Below, piece by piece: positions 1-64,000 of a stretch of 64,000 nt of DNA. The position numbers and the translations under genes are program-made. The DNA is taken from contig JAPTYO010000001.1 in the NCBI GenBank assembly GCA_036873135.1, forward strand, positions 53,204,624 to 53,268,623. The letters are read 5' to 3'. Each line of letters starts with the position of its first letter. Within the stretch, counting starts at the first letter, position 1. The DNA is from Clarkia xantiana subsp. parviflora (Eukaryota; Streptophyta; Magnoliopsida; Myrtales; Onagraceae). Under the pieces are notes generated by a model, which worked only from the letters and a program-made list of their open reading frames with translations, did not search any database and was not told the origin of the DNA.

Positions 1-608
1 CTTTTAGCATAAAAAAATATCCAAATCAAGACTAAAATAGGTAATATAGACGTATATTCATTTAATTTTTTAAAATATTGTCGGTTGTTTTCTTAAAAGA
101 AGAATAGTTCAGATAAGTAAGAGTCGAGCGATGATGCCTTTATATTATTTTGAAATCGGTCGGATCAAGTCATTATGACATTCTTATAACGACAATTACG
201 TTTAAATATTTTTCAGTTGTTTTCTTAAACTAAAAATAGTTTCTAATACACATTTTTCAGATAATTAAGAGTTTGATCATACCCTTATATCATTTTAAAG
301 TGGTCTAAATGTGTCATTTTAACATTCTTACGACGAAAATTACGTACATACGGGTGCATGTATCTAACATTTTTATATTTTCATACAACATTTTGTCAAC
401 TTTGAATCATAAAATACGGAAAATTGATCCTTAAATTCTGCAAATCATACGATTATCACTCGGTCGTGTTTGTTTCAGTGATGTAAAAAAAAAAAAAAAA
501 ACTTTTTTAACATATATATAATGTAAAAACTGACGTTAGCAATAAAGAAAAACGCAGTAAAACAAAAAAAAACGCATTAAAACAGTACATAATAATTAAT
601 TACGTAAA
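1..608. other. AT-rich non-coding sequence, probably ABCG intron 1
   Basis: No coding signal or recognisable repeat is seen. The stretch lies directly downstream, on the minus strand, of the ABCG-type exon at 619-902, so it is most simply the first intron of that gene, with the remaining exons beyond the left edge. It is AT-rich with several A/T runs (around 487-502 and 557-580). Confidence 0.4.
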
Positions 609-902
609 TTATTCTGACCGTTCGATTCGTTCCTTGAGTTTCTGCAGAAGCCGCTGGTTGTCCTCCTCCACCTTCTTGATGAGACTCTCGACGAGCGAAT
701 GCCGCTCACGTCCACTGAGCTCCGTCACGTCCACCACCCGCATTCCGCCGCCGCCGCCGGACGCTTCATGCTCTCCGGAGACCGTTCCTGCATCCAACAC
801 GGCCATCTGGAGCCGCCTGAAAGTCGGCAGCCGGTCGATAGCGGCCCACTGCAGCTCGACGTCGTCGTCTTTGATAGACGCGGATCTGTCGTCGCCGTCC
901 AT
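609..902 (-). CDS. PDR-type ABC transporter (ABCG full-size), first coding exon only
   Basis: The first ATG is at 902. The frame could be opened at a TTG at 932, but the ATG is the sensible start. The 97-residue reading frame matches the N-terminal region of plant full-size ABCG (PDR) transporters: an acidic stretch, then the block ELQWAAIDRLPTFRRL, then VVDVTELSGRERHSLVESL, then EEDNQRLLQKLKERIER. This block precedes the first nucleotide-binding domain in the family, which pumps hormones, waxes or secondary metabolites across the plasma membrane. The wording ELQWAAIDRLPTF is closest in memory to the ABCG30/31 type. The frame hits a stop at 609, but a plausible donor (CG|GTCAGA, exon end 619) lies where this family usually has RIDR-VG, so the exon probably ends at 619 and the gene continues left of the window. 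A pseudogene fragment cannot be excluded. A run of TATA repeats near 1038-1050 could be the promoter TATA box. Confidence 0.75.
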   Translation of the reverse strand: MDGDDRSASIKDDDVELQWAAIDRLPTFRRLQMAVLDAGTVSGEHEASGGGGGMRVVDVTELSGRERHSLVESLIKKVEEDNQRLLQKLKERIERSE

Positions 903-1060
903 ATCGGCCGGAGTTTCTCGCCGGCGCTGCAAACTCCGTTTTAGTTGCTAAGGGTTGGGGGAGGAAGAGAAGTGCAGTGAGACTTTTCTTTCTACTATTT
1001 TAGGAGAGTTTGATGATTGCAGATCTTAGCCTCTCTAACTATATATATAATAATGGCATG
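903..1060 (-). promoter_or_regulatory. Likely 5' leader and core promoter of the ABCG gene
   Basis: Read on the minus strand, a TATATATAG stretch (about 1038-1050) lies about 140 bases before the ATG at 902. It is followed by a pyrimidine-rich leader with CT-rich runs, typical of a plant core promoter. The transcription start is not determinable from sequence. Confidence 0.35.
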
Positions 1061-2844
1061 GTATAGAATAGAACTACATAGATATAGTTTAATTATTAAG
1101 TTATATTATTTAATTATTCGTTTGATTATTTAATTATTATTTGTTTACTTATTTAATTAACATTTATTTATGCATAATAATAATAATAAATATAACTAAT
1201 GTATATGTGGACGATTGCTGGCAGTTGTAATTTAGTGCTGAGAGCATTTACTTGTATATATATAAGTTATCTTGAATAAATTATTTCTTATGAAAATTTC
1301 TTTTTTAAAGTGTATGTGGACTATTGTTTTCTATTATTTTTTATAAATTTTCCCTCACGGGATAATAAAATAATAAATTAAAGTCAATTCACTCCAACGG
1401 TTTTTGCATGCATTTACATACAGCTAGGCAGCTAGCTATACATATCATACGTCACTTTTTTTGGTGGAGTGTTGATTACAAATTTCCCCTAATTATGACT
1501 TTATTACGTATATTACCTTATTTAATAAACTAAACGATGTAATATTAGTCTCGATAATGTGTATTTAATCGTCATATAAATTACATCGGGTAATAAAAAA
1601 CTCGTCAAATCAAATATTCGCATGTTATAAGATTAATTATGTTTATATATATTCATCTCAAATTATGATCGAAATTATTACCATGTATTATTCCTTTTAT
1701 AATTTTCGGAATAAAATAATCTAAATAAAGTATTTATAATAGATAAATTCATGTTATTGAAAGATAGGCCTCGATATAATAATAAATTAATGAAAGTATT
1801 ATTCGTATTTGTAATATAAAAATATTCATTTTATGATGTACATGTACATAAATAAATATTAGAATTTAATACGATGCTTTTGCCTCTTAGCAGTGCTGCA
1901 ATTAAACTTTATAATCTAACATTACATTTTATATATCCATTTCAAAGTTACAATTCATCCTATTGAATTGTAAGACTTCCGTGATTTTATATTTGATGTA
2001 TTCTCACATTACAATACACCAAATTACACTCTTAAAAAATCACATAAGTTAATAGTAATTTTTTATGGTTATGTAATGTAACACACTTTTATAAAAAAGT
2101 TTTAGAGGAAAATAACTTTTAAGAAAAGCATGCGAGTTTCATGTGTCTTAGATTTTCTTATTTGGAGTACTAATTATTTGAAGTGTGATTATTAGTCACT
2201 TATGACTCGATTTACTTAGTCTCGTATTGACTTGAGCTCATGTCAAATATATTCATATGGTCTAAAAGATTATGTATGAAACGAGTCTAGGCTAGGCGAA
2301 CCCCCTTAGTTCACCTTAAACGATCAAGACTCTAAATCAGTATTAATTAACCGAGTTAGGAAATTGTCCTGATGCATACCCATATTAGACATAGTCTTCT
2401 AGACCAGGTGAACGTGTTTAGTATGTGTTCGGACCAAGACAAGCCCGTAAGAACCTAAAAAAACTCATACCATTGATGCTAATTCCTAATTTTCATGTAT
2501 TCATAATGATAATTGTTTATACCTAAAACCTCACATGTCTAACATGAATAATATAATACATTATATATTATCAACACGTGGCGGGTTTAATTATTATTAG
2601 TATATAGTATGAAAATTATAACTAACTTGACTTTGACAAATATTCGGCAACAAAAGAACAAACAATTCTGTATGAACTTGAAATAGGAGATTCTGAAATT
2701 TATTTAAATTATTATTGAGCTATTATTATTGAATCAAAAACTTTGGGCTAGCCATCTACAGCATGAACGCGTTCAATTCAACTCCTCGTTGATCGACTTC
2801 CATATTCAAAGCCATACAACTATATATATTATATATATATTTAT
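1061..2844. other. AT-rich intergenic region
   Basis: No coding frame, RNA gene or clear transposon boundary was found. There are only short A/T runs and simple TAATAA repeats (near 1188). Confidence 0.5.
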
Positions 2845-3501
2845 TAAATAGTTTTTTGTGTCATATGTTTAATAAATGTTGTTTTTGGTGTCGTATGTTT
2901 TTTTTATAAACTTTTAGGTTATATGTTTGCATTTTGTAAACTTTTGGTGCATCTGTTAGTTAACTATTAAATACTTTTATTTTGTTTAGTTTAGTCCTCC
3001 AATTTATATTTCTAAGTTTTAACTTTTACAGTTTAGTCCCTATTATTTTCTCTTGTTACGGTCCAAATCCGCAGGCCAACATCTAAGGTCGCCGACCACC
3101 ACACAAGACCGCTGACCACCACCTAAGGTCCCCAATCACCATGAATCGGAGCTGGAAACCATGAATAGGGGCCAGCTACCACGAATCGGGCAGGCCGCCA
3201 CGAATCAAGGTCGGGCACCACCAAATCGGAGTCGACCACCACCAATTGGGGCCGGCCACCACCCCAATTAGTGACGGCCAGTCCCGATTGGTGGCCACCA
3301 CCTCAATCGGAGTCGGCCACCACCAAATTTCGGTCGTTCGACCCCGATTTGAGCCATGGAGGGATCTAGATCGGGGCCCATTGGCTCCAATTGAGCCACA
3401 TATGATTAAGTTGAACAAAATAAATGTATTTAACGGTCAACTTATGGATGCACAAAAGTCAACAAAATGCAAATATATGGCACCAAAATACCATTTAACC
3501 T

Positions 3502-3506
<5 letters not shown>
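2845..3506. mobile_element. Mutator-like MITE with long inverted terminal repeats
   Basis: The left arm (about 2845-3000) and the reverse complement of the right arm (about 3410-3506) share a long imperfect inverted repeat. Both contain a TTTGCATTTTGT tract followed by ACTTTT, GTGCATC and GTTAACTATTAAATA-like blocks. The interior (3060-3400) is GC-richer with many CCGACCACCACC/AATCGG motifs and gives spurious reading frames on both strands. Long TIRs around a GC-rich proline-codon-like filler match the other Mutator-like elements at 43181 and 53807. The exact ends and target duplication were not resolved. Confidence 0.55.

Positions 3507-3554
<48 letters not shown>
3507..3554. repeat. AT dinucleotide microsatellite
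   Basis: An uninterrupted (AT)n run directly abuts the right end of the Mutator-like element. Confidence 0.9.
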
Positions 3555-3558
<4 letters not shown>

Positions 3559-4760
3559 ATTTGGGGTTATGAACCTAATCACAGTTCCAAGCTTGCACCA
3601 TGTTTATATATGTATGTCATGTGTTTAAATTGTTGCTAATATGTGTCGATGGTTTCACTTTTTTATTCCATTCATTTTTCTGTTAAATTTGACGGGTTTA
3701 TAATTTGGGGTTCGATAAAAATTCAACAAAGAGAGCATTTAAAGATGAGAAAATAACAAAATGTACTTCTACTTTCATTTAACTTGTGTCAACTTAGTGT
3801 GCACATACACTGAAACTGAAAAACTTATGCAAACTTGATGTTCAATCTAACTTAATAAACATAAATATACATGAATTGAAGAAACACATATCCAGATCCG
3901 TAAAATTTAACATAAAAAACGGAAAAAACAACGAAACGAAATAAAACCCGGTACACCTATTAGCAATAATTTTAAACATTGACACATAAAAACAATATAA
4001 TGCAAAATTAAGAATGTGATTAAATTCTATTAACCCTATAATTTACATATCTAGAACACGTTGTTCTTGTGCATGCATGCTTCCGTGTGATTCCCGTATA
4101 TATTTGTCGTCACCTTGATTTCTTTTCTTCAGTTTTTTTAAAACGTTGATTTCATATATTCGTATAATATGGTGTACCACAAGAAACGTATAGTTCTTTA
4201 TGTATTTATTATGGAAGACTATTTTGTAACGCAAATATAAAAAAATAGTTGCAAATATAATATTGTATTTTAAATATTTTTAAGGGAATAGTTTCTAATA
4301 AATAAAATCGTTAGAAATATTCAAAATCATGAAGTAAATTCTTAGTTTTTCAAAATTATGCTATTTACAATAAATTTTCAGTAAAACCTAAAGCTCGGTT
4401 ATGGTGAGTGTATACTACTTCATTTTCGTGTCAGGATCCACTAACGCTAAGGGTTCCCAACTTAGTAGTATTTTTTAAATTATTGCCGATAATTAGGTGT
4501 GATTAATTATGTTTCCTATAACCATCGTTAACGTTGGCCAAAAGAAAAAACCATCGTTAATCACTTCCTAACATGTTGGCCACACTGAAAGAAACATGTC
4601 TAATTTATTTCCAGAAATAATAATTGTCCAACCTTCAATCATGTAATTATATACAAGCATTTCAGCCAAATTTAATTATATGACTGAAGTTGGGTAACTA
4701 TATTCCAGGGAATAAAATTAGGCATGTGTAACCTTTTTCTTTTCTAGCCAAATTATATTC
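3555..4760. other. AT-rich intergenic region
   Basis: Nothing recognisable. The small frame near 4043-4234 has no family resemblance and is not called. Confidence 0.45.
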
Positions 4761-4765
4761 CAGCC

Positions 4766-5369
4766 TGATGGGCCCTGGCAAAGGCCGTTAGGCCCCTTAA
4801 CGATTGGCAAACGGCGACTAGGCCTAGTGGGCTAGGAGCTGGGCTGCTGAAAGGGGGAGGGCTCCGACGGAAGGAGGCCCCGATATTGAATGGCCCCGAG
4901 CAAGTATGGCTCCGATAGGGAAGAGTAGGGATGGCAACGGGTCTCGGGGCCCCGCTGACCCGCGGGGCCCCGACCCGGTTTTGACCCGCCGACCCGCCGA
5001 CCCGCGGGTCACGGGTCGGGTCCGGGGCGGGTCGGGCTCGGGTCGGGGCGGGTCTAGAGACCCGGGGCCCCGTAGACCCGCCCCGAAATCCAAATGTATA
5101 TAATTTTTTTTTTTAAATTTTTTTATGTTAATATGATCTAACATTTAATAAAAAAATATGGTTAATATAGTACCTATATAAATAACATGGACCAAATAGA
5201 TTTATATTTAGATTATTAGGATTTGTTAATTTGGTGTTTGGATTTAAATTTGTATTTGTAATGAATTTGATGTGTTTGTTGTTTATATTTGATTGATGTT
5301 AGATTTATGTTTTGAATTTATATATAATGTAATATTTTGACAAAAAAAAATTGTATTTAATATTGAAAA

Positions 5370-5400
<31 letters not shown>

Positions 5401-6017
5401 TGTTCATATGACGGGGCGGGTCGGGGCCCCGCGGGTCGAGCCGCGGGATTGTTGACCCGACCCGACCCGACCCGAAAGGCCCATTTGGCCGGGGCCGGGT
5501 CAGCCAGGCCGACCCGCGGGGCGGGTCCGGGGCTGCAAAAACCCGCCCCGACCCGCCCCGTTGCCATCCCTAGGGAAGAGCCCCGAAGATATCGGACCTG
5601 GACGTAGTCGGTCCCGATATGGGAGTTGACACCACTCCCCGATACCGAATCCTCAACGATGTAGCTTGGGAGCCTCCGATAATGATCGAGACTCGCCAGT
5701 AAGAGCCCAATCCCGGAAATCTCGCCATGATTACAATAGTGGTATAATGGGCGAGATATGTGGGATAATGGATCACAATCCAACCGCCTAATCAGGTAAC
5801 TGGGATAGCCTTTCCTCTATAAACGGAGGGAAGTTATTCCAGATTAGGGTTACGTTTTACACATACACAAATACTGCTTGCTTGCTCTGTTGACTGCCGT
5901 ACTTACGTTAAGCATCGGAGAGGGATTCTGGGCCACTGCCCTCTATTCCCCTTCTGCAGGATTGCGAGGAGCTAAGGAATCCGTCACCGTAACCGGAGCT
6001 CCTGCCGTGATCCAACA
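4766..6017 (+). mobile_element. Solo LTR of a retrotransposon, interrupted by a hAT MITE
   Basis: The segment starts TGATGG, ends CCAACA, and is flanked on both sides by the 5-bp duplication CAGCC (4761-4765 and 6018-6022). That is the signature of LTR-retrotransposon integration followed by LTR-LTR recombination. Inside, a TATAAA box (5817-5823) is followed by a transcribed-leader-like stretch with the CTTGCTTGCTCT / AAGCATCGGAGAGG / TTCTGCAGG motifs common to plant Gypsy (Tat-like) LTRs. The assignment to that lineage is from memory of the motif and is tentative. Removing the nested hAT insertion (647 bp plus 8-bp duplication) leaves an LTR of about 597 bp. No internal gag/pol sequence remains. 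Confidence 0.85.
4926..5572. mobile_element. hAT-type MITE nested in the solo LTR
   Basis: Terminal inverted repeats begin TAGGGATGGCAACGGG at both ends, and a perfect 8-bp target duplication GGGAAGAG flanks the element (4918-4925, 5573-5580). The sub-terminal regions are strings of CGGGTC/GACCCG with very high GC; the middle is AT-rich with a long A-run (5372-5399). The GC-rich ends generate misleading open frames on both strands. There is no transposase frame, so it is non-autonomous. The exact duplication shows that it entered the LTR after the LTR itself had inserted. Confidence 0.93.
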
Positions 6018-6022
6018 CAGCC

Positions 6023-7227
6023 AATTTTTTTTTATTTTCTAAATGGCCAGTTCACTTCAATTGTAATTCTATATAATCGAGAAATTAGTAGTTGGATCGA
6101 GTTCCACACGTGGGATGTGAACCAAATCAATAAAAAAACGACAACTAATTAATGCTATGTTAAAGATAAATATCATAATGTAGAAAATAATATGTAGTTC
6201 TATTTTTTTCTCTATCTGCATTAATTAGATCTAGTGGCAAAAAAAAAAAAAAAAACATTGGTTACCACAAGAATTATTTTTATTTACTATTAATAAATGA
6301 ACATAATAGGTATATCTAATAATAAATATTACATAGTATAATTAATAATAAATAAAAATATTTTTTTATACAATATAGTATAATTGTTACTAATGTTTCT
6401 ATATTTTTCTAAAAATTTATTGGTCGTGCTAAACCCTAGAGGGCAATTGACACTTGTTTTTTAAGGTTCAACACGTTCAATAGATTTTTAGGAAAATAAA
6501 ATAAAATAAAACTAGTGACAGAGAAAGACGCGACAATAATGGTTTTTAAACGAGTCTCTCTTATATTAATAGATACATGGGACTTGTATTACATTTGTAT
6601 ATAAAAATTATGTTTATAGTTATTTTTTAAGAAAAAAATCTATTATGCATAGTGTATTCTAGACGGTGATTTTATCTATTTTCATTAATAAAGAGTGTAA
6701 CCAAGATGGACAGAATATGATGGAAATTGATTTTGAATATCTTAATTGCCAAAGTTTGAGTATCTTATGAGATTTTTAATAAACCAAATATTCTTAGTAT
6801 TAAATATGTAATGTAATATGGTGTGGTGGTTCTGCGTCCATAACCCGGTGCAAGTAAGGATTAATCTAGGTTTAGAGCAAGTATGCTACATGTGATGCCC
6901 TCTTAATGGAAATCCACCTAGGACCACCCGCGAAAAACTCAAATATATATATATATATTCTTAGTGTACACAAGGACTTCAGTTCTCTATTCACACTTCA
7001 CAGCATATTTGTTGGTCCTATGAAGCCCATTTTTAGGCCCATCTTTGTTTTTATGGCCCATTAAGACCCCAACCTTTTTGTTGGGCCAAAACATTAATCC
7101 CTCCATTTTCTGTTCGTATTTGGTAATAATCACTTTTTGGGCCGAAACATCTTCGCTTATTGTGGCCCATTAAGCTCTCTACCTCCTTAACAATGGAAAA
7201 CTCAAGTGCCCCGAATATTTGATATTT
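6023..7227. other. Intergenic region with a SINE-like repeat
   Basis: Non-coding. A repeat at about 6822-6935 (a GATTAATCTAGG / TTTAGAGCAAG / ATGCTACATGTG core) recurs at about 7785-7885 and, inverted, at about 12655-12775. This looks like a dispersed SINE-like or other short interspersed family. The remainder is AT-rich. Confidence 0.45.
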
Positions 7228-7962
7228 GGGTTAATTATTAAATTGCTAGCTTATTTTTAACCCTCTTAATAAATTGTTAGCTATTTTTTTTAAGTGACTC
7301 AAATTTTATGTCTACAAATTGCTAGCCTCTTTAGTATTTCTATTTAATTGAACATAATGGGTTAATGCACAACACGTGATGAACAAAAACATATTGCTAT
7401 CTGATGTTTGGACAGTTAAATAAATTGGTAATTGGTGTTAGAGCAGTCGAACAAATCACTAGCTAATGTTTAGGCAGTCCATCGATTGCTAGGTATTCTT
7501 TATCACATCCCTTGTACATGGGTGATTCCTTAAAAAAATGAAAATTCTGACAAAGTGAACAAACTGTACACATAAGATAGATGAGCTCACGTGTCCCTTT
7601 TGTGGATGATTTCATCCAAAAATGATGGAAATATTATTATAAAGCTAGCAAATTGTACATATAAGCTAGGATAATGTAATTATGTAATTTGATATAGAAG
7701 TTTAGTGTTACAGAAATTTGGGGTTCAAATCCCTTTAAATGAAAAAAAAAAAATTCATGATTATCATTTTATTTTTTACAGATTGACTCAATGCGAGTAA
7801 CTGCTAATTTAGGTGTAGAGCAAAATATGCTACGAGTGCTGTGCATTTTCTAATGTGTCCCCTAGAACTACCATACGAGAAAAAAAAGGGTTAGGAAAAC
7901 ATTTAACTAACAAATTATTTGACTGTCCAAACTCCTAACTAACAATTTGATTATTAACAATT
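7228..7962. repeat. Possible Mutator-like or foldback repeat carrying a SINE-like copy
   Basis: The left end (GGTTAATTATTAAATTGCTAG) and the reverse complement of the right end (GTTAATAATCAAATTGTTAG, near 7962) are similar, with further ATTGCTAGC/AATTTGTTAG repeats in each arm. A copy of the SINE-like repeat lies inside (7785-7885). No clean target duplication was found, so the boundaries are approximate. Confidence 0.35.
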
Positions 7963-8799
7963 AATATTTCGGTTTGGACACACATTTTCAATGCAAACGG
8001 TTAAACTCTATTTTTTTTTTGGCCAAATATAACGGTTAAACTCTATTGAATACCAAAGAAAGACAAATAAAAAAACAACGGTGGGTCGGTGCGGTGATAT
8101 GGTTAATAATGGAAGAAGCAACCGTCCATGACTTTCGAGTCACATAAAGTTGGCGAGTCCCTTGATTTAGGCTTCAGTTACTAGTATGTCCAATTGACTC
8201 CAATAATTTTTATTTTTTTATTAAAATATTACTATTTTTTTTCCACAAAAGTGGATATTTGTTAAGCACTTGTCATAGAAAAAAAATCATTTCTAAAACT
8301 TGAACACATTTTGAACTCAAGAATTTTGTTAATTGATAAAACGTTAAATCGTTATTTAAATAACATCGCTATTATTATACAATATTCATTGTGATGCGCA
8401 TTATATGCACAAATTTCATGATGGAAGGAATATTTAATAGGGTTTATCCCCTATAGAATATAGATTATAATAAATAAAATGAAGCATCTAATTCTAATCT
8501 AATCTAACCTTGTCATAAATATCACAAGCGTCCTAGGGAATCCCTTCGAAATCGAACTTTGTGTATATATTGGAATGTGCACGTGCATATATAATGCAAC
8601 TTGCAAGTTGCAACACACTTATCGAATATGCGAGAAAATCAAACTAAGAGTGATATGAGTGATAATAAGTTTAAATTTAAAGTAATTATGTAATATGACG
8701 TAACGATTCAACGTTTTATACCTTAATAAAAGGATAGAGTTTTAATCTTCGCTAACACCATAAAAATGAAAGATATTCATGATCAAATTTTACCCTTAA

Positions 8800-9193
8800 G
8801 AGCATCCACAATGATTTTACTTAAATCATATTTTTTAAAGCTGTTACGTAGACATTTATGTACACTTAAGTAATACGTAAAGTTAAGATACACGTAAATA
8901 ATATTTGCTCTGCAGTCGTATTACTTAAATATATTCTATAAATATATTTTATTACTAAATTTTCCAACCACCACCAATAATATATTAACATTAATTTTAA
9001 AATGAATTAATTTATAATTAAAAATTGGTTACGTAATACATAATGCATTACTTAAGGAATATGTTACGTAAGAGGATCCTATTTTTAAGTAATGTTATGT
9101 AAAACCATTGTAGCACGTTTATATATATTTTACATAAAAAAATATATTAAACAAACATTTAAGTAGTATTATGTAATACCATTATGGATACTC
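8800..9193. mobile_element. Tourist-like (PIF/Harbinger) MITE
   Basis: The ends are inverted repeats, GAGCATCCACAATG on the left and its near complement CATTATGGATACTC on the right, flanked by a 3-bp TAA target duplication (8797-8799, 9194-9196). The GAGCATCCACAATGG-type terminus with TAA duplication is typical of plant Tourist-like MITEs. The 394-bp AT-rich interior has partial symmetry (TTACGTAA, AAGTAAT motifs) and no gene. Confidence 0.8.
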
Positions 9194-9545
9194 TAAGAGC
9201 TGACGCGGTAATAATATAAATTAATTTAAATATAGAACAAATATTACGATCTTATAACCATAAAACAAAAAATGCAAATTACAATTTCTAGAAATGAACC
9301 AAATTCGAATCCTACTAAATACCCAGTTTCTCATTTCTAAATAGCACTCATTTCCTCAGAATCAATATTATATATAATAACACAGCCAACATTAGAAATA
9401 GAAGGATAGGATATGAATAGGATATAGCATCAGTGCAGCAAGGCACCAATAGTAAAAACAAACCAAATAACCAAACAAGCTGATTGTTCAACCAAACAAA
9501 CTACTAATCATAATAACAATAATCTCAAGTAAAGAATCTTCTTCT
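9194..9545. other. 3' flank of the SAM synthetase gene
   Basis: AT-rich sequence that includes the probable 3' UTR of the minus-strand SAMS gene. No other feature is visible. Confidence 0.5.
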
Positions 9546-10895
9546 TTAAGATTGAGGCTTCTCCCACTTGAGCGGCTTCACCACCTCCCACGTAAAATCA
9601 GCATCATCCCTTCCGAAATGCCCATACGCCGCCGTTTTCAGGAACCTCCCATTCCCGCCCCTCTTAAGATCCAAGTTGATCGAGATCATCCCGGGCCTGA
9701 AATCGAACGTCTCCTTCACAATCTTCAGAATCTCCCTGTCGGGAATCTTCCCGGTTCCGTAGGTATCGACGAAAACCGACAAAGGCTCGGGGACACCGAT
9801 AGCGTAAGACACCTGTACGATACATCTCCGAGCGAGCCCATTCGCGACGATGCTCTTGGCAGCTTGTCGGACAATGTAGGCCCCGCTCCGGTCCACCTTG
9901 GTCGGGTCCTTGCCGGAGAAGGCACCGCCTCCGTGGGCCCCCCACCCTCCGTAGGTGTCGATGATGATCTTCCTCCCGGTGAGACCGGCGTCCCCGTGGG
10001 GACCACCGATGACGAACCGACCCGATGGGTTGAGATGGAAGATGGTTTTTTCGTCGAGGTATTTCTCGGGGACGACGGGGTTGATGACGTGTTTTTTAAG
10101 GTCAGCGGCGATCTCGTCGTTAGTTACGGTCTCATCGTGCTGGGTTGAGATCAGGACAGTGTGGACTCGGACCGGGACCATTGCACCGTCCTCGTTGTAG
10201 TACTCGACGGTGACCTGCAGGGACGAAGCCAGAAAATATTTTCGGGGAGTTAGGGCAACAAACTATTTTAAAAATATTTTAGAGGCAAATGTAAGGTTTT
10301 AATGGGTCAAACTGACAATTATTACAAATTTTAGAGTAAAAATTGCACATCACAAAAAGTTAACTCGCATCACTGGACTGACCTGGGTCTTTCCATCGGG
10401 CCTAAGCCACGGGCATGTCCCGTTCTTTCTAACCTCGGTGAGCTTAGCACCGAGCTTGGTCGCTAGGACGTGGCTCAGAGGCATCAGTTCGGGGGTTTCG
10501 TCAGTGGCGTACCCGAACATGTGGCCCTGATCACCCGCACCGATCTCTTCGGGGCGCTTGGTGAGGTGGCCGTGGACTCCTTGGGCGATATCGGGGGACT
10601 GCTGCTCAATGTTGACTAGGACCTTGCAGTGGTCGGCATCGAGACCCACGTCATCGGACACGAACCCGATGGTTCGGCAAGTGTCACGGACGATTTTTTC
10701 ATAGTCCACATTGGCCTTGGTCGTAATTTCACCGAAAACCATGACCATGTTGGTCTTGGTGCAGGTCTCACAGGCGACCTTGCTGTCGGGGTCCTGCTCG
10801 AGGCAGGCGTCGAGGACTGCATCGGAGATCTGGTCGCAGAGCTTGTCTGGGTGGCCCTCGTTGACGGACTCGGAGGTGAATAGGAAGGTCTCCAT
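9546..10895 (-). CDS. SAMS: S-adenosylmethionine synthetase, coding region in two exons
   Basis: Exons 10895-10383 and 10214-9546 encode 393 residues, the standard plant length. The enzyme makes S-adenosylmethionine from methionine and ATP in the cytosol and nucleus. Visible family motifs are GHPDK (residues 14-18, substrate/ATP region), the GAGDQG signature (119-124) and the GGGAFSGKD loop in the C-terminal third. The protein starts [16 protein letters not shown] and ends [12 protein letters not shown], both typical. The start ATG at 10895 follows a 5'-UTR intron (10905-11905, donor GTAAAT, acceptor TTTGCAG). The oddity is a second, 168-bp intron inside the coding region (10215-10382) between the codons of KTQ and VTVEYY. 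Plant SAMS coding regions are normally uninterrupted, and this intron is homologous to the transposon-derived intron of the LHCB1 gene nearby. Splicing restores the conserved frame exactly. Confidence 0.97.
10215..10382 (-). mobile_element. Introner-like intron in SAMS, relative of the LHCB1 hAT intron
   Basis: On the coding strand the donor is CAG|GTCAGT and the acceptor CCCTGCAG|GTCACC. The sequence aligns along most of its length with the LHCB1 intron in the same orientation. Shared blocks, in order, are TTTTTGTGATG, GCAATTTTTA, TAAAATTTGTAAT, CTTACATTTGCC, TGCCC, and the 3' end CTGGCTTCGTCCCTG. Both introns are 168 bp. The 3' boundary is followed by CAGGTCAC and the 5' boundary contains CAGGTCAG, a 7/8 match, consistent with a slightly decayed 8-bp target duplication. 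The left terminus is diverged (CCAGTGATGCGAG rather than CAGGGAC...). A CCCTAAC motif upstream of the acceptor is a good branch-point candidate. Confidence 0.8.
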
Positions 10896-10904
10896 TTCCT
10901 TAAT

Positions 10905-11905
10905 CTGCAAATGATCAACTGTTAAGCAAGATAGTAACACCTAACAAGATCTCAATTCAGCAATCTCCATTTCTTCACATTTATCCAACAGAAATTTACA
11001 AAATAGAATCATACTCGAATTAAGCATCTACCTAGAACACTGTTTTGAATCATTATAATAGTAGTTGGCCAAAAAAAATCATTATAATAGTAGCCTTACT
11101 TCAGCTTCATCATCACTAGTATTATCTAGTCACACACAAAGAAATCTGCTACAAAGCAAGAAACTAACAAGATCTCAACTCAGTGATGTCCATTTCTTCT
11201 TGTTTATCCAGCAAAAATTTACAAAATAGAATCATACTCAAATTAAGCATCTACCTTGTTTTGAATCAGTAAAACAGTAGAGCCTTACTTCAGCTTCACC
11301 ATCACTAGTACAATCTAGTATTACACAAAGAAATCTGCAACTAAGCAAGAAACTAACAAGATCTCAATTCAGTGATGTCCATTTCTCTAGATTTTCTAGT
11401 CAGAATGCAAGTTTAAGTAATCAAAAGGAATATCAAATGCAAGAAAACGCAAATTAAGCATCTAAACTATAACATTGCTTTGAATCTTCTTGATAGTAGC
11501 TTTACTTCAGCTTCATCATCACGATAACTATCCACTGATAAACCGACTAGAAAAATTAGAGACGGATTTGTATCTGAACAGCAACTCAAACTTGACCTAG
11601 TACAGATCTAGCTTTCAAAGCAGCACTGCCATGGCAAAATCGACAGCCTCGGTAACCAGATCCAATCAACAACACGACGAAGCACCAAATCCACATTTCA
11701 ACTAAAAACCACAACTATTTACAAATTAAACAGCCAAAATCATCCAGATCTCTGCATATTCGACAACCTACATGATATACTGCATTTGTTTTTCAATTTT
11801 CTCAAATTCGGAGCATGAAATCAAAGTTCAGATCCAGCAATAACGTTAAAGAAGAAGATTCAAGGCAAGGAAACGGGATCAATTTAGTGAAATTAAGAAA
11901 TTTAC
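10905..11905 (-). other. SAMS 5'-UTR intron with three tandem repeats
   Basis: A leader intron just before the ATG is typical for plant SAMS genes. About 600 bp of it consists of roughly three imperfect copies of a unit of about 190-220 bp, starting near 10943, 11166 and 11355. Each contains AACAAGATCTCAA, a CCATTTCTTC-like block, AAATTTACAAAATAGAATCATACT (first two copies), AATTAAGCATCTA and TTACTTCAGCTTCA. Splice sites are GTAAAT (coding strand, at 11905) and TTTGCAG (at 10905). Confidence 0.8.
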
Positions 11906-12011
11906 TTGATTTCGTTCAAAGGAAAAGGAGCAGCAACCAAGATATTGTAGATAAAATGTAGGGAGGGAAGGTGAATCGCAATGAGTTAGGAATCAGTGGC
12001 GGGTATTTATA
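11906..12011 (-). promoter_or_regulatory. SAMS core promoter and first UTR exon
   Basis: TATAAATA reads on the minus strand at 12011-12004. About 30 bases downstream the pyrimidine-rich untranslated first exon would begin. That exon ends at 11906 with the donor of the leader intron. Confidence 0.65.
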
Positions 12012-14525
12012 CAGGGAAAACGGCGGTCATTACCGGGTACCGGAAAGAGAGGTTTCGATTCATTTCTATGAGTTGGTGGAAATATTGCTTTTATTAGGAG
12101 ATTTCTTTATTCGTGGGAGACAAAATGTAACCGTTGGATGTCAGTTTCAAAAGACTCCATTGGAAGGGGTTGGTGAATTTTTTTTTTTTTTGGTAAATGG
12201 TTGGTGAAGATTGAAAATATTGCAAGTAATTATGATTTATGTAATATATATAATATAAATAAGCCAAAACTGGCAGATGTGATTTAATAGTTGGCAGTGT
12301 TCATTTATATACAGTTAGATTCTTGAGTTACGAGTTTGAATCATCCTTTAGGAAAAAAGAATCGGTACTTAACGATCAACTATAGTAGGGTTTTGGTGGT
12401 GCTATGGCTCGTGCATGTGCAAATTGTTCAAATATATAATAACGTGTTTTTTTACCTTCAAAACTCTAATTTGCTCTTATCCGCAACTACTAACAAAATC
12501 TCGTCTGTTTTCCCTTCTTTTAACTACTTATAAGTTATATATGTTTGTCCAAAAAAACACAAACTAGCCACGGAACGGGAATATGATTTATCGATCGGAG
12601 ATCCATGATATAAATAGTATCTACCTAAGGTATGTATTCTTTTTTATTTTTTTTTTAGTTTTCGCGGTGTGTAATTTAGAATAGACCTCATTAAGAAGAT
12701 AACACATATAGCATGTTTGCTCTACATCTAGACTAATCTCAACTGACATTGGATCAGCCTGTAAAGATAAAATGCTGACAAAAAAATCTATTCATTTTCA
12801 GAGCATTAGTGTGATTTGAAGTTAGTGCATTCATTATTCATATAAGAGTTTTTTTTTTTGCCAAATTCATATAAGAGTTTAGCTTGATATATCCAATATG
12901 TTTTTTTTTTGGTAATATATCCAACATGTATAATCCATTTATTATGGATCATTAATTCGGAATAGATGGATGAATTACCGGCAGTAGCCAGTTCTTACCA
13001 ACCCTAGCCGGTGCTTCGGCTTGACGGCTCAAGCTGGATGAACAGAATATGATTTTTGTTTTTATTTTTTTGGTATTGAGTTGGTACACAATGCTAACTC
13101 CAGATCGCAACAAATGCGCGTGTCATACACTGCACTTCCCATTCATAGAGTCGAGAAAGAAGGAAGGGTTGTTGAGAATTTGGGAGGTGGAATGCAAACT
13201 CGGACAGTAAATAAATAAATAATACCTTTCTTTATATAGTTATTATTCCTTATTTCTTTCTCTTTGTGGTCATTTTTTCATATATATGTACAAGCGAAAA
13301 ATGAATATTAATTCCTTTAATTAAGTAGAAATCAGAGTTTTCTTGTTTTCTTGGGGAAAATATAATTATTTTCCAAAAATATAAATATTGTAAAAAAAAA
13401 ATTAAAGACCATTTTTATAAGGGAATTTATAAATCTATTTGTATTTTTATTCCAAAGGGAAGAAGGAAAATACCATTTTGTCAACATTCTATATAGCTCT
13501 TTCTATTTCAGCAAAAAAAGAAAAGAAAAAGATAGCTCTTTCTTCTTTTTTCATTTGTTATTTTTTCAAGTGTCATAAGTCATATATATCTTAACAAAAA
13601 ATAGTACCATGATATATATCTTGCCAAAAAAGAGTATCATATATATATATAGCTCAAAATAATACCCTTAAATGTCCATTTTTTACAATATATATACTTG
13701 TCTTTTCTTGCATCATCATTTATTTGCCTACTTAAATAGTATCATATTTTTATACAACAAGAACAATATTAACTTGCATAATAATAATAATAGTAATAAT
13801 AATAAAGTAATAGTAAATTGCTGTCAAAGTATAAATTTGAAACTTTAATTAATGAATTAAATTACTAAATCATATTAGATGGTTTATATATATAATGGAG
13901 ATACAGATACATGCATGGAATGATATATATTATTTAATATGCATAAGCTTAGGTTGTGAGCATGATAAAATATAGGATTAATCCCACGACCAGAGCTTTC
14001 TTTAAGATGGAGAGAAAGTGGAGACCATGACCATGTCACTCCTTCCTTTTTTCTAGTTGGATCACCTACACTAACCAAACACATACATAATTATTATTTA
14101 ATCTCTAATTAATTAAGCTGATGCAACTAAATATCTCGGCTCAGCAACCGAGCCGCAACTTAATAAAATAAGCTAAAATTATGACGTGCCGAATCATATA
14201 ATATAGTGTATTAGTTCAATAGTCCCAAATTAATCAAGATTAAATTGAGATTCTGTAAATATAAAAAATATTTATATTTAATTATTTATTATATACAAAC
14301 CTGATGTTAGTGATAATTATTATAACGTAGAGCAAATATATATATATATATATACGTATACATATATAATATAATTGTTGTCCTACTGGATCAAGTTATA
14401 ACGTGCCAACGGATAGAATAGGGGGCTTTGGCGTGTAGCCGGGGAGTGGAGCGCCCAGCCATGAGTTTTCAGTTATTTCCCACGCCCAACCACCGCGTGG
14501 TACTCACTTGCCTGTTGGTTTGGTG
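12012..14525. other. Intergenic region
   Basis: AT-rich, with no convincing gene. It holds an inverted copy of the SINE-like repeat at about 12655-12775 and TAATAA simple repeats near 13779-13805. The small frames at 11971, 12336 and 13884 have no family resemblance. Confidence 0.5.
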
Positions 14526-15104
14526 TAGGGGTGAAACCAAAATCCGGTTGGTCCGAAAAACCGGTGAAAATCGAACCAGTCCGGACCGAAAAACCAAATC
14601 CGAAATATACGGTTTGGTTTTTGGTCGGAATTTTTTTACTCTAGTTCGGTTTTTCGGTTCGGTTCGGAATTTGAGATTTGAGGACCGTGGGGACCGAACC
14701 GACCGTTATGCTAACTGAATATGTAAAATATATACTATATTAGTTGATATTAATTAATATAATTAATTAATTAGGTTAACAAAAATTATAAAATAATCAC
14801 TTATGAATATTATTTTTTCTAATTTTGTTTTATAATTTATTTAATTATATTAATTGACGCTATTTTTCATTTCGGTTTGATTAATTCCATGAAAATAATG
14901 AGAATTTTAAACGGTGATTGTCAATTTTGGATTTTCGATTTAAACCGAAAACCGAACCGAAAAACCGTACTACGAATGGACGTTTTATTTTTCCTCATAC
15001 GGTTTTTTGGTCGGATTTTTTAAAGGAAAAAAATCAGACCGAAAATATGGACAACCGACCGAACCAAGCGAAAAACCGGTCCGACCGGTCCGGTTTCACC
15101 CCTA
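14526..15104. mobile_element. hAT-type MITE
   Basis: Inverted termini TAGGGGTGAAACC... / ...GGTTTCACCCCTA are flanked by a perfect 8-bp target duplication GTTTGGTG (14518-14525 and 15105-15112). The sub-terminal zones are runs of CCGAACCGAAAAACCGG-like sequence and the middle is AT-rich. The architecture matches the MITEs at 4926 and 49899: simple, repetitive GC-rich ends around an AT-rich core. No transposase frame is present. Confidence 0.93.
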
Positions 15105-15112
15105 GTTTGGTG

Positions 15113-16720
15113 ACTATGATAATTAGTAAAAGTTAATAATTATATCAGATAGAAAATTTACCATGTGTGTTAAGAGTAAATTGCCATTTTGCCCCTTGTA
15201 TTTTCCGATTTTTCTTTCATAATTTTTTACTTTTATTTCTTCTGACGAAAATTGCATTACCATTTGTATCTATATTATTGTTAAGTGATAATATGCATTA
15301 AAAAAAAAAATGATATAACATCACAAACTAAATCCTTTAAATTTTTACTGAAGTTCTTGGCCAATTTCCTTTTTACTGAAGTTACATGTTCTAAATCCTT
15401 CAGGGTTGTCATATTCCAGAGATCTATTTAAAAAAACAGTTGCACTTGATTTACATATCGCGTCAGACATATAAGGAGCGAGTAAAAATGTACTTACCGA
15501 ACCCACTTCTTGACTATATATTAGGCTTCCAATGGATCTACATTAATAGGGACAATATGCTGCTAATTATTCATTAAATTTAGTTGGAAAAATTTTATAA
15601 TGTTAACGAAAAAGTTCAAATATTAAATTGCGAGATAAACATAAATCCTTACTATTAATCTGTTCCTTTTCGTAAAAAAAAAATCATTTAAAAACTTTTC
15701 GATACGTTACAATTGTATCCTTGTAAAAGTGAAGATTGAGACCCATTACCCCTTAAATGGGCTCCAATTGAGGCCCAATTTAATAGCAACTATAAAGAAG
15801 AAGTATTTTTCAATTGAGGCTCGAAAAGACCTCTAAACAGTGGAAATTGGCTTTTTTTCAAGACAAGATAACGTGGTGATGAGCCGGGTGTACACAGATT
15901 TAGAGCGTAAATGAATGCAGTCATAGAAATTATGAAAGACGTCGTATTTGACTACACCCGGTGTATACTCGCGGATATAAAAAATGCTCAAAATGGAAGG
16001 ATTTTATTCTTTCAGGGGGATGCGCACGTTGACCTGGTGCACATAGCTTTATAGATATCACCGCTACGCTACTTTACACACACTAAGGCAATGTCTAATG
16101 TTTACGATTTTTTTATCCAACATTATCTTTTGTTATTTAAATAATTTTTGTAAAGGATTAATTAATCTAATGATTGTAATATGAAATACTCTTTTACATT
16201 TCATTTTCTAACCAAATATTCATATTCGTGTCTTTGAAATTGAAAAACATTTATCGTCAACATTTTACATTTTACGGGCTAAACCAATGCAAACGTAAAA
16301 ATATTTTAAGTCACACTAGGAAAAAAATAGAGCTACCTTTTATTATGAAAAAAATTAAATTTTATAGATTTACAATAAGGTAAATTTTAATTTACCCAAT
16401 TTCATTTTCATCCTAAAAAAATGTTTTAAATTTTTTTTTGGTGCTTCTACTATGCTTTACAAATATGGTGTTCCTAGTACATAATTTTTTATTACTCCAA
16501 ATATGAAACAATAAGAAAATTAACATTATAATTGGTATGATGCAAATTTCTTCCACTTTTGTTATTGCTGCTAGATTACTTTTGGGGCTTAGGGTATGAT
16601 GCAAATTTCTTCCATTTTTGTTATTTTGAAGCGAACTAGAAATATCTCTTTTATATTTGAAGGATAATAATAATCCAAAGAAAATCCACATTGACCACAT
16701 TGATTGGCCAAAAAAGTATG
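15113..16720. other. AT-rich intergenic region upstream of LHCB1
   Basis: No gene or bounded transposon was recognised. A short direct repeat (GATGCAAATTTCTTCCA..TTTTGTTATT) occurs twice near 16538-16565 and 16600-16625. Confidence 0.45.
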
Positions 16721-16735
16721 GAGAGTACTGGATTT

Positions 16736-16896
16736 GGGATAAAGGCCGACCAATCAGAGCAAGGCTTGAAAATCCCCATGGATAAAACTGTGGACCTCAC
16801 CACACCCTATTAATAAACCACTCCCTTGATTCTCTTCTTCACCACCTCATACTCTTAACACTTACACACTTAAGTCCCAAAGCTTCAAGAGAGAAG
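16736..16896 (+). promoter_or_regulatory. LHCB1 promoter and leader
   Basis: Ordered elements typical of light-regulated Lhcb promoters are visible: an I-box-like GATAAAGG (16738-16745), a CCAAT box in GACCAATCAG (16748-16757), a second GATAAAA (16781) and a TATTAATAAA TATA-like box (16808-16817). The ATG is at 16897. Assignment is by motif order; light regulation is inferred from the gene family. Confidence 0.6.
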
Positions 16897-17862
<966 letters not shown>

Positions 17863-18075
17863 AAAAGACGAACTTTGCAGTTTTTTTAAATTTCGTTCTG
17901 TAAAACTTGTTGTCCAAGGAAACTGCATTATCTTGTGTATATTGGGTTTCACTAATATATATCGCATTTTCTTGACAATCAATGTAAAAATCGCATTTTT
18001 CTAGATAGTCAATGTAAAAATTTGCAGTAAATATGATACAGTAACAAAACAAGCTGTAAAATTGGACATTTAAGG
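17863..18075. other. LHCB1 3' UTR and convergent intergenic spacer
   Basis: Only about 210 bp separate the LHCB1 stop (plus strand) from the WDR6 stop (minus strand), so the two genes converge and their 3' UTRs may overlap. A short direct repeat (ATCGCATTTTTCTAGATAG / ATCGCATTTTCTTGAC with TCAATGTAAAAAT) lies at about 17960-18025. Confidence 0.6.
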
Positions 18076-21000
18076 TTAAAATGCACAAAAACTAACCATT
18101 TGCATTCCTCTCCCAGCTACTGCAATCTGATAATTGTTTCTGTGTAACACAAAATGTCCGTAAAATCCGTCAGAAAATATGAACTGAATCGAATCGAAAT
18201 TAATGGAACGTACGATCTATGAACTGAATTAAATCAAATTTTAAATTTACTGACCCGCCATAGGACCGAGCATCTAATGCCTCTGGCTCGGGGACACTGA
18301 TGATTTGGTGAGCACGCTCTGCTAGTTTACCATCGTGGTTGAGCACCCAGCACCGAATTCGTTGATCAAGACCAGTGGAGAAAACCCAGGTTCCATCAGT
18401 CCAAACACCTTCAATCAAAGAAAGAAAAATTACAAATCAGTTTTAAAATCTCAATCTTGTAATTTTTCAAGCAAAAAACAGATTTTTTTGGCTAAAATGA
18501 TGAAAAAATTGCATCTTTTTGCTAAACTGGTAAATGGTAAGGAATTGCTTTCTCCTTTTTACTGCAGAAATGCAGAAATAAACTACTGATAGACATTGAG
18601 TTCGATTCATGCTCGTTAAGAAGCGAAAAAGGCCGACCTTTTACAGCAGAACTATGTGCTGATTCAATTTTGTGCCGAGATAGAATCTGAATTCTGCAAT
18701 TCGTCGGCTGCTTCTGTTCATGAGCAATGAAATTAACCTCAAAAGTAAGACAGTGAAGCGCTTGATCGTCTCCACCGCTAACTATACTGTACGAAAATCC
18801 ATTTCTCGAGCTTTGGCTGTGTTTGGTATCTGAGACATGGAGGCAGTTGACTCCAGATTGGTGTATATTGTTCAAGATATGCAAAGGGCGAATTTCACAG
18901 ATCTCAAATGAGGAAGAATCATCAACTACTGCATGATCGTCTATAGTGGCTTCTTGGTTTTCAGATTTCTCGGTTTCAATGTTGCTGCTTGGTGATTTTC
19001 TGGGAAATTGTTTCCTTAGAGATCTCCACATTCGTCCACCTTGGCTTCCCCGACCGGTTCGGGGGCGTTTCTGGCAATCAATGAGTTTTTCCAGATTAAT
19101 GGTGGATAGCCGTTGCATGAAATCTTCGACACTTTCGGTCAAGTCCCAGAAGGCAATACATCCGTCTGTAGAACCAGTGATCGCGATATATAGATTTCGA
19201 GTTTCACCCATCTCTGCAATTTCAGATTAAAATCATAAATTTACTTTAGCCTAGTCAAGTTCTGATTTTTACCCTAAAAAAGTTAACTTTATGTTTATCA
19301 TATTTACGAATACCGGATTTTGTCGGAACAACAGCATGCTGCAATGACAACACTGGGGATGATAGAGGAGCCAGTACTGCAACATCAAACCTGTACAATT
19401 TTTTCCAAGAAGCATACTGAATTTCGAAACCTGAGGAGATAATAAGTAATGCGAATTTTCAAGAATATTTAGTAGATTAATATTACCACAAACAATATGG
19501 CAAGACAAGAGCTCGAACTGAAAGAGTAGCATCCGAACAAGAAACCACAACAAAACAGACAGTTAACCTGATATGAAACAAAAACAGAGTTAAGAGTCCG
19601 AAACTTGGACCAATACTGCACACTGTTAAACTTGGAGTGAACATTAATGAATGACTGAAAAAAGTTTTTTTTTTTTTAAAAGGTAACTTTTTTTTCTGGG
19701 CACTCCCTCACTAAGTTTCATAGTTTATAATTTTTTTGAAAGATTAATACTTGAAGTTAAGTGACCGAAACTTGGACCAAAACTGCAATTTTTTTTTTTT
19801 CTGAAATTTCTGTTGCATTAACTCATAAAAATTAGAAGAGTACAAGAAAATGTGAGAAATTACATCCGTCTAAACATGAATGTGGGATGTAATTTCTCTT
19901 TCGGCTAAATCAAACAACGAAGGTGGTAGCCCCCTAAGAAGAAGAAAATTAAGAGACATTCTATCCCGATTCTTGAACACGGTCGCCAATTCATGCGCTA
20001 GCGTGTTGCCATCCCTCCTAATAAAACTAAATCTACTTTCTTCCAAAGTAGACATTAGTTGTTTGACATCTCGGATATGAACTTCAATATCCCAACTGCA
20101 ATCTGTTAAGCTTGGAACGAACCTTAATGAAAGACTGAAAAAGTTACATTTTTTTTTAATAGGTAACATTTTCTTAAAAAAGGAAACTTGTTTTGGGCAT
20201 TTTCTCACTAAGTTTCATAGTTTGTAAATTTTTTGAAAGGATAATACTCTCAAAGAAATAAAATGAAACAACTAACCTGGAACCGGCATGTTTAACAAGA
20301 AAAGCAGTGACAGCAAGGTATCTCCAGTCATCCTCATACTTATTTTCCGAGATCTTGGTACTTTCACATTTTGTAGTAAAGTTCTTGATCACTTCTGCTT
20401 TTTTCGGTGGCACTGAATTCTTAAGTGGCATATCAGTAGAAAGCCACTGGAAAGAAATTGATGATGATGACGACCCCTTTCTCACATCTGATTCATTTTT
20501 ATCCGGCTGCTTCCCTATTCGCAGTAGCCACGATGTTAGAACTCGCTTGGCACCAACCGATATAAGCAACACAGGGTTCTCTCCGTTGTCTGTGAAACCC
20601 ACATTCTGCAACTTCTCTTCTGAGTTCTCCCAACTGCCTGATATCGTGTGTATCTTTGACACGCAGCAGATTGATCGAACTGCAGATCCACCCACATGTT
20701 CACCGAGTAACTTTGATGAAGACCAATTCTCAGCACATTTACTGTACCTGTATTATTTTTAAAAAAAATGAAGAACATAACAAGATTGTTCATTTATATT
20801 TTTAAAGATGAATGCTACAAAATGTGAAACTTAGTGCAAAAATGGAATACTTTTCATTTTGGGAAACAACTGACTATCTCACTTGATCACCCTTTTCCTA
20901 AAAATGTAACTTTTTTTTCCCCTAAAAATGTATTTTTTTTTCCGCACTATGTAGAAAGTTCCCTTTTTTAAATGCTAAATAAATTGTATGAATGTCAATT

Positions 21001-24000
21001 ACACCAATTTAGACAGTTATTTTACCTAGTTAGCCTCACTGTTCCATCTTCACAGCCAGTGACGACCCAGCTTGATTTATCATTTTCTCCTACCGGGAAA
21101 TCTTCAGACACGATGCACAAAGAATGCATCTCTCTACCGTGGAATTGCATATGTAGATTCTGAGGAAGTACCGTATCCTCCCTCTCTTTTATCCAGATTC
21201 GACGAATGTGAATAATCTCATCCTGCAAAACAAAATAAAAATATAATTTTTCTCCCTGTTTTCTGTTTATTTTTGCTTTTCTACGAGAAATCTAAGGAAG
21301 AAACAAACCTTCACAAAAGCAAAGCAATTCATCGTATCTGGAATGTCGCCAAGATGGTATGAATGTGGACGCCTCCATCCACCGCATGAAACTTGCAGAA
21401 CCTTGGACTCAGTTGATAAGTTCCATATGATAAAATCAGCAGATGAAAATCCAGCTGCATAACTAAAATCATCAACAGATTTATTATTGACTGAAACAGA
21501 TTCAATTAAGCTCAATTCTTTAACTTGCTTCATCCCCACAAATCTGATTGTTTGTAGGTTCTTGTCGTACTCCAGATGGCATATACACCCATCAGCTCCT
21601 GTCTGAAGACGAAAAAAAAACATAGTAAATAAGACAAGAAATTGCTGTCTTTGCGCAGAAAAATTCGTCAAGATTACGTACTGACTGTATTTCGATCAGA
21701 TCGGTTTGAGATCCTGATACTGAAATACTGGACAGAGTTGATATTCCATGTGCTCCTTTGAAATGGTTCATTGGAGATATCTTCAATTGTGGTGCAACCG
21801 GTGCATTAAGAAGCTCATCCTTCATGAATGGGAAAAGAAGCAAATTTCCACGCAGATCTCCACAAATTAGGACCTGAAGATTGCAATGACATCAAAAGAA
21901 AATAGTTTTACAGCATTTAATGATGAGATGTATTCAGAGTGTTAATGATGATTGCAGAAGGGATTAATCACCAAAAAAAAAAAAAAACCAGAACTTTGAG
22001 CATTTCGTAGAAAAAATCTAGAACGAAAAATGAACTATCTACCAAAAGCATAGCAAAGTGTAAACTACATTGATTTTCTGTTAAAATGTGACAAAAAATG
22101 CAGACGTTTAACTCATGTAATGTATTGTTAATGGAACCTACCTCCATCATGTTAAAATGCATCATTTGGCTGCCATACGTGTGATTCCTTCATGTTTCAA
22201 TGAAGAAATTAACATAGTTTGCACTTTGCTATCCGGTTAAACGTTCAATATGCTATTTGTCTAAAAGAAAAGTTTCAGTTTGTTTTTTTCCGAACACTCA
22301 AAGTTCGGTTTGTTTTTTTTTTCTTGGTAATCAAACCTTATAAAAATATACCTCATCCTTGGGTGATGCATCCATACAAAAGAACCTAGCTCCAAAGCAT
22401 GATGCAAACTCTGCTAACAAACAAACTCCAGAGGTTTCCAACTTCCATAACTTCATGACACCTCTAGGGTCAGCTGTGAATATAAACCTACTCAATAAAA
22501 AAAATTACTCTTTTGGACTCGTTTTATTTTGCAGGGAACAAGATATGTAGAAGACGAGGATGGAGAAACTAGAAAGCTCCTTACTTGTGACCCAGTGACT
22601 TGCACCAGTAGATTCCCAAGAGCTGTCGATCCATCTCAGCTGGCCAAGAGAATGTGGTGTCAACTTTAGGAGAACCATCACTATCAACAACTCTAACAAC
22701 TGTTCCTCGCCCTTTACCATCTCCAACAGCAACCCAATCATCAACACCACATGAAATTCCAGGTGGATTCAAGGACAACAAATCCATACAAACAATTGGA
22801 ACATTGTAATTGACTTGAAGAAGCTCAGTCCATTTTACACCATCATTAGCAGAAGATAATCTAGTTTGGTAGAGATAACCACGATTGGTTGTAATATAGA
22901 GGGTATCCTCATTTGAGAAACAAAGGCCACGAACATATTCACTTTTGCTGCAAAATTTGAAAGGGAACGTTAATATATGCGAACAAAGAAAACCCACATT
23001 GTAGTTTTTTTCCTTTTTCCGGGTTACTTCAAAGCAAAAACTTCAACCTGTTCATAAGCCCAGAGCTTTCGGTTGAATGTGGAAGACGTAGGTTGAATAG
23101 CTCAGTTTTCTCTGATGTTTCTGAACATCCATCTGATGGTTGGCCAAATGAGCTATGCAGCTGATGTAGCTTAATTCCAGAGTCGAAACCACCAGTGACA
23201 AGGACAGAAGATTGTGGATCGAATAAACATCGCCATATACCCCTTCCACTGGACAATAAGAAAACTTCAATCTTACGCATTTCACTCTAAATACATTATA
23301 CTAGAGTTAATTTAAATGGCAACTTACATGTGTTCCTTGATCACTTTGAGCTGTTCACCTTCCAATCCCCATATTCGACACGAGCAATCTTCACTGGCCG
23401 TAATGATCAACTAAAGAATACAGAAGATACTATCAAATGCTTTGTGCAACTGATAGTGAACATATAACAACATATATGAGCATCTTACATTGTCAGAGAT
23501 GAAGCAATCCCAAACTCGGGCATTGTGTCCAAAAAGAATTGTGGATTTCCTACTGTTACCAGGATCTTCAGTTTCAGTACAAATTGGCCAAATGCGTGCA
23601 CTGCACCATGAACAAACTGGAGTCAGTTCATAATTCTTCCACATTGGGATTTTTTTTTTCTTTTCAAAATGATGATTCAACTGAAATTCAGACACTATCA
23701 ACCTACGATCATCAGAAACAGAGACCAATTTGGATCCATCAGAGGACCATGCTATGCGAAAAATTGAACCTTCATGTCCCACTAGTCTGCATATATGAAG
23801 TGCTTCATAATCTGGGTAATGATGGTTATGATAAGTTGAACTCAATGCATCCCTGCAGCCTTCTTCTGTCGGACTATCCGCAGAGGAAGCACCGTCAAGT
23901 GGAACCAATCTCCATACGATAATCTGTGCATTGAAAGTATATTCTAGCAATATTAGACAAGAGAAGACTTTGATTGAACTAAAAATTGAACTCCATCACG

Positions 24001-24873
24001 AATAGTCACCTCATTGTATATTGTTCCTGATGCAATAAGTAGCTCTTCAATATTGTCGCCCCAAAGCCTTAAAGAATACAAAAGAGACCTATCTGCATTC
24101 AGGAAGTAAACTTAGCTTCTAACAGTCCAGCAAAATTTGAAAATGCAAAAAATTTACCAGCTTACACTTGAAAAGCTGGAGAATTTTATAAAAATAATGC
24201 AACTTTGCAAGAGGAATGAAATAATGTAGCAGCTACTAACTAACCTGGAGAATGTACTTGAAGAATCATGCTCGATTTAGATGCATCCCACAGACTAACA
24301 GAGTTGTCACTGCATCCAACAGCAAGAACATGACCATCTTCATGTGAAGAATGCCCTTTCTCCTAAAATCAAATTAAAGGTTATCATTGAAAGATCCAAA
24401 GAGGACTAATCGACATCAAAACAGCACCAAGCAATTTAAATTACCTTGAAGAAACAAGCATCGAGAATCCAGTGGCTAAACTTAGGCAAAGACTGAAGCA
24501 ACGTCAAGTCCGCACATAAACCAGACTCCAATCCAGCTCGAATACAGAGACTGAACAGCTTAGCTCTTCGTTCACCGTATACAGCAATGCAGTAAACAGC
24601 AGAAGTTCCTTCTTTGAGAGTAACGGAGCTGCAAGTGATTCCATGGACTCGAACGCCGTCGTGTATGTGGAAGGAACGTATCAAATCTCCCGACTCGATA
24701 CTGTAGAGGGAAATCTGCGAGCCAGAACCAGAAAGAAGCAGAGGAAGGGAGGAGAAGGTAATGTCCGGAGGAAGGTGGAGGAAACAAAGAGCGGATATCT
24801 CTCCAAGATACTGCCCGCACCGCAGCTGCCATTGGCTGCTCGGAGATGGCGGCGGAGGCGGTAGCTCAGCCAT
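18076..24873 (-). CDS. WDR6: WDR6 homologue, WD40-repeat tRNA 2'-O-methylation factor
   Basis: Eighteen exons join in frame to 1283 residues: 24873-24445, 24362-24245, 24092-24010, 23923-23703, 23600-23489, 23410-23328, 23248-23048, 22947-22585, 22487-22352, 21873-21682, 21602-21309, 21222-21026, 20747-20277, 19567-19487, 19390-19314, 19213-18638, 18408-18255, 18139-18076. All introns are GT-AG. WD40-type blades are spread over the whole protein, for example VGHEGSIFRIAWSSDG, FGHNARVWDCFISDN, WVVTGCEDGTVRLTR, TGSTDGCIAFWDL and VFSTGLDQRIRCW. The C-terminal YQIAVAGRGMQM and the internal LTVCFVVVSCSDATLSVRAL are family hallmarks. Human WDR6 and yeast Rtt10/Trm734 partner FTSJ1/Trm7 for wobble 2'-O-methylation of tRNAs including tRNA-Phe. 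The same role is inferred here. The start follows the tRNA-Phe gene by 120 bp. Introns carry a LINE fragment and a local tandem duplication (19.6-20.3 kb). Confidence 0.92.
19575..20260. repeat. Tandem duplication inside a WDR6 intron
   Basis: A unit of about 180 bp appears twice, at about 19604-19785 and about 20094-20245 (split by the LINE insertion). Both copies contain CTGTTAA(A/G)CTTGGA, GACTGAAAAA, AGGTAAC and TCACTAAGTTTCATAGTTT. The first copy also ends with another GACCGAAACTTGGACCAA that repeats its own start. Confidence 0.75.
19790..20093 (-). mobile_element. 5'-truncated LINE with RNase H-like tail
   Basis: In minus orientation the insert reads ...DVKQLMSTLEESRFSFIRRDGNTLAHELATVFKN..., the C-terminal RNase H-like domain often carried by plant LINEs. 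This is followed by a short 3' tail and an A-run (T-run at 19789-19800 on the plus strand). A 9-bp target duplication AACTGCAAT flanks it (19781-19789 and 20094-20102). Length about 304 bp, so nearly all of the element is missing from its 5' side, as expected for target-primed reverse transcription that aborted early. It lies in the intron between exons 13 and 14 of WDR6, in the same orientation as the gene. Confidence 0.85.
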
Positions 24874-24993
24874 CAGCTTCTTCTACTGTGTACGTTTGCG
24901 CTGTACTACGAGGCGTGCGGCGGTCAAGAAAGAGCAAAAGTTCTCCGCTTTCCCTTCCAAAAAGAATAAACCAACAGAAAAACAAAATTGAAA

Positions 24994-25018
24994 TGCGGTG
25001 AGCGTGGATCGAACACGC

Positions 25019-25061
<43 letters not shown>

Positions 25062-25066
25062 CCCGC
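24994..25066 (-). tRNA. tRNA-Phe (GAA)
   Basis: A 73-base tRNA reads on the minus strand from 25066. The acceptor stem GCGGGGA pairs with TCACCGC (one G-T pair), the D-arm is AGCTCAGTTGGGAGAGC, the anticodon loop ACTGAAGATC has anticodon GAA, the T-arm contains GTTCGATCC, and the discriminator is A. There is no intron. A and B boxes are intact. Downstream on the minus strand a T-rich run (TTTTG TTTTTC, near 24975-24988) can end Pol III transcription. The sequence is the nuclear cytosolic type. Confidence 0.97.
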
Positions 25067-25254
25067 TTGATGAACCTCGTGTTCAGGCTTCTAAACAGTT
25101 ATCTAAAAACGAATTAAAAATTCATTTTTTTGTTAGAACTCTTTAACACGGAACTTTCTTCTGTCGGTTCCTTGCGGATAAAAAACATGTCCTACCACAG
25201 AGGCATTTAGATTCGTCACACTTGTGCTTTTAGCCGCTTCACAAAGATCCCAAG

Positions 25255-27045
25255 ATGAGGAAATCCGTATCTTTCAAGGACGAATTCACTTTTGGTTTGT
25301 TCTTATCATCATCACCATCACTATATTGGGTGTGCATGTCAATTTTGTGTTTTTTCTTACCTCATCTAACCATGAATCATTTTGCTGATCGCAGAGCAGA
25401 GATTGGCGGAGTCGCACGATATCATCGCCACATACCCCAATCGGATCCCGGTGAGTTCCTCTTAGCTTTCCATTTCTTCATTAGTTCATCAAGATTCTGC
25501 ATCTGGGTGGACCCTTTATCTGCATGTACTTTGTGATGATTGGCAAAATTTCTTATTTTTTTGATGATCAAGTGTTCATGCTGTTTGTTTTATAGAAAAA
25601 TGAGCTGAATTTTGCAATTTCATGAACTTTTGTTCTCCTTTTGGATATGAATTCAGATTTCTTCGAGTCGTCGAAGTTTAAGCTGTGATAATTGACAAAA
25701 AGTTGCCTCTTTTATATGATCAAAGTGCTCAGAATTTGTGATTTCCTCAGCTTTTGGTTCTTCATTCGGCTATAATTTCAGAGTTGTTCGACTCTTTGAG
25801 TTTAGACTGGTTAAAAAGTCAACTTTTCATCTTTATATCACTATAGTTTTTGAAGTTTCAACATTAGAAGCTTGCTGATTGTTATTGCTCAGGCTAAAAG
25901 GTGACTCTTATATTTACATTTTATTTTAAATGTGGTAACAGGTTATTGTAGAAAGATATAGCAGGACTGATCTTCCTTACTTGGAGAAGAAAAAGTAAGC
26001 TTAGCTGTCTTCTCTTTTCTTAGTCATTATTGTTGATTGGTACTTTTTGTTCATCCATACAATGTGAAGATACCCAGCACTTTTTAATAGTATATAGCAT
26101 TAGCACAATTATAGAACGCTTAACTTGAAGATGAAGTTTCTATATTTGGCTTTGCACATTTCCATGGTTGGTAATCCAAAAACATCACTCTCTTCTGTAT
26201 TATCTGATTTGTTCTTCCTCTTGGTAATTGCCTTATCCTGTTAACAAAGTATTCTATCATGTAATCTCATCTTGTAAAGAGCTCAGGATGCTAACTTCTT
26301 CACAAGGGTGGGAGTAAATTGTTTTTTTTTTGTGTGTAGCAAAGGAATCAAAGAGGAGATAAATAGGGAAAAAAAAACCGAATATTGATGTTTTCGTCAT
26401 TGTTCTTGAATAAAATTGAATCTTGATGTTGGAATTTTCTTCTGTTCTTGAACAAATAGGTACTTGGTTCCTCGAGACATGTTGGTTGTCTTTCTGTTCT
26501 TGAACAAAGATCGAATCTTTGATGTTTTCGTTATTGCTCTTGAATAAAAATTGAATCTTGATGTGTATTTTTTCCTGTTTCTTGAACAAATAGGTCCTTG
26601 GTTCCTTGAGACAAGTTGGTTTTCTTTATGTTCTTGAACTAAAATCGAATCTTGATGTTGGTTTCGTTCCTGTTCTTGAATAAAAATCGAATCTTGATGT
26701 TGGGTTCTTTCTGTTCTTGAACAAATAGGTACTTGGTTCCTCGAGACATGTCCGTAGGACAGTTCATCCACATCTTAAGCAGCAGACTTTACTTGGAGCC
26801 GGGCAAAGCCCTCTTTGTTTTCGTGAAGAATACTCTACCTCAAACAGGTAAAACCGTAAACTCAACAACACAATTGCAATTACAGTAGCTTTGCTCATCT
26901 GTAAACTAATACGATCTCCATGTTCGGTTCTTCTCTATCTGCAGCGAGTTTGATGAATTCTGTTTATGAGGAATACAAGGACAAAGATGGGTTTCTGTAT
27001 ATGTGCTACAGCAGCGAAAAGACCTTTGGGTCTAAACATGTGTAA
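25255..27045 (+). CDS. ATG8: Autophagy ubiquitin-like protein ATG8, clade II
   Basis: Exons 25255-25294, 25395-25450, 25942-25994, 26729-26847 and 26945-27045 give 122 residues, the right size for ATG8. ATG8 is conjugated to phosphatidylethanolamine on the phagophore and binds cargo receptors. Visible landmarks: [20 protein letters not shown] (clade II ATG8h/i-like rather than the KRRAEAARIREKYPDR type), [29 protein letters not shown], and [15 protein letters not shown]. The conserved glycine (residue 118) is followed by SKHV, so the precursor needs ATG4 cleavage. From memory, Arabidopsis ATG8h/i end at the glycine. Intron 3 holds duplicated copies of the exon-4 acceptor. The start ATG at 25255 is the first in-frame one. 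Confidence 0.95.
26369..26752 (+). repeat. Tandem repeats duplicating the ATG8 intron 3/exon 4 boundary
   Basis: A unit of about 134 bp is repeated. It combines TTCTTGAATAAAA..GAATCTTGATGTT motifs with an intact copy of the acceptor and the first bases of exon 4 (AACAAATAG|GTACTTGG, then TTCCTCGAGACATGT). Copies start their exon-like part at 26460 and 26594. The true exon 4, which alone continues into coding sequence, starts at 26729. The first decoy matches the real exon start for about 22 bases; the second has several changes (GTCCTTGG..TTGAGACAAG). Confidence 0.88.
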
Positions 27046-27420
27046 ATTGTATCTGTACAACATCTGCTCTCTGTTTCTGTTAATTGTTCATATCATCAAT
27101 CAATGCAAAGTAAATTAAAAGGTCTTAAAGTTGGAACATCAATTGTTAAATTCTTTGATTGGAGCTTGTTGATTTCATTGTGGTCAATGCGTCGAAACCG
27201 ATTAAGTCTAGTTTTCCTCCAGGTTGGTGCATCAAAATCTGCTGGTGGGTGCCACAAAAACTCCAGGTTGGTGCACCAAAATCTGAAGGTGGGTGCCACA
27301 AAAGCTTTATGTTGGTGTACCAAAATCTGCACCTTTTTCACTCACTAAAAGAAACATAAAAACAGTTTCAGTTTCAACTATGGATTCTTCGGGGCTTTAA
27401 AATGGGAAGGTTATTATTTA
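27046..27420. other. ATG8 3' UTR and downstream spacer with a short tandem repeat
   Basis: Between about 27220 and 27335 a unit of about 45 bp repeats 2.5 times (GGTTGGTGCA(T/C)CAAAATCTG, then GGTGGGTGCCACAAAA). It produces small spurious frames on both strands. No gene. Confidence 0.7.
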
Positions 27421-27946
27421 GAGTTAATAACTAAAAAACTGTCTAATGTTTACCTTATATTAAAATTAGGTGTCGGAAGTTTTAAATGTTAAACTATAGT
27501 GTCCAAGGTTTTAAATTTGTTAAAATGTGATGTCTCGGTGTGATTACTTTAGAGAAGTCAATTCTGACGAAATCGTCTATCAAATTTGAGTTCTCATACA
27601 CACTCCCTTCTCGTCATCTTGCCGGGACCGTCACCTAAGAAGTTGACCACATCCGCGCAAGTAAATCTCGCTCTATTGTTCTTGAAAAATGTTACACACC
27701 ACTCTTCTAAAAACTTTTTTTTAACGTTCAATTTTTGGATGAAATTTGACGATTTTGTAAAAAGTAAAGAGTGATGAATTATGAGTGGATGTGTTGATGA
27801 AAATTATTGAATGGAGATGAAAAGACGCGTATAGACACAAATTTCAACAAAAATAAAATTTGAGACAGTCCATTTTAACATTTCAAACTTCAAACACATA
27901 ATTTTAACATAGGGTAAACATTGGACAGTTTTTTAGTTATTAAGCC
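27421..27946. mobile_element. Mutator-like MITE with 9-bp target duplication
   Basis: Long inverted termini start GAGTTAATAACTAAAAAACTG and end CAGTTTTTTAGTTATTAAGCC. They extend through AATGTTTACC..TAAAATTAGGTGTC-like blocks on the left and their complements on the right. A 9-bp duplication TATTATTTA flanks it (27412-27420, 27947-27955). Length 526 bp. The interior shares GTCATCTTGCCG.GAC..GTCACCTAA and CCACATCCGCGCAAGTAAA with the copy at 50744-51228. Confidence 0.88.
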
Positions 27947-27955
27947 TATTATTTA

Positions 27956-28313
27956 TTAAAGACATAAAAAGTGATCCTTTTCACCTAAACACTACACTTT
28001 TACTGTATATACCACATTCCACATTCATTGTAGTCTCATACACTGAACCATATATTTCAACTTGGAATCATTGATTGCCTTACATAATTCATCATCATCA
28101 TCAATAACAAAATATGAAGTCAATCCAAAAGGGAAACCAGTCTATTTTCTTTTCTGCATAATCTAAATTCACCCATCTAAGAGACCTGCATTTTAAAACC
28201 CCACTTCTTCACAGCCTCAAAAAAATGCACAAAACAATGACCATTCTGCAGCCTCACTCCAAAAGATAGGCAACCAAAAAACTTACCCTTTTGAAGAACC
28301 AACCCATTTACCT
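27956..28313. other. 3' flank of the HEL2-like gene
   Basis: Non-coding spacer and probable 3' UTR of the minus-strand E3 ligase gene; nothing else seen. Confidence 0.5.
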
Positions 28314-31300
28314 CTAGTAAAACTGAAGCTTGTTACCTCCTCCCTTGCCCCATACCCCACGAAGCGGTACCGCAGCGGTTGAGTTGTCGCCATTCGATTT
28401 CCCGACCACAGGGTCGGGATCAGGATCAGGGTCTGAGTTCCTAAGGTCAAGAATCGAAGCCTTTGACCCTTCTCCGAGCCGAACCCTATGAAATTTTGAA
28501 GTCTTCTTCGGTTTTTTACTCCCCGAAGTTTGGCTTTCTATCAACTCTTTCCCTAAACTTTCTGAGTCGTTAATAATCACCTTCGATTTACCCTTGGTAT
28601 TTCGGTACCCGTCTTTTGACAAAACCTCGACTTCTTGCTCCAACGGTTTGAAACTCGATTGCAGTTCCCTGACGGTCCCGATAATGCTTTCGGCTAAAGT
28701 GTTTGTCGGATTTGTCGGCTTAGCATCAACTGATTTTCCTTTACTGCCCTTGGATTGTCCAAACCCGTTCTCTTTTGCGTCGTTCCTCCGCATACTAGCG
28801 TTATGAGCATCCATCAGCGCTCTCTGCTTCTCGGGATCGGGTAACAGCCGAACCAAATCGAGAATCAAATGCGATAAGCCGAAATGCTGCACATAGTCGA
28901 TGTAAGTTTCGGAATCGACCGATCCCTGCCGATAGTGCGAAGAAATCTCCTTAAAAGCAGTGTAACTCTCTTCATCGTTACCCAGCGCAGCCCTGATCTT
29001 CTCGACTAATAACCGATTCGCCGCTTGAACATCCTCCACCTTCGGGACAACCTGGGTTCTTGTTGGAACTTGACGAACCGCCGAAATTGGTGGAAAATCG
29101 GACGAAGTTGATTCCTTACCGGCTAGATTCGGTGCAGAGGCAGAGTGGCTGATCCTATTAGGGGTAGGCGATTTGACTCGTAGAGCTGCTGCTGCCGCTG
29201 CTCGACCCAGAGCCTGACCTTTCGCGAGACTTGCATAACTAGATGAAGCGGGCCCGCTGCTCACTGGAGCAGCCACAATTGGTGGGGCCGGTGGTGCAGC
29301 CGGACGGGCTGGAGTGGCCCACGCCCTAGTAGAAGACGATCCATTGGAGTTCTTGATGTTTTTCTTTGCCTGGTTCTTATTTTTGCGGCGGAGGAGATCA
29401 GCCATGGTGTTGCGAGAAGATTCGGTATCTACTTTTGACATCTGGGTGCTACTACTAGCGGCAAGCGGAGGAAAAGCAGCTTCTTGGAGAGCTCCGCTCA
29501 TCGGACCCTGTCCCAGGGCTTGTCGGTACCTTCTAGATTGCTCGGATTCTGTGGCTAAGGATTCGAATTGGTTGATGATTTCATCGGTCTCATTACCATC
29601 GGCAAATTCGGGGATTGTTGTTCTTGCAGCAGAAAATGATCCACCACTGTCAGAGTTTCCAGTCTCTAGACTGGCTTGAATGGCTGCTGTGACTTGATCA
29701 TCGACATAGTCATTGCGAATCGGGCGTCCCCTTCCACCACGCCGCCGCCGATCCTGTTCGCTGCTCCGGTGAAATCGGAAGCTTGTGGGTATCTGATTGA
29801 GAAAGAGCATGTCACAGACTGAAGACCGCAAAAAAAGTTTTTTTTCTGGCAAAACTCAGATTTTGATAGTGGGTGATCAACAAAAGAAGTTTTTTCTTTA
29901 AAAAAAAAAACAATCTAATAATTTTTGCCAAAAAACAAGAATTTGATGATGAGTGATAAAAAAAAGAAGCTTTTTGAGTATCATGTAATGCAGGAAATGA
30001 AGGGAAGTTTTATTTTTATAATTTCAATTAGTGTACCTGGAGAGCTGCATTACGTTTTGCCCTAGACATGCGACCACCATGTTCCAAAGTATTATGTCGC
30101 TGCGAAATAGCCGGAAAATCATATATCAAGAAGAATGAAAAATGATACTTCCAACAAACATGATTAATTTTACTACCAAAGCCATTTGAGATATTACCTT
30201 CATCTCTGCATCAGACGGAAAAACAATGAACTTCTTTGCAAGACAGCCCTCATCTTCACAGAGGAAGTGATCATGACGGAAGTGTATCTGAAAAAATAAA
30301 AAAACGAAACGGAAATTATGGTAAATGGCATCACCGCAAAGGAAACACTCATAATAATGTAATAAGCATAACATAAATCTTGCCTCAAGATCATCGTAGT
30401 TCTTGAAGTAATCAAATTGACCCGGGTTCTGCCTGTATCCAGAATATAGCTATCAAGATTTGGAAAATCTGCAAACAATCAGTATTAAAGATTTTTCTAG
30501 GAAGAAAAAACGTACCTTTGGCATATAAAACAGGTAAAATGTTCAGTAGACATATGAGTGTAAAGCTCATTATCCCCATAAAACGGAGTCTTGCAAAAGT
30601 CACAAGGTGGATGCCCAGAAAATCCACCTCTTTCAGCCTCATCGCCGTCAACTTCGGAATCACCAGTATTAATGTGCTGATTCAGTTGTGCACGAGTATA
30701 CAGCTTCTGTTCACATATAAATATCTGCACAAAAAGCACGAGAATGAGTATTAATTTTTTTTTTAAAAGAGCCTTCAAGATTTTCATAGATTAGATTTAT
30801 GGATAATACCTTTCGACCTTCCAAGCAGAGGTTGCACATAAGCAACTTGTGCTGATGAAATAAATGACCCTTTAGCTGCTCGACACTTCTAAACCTTCCA
30901 CGGCGCTTGGGAGCTTCGGATGGGTCCATATTGTCACATACGGTACAAGAAAGCTTGCACATTGCCCTGATCATTTTATAATGGTCCATATCGTCAAAAA
31001 ATGATTGTGTGTCTTCATGGTACCAATATAATCCGGAACGGCCTTCTCTTGGCTCAGAAGGCAGCACCCCAAAGTCATTAATCATCGCTGTGTAATCACC
31101 CAATGCCTGGAACACAAGTACCATTGTAGAATCTTAAATGCAGGTGGTAAACTATTTTAATTTTACTAGGTGGAGCAATGACATAGTGAGAACCCAATTA
31201 AAAGGGTTCAAAATGCAAAATTGCTAGCTAAACTATTACATCCATAAGTATCAAACTAAGCGTCCGGTGGAAACTTCCTGAAACAGAAACTAGAAGTCGA

Positions 31301-32299
31301 TCTTCATTAGCTAGACGAAATCTGAACATAAAATTGATTCCGAAATGAAACCTTCATGAATTGATTTTTTCGAGCATTCTAAGTAAAACCCTTAGAAGTA
31401 TTAACTAATATATGGGAGTGATACCCGCTCCTCCGACCCTTTTTCTTTTATCTTTTACAAAAAAAAAATTACCATATATAACACAAAATTTCTCCGCCGA
31501 TTCCTTCTAGTCTAGTCATTATCCCTCGAGAAGTAGAAAGAATTACAATCCCTATCCCGCCTAAAAGTCTAGGAACTTTTTGATAGTTAGAACTTAGAAT
31601 AGACTCGCAGGCCAGGTCTACTATATGCTAGATATTAGGTAAGTCCATTTTTTTTTTCAAGTTTTGGACAGAAAATCCAGTTGTGGCACATACTTTTCAT
31701 CCAGTTAGGTCCAAGGTAAACATAAATGGATTGAGATGGCAAGTTGCACTAAGGTATTACAGCTAGTGAAAAGTTCAGCTAGCAACTAGTTCATCAGTCA
31801 CATGTTCAGCTAGCAACCGGTATATAACCCGAACTAAACTCAATCAATTTCACCGAGTCGAAGCAGCTATCCCTACTCCAGAGCTTGATTTATGCAACCT
31901 TCATATGCATAAAACTTATAATTCACCAATGGAATGCTTTAACAACCAAGTTAAACAAGGTAAGCCCTTATCTGCAATTACATAATGATTCAATGGCAAA
32001 TAGATGGTTGCATTGATAAAAAATTCATTCTTCAAGCGGTTAACTCTCTTAATCCCATTAAATCGGAGAACAGATTGCTTGCCATTAAATAATGATCATG
32101 GATTATAAAGAGGGATAGTAGAGATCTCAACCTTGGTGACGAACACGACAGGAGCCTCAGTCTTGCAGATGCAGCAGCGCCGATCGTCACAGATGAAGCG
32201 GAGGCGAGCCACGCAGGTGGAGCAGACGTCGCGGTGGCCGCAAGCTCCGTAGGCAACCCATTCCAAGCTCTCCGCGCAGACGGCACACGAATCGTCCAT
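28314..32299 (-). CDS. HEL2/ZNF598-type RING E3 ubiquitin ligase
   Basis: Exons 32299-32132, 31106-30810, 30724-30516, 30432-30384, 30287-30198, 30099-30037 and 29792-28314 give 784 residues. The N-terminal RING finger (residues 5-45: [24 protein letters not shown]) is followed by [12 protein letters not shown] and C2H2-like fingers ([63 protein letters not shown]). Next comes a basic stretch ([10 protein letters not shown]), a long low-complexity region, and the terminal [12 protein letters not shown] motif. Yeast Hel2 and human ZNF598 ubiquitinate the 40S subunit of collided ribosomes; the same role is inferred. The ATG at 32299 is the first in frame (a GTG nine bases upstream is not used). 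The intron after the exon ending at 30384 starts with GC instead of GT. Intron 1 contains a chloroplast rps8 fragment. Confidence 0.92.
31479..31645 (-). pseudogene. Nuclear insertion of chloroplast DNA: 3' part of rps8
   Basis: Read on the minus strand the segment encodes, with breaks, SRPGLRVYS...[23 protein letters not shown] and [14 protein letters not shown] followed by a stop at 31479-31481. This is the C-terminal half of the plastid ribosomal protein S8. Compared with the functional gene there is a small duplication (AGTTCTA) and a four-codon deletion between MT and RLEG, so it cannot encode a functional S8. It lies inside intron 1 of the HEL2-like gene, in the same orientation. The outer limits of the plastid-derived block are not certain; 31400-31478 may also belong. 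Confidence 0.85.
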
Positions 32300-32667
32300 C
32301 TTCGACACTCAGAATCACCGAGAAAGCGGAAATTTCTAGGGTTTCGGAGCAGAGCAGTCAAATCAGGGAACCAGCGGAGAATCAAATTATACAGCTCGAG
32401 ATACAAAATTTGAAGTGCAATGAACTTACCCGAAATTGGGATTGTCGGACTCGATGTGAAAGCGGCAACCTTTCCACTTCTTTATGAAGCACGATTGAAT
32501 CTTGTTGTTCTTGGGGAGAGAGTAATAGTCAAAAATCAGATCTTTCGTCTTAGATTGTGGGTAATTTTTGTGTTAGTTGGGCCTGGACATGGACCGACGT
32601 CAGCTTGGTTCTACGACATCTAGCAGTACATGCTAACATCGTGTGCATTGCGTGAAGTACAATACAA

Positions 32668-32711
<44 letters not shown>

Positions 32712-32860
32712 TTTAAGTTTGGTGTTGTTTGCATATCACATATTTTATAAATAAAAAAAAATGTAATCTTAATTAAATTATACGAAATTAAATTATACGA
32801 AATTTATAAAAAATATTTTCAATGGATTTTAAGAAAATACATATAGATATATAATTAGAT
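32300..32860. other. HEL2-like gene 5' region and AT microsatellite
   Basis: This is the upstream region of the HEL2-like gene (minus strand), with a GC-richer leader at 32300-32640, followed by an (AT)n microsatellite at 32668-32708 and AT-rich sequence. Confidence 0.5.
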
Positions 32861-32861
32861 A

Positions 32862-33711
32862 ATTATTAAGATCATATTTACATCAAAATTAAGTGTCTCC
32901 AACTATAAGTCGATCAATGAATCTCCCTCTTTCAATTTGATACAGCCTTCGATCGGTTTTTGCAATCTTTCAAAGAACTCAATTAGTGCCCCCATCTCGT
33001 CACATTCATCCGCCTCTGAATATAAATAAAAATATTTGTTATAAAGATTAAAGAGTTTGCTTCGCATAATGGTTATATATATAGGTTAAATATTCATTAG
33101 ATTTTATTGGCACTTAAATATTTTAATGTTTGGTTTGCATTGGTACATCTTGAAGTTTGGATTGAACTATTTCAGATTGAGTAATTTTTAAATGTAGTTT
33201 ACAAAATTGTATTGTCCAATTTTTTATATAAGCTTTTTCATGTCCGATTTTTTTTGTCGTGTTTTTCTCGTGTGTTCGTGCCGAACTAAATGACCACGAC
33301 CATGACCATGACTACGTATCAGGCAGTGTTTAGGTCAAACCACTAAAACATGATATGAACTTGGCACGACACGAACTCGCACAAATTTCGACATTAGATT
33401 GATTTTATCACATGATCCGACGACTTTCATTTTAACCTAACCGCATGCATCTTGGGAACCCAAAAGACTCGATTTGAAGAGTCAGAGAGATGAATCCTCT
33501 TTGGCTCTTCATTTTCTATTTTCAAGAACGTACACTTCCATTATTGCTTGCCTAGCTATCTACTTAACTACTTGAGAACCCAAAAGGTTCCTTGTGGAAG
33601 AAGAAACTTGGAATTCATTCCACTTGTGTGTGTATATATATATATAATATATTAACCGGATATTGACGGGTGTTCGTGCTATAGATATGGCTTCCTCAAC
33701 AACGTCCGATG
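32862..33711 (+). repeat. Upstream half of an 850-bp direct duplication (copy 1)
   Basis: This segment and 40150-40994 are nearly the same over about 850 bp. They start at TAATTATTAAGATCATATT.ACATC, run through GTGTCTCCAACTATAA, GGTTTGCATTGGT.CATCTTGAAG, a CGTGTCGTG-type palindromic stretch and CTTGAGAACCCAAAAGG, and end with the first exon of a MATH-domain gene. The block is the promoter region of that gene, copied along with exon 1. Confidence 0.85.
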
Positions 33712-33995
33712 GTATATAAACAGTGGCGACTGCAGTAGTATAGTTGGGGACATTCTGTCCCCCATTATTGGGGTAAATTTTATATATAATATACTTCAAC
33801 TCAAGTCTCAAACTATTATCACTGTTAAAAAAATGTCCAAAATCAATAAGTATGATTTTACTTCACTTCAAAACTAATAGTCTATTAATACCTCAATTTA
33901 ATACATATATATATAATAATAAACTTAAGCTTTCATTTTATTTTATTTTTTTAACCCAAAAGTAATTAATTTTATAAATATGTATTATCTATCTA

Positions 33996-35589
33996 TCTAT
34001 CTATATATAATAAGGGAATAGGTGAGAGAGTGAATCATTTTTGTTGTGCCACATCATCATTTTAACTCATTCTAAGCATGACACTTCATCACCATTCTGG
34101 GCCGTCTTTTTCAGCCTTTGCCAGACGTCCGTTTCAGCATTTGCCAGTCTTTTTTTTACATTTGATGTTTTCAGCCTTTTTAGGCTTTTTAATCTCGGCC
34201 CAACTTTATCCGGGCTAATGTTGTAGCTAAACTGCTCTACATCATCACCAAATAAAAAAACACCATCAGTTACGATTTGGACAGCATTAAATCAGATGGT
34301 GAAAACTCAGGAAAAAAAAACTAATTTGAATCATCTCTTTAATCTTGGCAAAAAAAATCATCTCTTTAATTAAACCTTTAGTTACAATTTAGACCTTCAG
34401 TTACGAATGAGTAAATTAGCAGTAAATTATCGGAGCAGAAAACGAAGCATCTGATTGTTTAAGAATAGAGTAATAAACATAACGTAAATAAAATTAATAA
34501 GGTCTTTAAATTTTGGTATTACTGTGAAAGTCAGTACTTTACTATAAATTTACCAAACCCTTCTCTTTTGCAGCTGATCGGCCAATCTGACTCTTTGCAC
34601 AAATCGGTAAACTCCTCCGATGTAGCTGTGGAGATATTAACAGGTAGTTTCGACGGAGGTGCCCGTGCTGAGTGAAGAGAAGCTATGTGGCGTGGCGTAA
34701 GCTGGTGCGGAAGAAGTGTAGCAGGACGACCCTAAACAACGGTTGGTGGTGGATCGGCGAGGTGGTTTAGCGGCCCTTCGCCATTCTACCGGATGTCGAG
34801 GCTTGCATGCGTCGAATCGAGTGGAAATGTAGAGGAGGGGCAGTTGAGTAACAGATCTGAGAAGCTGGATGCCGAGGCGGCCGGAGACGGGATCGGTCGG
34901 GGCCGAAGGCTGTCGAAGATGGAACATAGTTGTTGGCTCTGTGGGGGCTTGAATTTGGTAGGAGATCGCCGGCTGAAGGTGGATGAGATGGAGGTTTCAG
35001 TGTTGGGTAATTTAAGGTTGTCTCAAACTGTCCATTACAGTTGCGGCTAATGTAATGGTGGGGAGACGCAGGAGTAGTAGGTGGCAGAGGGTTAGGGTTA
35101 GGTGAGAACATTTACTAAATATATACGTGTGGGCTTTGTGGGTTTAAGGTTGTAAGGTGGGTATGGTTTGACATGTGGGCTTTATGGGTTTGTGTTTGTA
35201 ATGTGGGTTTTGTTTCAAATTGAAATCATAAGCATGCTCTCAATTAACCAAAATGGGAAAAATCAAAACAAATTTACAACCAAATCATAAGTACTTTACT
35301 GAGATATTATTTGAATTCAAAATTATCTATAAAAAATATCGCTTAATCTTAAATTAAAAAATTATTATATTTATTTATCAGTAATAATAATAAATTTACC
35401 ATGCACGAAGCGCAAGAACAACACATAGGAGAACCGAGCACATATTATTGTTCGAGGTCGAACTCGCTAATAATTTAGGGTTTACGATTTCTAATATTAG
35501 TTACGAAATACAATTTTAATATTCTATATACATATAAACGTGCACGACTTAGCATATCACCCCGCGCGTAGCGCGGGGTCAGCACCTAG
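33996..35589 (+). mobile_element. Non-autonomous Helitron nested in the hAT element
   Basis: The 3' end has the classical Helitron form: a GC hairpin (CCCCGCGCG TA GCGCGGGG, 35561-35578) followed by TCAGCACCTAG, ending CTAG before a T. The 5' end lies in a TCTATCTATCTATATATAATAAGG stretch; because TC recurs there, the exact start is between 33988 and 34000. No Rep/helicase frame exists. The interior has GC-rich non-coding filler at 34560-35090, which may include a captured exon. Confidence 0.85.
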
Positions 35590-35956
35590 TTCTTAATAAA
35601 ATCAAATAAGAAACAAGAGTTATAGTAAATGAGTTAGAAAAACACTCGCTGAAATTTTTAAGAGTAGAAAATCGTATCACATTTAATCAAGTTTATATGC
35701 TACTGATTTACTGAGACTCTCAAAGAAACAAAAAGCTTAAAAATATCATTTTCAAGGCCAAAAAATAAGTTTAAAAATAACATTTTTCAACCATGAATTA
35801 GGTAAAAAAAACAAAAAACTACAAACTCGTTTGTTTGGTCATTTTCATATAAGTAGATATATCATTTTTAGTAATAAAAAATATCAATATTTTTGAATGT
35901 TTTTTTTTAATGGTTGAAAAATGTCCTCTATTATCCAAATCCTACGCCCGCCACTG
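35590..35956. other. Right part of the hAT element beyond the Helitron
   Basis: AT-rich filler up to the hAT right terminus; no gene. Confidence 0.6.
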
Positions 35957-36373
35957 TATATAAATATAATTTCTTTGCCTTGAGCATATCTATTCTTCAC
36001 GCCACCTTATTTTGATAGAGTACATTTTTATACTTAGAAAATTTCAGTGAAAAATTCATAGAAAGTTATCAAAAAACATGTCATGTAATGGTTGTTCATA
36101 AAAAGAGAATGTTGTTATAGATTGTCATCAATTGAAATTTCACAGTTATTTTCACATGTTCTAGCATCACTTATTTAGATAACAATATGATGTCCTAATC
36201 CTGCATTTGTGTTCGATATTGCGATGTTTGGTTGCAGCTGGAATCATCACTCAAATAGCGGATAATTCCGTGCCTGCGCATTATATGATGGAAACCAACT
36301 CATTTTCGATGTTGTCTAGTAACAATATCCACAAATTTGAAAGCAATGAGTTTGATGCCGGAGGATACAAATG

Positions 36374-36851
36374 TCTGAGGTTCGTAATAGGTTCCTTCAG
36401 AGAGAAGAAACCTCAAAGATTAACCTGGATCAGTTCAAGTTAATTTAATTAGGGTTCGTTTCAAACTTTCAGCAGCTATATACTTCGTCTAATTTTATGA
36501 GATGGCTTCATCAACTAATCCAATTACTTGAAAAGTCCGATGGTATATATATCTCTTTGCCTTGAGCATTTTTTATTCATGCCTAATTATTTGGTCAAAT
36601 TGGACCCTTGGGTTTGGTCAAATTGACCCGGCCAGATCCGACCCACGGCCGGTTCTGACCCTGGCTAGAGTCGCCCGGGTTATTAATATTTTTTCATTCT
36701 AAGAGTTCGAATCATAATAATTGGTTTGGGTCTGCCTTTTTTAAGGGGCTAAGGGGTTATATTTACCATTAAAATATTTCCATTCTTAAAGTACGAACTC
36801 AAGATATATGTTTAATATACAAAGTGTTGAACCGCTACGTCATGTTACAAC
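36374..36851. other. Degenerate sequence downstream of MATH copy A
   Basis: It contains a scrap similar to the MATH exon 1 region (GAGATGGCTTCATCAACTAATCCAATT, near 36499, then a CCGATGGTATATAT donor-like motif at 36538). That suggests yet another relic of exon 1 of the family. The rest is non-coding. Confidence 0.45.
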
Positions 36852-37174
36852 TAGTGGCGGAGGCAGGATATTCATAATGCATGACATTTTTAAATACTAA
36901 AAAAATTTAGTACAAAAAATGATTTTTTGTTTGCGTTAAAAAATTATGATTGAAAAATATGAATATTCATACTATACATTATATAATTTAACTCTAAAAA
37001 AACTTAAGAAATATCGATATATATACCAATTAATCAAACTAAATCGAACACATAAATTTGTTCCACATAAAGAGTTGGATTGCACAACAAATGAAATAGA
37101 GTAGAGAAAATATAAAAAGTATAATAGTTGAAGTATGTAAGTATAAAAAAAAGATAGCTAAACAGTTTAATTAC

Positions 37175-37223
<49 letters not shown>

Positions 37224-37258
37224 AAATTAGTCAAGAATGAGTGACAATAAGTCACTTA

Positions 37259-39687
37259 TCTATCTATATATATATATAAAGTAATAGGAGAGAGATTAGG
37301 GCAACTTGAGTTTGACCCATCAGCATTTAGCAGCAACTTGAGTTTGACATGTCAGCAATAATTCCCGCTTGCAGTTGCAAATCACGCGCTCGCATGTGAT
37401 CGTGATTTACGTTTCTTTTCGTCATCAATTCTTTTCTTTTTTTGCCATGATTCCCGTCATCAATTCATCTTCGTCTGTTTTCAGTCCCTTCCGATTAATA
37501 ACGCTCCTAATCACCTTTCCATTTCTCATCTTCGTGCTCGACCGACATCTGCACACTCGGTTCTAACTCGCTCGCATTCCGCCGGATTTCTCTATTCTTA
37601 ATCGTTTCCAATTAATTCTTCCGATGGTCAGCACCGATAAAATTGATCATCCGAGATAGGTGATCTTCGATCTCGACGAATCCGAAATCTGACCGGTGAT
37701 GTGCTAATTGGAGAAGTTGTAATCAACAATCGTTTCTTGACTGGTGTTGTTCTTCAGTAATGTCGGAGGTAAGTTACACTAAAGTTCTTGAAACATAGTG
37801 AATAAAAAAGGGTCTGATTTTCAGGGGTTTAGGAACCCATGCGCGACTCTTTACCGTGAAACATCTTACTTTTTTTTTCATAATCCATCTCAAATTTAGT
37901 TGTTACGATAGTTGAATCTGAGAAATTTTCTACAATCGAGACTAATTTTTTAGCTTGTGAAGGTTTGATTATGTAGCTATCTTTCCAACTATGCACAGGA
38001 CTTCAAGCAGGGAAACTTTCTGTCAAGATACATTCTCAGCCAATAAATCCCTTACCATCTTAATCATATCACAGCAAGGTGGATTGAGTTTCTAAAATTA
38101 TGCAGTATAACACATTTTGGTTTAAATAATTGCAGGGATTAATAGATTATACAAGAATTTTAATTTTCTTTTTAGTTGGTGTAGTATATTGTAGTTGTCA
38201 TTTGCACTTATATGATATTCTAACTATTGACATTTTGATAATGATTCTACCAACTTCTAAATTTTGTGTAGCATGTTCCTCACTTTGCTAGAAAGAGGAC
38301 CGGATGATCTATGGAAACATTTGCACTATTTCTCACCCTCGGGGGTGTATAGATTTACAGATTCAAGACCTACCTTGAACAAGTGGCCACTGAATCCTTT
38401 GTTAATGAATTCTTTGCTTTCTCTAAGACACGATCTCCTTTTGTTTCTGTTTTGTTCATCTTCTAATTCTCTTGGCTACTAGACCTTGATGTAGCTAGCT
38501 AGCTTCTTATTTATATTAATTAATTGCGTGGGAACTAAAGAAAAGAGGGGTTTCATCGAATTTGGAGTTATGATGATATAATGGAAAATAATATCCCAAA
38601 AAAAATGAGTAGATGCATCTGACTTACAAAAGATGTGAATATGCATTGTGATGATGATGCATAGTAATAGCTACCCTAAGGTCTCATTAAGGTAGCTATT
38701 ACTATCAGATATACATTTGATTTTGGATATTGAATCAAAATGTTAATGCTGCTGCTCCTGCATTATGTGTCACTTTATATCTACCGATCCTGACTGAGAT
38801 TTATTTTTTCTGACGTCAACATTAATCTGATTATTGATCTCCTAATCTTGCAGGTCGATAGGATTTCATATTCCTTACTGTATCCACACAACTACACATT
38901 AATCCTCGCACACTATGTGAGGACAATGATCCACTAGATGTCTTGGTTCTTATGCAGGTGAATAACAGTCTCTATTACTGCAAAAACAGTCAGATAAGTT
39001 TCATTCCCTCCATTGAACTTATTACTTGAATTTGATCATCATAATGTATTACTTAAATGAAAAGGAAAACATGAATCTTTTTGTCATATTGTTTTGTTAC
39101 TAATGAGATAACAATTTTTCTCGCAGGTTCGAAAAAATATAGAGATAAGTATTTTTGTCCTAATTATCTGGTTATTTATATCAAGTTATATGATTGATGG
39201 TATTTTTTTTTGCCATTAATAGTAATTCTTACTTTTAAGAAACTCTGCATGATCTTTGGATGTAAATTGAATTTCTGATCTCAAGGCATATTTTATTAAG
39301 AACAATAACTCTATGTGATAATTATCTTTACACTTGCCCCTTTTGTCAATTTTGTTTTGTTTGTTGATCTTCTATAAATCATCTCTGTATGATTGCAACC
39401 TCTTGCCATGGACTAATTAAGATGATCATTTTACTGAAATGAAATGAAATGTTTTTTTTGTTATTGACCTGGACTTAAGAAGGGGAGGAAATGTGTTAAG
39501 CGCTCACATTGTATGTGTTTTTTCAATACTCACATTACAAACTAGCTTAAAATATTACCGGTGATTACCATCTACCGTGGATTCTTACATGGGCTTATCT
39601 GTTCATCACAAAAACTTCGTATTTAAACATTTTACATTTTTACAGTTTAGCAACTAGCCCTGCGCGTAGCGCGGGGTAAGCACATAA
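37259..39687 (+). mobile_element. Non-autonomous Helitron with paralogous empty site
   Basis: It begins TCTATCTATATATA and ends with a GC hairpin (CCCTGCGCG TA GCGCGGGG) followed by TAAGCACATAA. Insertion is between A and T (CTTA|TTCTAAC), as Helitrons do. The paralogous sequence at 52820-52840 reads CACTTATTCTAACATATGG without the insert, which fixes both ends. The interior has no replicase; the small frames (37369, 38264) resemble no known family. The terminal CATAA departs from the usual CTRR. Confidence 0.9.
38661..38705. repeat. Perfect inverted repeat inside the Helitron
   Basis: Two 15-base arms (ATAGTAATAGCTACC and its complement) separated by a 15-base loop form a perfect hairpin. 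Confidence 0.85.
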
Positions 39688-39839
39688 TTCTAACATATGT
39701 CTACGCCCCTCGTTACAACGGTTGAAATTACAAAATAGTTTAGTTCCTTATCTTACAAACATGGATTTTGATGCATGAAGAAGTTTCAACTCTACCAATT
39801 TATTACATTTTGAACAAATTAATGATATTTAGTAATGAA

Positions 39840-40154
39840 TTGAAGAAAGCAGAAGGAAATTGTTTGTAGCACCGCTGCACTATTTGGACATGGGCTTTTT
39901 TGGCTGTTTTTTTTTTTTTTTGCTGTATTGTGTTTTTTTTTCTGTTTTATTAATAATATAATATGTTCCTTACATTATAATATACTTGTAACTATCATCG
40001 ATTTCTTTAACAAAAAATAAAAATTAAGTTAAAACTTTTTTCATTATAATTATTTTATTAGTTAATTTTATCCAATAAAATTATATCATTAATTAATATA
40101 TATATATATATATGTCATATTAAGTCCTGCGCGATGCGCGGGTATTGTACCCTA
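39840..40154 (+). mobile_element. Helitron 3'-end fragment
   Basis: The end at 40115-40154 has a GC hairpin (CCTGCGCG AT GCGCGGG) followed by TATTGTACCCTAG and a T, the Helitron 3' terminus. No TC 5' end was identified. Sequence homologous to 52850-52957 stops at 39839, which may mark the left limit. The duplicated MATH promoter block begins directly after it. Confidence 0.65.
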
Positions 40155-40867
40155 GTTATATAATTATTAAGATCATATTCACATCAAAATTAAGTGTCTC
40201 CAACTATAATTCAATTAACGGAATCTTTGCAATTTTTCGACGAACCAATTGGTGTCCCCACCTCGACTATCCGCCCGCCTCTGAATGTAAATAAAGATAT
40301 TTATTATAAAAAGTTTGCTTATAATGGTTATATATACACATTAAATATTCATTAGATTTTATTGGAACTTAGATGTTTTAATGCTTGGTTTGCATTGGTG
40401 CATCTTGAAGTTTGGATTGAACTATTTCTGATTAATAAGTAATTTTTAAATGTAGTTAACAAAATTGTATTGTCCAATTTATATAAGCTTTTTCGTGTCG
40501 TGTCGTGTTTTTTTCGTGTAATCGTGCCGAATTAAATGACCACAACTACGTATCATGAAGTGCTTGGGTTAACCTACTAAAACATGATATATATGAACTT
40601 GGCACGACACGAACTCGTACAAATTTCCAGCCTTAGATTGATTTTATCTCAAGATCCAACGACTTTCATTTTAATTTTTAACCGAACCGCATGCATCTTG
40701 GGAACCCAAAAGACTCGATTTGAAGAGTCGGAGAGAACTCTTTGGCTCTTCATTTTCTATTTTCAAGAACGTACACTTCCATTATTAATTGCTTGCCTAG
40801 CTATCTACTTAATTACTTGAGAACCCAAAAGGTTCCTTGTGGAAGAAGAAACTTGGAATTCATTCCA

Positions 40868-40935
<68 letters not shown>

Positions 40936-40994
40936 TAACCGGATATTGACGGGTGTTCGTGCTATAGATATGGCTTCCTCAACAACGTCCGATG
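40150..40994 (+). pseudogene. MATH-domain gene copy B: duplicated promoter plus orphan exon 1
   Basis: This is the second copy of the 850-bp block at 32862-33711, ending with exon 1 (40970-40994, MASSTTSD plus one base) and a GTATAT donor. No exon 2 follows before copy C starts at 41418, so it is an orphan exon. An (AT)n microsatellite has expanded at 40870-40929, where copy A has a short GT/AT run. In theory exon 1 could splice to exon 2 of copy C (both are phase 1), making an alternative first exon. Confidence 0.8.
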
Positions 40995-41417
40995 GTATAT
41001 AATTCCCAGTAATAAAACAACAAAAAATATAGTGCTCTTGGAGCATGGTAGAAAAACCCGAAAAATTGATGAAACTAATAGCAAAATTTTAACTAGCAAT
41101 TTACTAATAAAAAGTCCGTTTAGGAATTTGTACATTTACATAAAGTTCAACATGCATTTGGTAATTAATCATAATAATAAAATCACTTCTTTTTCCCAAC
41201 TGATCAAAAATTCAAAATGGATGTGCATGCATCTTGGGAATCCAAAGGCCAAAAGACTCATTTTGAATCCCACTTCCATTATTGGTTGCCTGCCTATACT
41301 TGAGAACCCAAAAGTTTCCTTATTTTTCAAGTTTTTTTTTTTTTTTCTACAAGTATATATAATGGGAGATCATTGGGTGTTAATTTACAGTTCGTCCTGC
41401 TACCTTAGCTTTAAGAG

Positions 41418-44178
41418 ATGGCTTCCCCAACTAAGCAATGTGAAATCTCCGATGGTATAACTCTAATTTGCCTTCACCATTCATTTTTCTTCATTTCTTT
41501 TGTTATTGATGATAAATGTTATATATATATATAAACCCTAATATATATGCTACATGTGGTTTTTGTTGAAGCTGGAACCATGATGACTCAAATTTCTGAT
41601 AACTCCGTGCCGTCACATTACGTGCTGGAGATCGATTCATTTTCGATGCTGGCCACTCGCAAAATTGACAAGGTTGAAAGCAATGAGTTTGACTCTAGAG
41701 GTTACAAATGGTACCTGATGTTTAAAATCTATTTCAGAATTGAAAATTATGTTTCTTTTTGTTGTTGAATCTTTGTTGTTTTGACAATATATGTTGGTTC
41801 ATAATTATATTGATTGTAGGAAGTTGATTCTCTACCCGAAAGGAGACAAGAACATCAACAACGGCGATCATGTTTCTCTACATGTAGCTCTGTCGAATAA
41901 GAATAGTGTTAAAGTTGGTGAAGAAATCTATGCATTGATCAGGTTTTCAGTGTTTGATCGACTACATGCTAAGTATTTCACAAAACAAGGTAATCGTATG
42001 AAATTTCATAAAACTTGTGGTTTAGCATTTATACTTCAACATTCTTCTCACATGTGGATTTAAACATTGCACGCTCTGGTAACACTCGTAGGAATAAAGA
42101 TGTACATCTTAATAAACTTTCTCATAAGCTCGAACGGTTATACCCTAACTGTCACGGTCCCGGGTCGGCTCTGATTACCATTCTGTCACGCCTCTAATCC
42201 TGAGCGACTATCCCCACTAAGCCCAACCTAGCCTAACTAAGCCCGTTGTTCTCACTTGGGCCTAGAAAATGAGGAATTCCTGTTGGACTTAAGTAGTACA
42301 ACTCTTGCTTATTAAGGCTTCAAATCTTCTGATTCTAACCGATGTGGTACAAACTTATGGGGTATTACACTAACAAATTAAGCATACAGACTCAGTTGGT
42401 TAAAGCGCGTAGTATGGTGTGAATATTGATCAATCACCATGTAACGAAGAAGATTATGCATATTTTAACTAAGCGATTCTTTGTTTCAGGGGGCGCGGAA
42501 ATGTTCAATAGGATGAAGCTAGATTGGGGAATATCGAACTTCATGCCACTCAAAATCTTCACCGATCCGTCGAGCGGGTACCTTATCGACGACAAATGCA
42601 TGTTTGGAGTGGGTGTTTTTGTTATCAAGAGCTCGGGTTTGGGTGATTCATTAAGTCTAAAAAAGACTGCACCAACCCACTTGCATAAATGGAAGATAAC
42701 TAATTTTTCTACTTTAGGTAGTAAAGTTACCTGCTCCGAAGATTTTAGAGTCGGAAACTATAACTGGTATATATATTCAGCAGCTGGATTTTAATCCCTA
42801 ATCTCTAATTAAATAATGAAACGCTGAGCTGCTACGTAGAATATTGTATAGTTAATTGTTTAATTAGTATGTGTTTTCAGGCATGCCCGTCTATATCCAA
42901 AGGGTGTCAATTTTGATGACCATCTATCACTTTTTATCGGATTGGTCAAACCGGTTCCAGGTCAGAAAGTCCACGCAAGCTATACCTTCCGATTGATAGG
43001 ACGAGATGGTGTTGCGCACAATGAAATACAGGGTTAGTATACTTTTTATTAGTTTATTTAAGAGTTACTTTTACATTTTTTATACAAATTTATAACATAA
43101 AAACGTATTATTTTTTTACACATTGTTCCTATTTTATTCTACATTTCTAAATAATTAACTATTAGTTGGCAAAAAAATTAGGGTTAATAACTTAAGAGAG
43201 GTCTGAAGTTTGCCCCATGTAACGGGAGAGGTTTGAAGTTTCAAATGTTAATTTGAGAGGTTTGAAGTTTCAACTTTGTTGATAACAACGGTCCCCGTCT
43301 GTTTTTACCGTTAATTGTGATGGAAATTGGTCACGTGTTTGGCATGTGACTAGAAATAAAATTAAATTCCAAAAATGCCCTTCTATCAAAGTGTGCCCCT
43401 CACATGCTTGAAGGAAAAGGCGAAAATGCCCTTAATGCCACCACAGCTCCGGCCACCGCCACCTGACTCCGGCCACCACCACATCAACTCCGGCGACCAC
43501 CAACACGGCTCCGGTCGGAGCTTTTCGACTCCGATCGGAGCCGTGTAGGTGGTCGGTGGTGGTCACTGGAGTTCGGTGGTGGTGGTCGGAGTAATTTGAC
43601 TTTAGGGGTAATTTTGTCATTTCACATTTACTCAAATGAGATATTAAATAAAACAAAATATTAAAAGGGTAAGAATGTCATTTCACACAATTTTGTTAAA
43701 TTTAACCCTGAAAATAGATGGAAAACCTCAAATAAACAAAGTTGAAACTTCAGACCTCTCAAATCAACATTTGAAACTTTAGACCTCTCCCGTTAATATG
43801 GGCAAACTTCAGACCTCTCCTAGGTTATTAACCAAAAAATTAATTGACTATTATATTTGTAAATTTTGTAAAATTAACAATTATTTAATCCATATGTATA
43901 ATAATTGTACGTGCTAGATCTCTATGCTTTGGAAAGCAAAATATAATAGTATTCATTATTGAACATACTGAACATTGGTTGTGTTTTTGCTTTGGTTGGT
44001 GATGATCATTGGTTGTGTTTATTTCTGAGCAGATTCTGATTGGTTCAGTTTATTGGATAACAACTGGGGATGTCCTAATTATATTTCTTTGAAGGAGTTC
44101 AGAAAACTTGTTGTGGATGACTGCTGTAACATTGAAGTTGTAGTAACCGTGTGGGCAGAAGTCAATAAATTACCATGA
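41418..44178 (+). CDS. Protein with two MATH (TRAF-like) domains, intact copy C
   Basis: Six exons (41418-41454, 41572-41710, 41820-41989, 42490-42766, 42881-43032, 44033-44178) give 306 residues. Two tandem MATH domains are seen: roughly residues 22-155 (HYVLEIDSFSML...YKWKLILYPKG...VSLHVAL...FSVFD) and 175-303 (HLHKWKITNFSTL...YNWHARLYPKG...DHLSLFIGL...WGCPNYISLKEFRKL...CCNIEVVVTVWAEV). There is no BTB domain, signal peptide or membrane segment. This matches the plant TRAF-like/MATH-only family, which often forms tandem clusters; the molecular role is unknown. Intron 5 contains a Mutator-like MITE and intron 3 a possible LTR-like fragment (about 42184-42369, TGTCACG...GGGGTATTACA). The exon 2 acceptor is AAG rather than CAG/TAG, wording of a plausible but weaker site. 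Confidence 0.88.
43181..43833. mobile_element. Mutator-like MITE in intron 5 of MATH copy C
   Basis: Long inverted termini begin GGGTTAATAACTTAAGAGAGG and end CCTCTCCTAGGTTATTAACC, continuing for about 100 bases (GTCTGAAGTTTGCCC, CGGGAGAGGTTTGAAG). A 9-bp duplication AAAAAATTA flanks it (43172-43180, 43834-43842). The interior has a CCGGCCACCACC-rich segment and GTCACGTGTTTGGCATGTGAC. Confidence 0.9.
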
Positions 44179-46782
44179 CAAGTTTTTTGTAATTTGTGTG
44201 TTTGTTCTTTCAGAAGTGAATTATTATTTACTGAGTGTGTTTCTGGTTTGTTTTTGTTAACAATGACATCTATCCATATTTATATTTAGTTTCTTGTTTC
44301 TCAAACTTATTAACAGTTATTATATACTAATAGTCGGCACGCGCGGATAATAAGCTTTTTTGTTACATTATTATAATATATTACTTTTGTTGTAAATTAT
44401 TAGTACGCGTTATTATTTAATTTTTTTTTTAAATTCAACTCTAACCCGCATATTGCATAGTTTTTTTTATTTATTTATTATATTGCTTTAATATATGTAT
44501 TATTTTATTCAAGATAAAATAAGTTCAACTTACACACAAACTTAAAAAAAATCTAGTGCACAAATTGAAGATATATATAATATTGTAATTTATATATTAT
44601 TATTATCTTACTCTATTATTATTTATGCCACGTTTAATTTTCATCGTGATTTACAATTTGTAGTGTCTGTAGCGATAAGTTGTGTTGATATTTTTCCGGA
44701 AATATATGTTTTGGCGAGATCACAGTCATCATTCTATTAAATTATCGTCGATAATTTTATAATCAATTATTGTTTTCTTTAAGTGTTTTGATTTTTTTTT
44801 TCTCTCTATAATGATATATATAGATCCTACATCTTTATAATTGCAATATAGTAGTTATATAATTTATTGATTATTATTTCCAAGTTTTTTTAGAACGCTC
44901 ATCTCAACAATTGTACTTCATAATGGAAAATAAGTAAGTACATATTATTGTATACGCACCGTATGGTTCTTGTGTGTGACCATTTTATTTAAAAAAACGA
45001 AAACATAGCTAGCATGGATAAGCGCAAATATAATTTTGAGATATATATTTTTATAGTATGATGATTGATCTATCCGCTAGCTTGAGAAGGTATTTGCAAC
45101 TATGTGATAAAATAACTTAGTATTATTTGTTTATTCGATGCTTGAAAATAGTATATAAATAGAATAAGTATTTTATGTTATATATTCATTAACCTATGTT
45201 ATGGAAATAAACAAATACTTAGTATTATTCATTTATTCAATGCTTGCAAATACCTTCTCAAGCTAGCAAATAAATCAATCATCATACTAATTACTATGTA
45301 CTTAACTTGATTCACATGTCAGATACATCATTGTATCAATTTAAAAAAGAAGCTATAATCAATCAAAAAAAATGAAAAAAATTAATTTCTATCTATCAGT
45401 AATTAAGAACAACTTAATTTCGTTTATAGATTTAGAATGTATCAATAATTTCGATCAATAAAAAATTATGGGAAAAGTTAATTTTTTTTTTCAAATTTAG
45501 AATGCATCATTTCAATATTAAGTAAATTTATAAGAAATTATCTATATATAATTGTAATCAAAGACAAATTAGGTAACAAAATTTCTATGTATAAGATAAT
45601 TTACAAATTAAAGAAATTATAAATTAGATATGTCATCTCCTACAAAATCTTACACGAATAATTCATAGCGATGGTATAAACTTAGGTCTAATTTTTAGGG
45701 AGATAAATTGATTAAATTGAGTTGCTTGGGGAAGAAGATCGCTCGCGATCCAGCCTCGATCAGCTTCTGGAGATCGGTCGCGACTATAAATCCCTATCAA
45801 TGCCTCGATCGGCTTCTGTGAATTTGGAAACTTTTTTGTTGGATAAGATTTAAAATTTTGCGAGAAGAAAATTGATTACATTGAAGTAGATGGAGCGGCG
45901 ACTGAGATGGAGAGACAATTAGAGTTTCAGTGAGGGATCATAAGATGAATATATGTAGATAGTATATTAGGAGAGTGAGGTAGATTATATGGGCGGCTGA
46001 GTGGAGATCAACCTCCATAAACGTTATGTCCAGAAAAATAACTGCTTGTAAGATTTAATATGGTGTTTTGGAGCAATTCTAGCTTATTATCAATGTATAT
46101 GTGGCAATGATTTGTAACATATATCTAAGAGAATTTGATATGGACCAATAATTTGATTCTATTGTGACATGTCATTATAACGTTTTATGATGTGTCGAAT
46201 TATTACAAAACCTTTCAGAATTATATTATAATAAACATATAAATCTCAAGTGATATTTGATTTTTATATTCAACGTTAGAATGTAGGTATATTAATATTT
46301 ACCAAAAAAAAATATATTAAGATAATAGTACTAACATGAACTTAAATAAGTTTTTTTAAACATTTGTAGTTTATTATTAATTAAATACTAATTAATTTTA
46401 ATGTAACATACATAAAAACCGAAACGGTTTTCAAGATGTAATGAGGTGCTTTTGGACAATTTTAAAGTGTCCATCTGTGCACAAATGTGATGTCACATTA
46501 GCAAATGTAACTTACAACATAGGTGGACCAACAAAATGAAGTTAAAAAAATTCATTTTGCTTATTTGTCAACATTCTGTACATCACAACCAAATCATAAT
46601 ATATATAGATATAGATCCATCGAAGCGTTAAAGTGTGATTAAGAGTATACTGAATGACTGCTTAGGTTAATGAGATATTTTTTTAGCCAAGTATGAGAGT
46701 TTATTAAAAACACATGTTTTATTTGGTACCATATTCAAATCATGTTGATGCTATTTAAAAAAAATATATTGAAAAAACCTCC
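44179..46782. other. Intergenic region between MATH copies C and D
   Basis: AT-rich and largely featureless apart from the inverted repeat at 45056-45287. No coding frame is supported. Confidence 0.5.
45056..45287. mobile_element. Foldback MITE with TA target duplication
   Basis: Arms of about 46 bases (GTATGATGATTGAT...GCTAGCTTGAGAAGGTATTTGCAA and its complement) enclose a loop of about 140 bases that itself holds an imperfect direct repeat (TTAGTATTATT...TTTATTC.ATGCTTG). TA flanks both sides (45054-45055, 45288-45289). The short TA duplication suggests a Tc1/Mariner-type MITE, but the termini lack the usual Stowaway consensus. Confidence 0.6.
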
Positions 46783-47143
46783 CACTACAAGAAAAATTGG
46801 TTTTTGCTACTGCAGAATTGCATACCGAGGCGCCAGTCGGGAATGTGCTGCCGTTTTCCGACCGTATTACATCAGATACGACCGAAAAAGTGCCCTAGGC
46901 CTTTTACTGACCGATTTTTTCGACATTTTCTCGCTTTAAGCAAGCGGTCGGAACAAAATTAAAAACAGTCACTGGCAGTTGACCGTCTTGCTCGGACGGA
47001 TACTCCCTTACGTAAATCCGACCGATATACACCTCAGCCGTGTCCAAACGATAGGAGGCCATCGCGGTCTTTCTCTCCCGATAAATCCCGATGTAACGAA
47101 TATTACACATAACTAATCGCGGTCTTTCTCTCCCGATTTATAG
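46783..47143 (+). mobile_element. CACTA (En/Spm) element end, truncated
   Basis: It begins CACTACAAGAAAAATTGG, the canonical plant CACTA terminus, followed by sub-terminal repeats (GACCGA/TCGGTC-type motifs, AGCGGTCGGAAC). No opposite terminus is seen before the MATH exon 4-like sequence at 47144, so the element has lost its other end or has been rearranged. Confidence 0.7.
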
Positions 47144-48540
47144 GAGGCGCGGAAGTGTTTCATAGAATGAAGCTAGATTGGGGAATATCGAACTTCATGC
47201 CACTAAAAATCTTCACCGACCCTTCGAACGGGTACCTTGTCGATGATAAATGCCTTTTCGGAGTAAGGGTTTTCGTTATCGAGAGTTGCGGTTTCGGTGA
47301 TACTTTAACACTCAAAGAGAAGTCTTCATCAAGTACCTATACTTGCATAAATGGAAGATAACTAATCTTTCTATTTTGGGTAGCAATCTTATCTGCTCAG
47401 AAGATTTTAGAGTCGGAAACAATAACTGGTATGTATTTTGCCTTTTAGGGTTTATGTGGATATATATAGCCTCTAGTGGTTTAAATAAGGGTTAATGTAT
47501 TTTTCATACCATAAGTTTGGGCGATTTCTGCTTTTGGTACCACTTGTTTTTTTCCGTCTAGTTTTGGTACCAAACGTTTGGAAAAGTATAGTTTTCATAC
47601 ATCCGTTAACTTTCCATTAAATTTTCTGTTTAAAGGTCATGTGCCGTGCACATGACCGTCCTAAACTTCTGAATTTGTTTCAATTTAGTCCATCTAATGC
47701 ATCTTAAACTTTTATTTTGATCAATTCAGTAGTGCAAGTATGTTATAAGTGTTGCACACGTGATGAAGCACTATATAAACTAGAAAGTTTGCTTTACTGA
47801 ATTCGAGCTTAACTCGATCTGCACTTTATCTATTGATACTCAAACTCGAATTCAAACATTAAATGAACCGATCTCAAAGTGTAGATCTATTTCATTAAAG
47901 TAAATAGAAAAACCTAGATTCTGATTAACTAAAACCGGCCCGTTAGTGGCCCAAAACCCCGACCCGTCGTATATCTATCTATACTAATCTAACTTAAATA
48001 CTGGTAATTGCTTAAAAATAAAATCTTGCCATGTCATGAATCTTCATTCTTATTGGTAGGGTGAGCATCACGCGCCAGTCTTTAATTTTTTATACAGTCT
48101 CTATTTTTTATTTTTATTTTTTGAAAATAAAGATTCCATCCTTGATTTCCTCCAATTTGGATGCTGGCCAGTAACAATATAGACGAGTTTGAAAGCAATG
48201 AGTTTGATGCAGCGCAGGAGGCTACAAATGGTATCACTTCAAAGACATGTTTTTTCTTGTTAAATCTTAGTAGGGTGTTTTTTTAAGGGTTTGGGGTTTT
48301 ATGGTTTACAGTTTTAGGGTTTACGGTTTTAGGGTTTTGAGGTGGTGTGTTTTGATTGTAGGAATTTGATTCTATACCCGGAAGGAGACAATTACACCAA
48401 CAACCAACGATCATGTTTCTCTACATGTAGCTCTCTCGAATAAGAATAGTCTTAAAGTCGGCGAAGAACGGTTCGGTTTTCAGTGTTTGATCAACTACAT
48501 GCTAAGTATTTCACAAAGCAAGATACGTTGTAGATCCGAT
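47144..48540 (+). pseudogene. MATH-domain gene copy D, scrambled fragments
   Basis: An exon 4-like block (47144-47428) keeps EVFHRMKLDWGISNFMPLKIF...LVDDKC but has extra bases that shift the frame after the TLTLKEKSSS region. Then come an exon 2-like remnant (about 48160-48232, MLASNNIDEFESNEFDA) and an exon 3-like remnant (about 48360-48537, NLILYPEGDN...VSLHVALSNKNS). The order 4-2-3 differs from the intact copies, so this is a rearranged pseudogene. One arm of a Mutator-like repeat (about 47487-47680, containing GTGCCGTGCACATGACC) and a degenerate telomere-like stretch (about 48275-48350, TTTAGGG-related) lie between the pieces. Confidence 0.85.
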
Positions 48541-49236
48541 GAAGAAATCAATTAGTTTATGTTAAAGCGGTATTCTGTGACCCCGTAATGTTCTACACAG
48601 ATCCGTCCCTTGCTAAAGGACGACTCAATTTGAAGAGTAGAGAGATGAATTTAAAATTTTCAACTTTGAGTTTGAGGTTGTTTATTTAACTCATATATTT
48701 TTTTTTATAATATATATCATTTTATAAATTTTTATTTATTTTTATATAAAAGTTGATGTTATTTTAGAATTATAGTAAAACTTTATAATATTATATATTA
48801 ATCATTTTGGAAAGTATATTCCGTCCATAGTTAACAAAAAAAAATAAAAATTGATGAAGCTATAATTAACAAAAAAAAAAAAGTTTGTTAACCAATTTAA
48901 TTTGCAACTAAAAAAAAGGTTTGATTAACAAATTGTATAGTCACGTAAACTTCAGCTATCAATTAAATTAAGTAATTAACCATAACTAAAATAACTTTTT
49001 ATTTTTTATTATTTTCCATCAGATCAAAGATTCAAAATGGATATGCATGAATCTCGAGAACCCAAAAGACACAATTGGAAGACTCAATTTATAGTTTCAA
49101 GAACGTACACTTCCATTATTGCTTGCCTTATGAAAGAATAAACTTCAGTTGAAGTTATCTTTTCTACAAGTATATATATAACTGTAGATTATTGGACGTC
49201 TATTTACACTTTGTTCTTCTACCTTAGTTTTATGAG
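48541..49236. other. Spacer upstream of MATH copy E
   Basis: AT-rich. The last 150 bases resemble the promoter of copies B and C (CTCGAGAACCCAAAAGAC, TTTCAAGAACGTACACTTCCATTATTGCTTGCC). Confidence 0.5.
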
Positions 49237-50360
49237 ATGGCTTCCCCGACCAAACAATGTGAAATGTCCGATGGTATATATATGTCTCTTCATGCCTTTT
49301 GTTCTTGATAATAATGTTATAAACCCTAATATAAATATGTTGGATGTGGTGTTTGCTGAAGCTGGAACCATGATGACTCAAATGTCGGATAACTCTGTGC
49401 CGGCGCATTACGTGCTGGAGATCGATTCATTTTCGATGCTGGCAAGTCGCGAAATCGACAAGGTTGAAAGCAATGAGTTTGATGCTGGAGGGTATAAATG
49501 GTATCACTTGTATAATTATGAAGTTTAAAATTAATTTTAGACTTCAAATACATGTTTATTTTTTGTTGTCTTAAATACGTGTGATAGTTAATAATTAATT
49601 ATGTTGATTGTACGTAGGAAGTTGATTCTGTACCCGAAAGGTGACGAGAACACTGCCAACGACGATCATGTTTCTCTACATGTGGTTCTCGCAAATAAGA
49701 CTGATGTTAAAGTTGGTGAAGAAATATACGCAACAGTCAGATTTTCTGTGTTTGATCAAGTACAAGCTAAGTATTTCACAAAACAAGGTAAATCATTCAG
49801 AATTTCAGACTAACCCTAAAACCACAAGTAATATGTAAAAGCGTAATTTAGCATTAACACTTCAATATTCTCTCTGGAACATTTTAAAAACCCTTAGTTA
49901 GGGTTGGCATTCGTGCGAGTCGTGTGTTCGTGTCGTGCTAGCTTCGTGTCGTGTTCTGGGGGTTAGCCCAAACCCAGCCCAATACGGCCCACATGAAAAA
50001 TCAGCATGAAAAATCTAGAATAAATTGAATAAAAAATAAAATACAAAATTTTTTAAACTAAAATTTTAAAATTATCGTGCTATATTGTGCTATCGTGTCA
50101 TGCTGTGTCATCAATATCAATCACAAACCCGTAATTTTCGTGTCGTGTTCGTGTCGGGCCTAAATTGCCAGCCCTACCCTTAGTGCTCGTATCCACTCTT
50201 ATGAATAAGATGTACACATTAATAATCAAATTTCCTGTAAACTTGAACTTGTGATAAAGATCTTTAAGTATACTCTTATACATACTCTAATAGATTGAAC
50301 ATATGGACTTAGTTGGTTAATGCGCGTGTCATTGTGAAAATTGAGTGCATGCATATAGGA

Positions 50361-50410
<50 letters not shown>

Positions 50411-51698
50411 TGCATGCATATATAACTAATCACGTTATTTGTTTCAGGGGGCTCACAAATGTTCAATAGGATGAAGCTAGATTGGGGTATATCAAACTTC
50501 ATGTCACTCAAAATATTCACTGACCCGTCGAGCGGGTACCTTGTCGATGACAAATGCCAATTTGGAGTTGGGATTTTTGTTATCAAGAGCTTGGGTTTGG
50601 GTGATTCGTTGAGTTTACAAAAGATTTTGCCAACCCACTTGCATGAATGGAAGATAACTGATTTTTCTACTTTGGGTAGTAATGTTACCTGCTCAGAAGA
50701 TTTTAGAGTCGGAGATTATAACTGGTACGTATTCCCCTACTTTTAGGGTTAATATCTAAAAAACTGTCTAAGGTTTAAAAATTAGGTGTCTGAAGTTTCA
50801 AATGTTAAACTGTAGTGTCCAAAGTTTCAATTTTGTTAAAACGCGGTATCACTTTAGAAAAGTCAATTTCGACGAAACCGTCTGTCGAGCTCCCATACAC
50901 ACTCAATTATCGTCATCTTGCCGAGACTGTCACCTAAAAAGTTGGCCACATCCGCGCAAGTAAACCTCGCTTTGTTTTCCTTGGAAAATGGCTCCACACC
51001 TCTCTATTAGAAACCTTTTTTTTAATGTTCAATTTTTGAGTGAAATTTGACGATTTTGTGAAAAGTAAAGAGTGATGCATTATGAGTGGGTGGGTGAGTT
51101 GATGAAAATGATCGAATGGGGATGCAAAGATGCGCAGAGACACCAAAATTCAACAAAAATGAAACTTAGAACAGTCCATTTTAACATTTCAAACTTCAGA
51201 CACCTAATTTTAACATAGGGCAAACATTGGACATAACATTCATGATTTAAATTTTTTTAAATAATCCGTTTATTATTTGCTTTCAGGCGTGTCAATCTAT
51301 ATCCAGAGGGTGACTACTACTCTGATGATCACATTTCACTTTTTCTCGAATGTGTTCAACCGTCTCCAGGTCGTAAAGTCTATGCAAGTTTTACCTTAAG
51401 CTTGAAAGGACAAGATGGTGCTGTGTACAAAAAATTAAAAAGTAAGTACTCTATTTGCTGTAATATGATTTTTTTTTTTTTTTTTAAATTTTGAAAATAG
51501 TAAGCTTAAATATGATTTTTTTTTTGCTTGCTTCGGTCTATTTCTGAGCAGATTCTATTTGGGATCAGTTCCTTTAATGACACCTGGGGATACCCTAAAT
51601 ATATGTCTTTGAAAGAGTTTAGGAAACTTATAGTGGATGACTGCTGCATCATTGAAGCTGAAGTGACTGTCTTGGCTGAAGTTAATAAATTAGTATGA
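49237..51698 (+). CDS. Protein with two MATH domains, copy E, frameshifted last exon
   Basis: Exons 49237-49273, 49362-49500, 49618-49787, 50448-50724 and 51287-51441 match copy C exon for exon in length (the last is 3 bases longer). The sixth exon (51552-51698) is one base longer than in copy C. In the spliced frame it reads NSIWDQFL and stops at 51575-51577, whereas the other frame carries the expected FNDTWGYPKYMSLKEFRKLIVDDCCIIEAEVTVLAEV. The predicted protein therefore has 267 residues and loses the last strands of the second MATH domain. This is either a recent disabling mutation or a sequencing error. Intron 3 holds a hAT MITE and an AT microsatellite (50366-50404), and intron 4 a Mutator-like copy. 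Confidence 0.8.
49899..50176. mobile_element. hAT-type MITE in intron 3 of MATH copy E
   Basis: The termini are TAGGGTTGGCA and TGCCAGCCCTA, flanked by a perfect 8-bp duplication CCCTTAGT (49891-49898, 50177-50184). The ends are rich in CGTGTCGTG repeats and the middle is AT-rich. Same design as the MITEs at 4926 and 14526. Confidence 0.93.
50744..51228. mobile_element. Mutator-like MITE in intron 4 of MATH copy E
   Basis: Related to the element at 27421. The left terminus is GGTTAATATCTAAAAAACTGTC; the interior has the same TTGCCGAGACTGTCACCTAA and CACATCCGCGCAAGTAAAC blocks; the right part ends CCTAATTTTAACATAGGGCAAACATTGGAC and then lacks the outermost bases. Target duplication not identifiable. 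Confidence 0.8.
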
Positions 51699-52705
51699 GT
51701 AAGTTATTTTTGTGAGGTTTGTTTAAGGAGTTTAATGGGCATGTATTGATTTAAGAACTGTTTTTAGCATTCTCAACATTTGTGCATGTCATTGGAAAAC
51801 ATTTAAGTTAATTTCTCCTCTTAAGGCTTATATCTATCTCCATCTAATTAGGTTTTGGTTCCAAACCACATTGAAGTCTGAAATGAACAAATATTCGTTG
51901 TTATTACTTTACCTGCTAGTTACAAACTGACCTGATGCGAGTGAAGATTATTATAAATATGGAGAAAAAAATTGGCTTCTCCCAAGAAAATATTATGTCG
52001 GTAATGCAGATGTTTTCAGTAGTGCAAGAATGTTATAAGTGGTGCACACGTGATGAAGCACTATATAAGCTAGAAGTTTGCTCTACTGAGTTTGAGCTCG
52101 ACTCGATCTGCACGTGTCTTTTGTAAGCCCGACATGTATTAAGGACCCATATATTGATGTAATATATCGATAAGGGCTTATAAGCAGGTTCGAGTCAGAT
52201 ATATACTCAAACTCAAATTGATCTCAAGTAGCTCTTAAGTAGATTGATATTTCATTTAAGTAATTAAAAATAAAAATCTAGCTGCCGATTAACTAAAACT
52301 GGCCCGTTAGTGGCCCAAAATCCGACCCGTCGTATATATATTATATATAACAGGTTCCTTCAGAGAATGATTTTTAAATGCTAAAAAAAATTTAGTACAA
52401 AAAATGCATGACATTTTTAAATACTAAAAAAATTTAGTACTAAAAATGATTTTTTGTCTGCGTAAAATAATTATAATTGAAAAATATGAATATTCATACT
52501 ATACATTATATAATTTAACTCTAAAGAAACTTAAGAAATATCTATATATATATCAATTAATCAAACTAAATCAAACACATAAACTTGTTCCACATAAAGA
52601 GTTAGATTACACAACAAATAAAATAAAGTAGAGAAAATATAAAAAGTATAATAGTTGAAGTATATAATTATAAAAAAAAAGATAGCTAAACAGTTTAATT
52701 ACAAA

Positions 52706-52780
<75 letters not shown>

Positions 52781-53806
52781 AAATTAGTCAATAATGAGGG
52801 ACAATATATAAGATTATAAGTCACTTATTCTAACATATGGCTACGCCCCTCGTTACAACGGTTGAAATTACAAAATAGTTTAATTCCTTATCTTACAAAC
52901 ATGGATTTGATGCATGAAGAAGTTTCAATTCTACCAATTTATTACATTTTGAACATTGTTGGGGTGTTATCTATTATTTATTAACTCCTTTAGATTAGAA
53001 ACTTCGTCTCTTGTTGAAATTACGTGGTAGATGAACTGCTACATACACAGCTAGCTAGCGACATGTCAAAGACAAGTACCAATGAAAGATCAAAATGGAA
53101 AACATGGTGTTTTTTTGGGCAGACATAAGCGTACTAGGCTTTACAACTGTCGCAGTAAAGATGAACCATACTTGCTATTAAATTATAAATGATTACAATT
53201 GGATGGTCCATACAAAAACCTCTTTTAATTCATTTTTTAAATTGTTATTTTAATTTAACTTATACGCACTAGTGAAAAAATGTAGGATCCAATGAATAAA
53301 TAACGAAAATGCAAGGGCTGCTTGATTTTTCTGTAAAAAAAAAAATCGATTAGTAGTTGCGATTTTAGACTCAATTTGCAACGTAATGTTCGGATTCTCA
53401 TGCATGTTTTGACGTTTCTTTTCCAGTCAGACTTAGTGACTAACCATCGCATGCACTGACTCTATCAACGTAGCACAGTAAGAGAATAATTAAAATTAAT
53501 TAATGTTAAATAAAGAAAGAACCTTTTGTAGGGGACCAATTTATTTTGGTGCAGTAAATAGAAGAATATCAAACATTATCATGATAGGAAAAAGTGGTAG
53601 GTTTACATTTAACTTTGAATATCTAAGAGAATCCATATATGTTATTGTCATTGTTATATATATGTTATAAATATAAATATCATGTCTGACTAATAAAGAT
53701 AGTTTGTAAAATTAAATACCAAATTAAAGCCTTATTAGAGTTGGAGTCTTAGCTACTGCAAGAATAAAAAATGCACTATTCATAAATAAACACATGCTAA
53801 ATTTTA
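51699..53806. other. Spacer with a duplicated transposon block
   Basis: No gene. The block at about 52380-52957 repeats 36880-37258 joined to 39688-39839 (hAT MITE plus its right flank) without the Helitron, with an (AT)n microsatellite at 52708-52777. The rest is AT-rich. Confidence 0.6.
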
Positions 53807-54660
53807 GGGTTAAGAACCTATGAAAGGTCTTAACTATCACCCATGTTAACGGGAGAGGTCTGAAATTTAAAAAGTTAATAACAGAGGTCTGAAATTTCAA
53901 TTTTGTTGATAACAGCGGTCTCCGTTAGTTTTTTCCGTTAAAACTAACGGAAGTTGGTCACATGCTTGGCATGTGACCGGAAATATTTTTTTTTTTCCAA
54001 AAATGCCCTTCTATCAAGTGTGCCCCTCACATGCTTGGAGTGAAAAGACCAAAATGCCCTTGAAGCCACCACGGTACTCCGGCAACCACCAATCGTACTC
54101 CGGTGACCACCACCGTACTCCGGCGACCACCACCGTACTCCGGCGACCACCACCAAGGCTCCGATTGGGCCAAAATCGGAGCCACCGGCCCCGATTGGGC
54201 TCCGATCGGAGCTCCCGGCCCCGATTGAGCTCCGATCGGAGCCAAAAAAGCTCCGATCGGAGCCACAGAGCTCCAGATCGGAGCTTTTTTGGCTCCGATC
54301 GGAGCTTTTTGGCCCCGATCGGAGTTTTTTGGCCCAGGTGGTGGCCGGAGTCGGATCGCCGGAGCCGAGGTGGTGGTGGCCGGAGCCGGGTGGCGGTGGC
54401 CGGAGTTTGGTGGTTTTAATTTGACTTTAGGGGTAAAATTGTCATTTCACATTTACTTAAATAAGATATTAAATAAAACAAAATATTAATGGGGCAAAAA
54501 TGTCATTTCACTCAATTCTGTTAAATTTAACCCTTAAAATGGACGGAAAACCTCAAATCAACAAAATTGAAATTTCAGACCTCTGTTATTAACTTTTTAA
54601 ATTTCAGACATCTCCCGTTAACATGAGTGATAGTTCAGACCTTTCATAGGTTCTTAACCC
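53807..54660. mobile_element. Mutator-like MITE with palindromic GC-rich core
   Basis: The termini GGGTTAAGAACCTATGAAAGG / CCTTTCATAGGTTCTTAACCC are near-perfect inverted repeats continuing for about 130 bases. The flanking 9-bp duplication TAAATTTTA (53798-53806, 54661-54669) is perfect. Same family as 43181. The core (54060-54420) has repeats of CTCCGGCGACCACCACCGTA and then many copies of the palindrome GCTCCGATCGGAGC. It gives long but spurious frames on both strands. Confidence 0.92.
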
Positions 54661-54669
54661 TAAATTTTA

Positions 54670-56640
54670 TTTACTAAGAGCTTAAGTTTTTTTCAAGAAT
54701 GGAAAACGCATTACTCAAAAGAAAAATAATACAGATCCGACCGGTTTTTGTTTAGAAATTATTTTATTTATAGTTTAATTCTTCAATTTTAAGAGCATTA
54801 TACTATGTCTCTTATTAGTAATTATTTCATTTTTATTTTTGCCTCCGAATTTTTTTTTTTTTTTATGTTTTTTTTTTTTTTTTAAAAAACTGTTATTTTT
54901 ATTTTCTACAATGTAAACCTTAACATTTAAATTCAAAAAAAATCTTAAAATTCACTTTATAACCATTGTGATTATTCAGTTTAATTTTACAAAATTTTAG
55001 GTAAAATTATAAATAAAATATTTGCAAAAATAAATTTAAAACATGGATACTTTTAAAGGATCCTAGCAAATCCCAAGATTCGACTATGTATAAATAGTTA
55101 ATTGCTCTAGAAGTTATCAAAGATTAATAATCGGATGGTGTATCATTTATTTATTCACAAATAAACATATTTTTATTTAATCTAGTTTTTTTTTTTTTCT
55201 ACACTTGTCATTAGCTGTCCAATAAAATGAATCCAGGAAAAATAAAAAATAATCATGCTTAAAAAAGGGTACAGAATGAGCCCCACTTTTTTTGGCTTTT
55301 CTTTTCATTAATATTTATTATTCCTTTGCTTATCTTTTCCTTTTGAAGTTTTTATCAAAATATAATAATTGCTCTGACAATGAAAATAAATAATTATATC
55401 AATAATCATTTTATTTAATTAAATATATATGGAAAAAAATGGGACAATACTCCATTACCAAACACTGCCCTAACCAAACAGTAGTTATCCGTAATTATGG
55501 CAGATGGCACCCCTGGCGCACCATAGCAACTATACACATACCCATTAAATAAATAAGAATAGTTATTTACCAAATAATAATAATAATAATAATAAATAAG
55601 GATACTAATTTGACCCTGAAGTTTTACCTTCAATCCGATTCCCAATGTTTGGCACTTCCTCACTTTACACCCCTAAACTTTGATTTCAATATTCTTCATT
55701 TTAGATTTCATGGTAAAAAATTTAGAAATCACTAATGGTAATTTCTCATTATTTGCCTTTACCAATGATCTAGAAATGTGGATGGTAAATTTCTACTATA
55801 TTTGTGCTACTCATCTGTAATAGTTTCTATTTTTTTTTTTTAGTATTGTAGTACTTTCTAAAATTGTGAATATTAAATATTAGATAAGTAATAATTTATA
55901 TAATTAAAAATTCATTTATATATCGTAAAAATACACATTTTCACGTCTCTACCTAAGTAAACGAGTTAAAATGCAAACATAGTCGTTTTCTGAGTAAAAA
56001 TTAGTGTAGAGTCATAAAAACATATAGAAACGTCGAATCTACCTACTTATGTAATTAAAACCTCATTTCTAGGTTGTAAAAATATATTTTTAACGTCTCT
56101 ATCTATGCAAACAAGTTTAAAGCAAACATAGCCGTTTTCTGAGTAAAAACATGTGTAGAATTGTAAAAATATATAGAAATCTTAAGTCAACCTACCTATT
56201 TCTATAAATGAGCAGAAGCTCGTCTTTAACTGCTTAACTAATAATATGAGATAAATAATTATCCATATTATTTAGATTATGCAAAAAAAATTTAATATTA
56301 ATATCCAAACGACTTTAATCTTACATGAATTCATTCAATTTTTCAATTGGAATTCAAACAATTAATGAATTAATGGTAATTAAAGATTATTGAATTTACT
56401 ACATAATCTTAATCCTAATTAAACAAAAAAAAGATAGAACCATGATGAAAGTATTATATATTAGTGGAGTAAAATTAAAATAACAAAAAAAGGTAGGGTA
56501 AAAATTGAACTATTGGTGAAATTAAGGGTCCAAAGTATTTTCATTTTCCCGATTAAATACTATTAAGCATTCCCGTTTACTTTCACTGAATCACATAAAT
56601 AATTTTTTTCCAATTATTAAAAAATTCGCAGCCCTTTACC
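54670..56640. other. AT-rich intergenic region
   Basis: No gene recognised. A TAATAATAA simple repeat is at 55575-55595. An imperfect direct repeat of about 150 bp occurs at about 55895-56030 and about 56045-56190 (TAAAAATACA..TTTTCACGTCTCTACCTA / TAAAAATATATTTTTAACGTCTCTATCTA, each followed by AGTCGTTTTCTGAGTAAAA-like sequence). Confidence 0.5.
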
Positions 56641-57826
56641 CCCTGAATTTCTCGTCGGCGATCGGCCGGAAATCTCCGATTCATCGCCGGTGAACTGTGG
56701 CTGAGCTCCTGGTACAGATTCCCTGAATCTCCATCAGTCTGTCAACTTTGATGACTGAACAGTAATGGCGGAGTGTGTTGAGTCTATGGTACAGTGACTA
56801 GATTTCCAGATTTCTAGCTCGCCGGATTTTGCTCGAGTTCCGAAACACACGCCGCTATCTTCTTCGTCTCCCTCACTTTAGCTCAAATCTCAGTAAGTGG
56901 TAGTTATACATTTACTTTGTTTTTCATTTTTGGTATTCATTTCTAAATCTGCGCTGGAGCTTGTGTTTGAGCTAGATTGGAGGTTAATCAGTCTGATATG
57001 GGATCTAAAGCTCAATTAATGCTCAGAGTTCTGAGATTTCGTTCTCAGTTTGTTGAAAATGTTAATGCGCGCTTTAACATTGCTTCTAAGTGTGATCAGT
57101 TAATGTTTAATTTCAATCTGGTGCTTAGGGTTTATCAAAATTTTTTTTTATGAGATATTCTTTAGATTTGGTTTCATAGATAGAAATTGTTACCAAAATT
57201 GCTATCTTTGTATAGAGTCTTGATAGGTTCAGTTCCGCCACCTGAATTTAGATGTGAACGGCAATTTAGGAGTTGAGTTGTGTTGATTCTTTGATGTTGT
57301 ATTTTCCATGTGGTCAAATATGTGAGGAAAATTTCAGGTTGTACATGGTTGCTTTTAAAAGGTATATTGACTTTAAATTCGACAAAAGCAACTGGAAATG
57401 AATTCAATCTTCTAAACTTGAGCTGGAGAAGTTGATCATCTTCATGATTGTAGTATACAAAAATTATTTTGAGCGTGGGATCCAGTGTCAGTGCTCTTTT
57501 AATTTTGTTAGTTAAAATTCTCTGTTTCCTTGGATCTACTGTGAAATAAGAGATTTAATCTTTGGTCTAGGAGCAAAATCTATGATGAAATTTGTAGTTT
57601 ACTGTAGCAATCTGTGTCCTTGTTGTGATATTTATTTTTGTTATAATTCAGATATGGACTGACTATAAATGTAGAAATAATTCTTAATGTAATTTAAATC
57701 TTTTGCAGCTCTAAGATGTGTGTATCTTCTGGAACATGGCTTGTTGCACCGCCTAGTGTGCTTCTCTGAAGAGACTTCTTTTTCTTCACTCCATTGAGCC
57801 TTGAGGTGATTTACACATAGCACGAT
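56641..57826 (+). promoter_or_regulatory. 5' leader of the J-domain gene with an intron and a short uORF
   Basis: A GC-richer leader begins near 56641. A GTAAGTGG donor at 56893 and a TTTTGCAG acceptor at 57708 define a leader intron of about 816 bp. The second leader exon (57709-57826) carries a 17-codon upstream frame (ATG 57716, stop 57767-57769, MCVSSGTWLVAPPSVLL) ending 57 bases before the main ATG. Confidence 0.65.
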
Positions 57827-59704
57827 ATGGAAACAAACCGAGAAGAAGCTCTAAAGGCAAAAGAGATTGCTGAGGAGCGATTTGCTGTGAAAGACTTTCC
57901 AGGCGCTAGAAGCTATGCACTGAAGGCCAAGACATTATGGCCCGGACTCGATGGAATTTCACAGATGGTGGCCACTTTTGAAGTCTATCTTGCTTCTGGA
58001 GTAAGAGTGAACGGTGAAGTAGATTACTACTCGGTTCTCGGCCTTAAACCTTCTGCAGATAAATATTCAGTAAAGAAACAGTATAAGAAGCTAGCTGTGT
58101 TGCTTCACCCTGATAAGAACAAGTGTGTGGGGGCTGATGGGGCTTTTAAGTTGGTCTCCGAAGCCTGGACTTTGTTGTCTGATAATACGAGGAAAGGCTC
58201 CTATGATCTCAAGCAAAGCCAACATAATAACTGTTACAATTCATCCGCTCCACAAAGGCTCGACACGTTCTGGACAGTTTGCACCTCTTGTAAGGTCCAG
58301 TATGAATACCTCAGAAAGTATGTGAACAAGAGGCTTTCGTGCAAGAACTGTCGGGGCATCTTCATTGCTGTGGAAACCGGGACAGCCCCGGTTAGTGGGG
58401 CTTTCCCATATTGCCCTTCTACTTATGCAAAATCCGAGGGGGTCCCGTATGTCACAAACAGTGCCAGGTATTATCCAGAAAACGGACTTCATTCGGGACA
58501 AGAGTATGAATATGGCTCGAACGTGTCGTTCCAATGGGGCTCAAATGGGTCATCTTCCATGGCTGCTCCTGTTCATCCGAGCAATGGAAAGTCTAACAGA
58601 GTTAACAAAGATCGACCGGGTAATACCAATGCTAGAAGGCGATTTTCTCCACCCAGAGGATTGCGTTTAACTAAGAGTGGTAGACCCGATAAGAGAAGGA
58701 AGGTTGTTCTTGGTGCCGACTTCAGAAACGGTCCTGAAGTAAAACATTCTCCTGAATCTCCGAAGTTTTCTGCACCAATCGAGCTGCCAACAAGGCGTTG
58801 CTCAGCAGCACCATCATTCGATGCTAGAAAACTGTTGATCGATAAGGCAAGGTCAGAGATCTGCAAAAAGTTGGAATTTTTGAAGATAGCAGTCAATGAA
58901 GAAAAAAAGGAGGTTGTTCTTGTTCAAGTCAATGGAGGAGACAAAGTGGAGACCCAGAAAGGACATTCAAGACCCAGAAATGGACCAGTTTCCATAACAG
59001 TCCCCGACCCGGATTTCCATGACTTCGACAAAGACAGAACAGAGCAATGCTTTAAACCAAAGCAAATATGGGCATTATACGACGAAGAAGATGGCATGCC
59101 CCGACTCTACTGCTTGATCCGTGAAATCATCTCCACCGACCCATTCAAGATCCTCATCACTTACCTCAGCTCCAAATCAGACAGTGAATTCGGTGCAGTA
59201 AATTGGCTAGAATCTGGATTTACCAAGTCATGTGGTAACTTCAGAGCATTCAACTCTGAATTCATAGACCAAGTTAACATTTTTTCTCATGTTCTAAGCA
59301 AGGAAAAGGCAGGAAGAGGCGGGTGTGTTCGATTATACCCTAGAAGTGGAGACATTTGGGCGGTTTATCGGAATTGGTCTCCAAACTGGGACAGATCAAC
59401 ACCGCCCAACGTAAGGCATCAGTACGAGATGGTGGAAGTTGTGGACGATTACTCCGAAGAACTCGGTGTTTGTGTCACCCCCCTCGTGAAAATGCCGGGT
59501 TACAAAACAGTGTACCAGAGGGACAAAGATTCAGTCAGGTGGATTCCTAGGAGAGAAATGTTGAGGTTTTCCCACCAAGTTCCTTCTTGCTGTCTGAAAC
59601 CCGATCTTCATGGCTTGCCCGAAGGATCCTGGGATCTCGATCCTGCAGCTACTCCCGATGAGTTGCTCCACGAAGGAATCGAAGTTGAAGGAATCGAGAT
59701 TTGA
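57827..59704 (+). CDS. J-domain protein with DUF3444 domain
   Basis: A single-exon frame of 625 residues. An N-terminal helical region (EEALKAKEIAEERFAVKDFPGARSYALKA) leads to a J-domain at about residues 66-130 with the HPD tripeptide at 94-96 (LLHPDKN), needed to stimulate Hsp70. A four-cysteine zinc-ribbon-like motif follows at about 150-180 (CTSCKVQYEYL...LSCKNCRGIF). The middle is basic and low in complexity (RRFSPPRGLR, KRRK, possible nuclear signal). The C-terminal half (about 385-600) is the plant-specific DUF3444 domain (QIWALYDEEDGMPRLYCLI, GDIWAVYRNWSPNW, VCVTPLVKMPGYKTVY). Family members are plant Hsp40 co-chaperones of unclear client. ATG context follows a leader intron, common for this family. 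Confidence 0.93.
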   Translation: METNREEALKAKEIAEERFAVKDFPGARSYALKAKTLWPGLDGISQMVATFEVYLASGVRVNGEVDYYSVLGLKPSADKYSVKKQYKKLAVLLHPDKNKCVGADGAFKLVSEAWTLLSDNTRKGSYDLKQSQHNNCYNSSAPQRLDTFWTVCTSCKVQYEYLRKYVNKRLSCKNCRGIFIAVETGTAPVSGAFPYCPSTYAKSEGVPYVTNSARYYPENGLHSGQEYEYGSNVSFQWGSNGSSSMAAPVHPSNGKSNRVNKDRPGNTNARRRFSPPRGLRLTKSGRPDKRRKVVLGADFRNGPEVKHSPESPKFSAPIELPTRRCSAAPSFDARKLLIDKARSEICKKLEFLKIAVNEEKKEVVLVQVNGGDKVETQKGHSRPRNGPVSITVPDPDFHDFDKDRTEQCFKPKQIWALYDEEDGMPRLYCLIREIISTDPFKILITYLSSKSDSEFGAVNWLESGFTKSCGNFRAFNSEFIDQVNIFSHVLSKEKAGRGGCVRLYPRSGDIWAVYRNWSPNWDRSTPPNVRHQYEMVEVVDDYSEELGVCVTPLVKMPGYKTVYQRDKDSVRWIPRREMLRFSHQVPSCCLKPDLHGLPEGSWDLDPAATPDELLHEGIEVEGIEI

Positions 59705-61139
59705 AGAAGATGAAGAACAAGGGTTAGGTTTGGAACTTTATTTACCATTCTTTATACAAATGTTAAAAAGGTCTAACTGTAAAAACCTTTGACATCAGAA
59801 CCCTAGGTTGTCCCGGGGTTCGATGTTTGGTCGACCGTGTTGTCTGTCTGTTTGGGAAGGTGTAGACTTTTTCGAGTTAGGGTTCGAGTTCTGTGGATGG
59901 AAGGTGGTTGGTTTCCTCCATTGTTGATGAGCTTTGAAGAGGAAACTGCAGAAGAAAGAAGACTTCAGGTATCAAAGTGAGATTCTGATTATTAGCAGTT
60001 AAAAGTTAATCTACATTGTTGTTGTAATATTATTACCCTTTAGATAAGCAAAATGTAGTCCCCATGCTTTTTGTTTCATTTCGAGTTGGCTGATATATGG
60101 ATGATACTGATATATATGACTTAGCTTGTGTTTATTGATCCTCAAAATTTTAAGGTAAATCGGTTTAATTCACCACTATAAATTCGGATGCGTTATTTTG
60201 TTTTTTTGTGTTGTCAAAAATGATGTACTTTTTGTTCATTTCATTCGTTAAATATGCAGGCATGAATATATTTTGTTGATTTCACGTCAATTTATAAGAT
60301 AATATACTTACAAATAAGAACTTATTATTTTGTACATCAAATAACAATTCATCAAAAGCAAAATTATTTTATAAAATAATACAAAACAATTTAAAATTTT
60401 GCAAAACATATAAATGCAAAACAATTTTTACATACTTCAATGAAATTTGTTTTGCCAAAGAGTGTTAAAAGAATGAGAATTACAAATTTCCACGCAAATT
60501 GGATCCGAAAGTCTGAATCTTTAGGTCATTTGATTCATTCTAATTTTTTATATTATCAAATTCTAATAATTTTCAATATTTTCAGAACTTTTGTGATTAT
60601 TTATTTATTTAGGTTCTTTAATTTAGCTTATTGTAAAAAAAAAATTATTATGAATTGTTTGATAATAGAATTTACTTAGTTATAAAAAAAAAATTAGTTA
60701 AAATGCAGTCGGTTATAAATAACATTGAATTACAATCATTAGATCATGTAGAAAATGAATAAAATTTTAGAAGACTACTTAATTAAATCTCAATTGTTAT
60801 GCAGATCTTAAAAATAACTAATCTAATATTATACATTTAATTACAACCACAATTTTAACGAATTCCAAATATGAGTGGTGCATTTTAAAGTCACAACATA
60901 TTGCTGATTTTCTCAGTGGGAAATAGAAGAAAAAGGAAATAATAATTTAAAAAAAGTGCATTGTAATTTACCCTCTTTTTTTTGGGCCAATACCCTAATT
61001 TTAATGGAAAATATATTTTTTTAAAAAAAAAATAGAGGGAGTAAGTAGTAACCACCACCTAAGTTAAGCGCTGCTAAATTCTTTAAACCTCTTCACCACT
61101 CTCTGCTTCGATCTTCTTCTTCTTCCTCTTCCTCTTCTT
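59705..61139. other. Intergenic region between the J-domain and PPR genes
   Basis: Probable 3' UTR to about 60060, then AT-rich sequence. The small frame at 60440 is not supported. Confidence 0.5.
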
Positions 61140-63599
61140 ATGTGTTTCCATCTTCTTGCTCGGAAGTCTCCTTCTGCTCGGAACCTTCTTCAAGCAACTT
61201 CCTTTACCCGCCACCTCGTCGTGTTCCCGGAAACTACTTCTCAATTTACACGGCGCAGCTTTGATTTCCATGGGAACCTCGATTTCGAGCATCTCTTCCG
61301 CTCCTGCACCACGACTGACCACGTCAAGCGACTGCACGCCCTCCTCTTCGTTTACGGCAAGGCCCAGGATGATTTCTTATCGACCAGGCTTCTCAACCAC
61401 TACGCCCACCTGGGTGATGTCTCCCTCTCACTCTCGATGTTTAATCAAATACCCTGTAAAGACACCCGCGTTTGGAATTCGATGGTTTCTGCGTATGTCC
61501 GGAATAGACGTTTGGACGAGGCGGCAGAGTGTTTCAGCCAGTTTATGCTGACGTCGGGGCTTAGACCCGACAAATACACTTTCCCGCCTGTGATCAAGGC
61601 TTGCAGGGATGTTCCGACTGGCCGGAAGCTGCATTGCTTTGTTGTAAAGATGGGTTTTGAACGTGACGTGTTTGTTGCCGCTTCACTGGTCCATATGTAT
61701 ACGAGGTTTAGCTTGTTAGACCTTGCTCGCAAGGTGTTCGATGAAATGCCGAGTAGAGACGTGGTTTCCTGGAATGCTATGATTTCTGGGTATTGTCAGA
61801 ACGGTGATGCTGAGAAGGCATTGAGTGTGTTGGATTCTATGAGATTGGAGGGATTGAAGATGGATCCTGTGACTGTCTGTTGTCTGCTTTCAGCTTGTGC
61901 AAAGTCGGATTATTTTGTCAGCGGAATGTCGATTCATTTATATGTTGTGAAGCATGGGTTCAATTCCTTTTTGTTCGTGAACAACGCTCTAGTTAAAATG
62001 TATGCTGAATTCGGCTACTTGCTGAGTGCACAGAAGATCTTTGATGAGATGGCAGTGAGAGATGTTGTGTCATGGAACTCAATTATTGATGCATATGAGA
62101 AAAATCATGATTCAGCCACTGCCTTCACATTTATTATAAAGATGCAGGCGACTGGGGTTAAGATGGATATGTTTACACTGGTGAGTTTGGCTTCAATTAT
62201 TGCAGAGATAAGTAATTACCGGACTGGTAAATCAGTGCACAGTTTTATCCTCAGGAGATGTTTGATGATGGGAAGTCTTTCTCTTGGAAATGCACTTGTT
62301 GACATGTATGCAAAATTGGGTCACATGGATTATGCTCATCGAGTTTTTGAAGGGCTTCTTACCAAAGACGTGGTTTCGTGGAACACGTTGATCTCAGGAT
62401 ATGCGCAAATGGGCCTCGGAAATGAAGCCATTGAGGTTTACCAGACGATGGAGGAGTGTAAAGAGGTAACTCCAAACCAAGGGACTTTTGTAGGTCTTCT
62501 TACAGCTTGTTCGAGTGCAGAAGCTGTGAGACAAGGAATGAAAGTTCACGGGCTTGTGATAAAGAACAGTCTTTGCTTCGATGTCTTCGTGGGTACCTGT
62601 CTCATTGACATGTACGGAAAATGTGGAAGAATAGAAGATGCGTTGTCTTTGTTCTACCAAGTTCCTCTCGACACTTCAATCCCTTGGAATGCGATAATAT
62701 CTTGTCATGGAATTCACGGGCATGGTGGAGAAGCTCTAGATCTGTTCCATAAAATGTTAGAGGAAGGAGTCGAGCCCGATTCCATAACGTTTATTTCTTT
62801 ACTTTCAGCATGTAGCCATGCTGGTATGTTGGAAGAAGGTGAAAGCTGCTTTCAAGAGATGCATCAAAAGTTCAATATTTCACCCGGTCTGAGGCACTAT
62901 GGTTGCATGGTTGATATGTATGGTAGAGCTGGTCTTTTAAAAAAAGCATTTGATTTTATCAAGAACATGCCTATGAATCCTGATGCTACTATATGGGGTG
63001 CACTTCTTAGTGCTTGTAAGATTCATGGAAATGTTGAGCTTGGTGAATTAGCTTCAGAGCAATTATTCAAAGCCGATCCAGAGCATGTCGGCTACCACGT
63101 GCTATTATCAAACATTTACGCCAACAAGGGGAAGTGGGATGAAATGGGTGAAGTTAGATCATCTGCTAGAGATCGCGGGTTGAAGAAAACTCCGGGGTGG
63201 AGCTCAATTGAAGTGAATGGTAACGTTGATTTGTTCTACACGGGCAACCGTTCTCATCCAAGATGTGAAGAGATATACGATGAGTTGAGGAATTTGACTG
63301 CAAAAATCAGGAACCGTGGTTATGTTCCGGATTATAGAGACGTGCTGCAGGATGTGGAGGACGATGAGAAAGACGATATCTTGATGAGGCACAACGAGAG
63401 ATTGGCAATTGCATTTGGGATCATTAGTACTCCCCCGGGAACTACTCTTCATGTTTTCAAGAATCTGCGTGTTTGTGGTGATTGCCATAATGTTACAAAG
63501 TTGATATCGTTGGTAACTGAGAGGGAGATAATTGTCAGAGATTCTAATCGATTTCACCACTTCAAGGATGGGACTTGCTCGTGTGGAGATTATTGGTGA
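61140..63599 (+). CDS. PLS-class pentatricopeptide repeat protein with E/E+ and DYW domains
   Basis: Intronless frame of 819 residues. The first 45 residues are rich in R, S and T with few acidic residues (LLARKSPSARNLLQATSFTRHL), suiting a mitochondrial or plastid target peptide. PPR motifs of P, L and S type run from about residue 65 to 620 (VWNSMVSAYVRN, VVSWNAMISGYCQNG, VVSWNSIIDAYEKN, VVSWNTLISGYAQMG, IPWNAIISCHGIHGHGGEA). The E/E+ region follows (KTPGWSSIEVNGNVDLFYTGNRSHP), then the DYW deaminase-like domain: HNERLAIAFG (HxE), CGDCHNVTK (CxxC) and the terminal CSCGDYW. Such proteins edit C to U in organelle RNA. Order and wording of the C-terminal half are very like Arabidopsis EMB2758 (from memory). 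The first ATG in frame is used. Confidence 0.94.
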   Translation: MCFHLLARKSPSARNLLQATSFTRHLVVFPETTSQFTRRSFDFHGNLDFEHLFRSCTTTDHVKRLHALLFVYGKAQDDFLSTRLLNHYAHLGDVSLSLSMFNQIPCKDTRVWNSMVSAYVRNRRLDEAAECFSQFMLTSGLRPDKYTFPPVIKACRDVPTGRKLHCFVVKMGFERDVFVAASLVHMYTRFSLLDLARKVFDEMPSRDVVSWNAMISGYCQNGDAEKALSVLDSMRLEGLKMDPVTVCCLLSACAKSDYFVSGMSIHLYVVKHGFNSFLFVNNALVKMYAEFGYLLSAQKIFDEMAVRDVVSWNSIIDAYEKNHDSATAFTFIIKMQATGVKMDMFTLVSLASIIAEISNYRTGKSVHSFILRRCLMMGSLSLGNALVDMYAKLGHMDYAHRVFEGLLTKDVVSWNTLISGYAQMGLGNEAIEVYQTMEECKEVTPNQGTFVGLLTACSSAEAVRQGMKVHGLVIKNSLCFDVFVGTCLIDMYGKCGRIEDALSLFYQVPLDTSIPWNAIISCHGIHGHGGEALDLFHKMLEEGVEPDSITFISLLSACSHAGMLEEGESCFQEMHQKFNISPGLRHYGCMVDMYGRAGLLKKAFDFIKNMPMNPDATIWGALLSACKIHGNVELGELASEQLFKADPEHVGYHVLLSNIYANKGKWDEMGEVRSSARDRGLKKTPGWSSIEVNGNVDLFYTGNRSHPRCEEIYDELRNLTAKIRNRGYVPDYRDVLQDVEDDEKDDILMRHNERLAIAFGIISTPPGTTLHVFKNLRVCGDCHNVTKLISLVTEREIIVRDSNRFHHFKDGTCSCGDYW

Positions 63600-63752
63600 G
63601 GCAAACTGCTATAGATGCTTGTGACAGGTGAGTCTAGTTGTTAGTTTCTTTATTCCGGTTTAGGGTTTTAGGGGTTTCTTATTGCTTAAGTTTCTTTAGA
63701 TTCTATAAATGACTAGGTTATTTTGATGTGGCATCTCATCATGATGAGACCT

Positions 63753-64000
63753 GGTTAAGAACCTAAAAACAGTCTCAACTATATGCAATGTTGCTAATTA
63801 ATGTCCCAGATTTAAAATGTTGATATTCGGTGTCCGAACTATCAGATTAGTTGATTTCCACTTTTTTCTCTTAAATTGATGAAACAAAAACATGTTTTTT
63901 AAGCATCAAATAAGCATAAACCATGAGTAAGAAATCTGATACTTCGGAAAAGTTGAAAACAATACGTTTTTATTGCTTAAAATGCCAATTTTAAGGCCAA
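63753..64000. mobile_element. Left end of a Mutator-like element, cut by the window edge
   Basis: GGTTAAGAACCTAAAAACAGTCTCAAC at 63753 resembles the termini at 53807 and 43181. It is followed by a similar run of gene-free sequence (GTTGCTAATTAATGTCCC, GATATTCGGTGTCCGAACT). The right end lies outside the window. Confidence 0.5.

Follow-up and report, generated by a model that had tools for sequence, protein, structure and literature searches.

How did two genes of Clarkia xantiana subsp. parviflora, a SAM synthetase gene (SAMS) and an LHCB1 gene, come to have introns of related sequence within their coding regions? Both genes lie in the window, i.e., the whole 64,000-nucleotide stretch of DNA that was analysed. 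Among the 120 matches listed for a PPR protein encoded in the window, the best named one is from Punica granatum (69% identity, a value equalled by one unnamed match), which suggests a place in the Myrtales. To our knowledge, the coding regions of LHCB1 genes usually lack introns. The same had been claimed for plant SAMS genes in a sequence-only reading of this locus and, as far as the relevant passages of PMC9141922 go, it is backed for cotton, in which the longest SAMS gene sequence is 1182 bp, supporting intronless coding regions.

Two related introns in the window

The sequence-only reading proposed that the SAMS and LHCB1 introns are homologous, that they lie in the same orientation and that a mobile, splice-competent element is their source, and it named an alignment no better than that of shuffled AT-rich introns as evidence to the contrary. 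The local alignment of the two introns scored 93, while 2000 dinucleotide-preserving shuffled pairs had a mean of 19.0 (sd 2.8) and a maximum of 34; the global score was 133 against a maximum of 47 among 2000 dinucleotide-shuffled pairs, and with one intron reversed the local score was only 21. Because these scores far exceed those of the shuffled pairs, the two introns are true relatives, and a chance resemblance of AT-rich sequences is excluded. All five sequence blocks that had been listed as common to both introns were located. The local alignment begins within the introns, 15-21 bases from the 5' splice site, and extends to the common 3' terminus CTGGCTTCGTCCCTG, an exact 15-mer that occurs twice within the 64-kb window, in the SAMS and LHCB1 introns only. 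A stretch at position 2017 of the window that was considered as a third copy was dropped; its local score of 39 is near the shuffle maximum of 34.

Both introns are 168 bp long with GT..AG ends (Table 1). The SAMS intron sits at CAG|GT, as had been reported, and its removal restores the conserved sequence: the joined gene is one 408-codon open frame, and in the alignment of its protein with the SAM synthetase chain 6vcz_A, which covers 393 residues, the junction is free of gaps. Removal of the other intron likewise gives the full LHCB1 frame. The near-duplicate flank that had been noticed at the SAMS intron proved real, with CAGGTCAG and CAGGTCAC matching at 7/8 positions; its best interpretation is an 8-bp target-site duplication (TSD). 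At LHCB1 the two flanks, TCCAGGTG/TCCAGGTG, match at 8/8. The LHCB1 element starts with CAGGGACAGATC, and the 5' end of the SAMS element is diverged, with no recognisable terminal repeat. Very probably, a copy of a non-autonomous hAT-type transposon of ~200 bp makes up the SAMS intron, which was created when this element inserted into a coding exon.

Table 1. Features of the SAMS and LHCB1 genes, in positions of the window
Feature	Position	Strand	Details
SAM synthetase exon 5' of the new intron	10383..10895	-	ATG 10895, ends ...GGAAAGACCCAG; Pfam S-AdoMet_synt_N and first part of _M; 6vcz_A alignment
SAMS coding intron (predicted)	10215..10382	-	168 bp, phase 0, GTCAGT...CCCTGCAG, 35% GC, three in-frame stops
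Putative hAT-type non-autonomous element in the SAMS intron	10218..10377	-	160 bp; 3' terminal repeat CTGGCTTCGTCCCTG = 10232-10218; 5' end diverged
Candidate SAMS upstream TSD CAGGTCAG	10378..10385	-	would give 5' splice site CAG|GTCAG
Candidate SAMS downstream TSD CAGGTCAC	10210..10217	-	would give 3' splice site CAG|GTCAC; site = CAAGTCAC in the 99% paralog
SAM synthetase exon 3' of the new intron, with stop	9546..10214	-	Pfam rest of S-AdoMet_synt_M and _C; 6vcz_A alignment
LHCB1 exon 5' of the new intron	16897..17204	+	ATG 16897; joined frame, paralog matches
LHCB1 coding intron (predicted)	17205..17372	+	168 bp, phase 2, two in-frame stops
Putative hAT-type element in the LHCB1 intron	17208..17367	+	160 bp, CAGGGACAGATC...CTGGCTTCGTCCCTG
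Candidate LHCB1 upstream TSD TCCAGGTG	17200..17207	+	would give 5' splice site TCCAG|GTG
Candidate LHCB1 downstream TSD TCCAGGTG	17368..17375	+	would give 3' splice site TCCAG|GTG
LHCB1 exon 3' of the new intron, with stop	17373..17862	+	Pfam Chloroa_b-bind; LHCB1 chains among PDB matches

Upstream of the SAMS start codon, near-repeated segments were noticed by eye at 10900-11920; this region is probably a 5' UTR intron of SAMS.

The element family and its apparent coding introns

The genome of the plant itself (59 contigs, 695.6 Mb) was searched at the DNA level with three queries, the SAMS, L013 and LHCB1 introns, which gave 396, 356 and 305 first-look candidates, of which 40 were scored in each search (41, 40 and 41 matches listed). 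At this word level, the candidates for the family number in the hundreds. The resulting sample of 84 distinct copies (40, plus 18 new, plus 25 new, plus LHCB1) was not selected by flank, and, as all of the queries were coding introns, it may favour their nearer kin. It leaves out the matches at C28:235956 (first search) and C28:235954 (third search), which lie inside L007, and L064, which was matched in the third search as well; L083, L077 and L043, found through terminal-repeat or AGGT searches, also stand outside it.

The short terminal inverted repeats of hAT elements typically start with CAGGG. The family consensus, built from 41 copies, is ~200 bp long (CAGGGACGGATCTAG...CTGGCTTCGTCCCTG) and has short terminal inverted repeats of the hAT kind, CAGGGACGGATC / CTGGCTTCGTCCCTG. 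Because of these ends and the 8-bp TSD, the family is read as a non-autonomous hAT-type element (MITE). Its TSDs are real: flanks with at most one mismatch were found in 23/84 copies, while flanks mispaired 200 times gave a mean of 2.2 and a maximum of 7, and a perfect 8-mer was found in 7/84 copies (mispaired mean 0.1, maximum 1). Among the 74 copies that were not classed as coding introns, 16 have a TSD with at most one mismatch (mispaired mean 2.1, maximum 6). The mean K2P distance to the consensus is 0.116 for the ten coding introns and 0.163 for the 74 others; an old family would explain the decay of most other TSDs. One copy (L011) has perfect ends and no TSD. Since the family is old, scans for exact terminal repeats are too strict, and most of the loci that they returned have no family core. 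The hAT dimerisation domain PF05699 has at least 150 matches in the genome (150 scored of 447 first-look candidates), many of them in long open frames; among the scored matches, no hAT transposase with matching ends and no autonomous partner was found, and none was linked to family ends. The ends at C1:20238661 and C1:20245163 were considered as one autonomous element, a reading that was rejected because the second end belongs to a separate complete family copy.

The genome-wide search that had been suggested revealed further apparent coding introns in unrelated genes. Ten of the 84 copies were classed as de novo coding introns: SAMS, LHCB1, L006 (K+ transporter), L010 (no Pfam hit), L013 (LRR kinase), L024 (PC-esterase, GC-AG), L035 (PHT1 transporter), L040 (multicopper oxidase), L088 (P450) and L093 (UGT). 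The other 74/84 were not so classed. This proportion indicates that the family is a general MITE that is now and then turned into an intron. The proposal of a mobile intron-making element is supported and can be refined to a hAT-type MITE, and we infer from sequence that the copies in SAMS, LHCB1 and the other coding sites are spliced out as introns.

Six of the ten were rated as strong. The weaker ones are L010, whose left side has 22 codons; L024, with its GC-AG splice sites; L088, with two TSD mismatches; and L093, with shifted ends, an ambiguous TSD, an ORF of 157 and a Pfam match that stops before the junction. A Pfam domain spans the junction in SAMS, L006 (K_trans_C), L024 (PC-Esterase), L018, L035, L083 and L088, and the PHT1 protein of L035 also aligns through it; in L013 and L040 the junction falls between Pfam matches rather than within one. 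All ten introns and L083 would introduce in-frame stops if unspliced (for L040 the 5' site was taken 9 nt upstream, in the same frame). The GC content of the introns is 30-37% compared to 49-61% in the flanking exons. In LHCB1, L006, L010, L013 and L035, each splice site falls within one copy of a perfect 8-bp duplication, and the position of AGGT within the 8-mer varies (TCCAG|GTG, CAG|GTACT, GATCAG|GT, TCAG|GTAC, CAG|GTGGG). These straddling TSDs, together with the empty paralog sites at SAMS, LHCB1 and L088, are the evidence for insertion into exons.

Outside the ten, L083 (P450), L077 and L043, a short relative of the family in an RG-lyase gene with a 698-codon joined frame, are extra cases. 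The L077 copy lies at a coding site and holds a nested insertion of ~400 bp, and the framing TCAGGTAC/TCAGGTGC is kept. Another copy, L018, lies within a pectate lyase exon (AAGGTCAT/CATGTCAT) and the downstream AG is lost; it may reflect a gene that was broken or an intron that has decayed. Four further copies (L106, L117, L037 and L097) sit on apparent 3' splice sites of older introns with the AG within the TSD; we take L106 to be WRKY-like and L037/L097 to be subtilase genes. L028 and L103 were left without a class.

Empty sites, AGGT and the fate of insertions

The paralogs of the two genes provide the relative timing of the insertions. The SAMS paralog at C4:1668149-1669327 matches 393/393 residues at 99% identity and is uninterrupted, its site being CAAGTCAC. 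Five further SAMS matches are also uninterrupted at this site (C4:16343093 and C9:11088928, 94%; C4:36141109, C7:52419334 and C11:19012087, 90-93%), and the last three have introns at other positions. Six LHCB1-like matches (88-95% identity) continue through residue 103 without a break. The LHCB1 gene that adjoins the 99% SAMS paralog has a 361-bp intron at the LHCB1 site, the last 110 bp of which match the LHCB1 intron of the window (score 64; maximum 47 in 500 shuffles), while the first 80 bp show no match to it (34 vs a shuffle maximum of 44). As the LHCB1 intron is present in both blocks, its insertion is older than the block duplication. Most simply, the SAMS copy, which is absent from the duplicate block, would have been gained after that duplication. 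The P450 gene L083 has no interruption at the position of the element in its paralog L088 (76% identical).

The SAMS intron could instead predate the block duplication and have been lost precisely from the 99% paralog. Two observations favour such a loss: the neighbouring LHCB1 intron is common to both blocks, and, at C4:19552070, a third SAMS gene is interrupted by an intron of 385 bp at exactly the base where the SAMS intron of the window lies (L128, C4:19552550-19552995; flanks CAGGTGAT/CAGGTGAC, end CTACGTCCCTG). However, this intron compared with that of the window scored 47, no better than shuffles (maximum 52). Its 5' half scored 65 against the family (maximum 51 in 500 shuffles) and 66 against its own reversed 3' half (shuffle maximum 55), forming an inverted repeat. 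It is read as a different hAT-like element that would have entered the same target independently. The SAMS coding sequence holds eight AGGT sites, two of them CAGGT, which makes a second hit at one site not far-fetched if insertions are filtered by survivorship. Given that the five further SAMS paralogs are uninterrupted as well, we regard the loss as unlikely, and a gain after the duplication is preferred.

We propose the following course of intron gain. The sequence displays hAT-like ends, a duplicated 8-bp target and, in coding copies, an AG|G within this target that in almost every case reads AG|GT. Of the two duplicates, the one upstream offers the 5' splice site and the one downstream the 3' splice site, and a cut at these sites takes out the element together with one duplicate and restores the reading frame. 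Presumably, a hAT transposase acting in trans made the insertion. The element may be spliced thanks to its AT-richness and to a pyrimidine-rich stretch before the 3' splice site in the sense orientation. Exonic insertions without AGGT or in the opposite orientation would have broken genes and then been lost. The family would act as an introner through the survivorship of MITE insertions, without seeking AGGT.

Several tests bear on this proposal. When coding status was ignored, CAGGT was the commonest 5-mer in register in both flanks, being found in 6/59 copies (the next in 3); SAMS also has CAGGT but was missed by the boundary finder and is counted among the 53 non-AGGT copies. A joined sense-strand frame of at least 180 codons, taking the better of the plain-collapse and splice-like joins, was present in 5/6 AGGT copies vs 6/53 others (Fisher p 5e-4). 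After plain collapse of the 84 copies, 11 sense-strand frames but one antisense frame reached 150 codons, and the copy with the latter is open on the sense strand too. Seven of the 11 sense frames belong to the ten coding introns and four lie outside them (L018, L020, L033 and L103); L010, L088 and L093 have fewer than 150 codons in the plain collapse. Among the 23 copies whose TSD has at most one mismatch, AGGT was found in both duplicates of 6/7 coding vs 0/16 other copies, a comparison that is partly circular, since AG|G at the join had itself served to define the coding class, while the 5-mer, collapse and mispairing tests are less so.

An alternative to a selection-filtered MITE is a specialised introner with active targeting of AGGT or of transcribed exons, which would agree with the 6/7 coding copies and with the insertions that are also found at AG|G exon edges. 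It is nevertheless improbable. The lack of AGGT from all 16 other copies is explained better by survivorship than by targeting, and these 16 TSDs are mostly real (16 vs a mispaired mean of 2.1); moreover, the variable offset of AGGT in the TSD is expected if the 8-mers were filtered afterwards. Still less credence can be given to the idea that the elements entered pre-existing introns and that the genes gained none. The four copies at the edges of apparent older introns would fit it, as would a distant LHCB pair on C10 (75%), which has its own intron 14 nt from the LHCB1 site. Yet the C10 intron differs in base and phase, the SAMS, LHCB1 and L088 sites are uninterrupted in paralogs, and where perfect TSDs straddle the splice sites no older intron sequence remains. 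For introner-like elements of fungi, spread by an RNA route has been proposed, in which reverse splicing precedes reverse transcription. Such a route is scarcely credible here: the ten coding copies do share their gene-relative orientation, in a splice search that covered that strand, but DNA transposition is indicated by the 8-bp duplications, the terminal inverted repeats and the occurrence of copies outside genes.

Returning to survivorship of MITE insertions, we find it rather probable, with clearly less confidence than for the SAMS intron itself, that this family and its relatives drove a wave of intron gain, with tens of new coding introns genome-wide under the rule of an 8-bp TSD with AGGT and sense orientation. 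Two of these gains would have struck one and the same base in two SAMS paralogs independently, through different hAT-like elements. The figure of tens is a guess from scaling 10/84, in a non-random sample, to several hundred candidates.

Known systems and introns outside the family

Plant hAT MITEs are noncoding, about 200 bp long and have hAT-like terminal repeats. The Clarkia family resembles them in size, ends, lack of coding capacity and its hundreds of candidate copies; we know of no description of such MITEs as a repeated source of coding introns. Maize Ds/Ds1 belong to the hAT superfamily, and work by Dennis (1988), Wessler (1991) and Giroux (1994) reportedly found them spliced as introns in single-gene mutant alleles. 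The Clarkia case differs from these alleles in that, in about ten genes, one family forms apparent introns that leave the frame intact. According to passages of PMC3260210, maize Ac/Ds elements have the ends C/TAGGGATGAAA and 8-bp duplications; the 8-bp TSD is shared and the ends are near the CAGGGACGGA of the Clarkia family. In rice, 2/5 introns gained after segmental duplication resembled transposable elements, and the passages of PMC1779517 concerned mention neither a family common to these introns nor a mechanism through TSDs nor a rule for splice sites, in which they differ from our findings.

The closest comparison is the survey by Gozashti et al. 2022 (PMC9860276), whose relevant passages are followed here. 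They report introners in 175/3,325 genomes and in no land plants, a dearth called striking; among 835 animal and land-plant genomes, introners occurred in two groups only, both animals. Families with at least four introns were kept in that survey (PMC9860276, same passages); the Clarkia family has similar introns in unrelated genes in 10/84 sampled copies, as well as in L083 and L077. As in the surveyed introners, one sequence family forms introns in unrelated genes through insertion into exons, and many of those families have the TSD and terminal inverted repeat signs of DNA transposition. In the introners of Florenciella, both splice sites can likewise be co-opted from the insertion site, and the concentration in exons or genes varies among introner families (PMC9860276, in the passages followed). 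Unlike them, the Clarkia family is a hAT-type MITE with an 8-bp TSD that lies mostly outside coding exons and belongs to a flowering plant. By title or abstract, no report of an introner family in a land plant was found among the matches listed from the openly licensed literature (CC0, CC BY, CC BY-SA). Given the precedents in maize Ds alleles and rice gains and, in the passages cited, the 2022 survey without a land-plant family, the earlier remark that such elements are not well known in flowering plants can be called justified.

By its sequence features, then, the Clarkia family can be regarded as an introner-like family in a flowering plant. If this is true, land plants do not lack introners, and similarity surveys may miss families as old as this one (mean K2P 0.12-0.16 to the consensus). 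The origin of new introns is a long-standing question; a datable family with empty-site paralogs in one genome would make the mechanism of gain testable, and plants offer good transformation and RNA tools. Additionally, the rule of an 8-bp hAT duplication with AGGT and sense orientation offers a concrete criterion for searches of other plant genomes.

Some paralogs of the two genes have coding introns whose sequence is unlike the family, and they were rejected as members of it. In one SAMS paralog such an intron lies at about residue 75 (L129, C4:36140820-36141145), for which no second match was found in the genome. An LHCB1 paralog has a short AT-rich intron, unrelated in sequence, at about residue 131 (L131, C8:3442580-3442750). 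A SAMS fragment at C1:46297824-46298102 starts at residue 170, adjoining the junction, and a further SAMS paralog has an intron at about residue 306 (L130, C7:52420210-52420410) with CAGGTTT on both sides.
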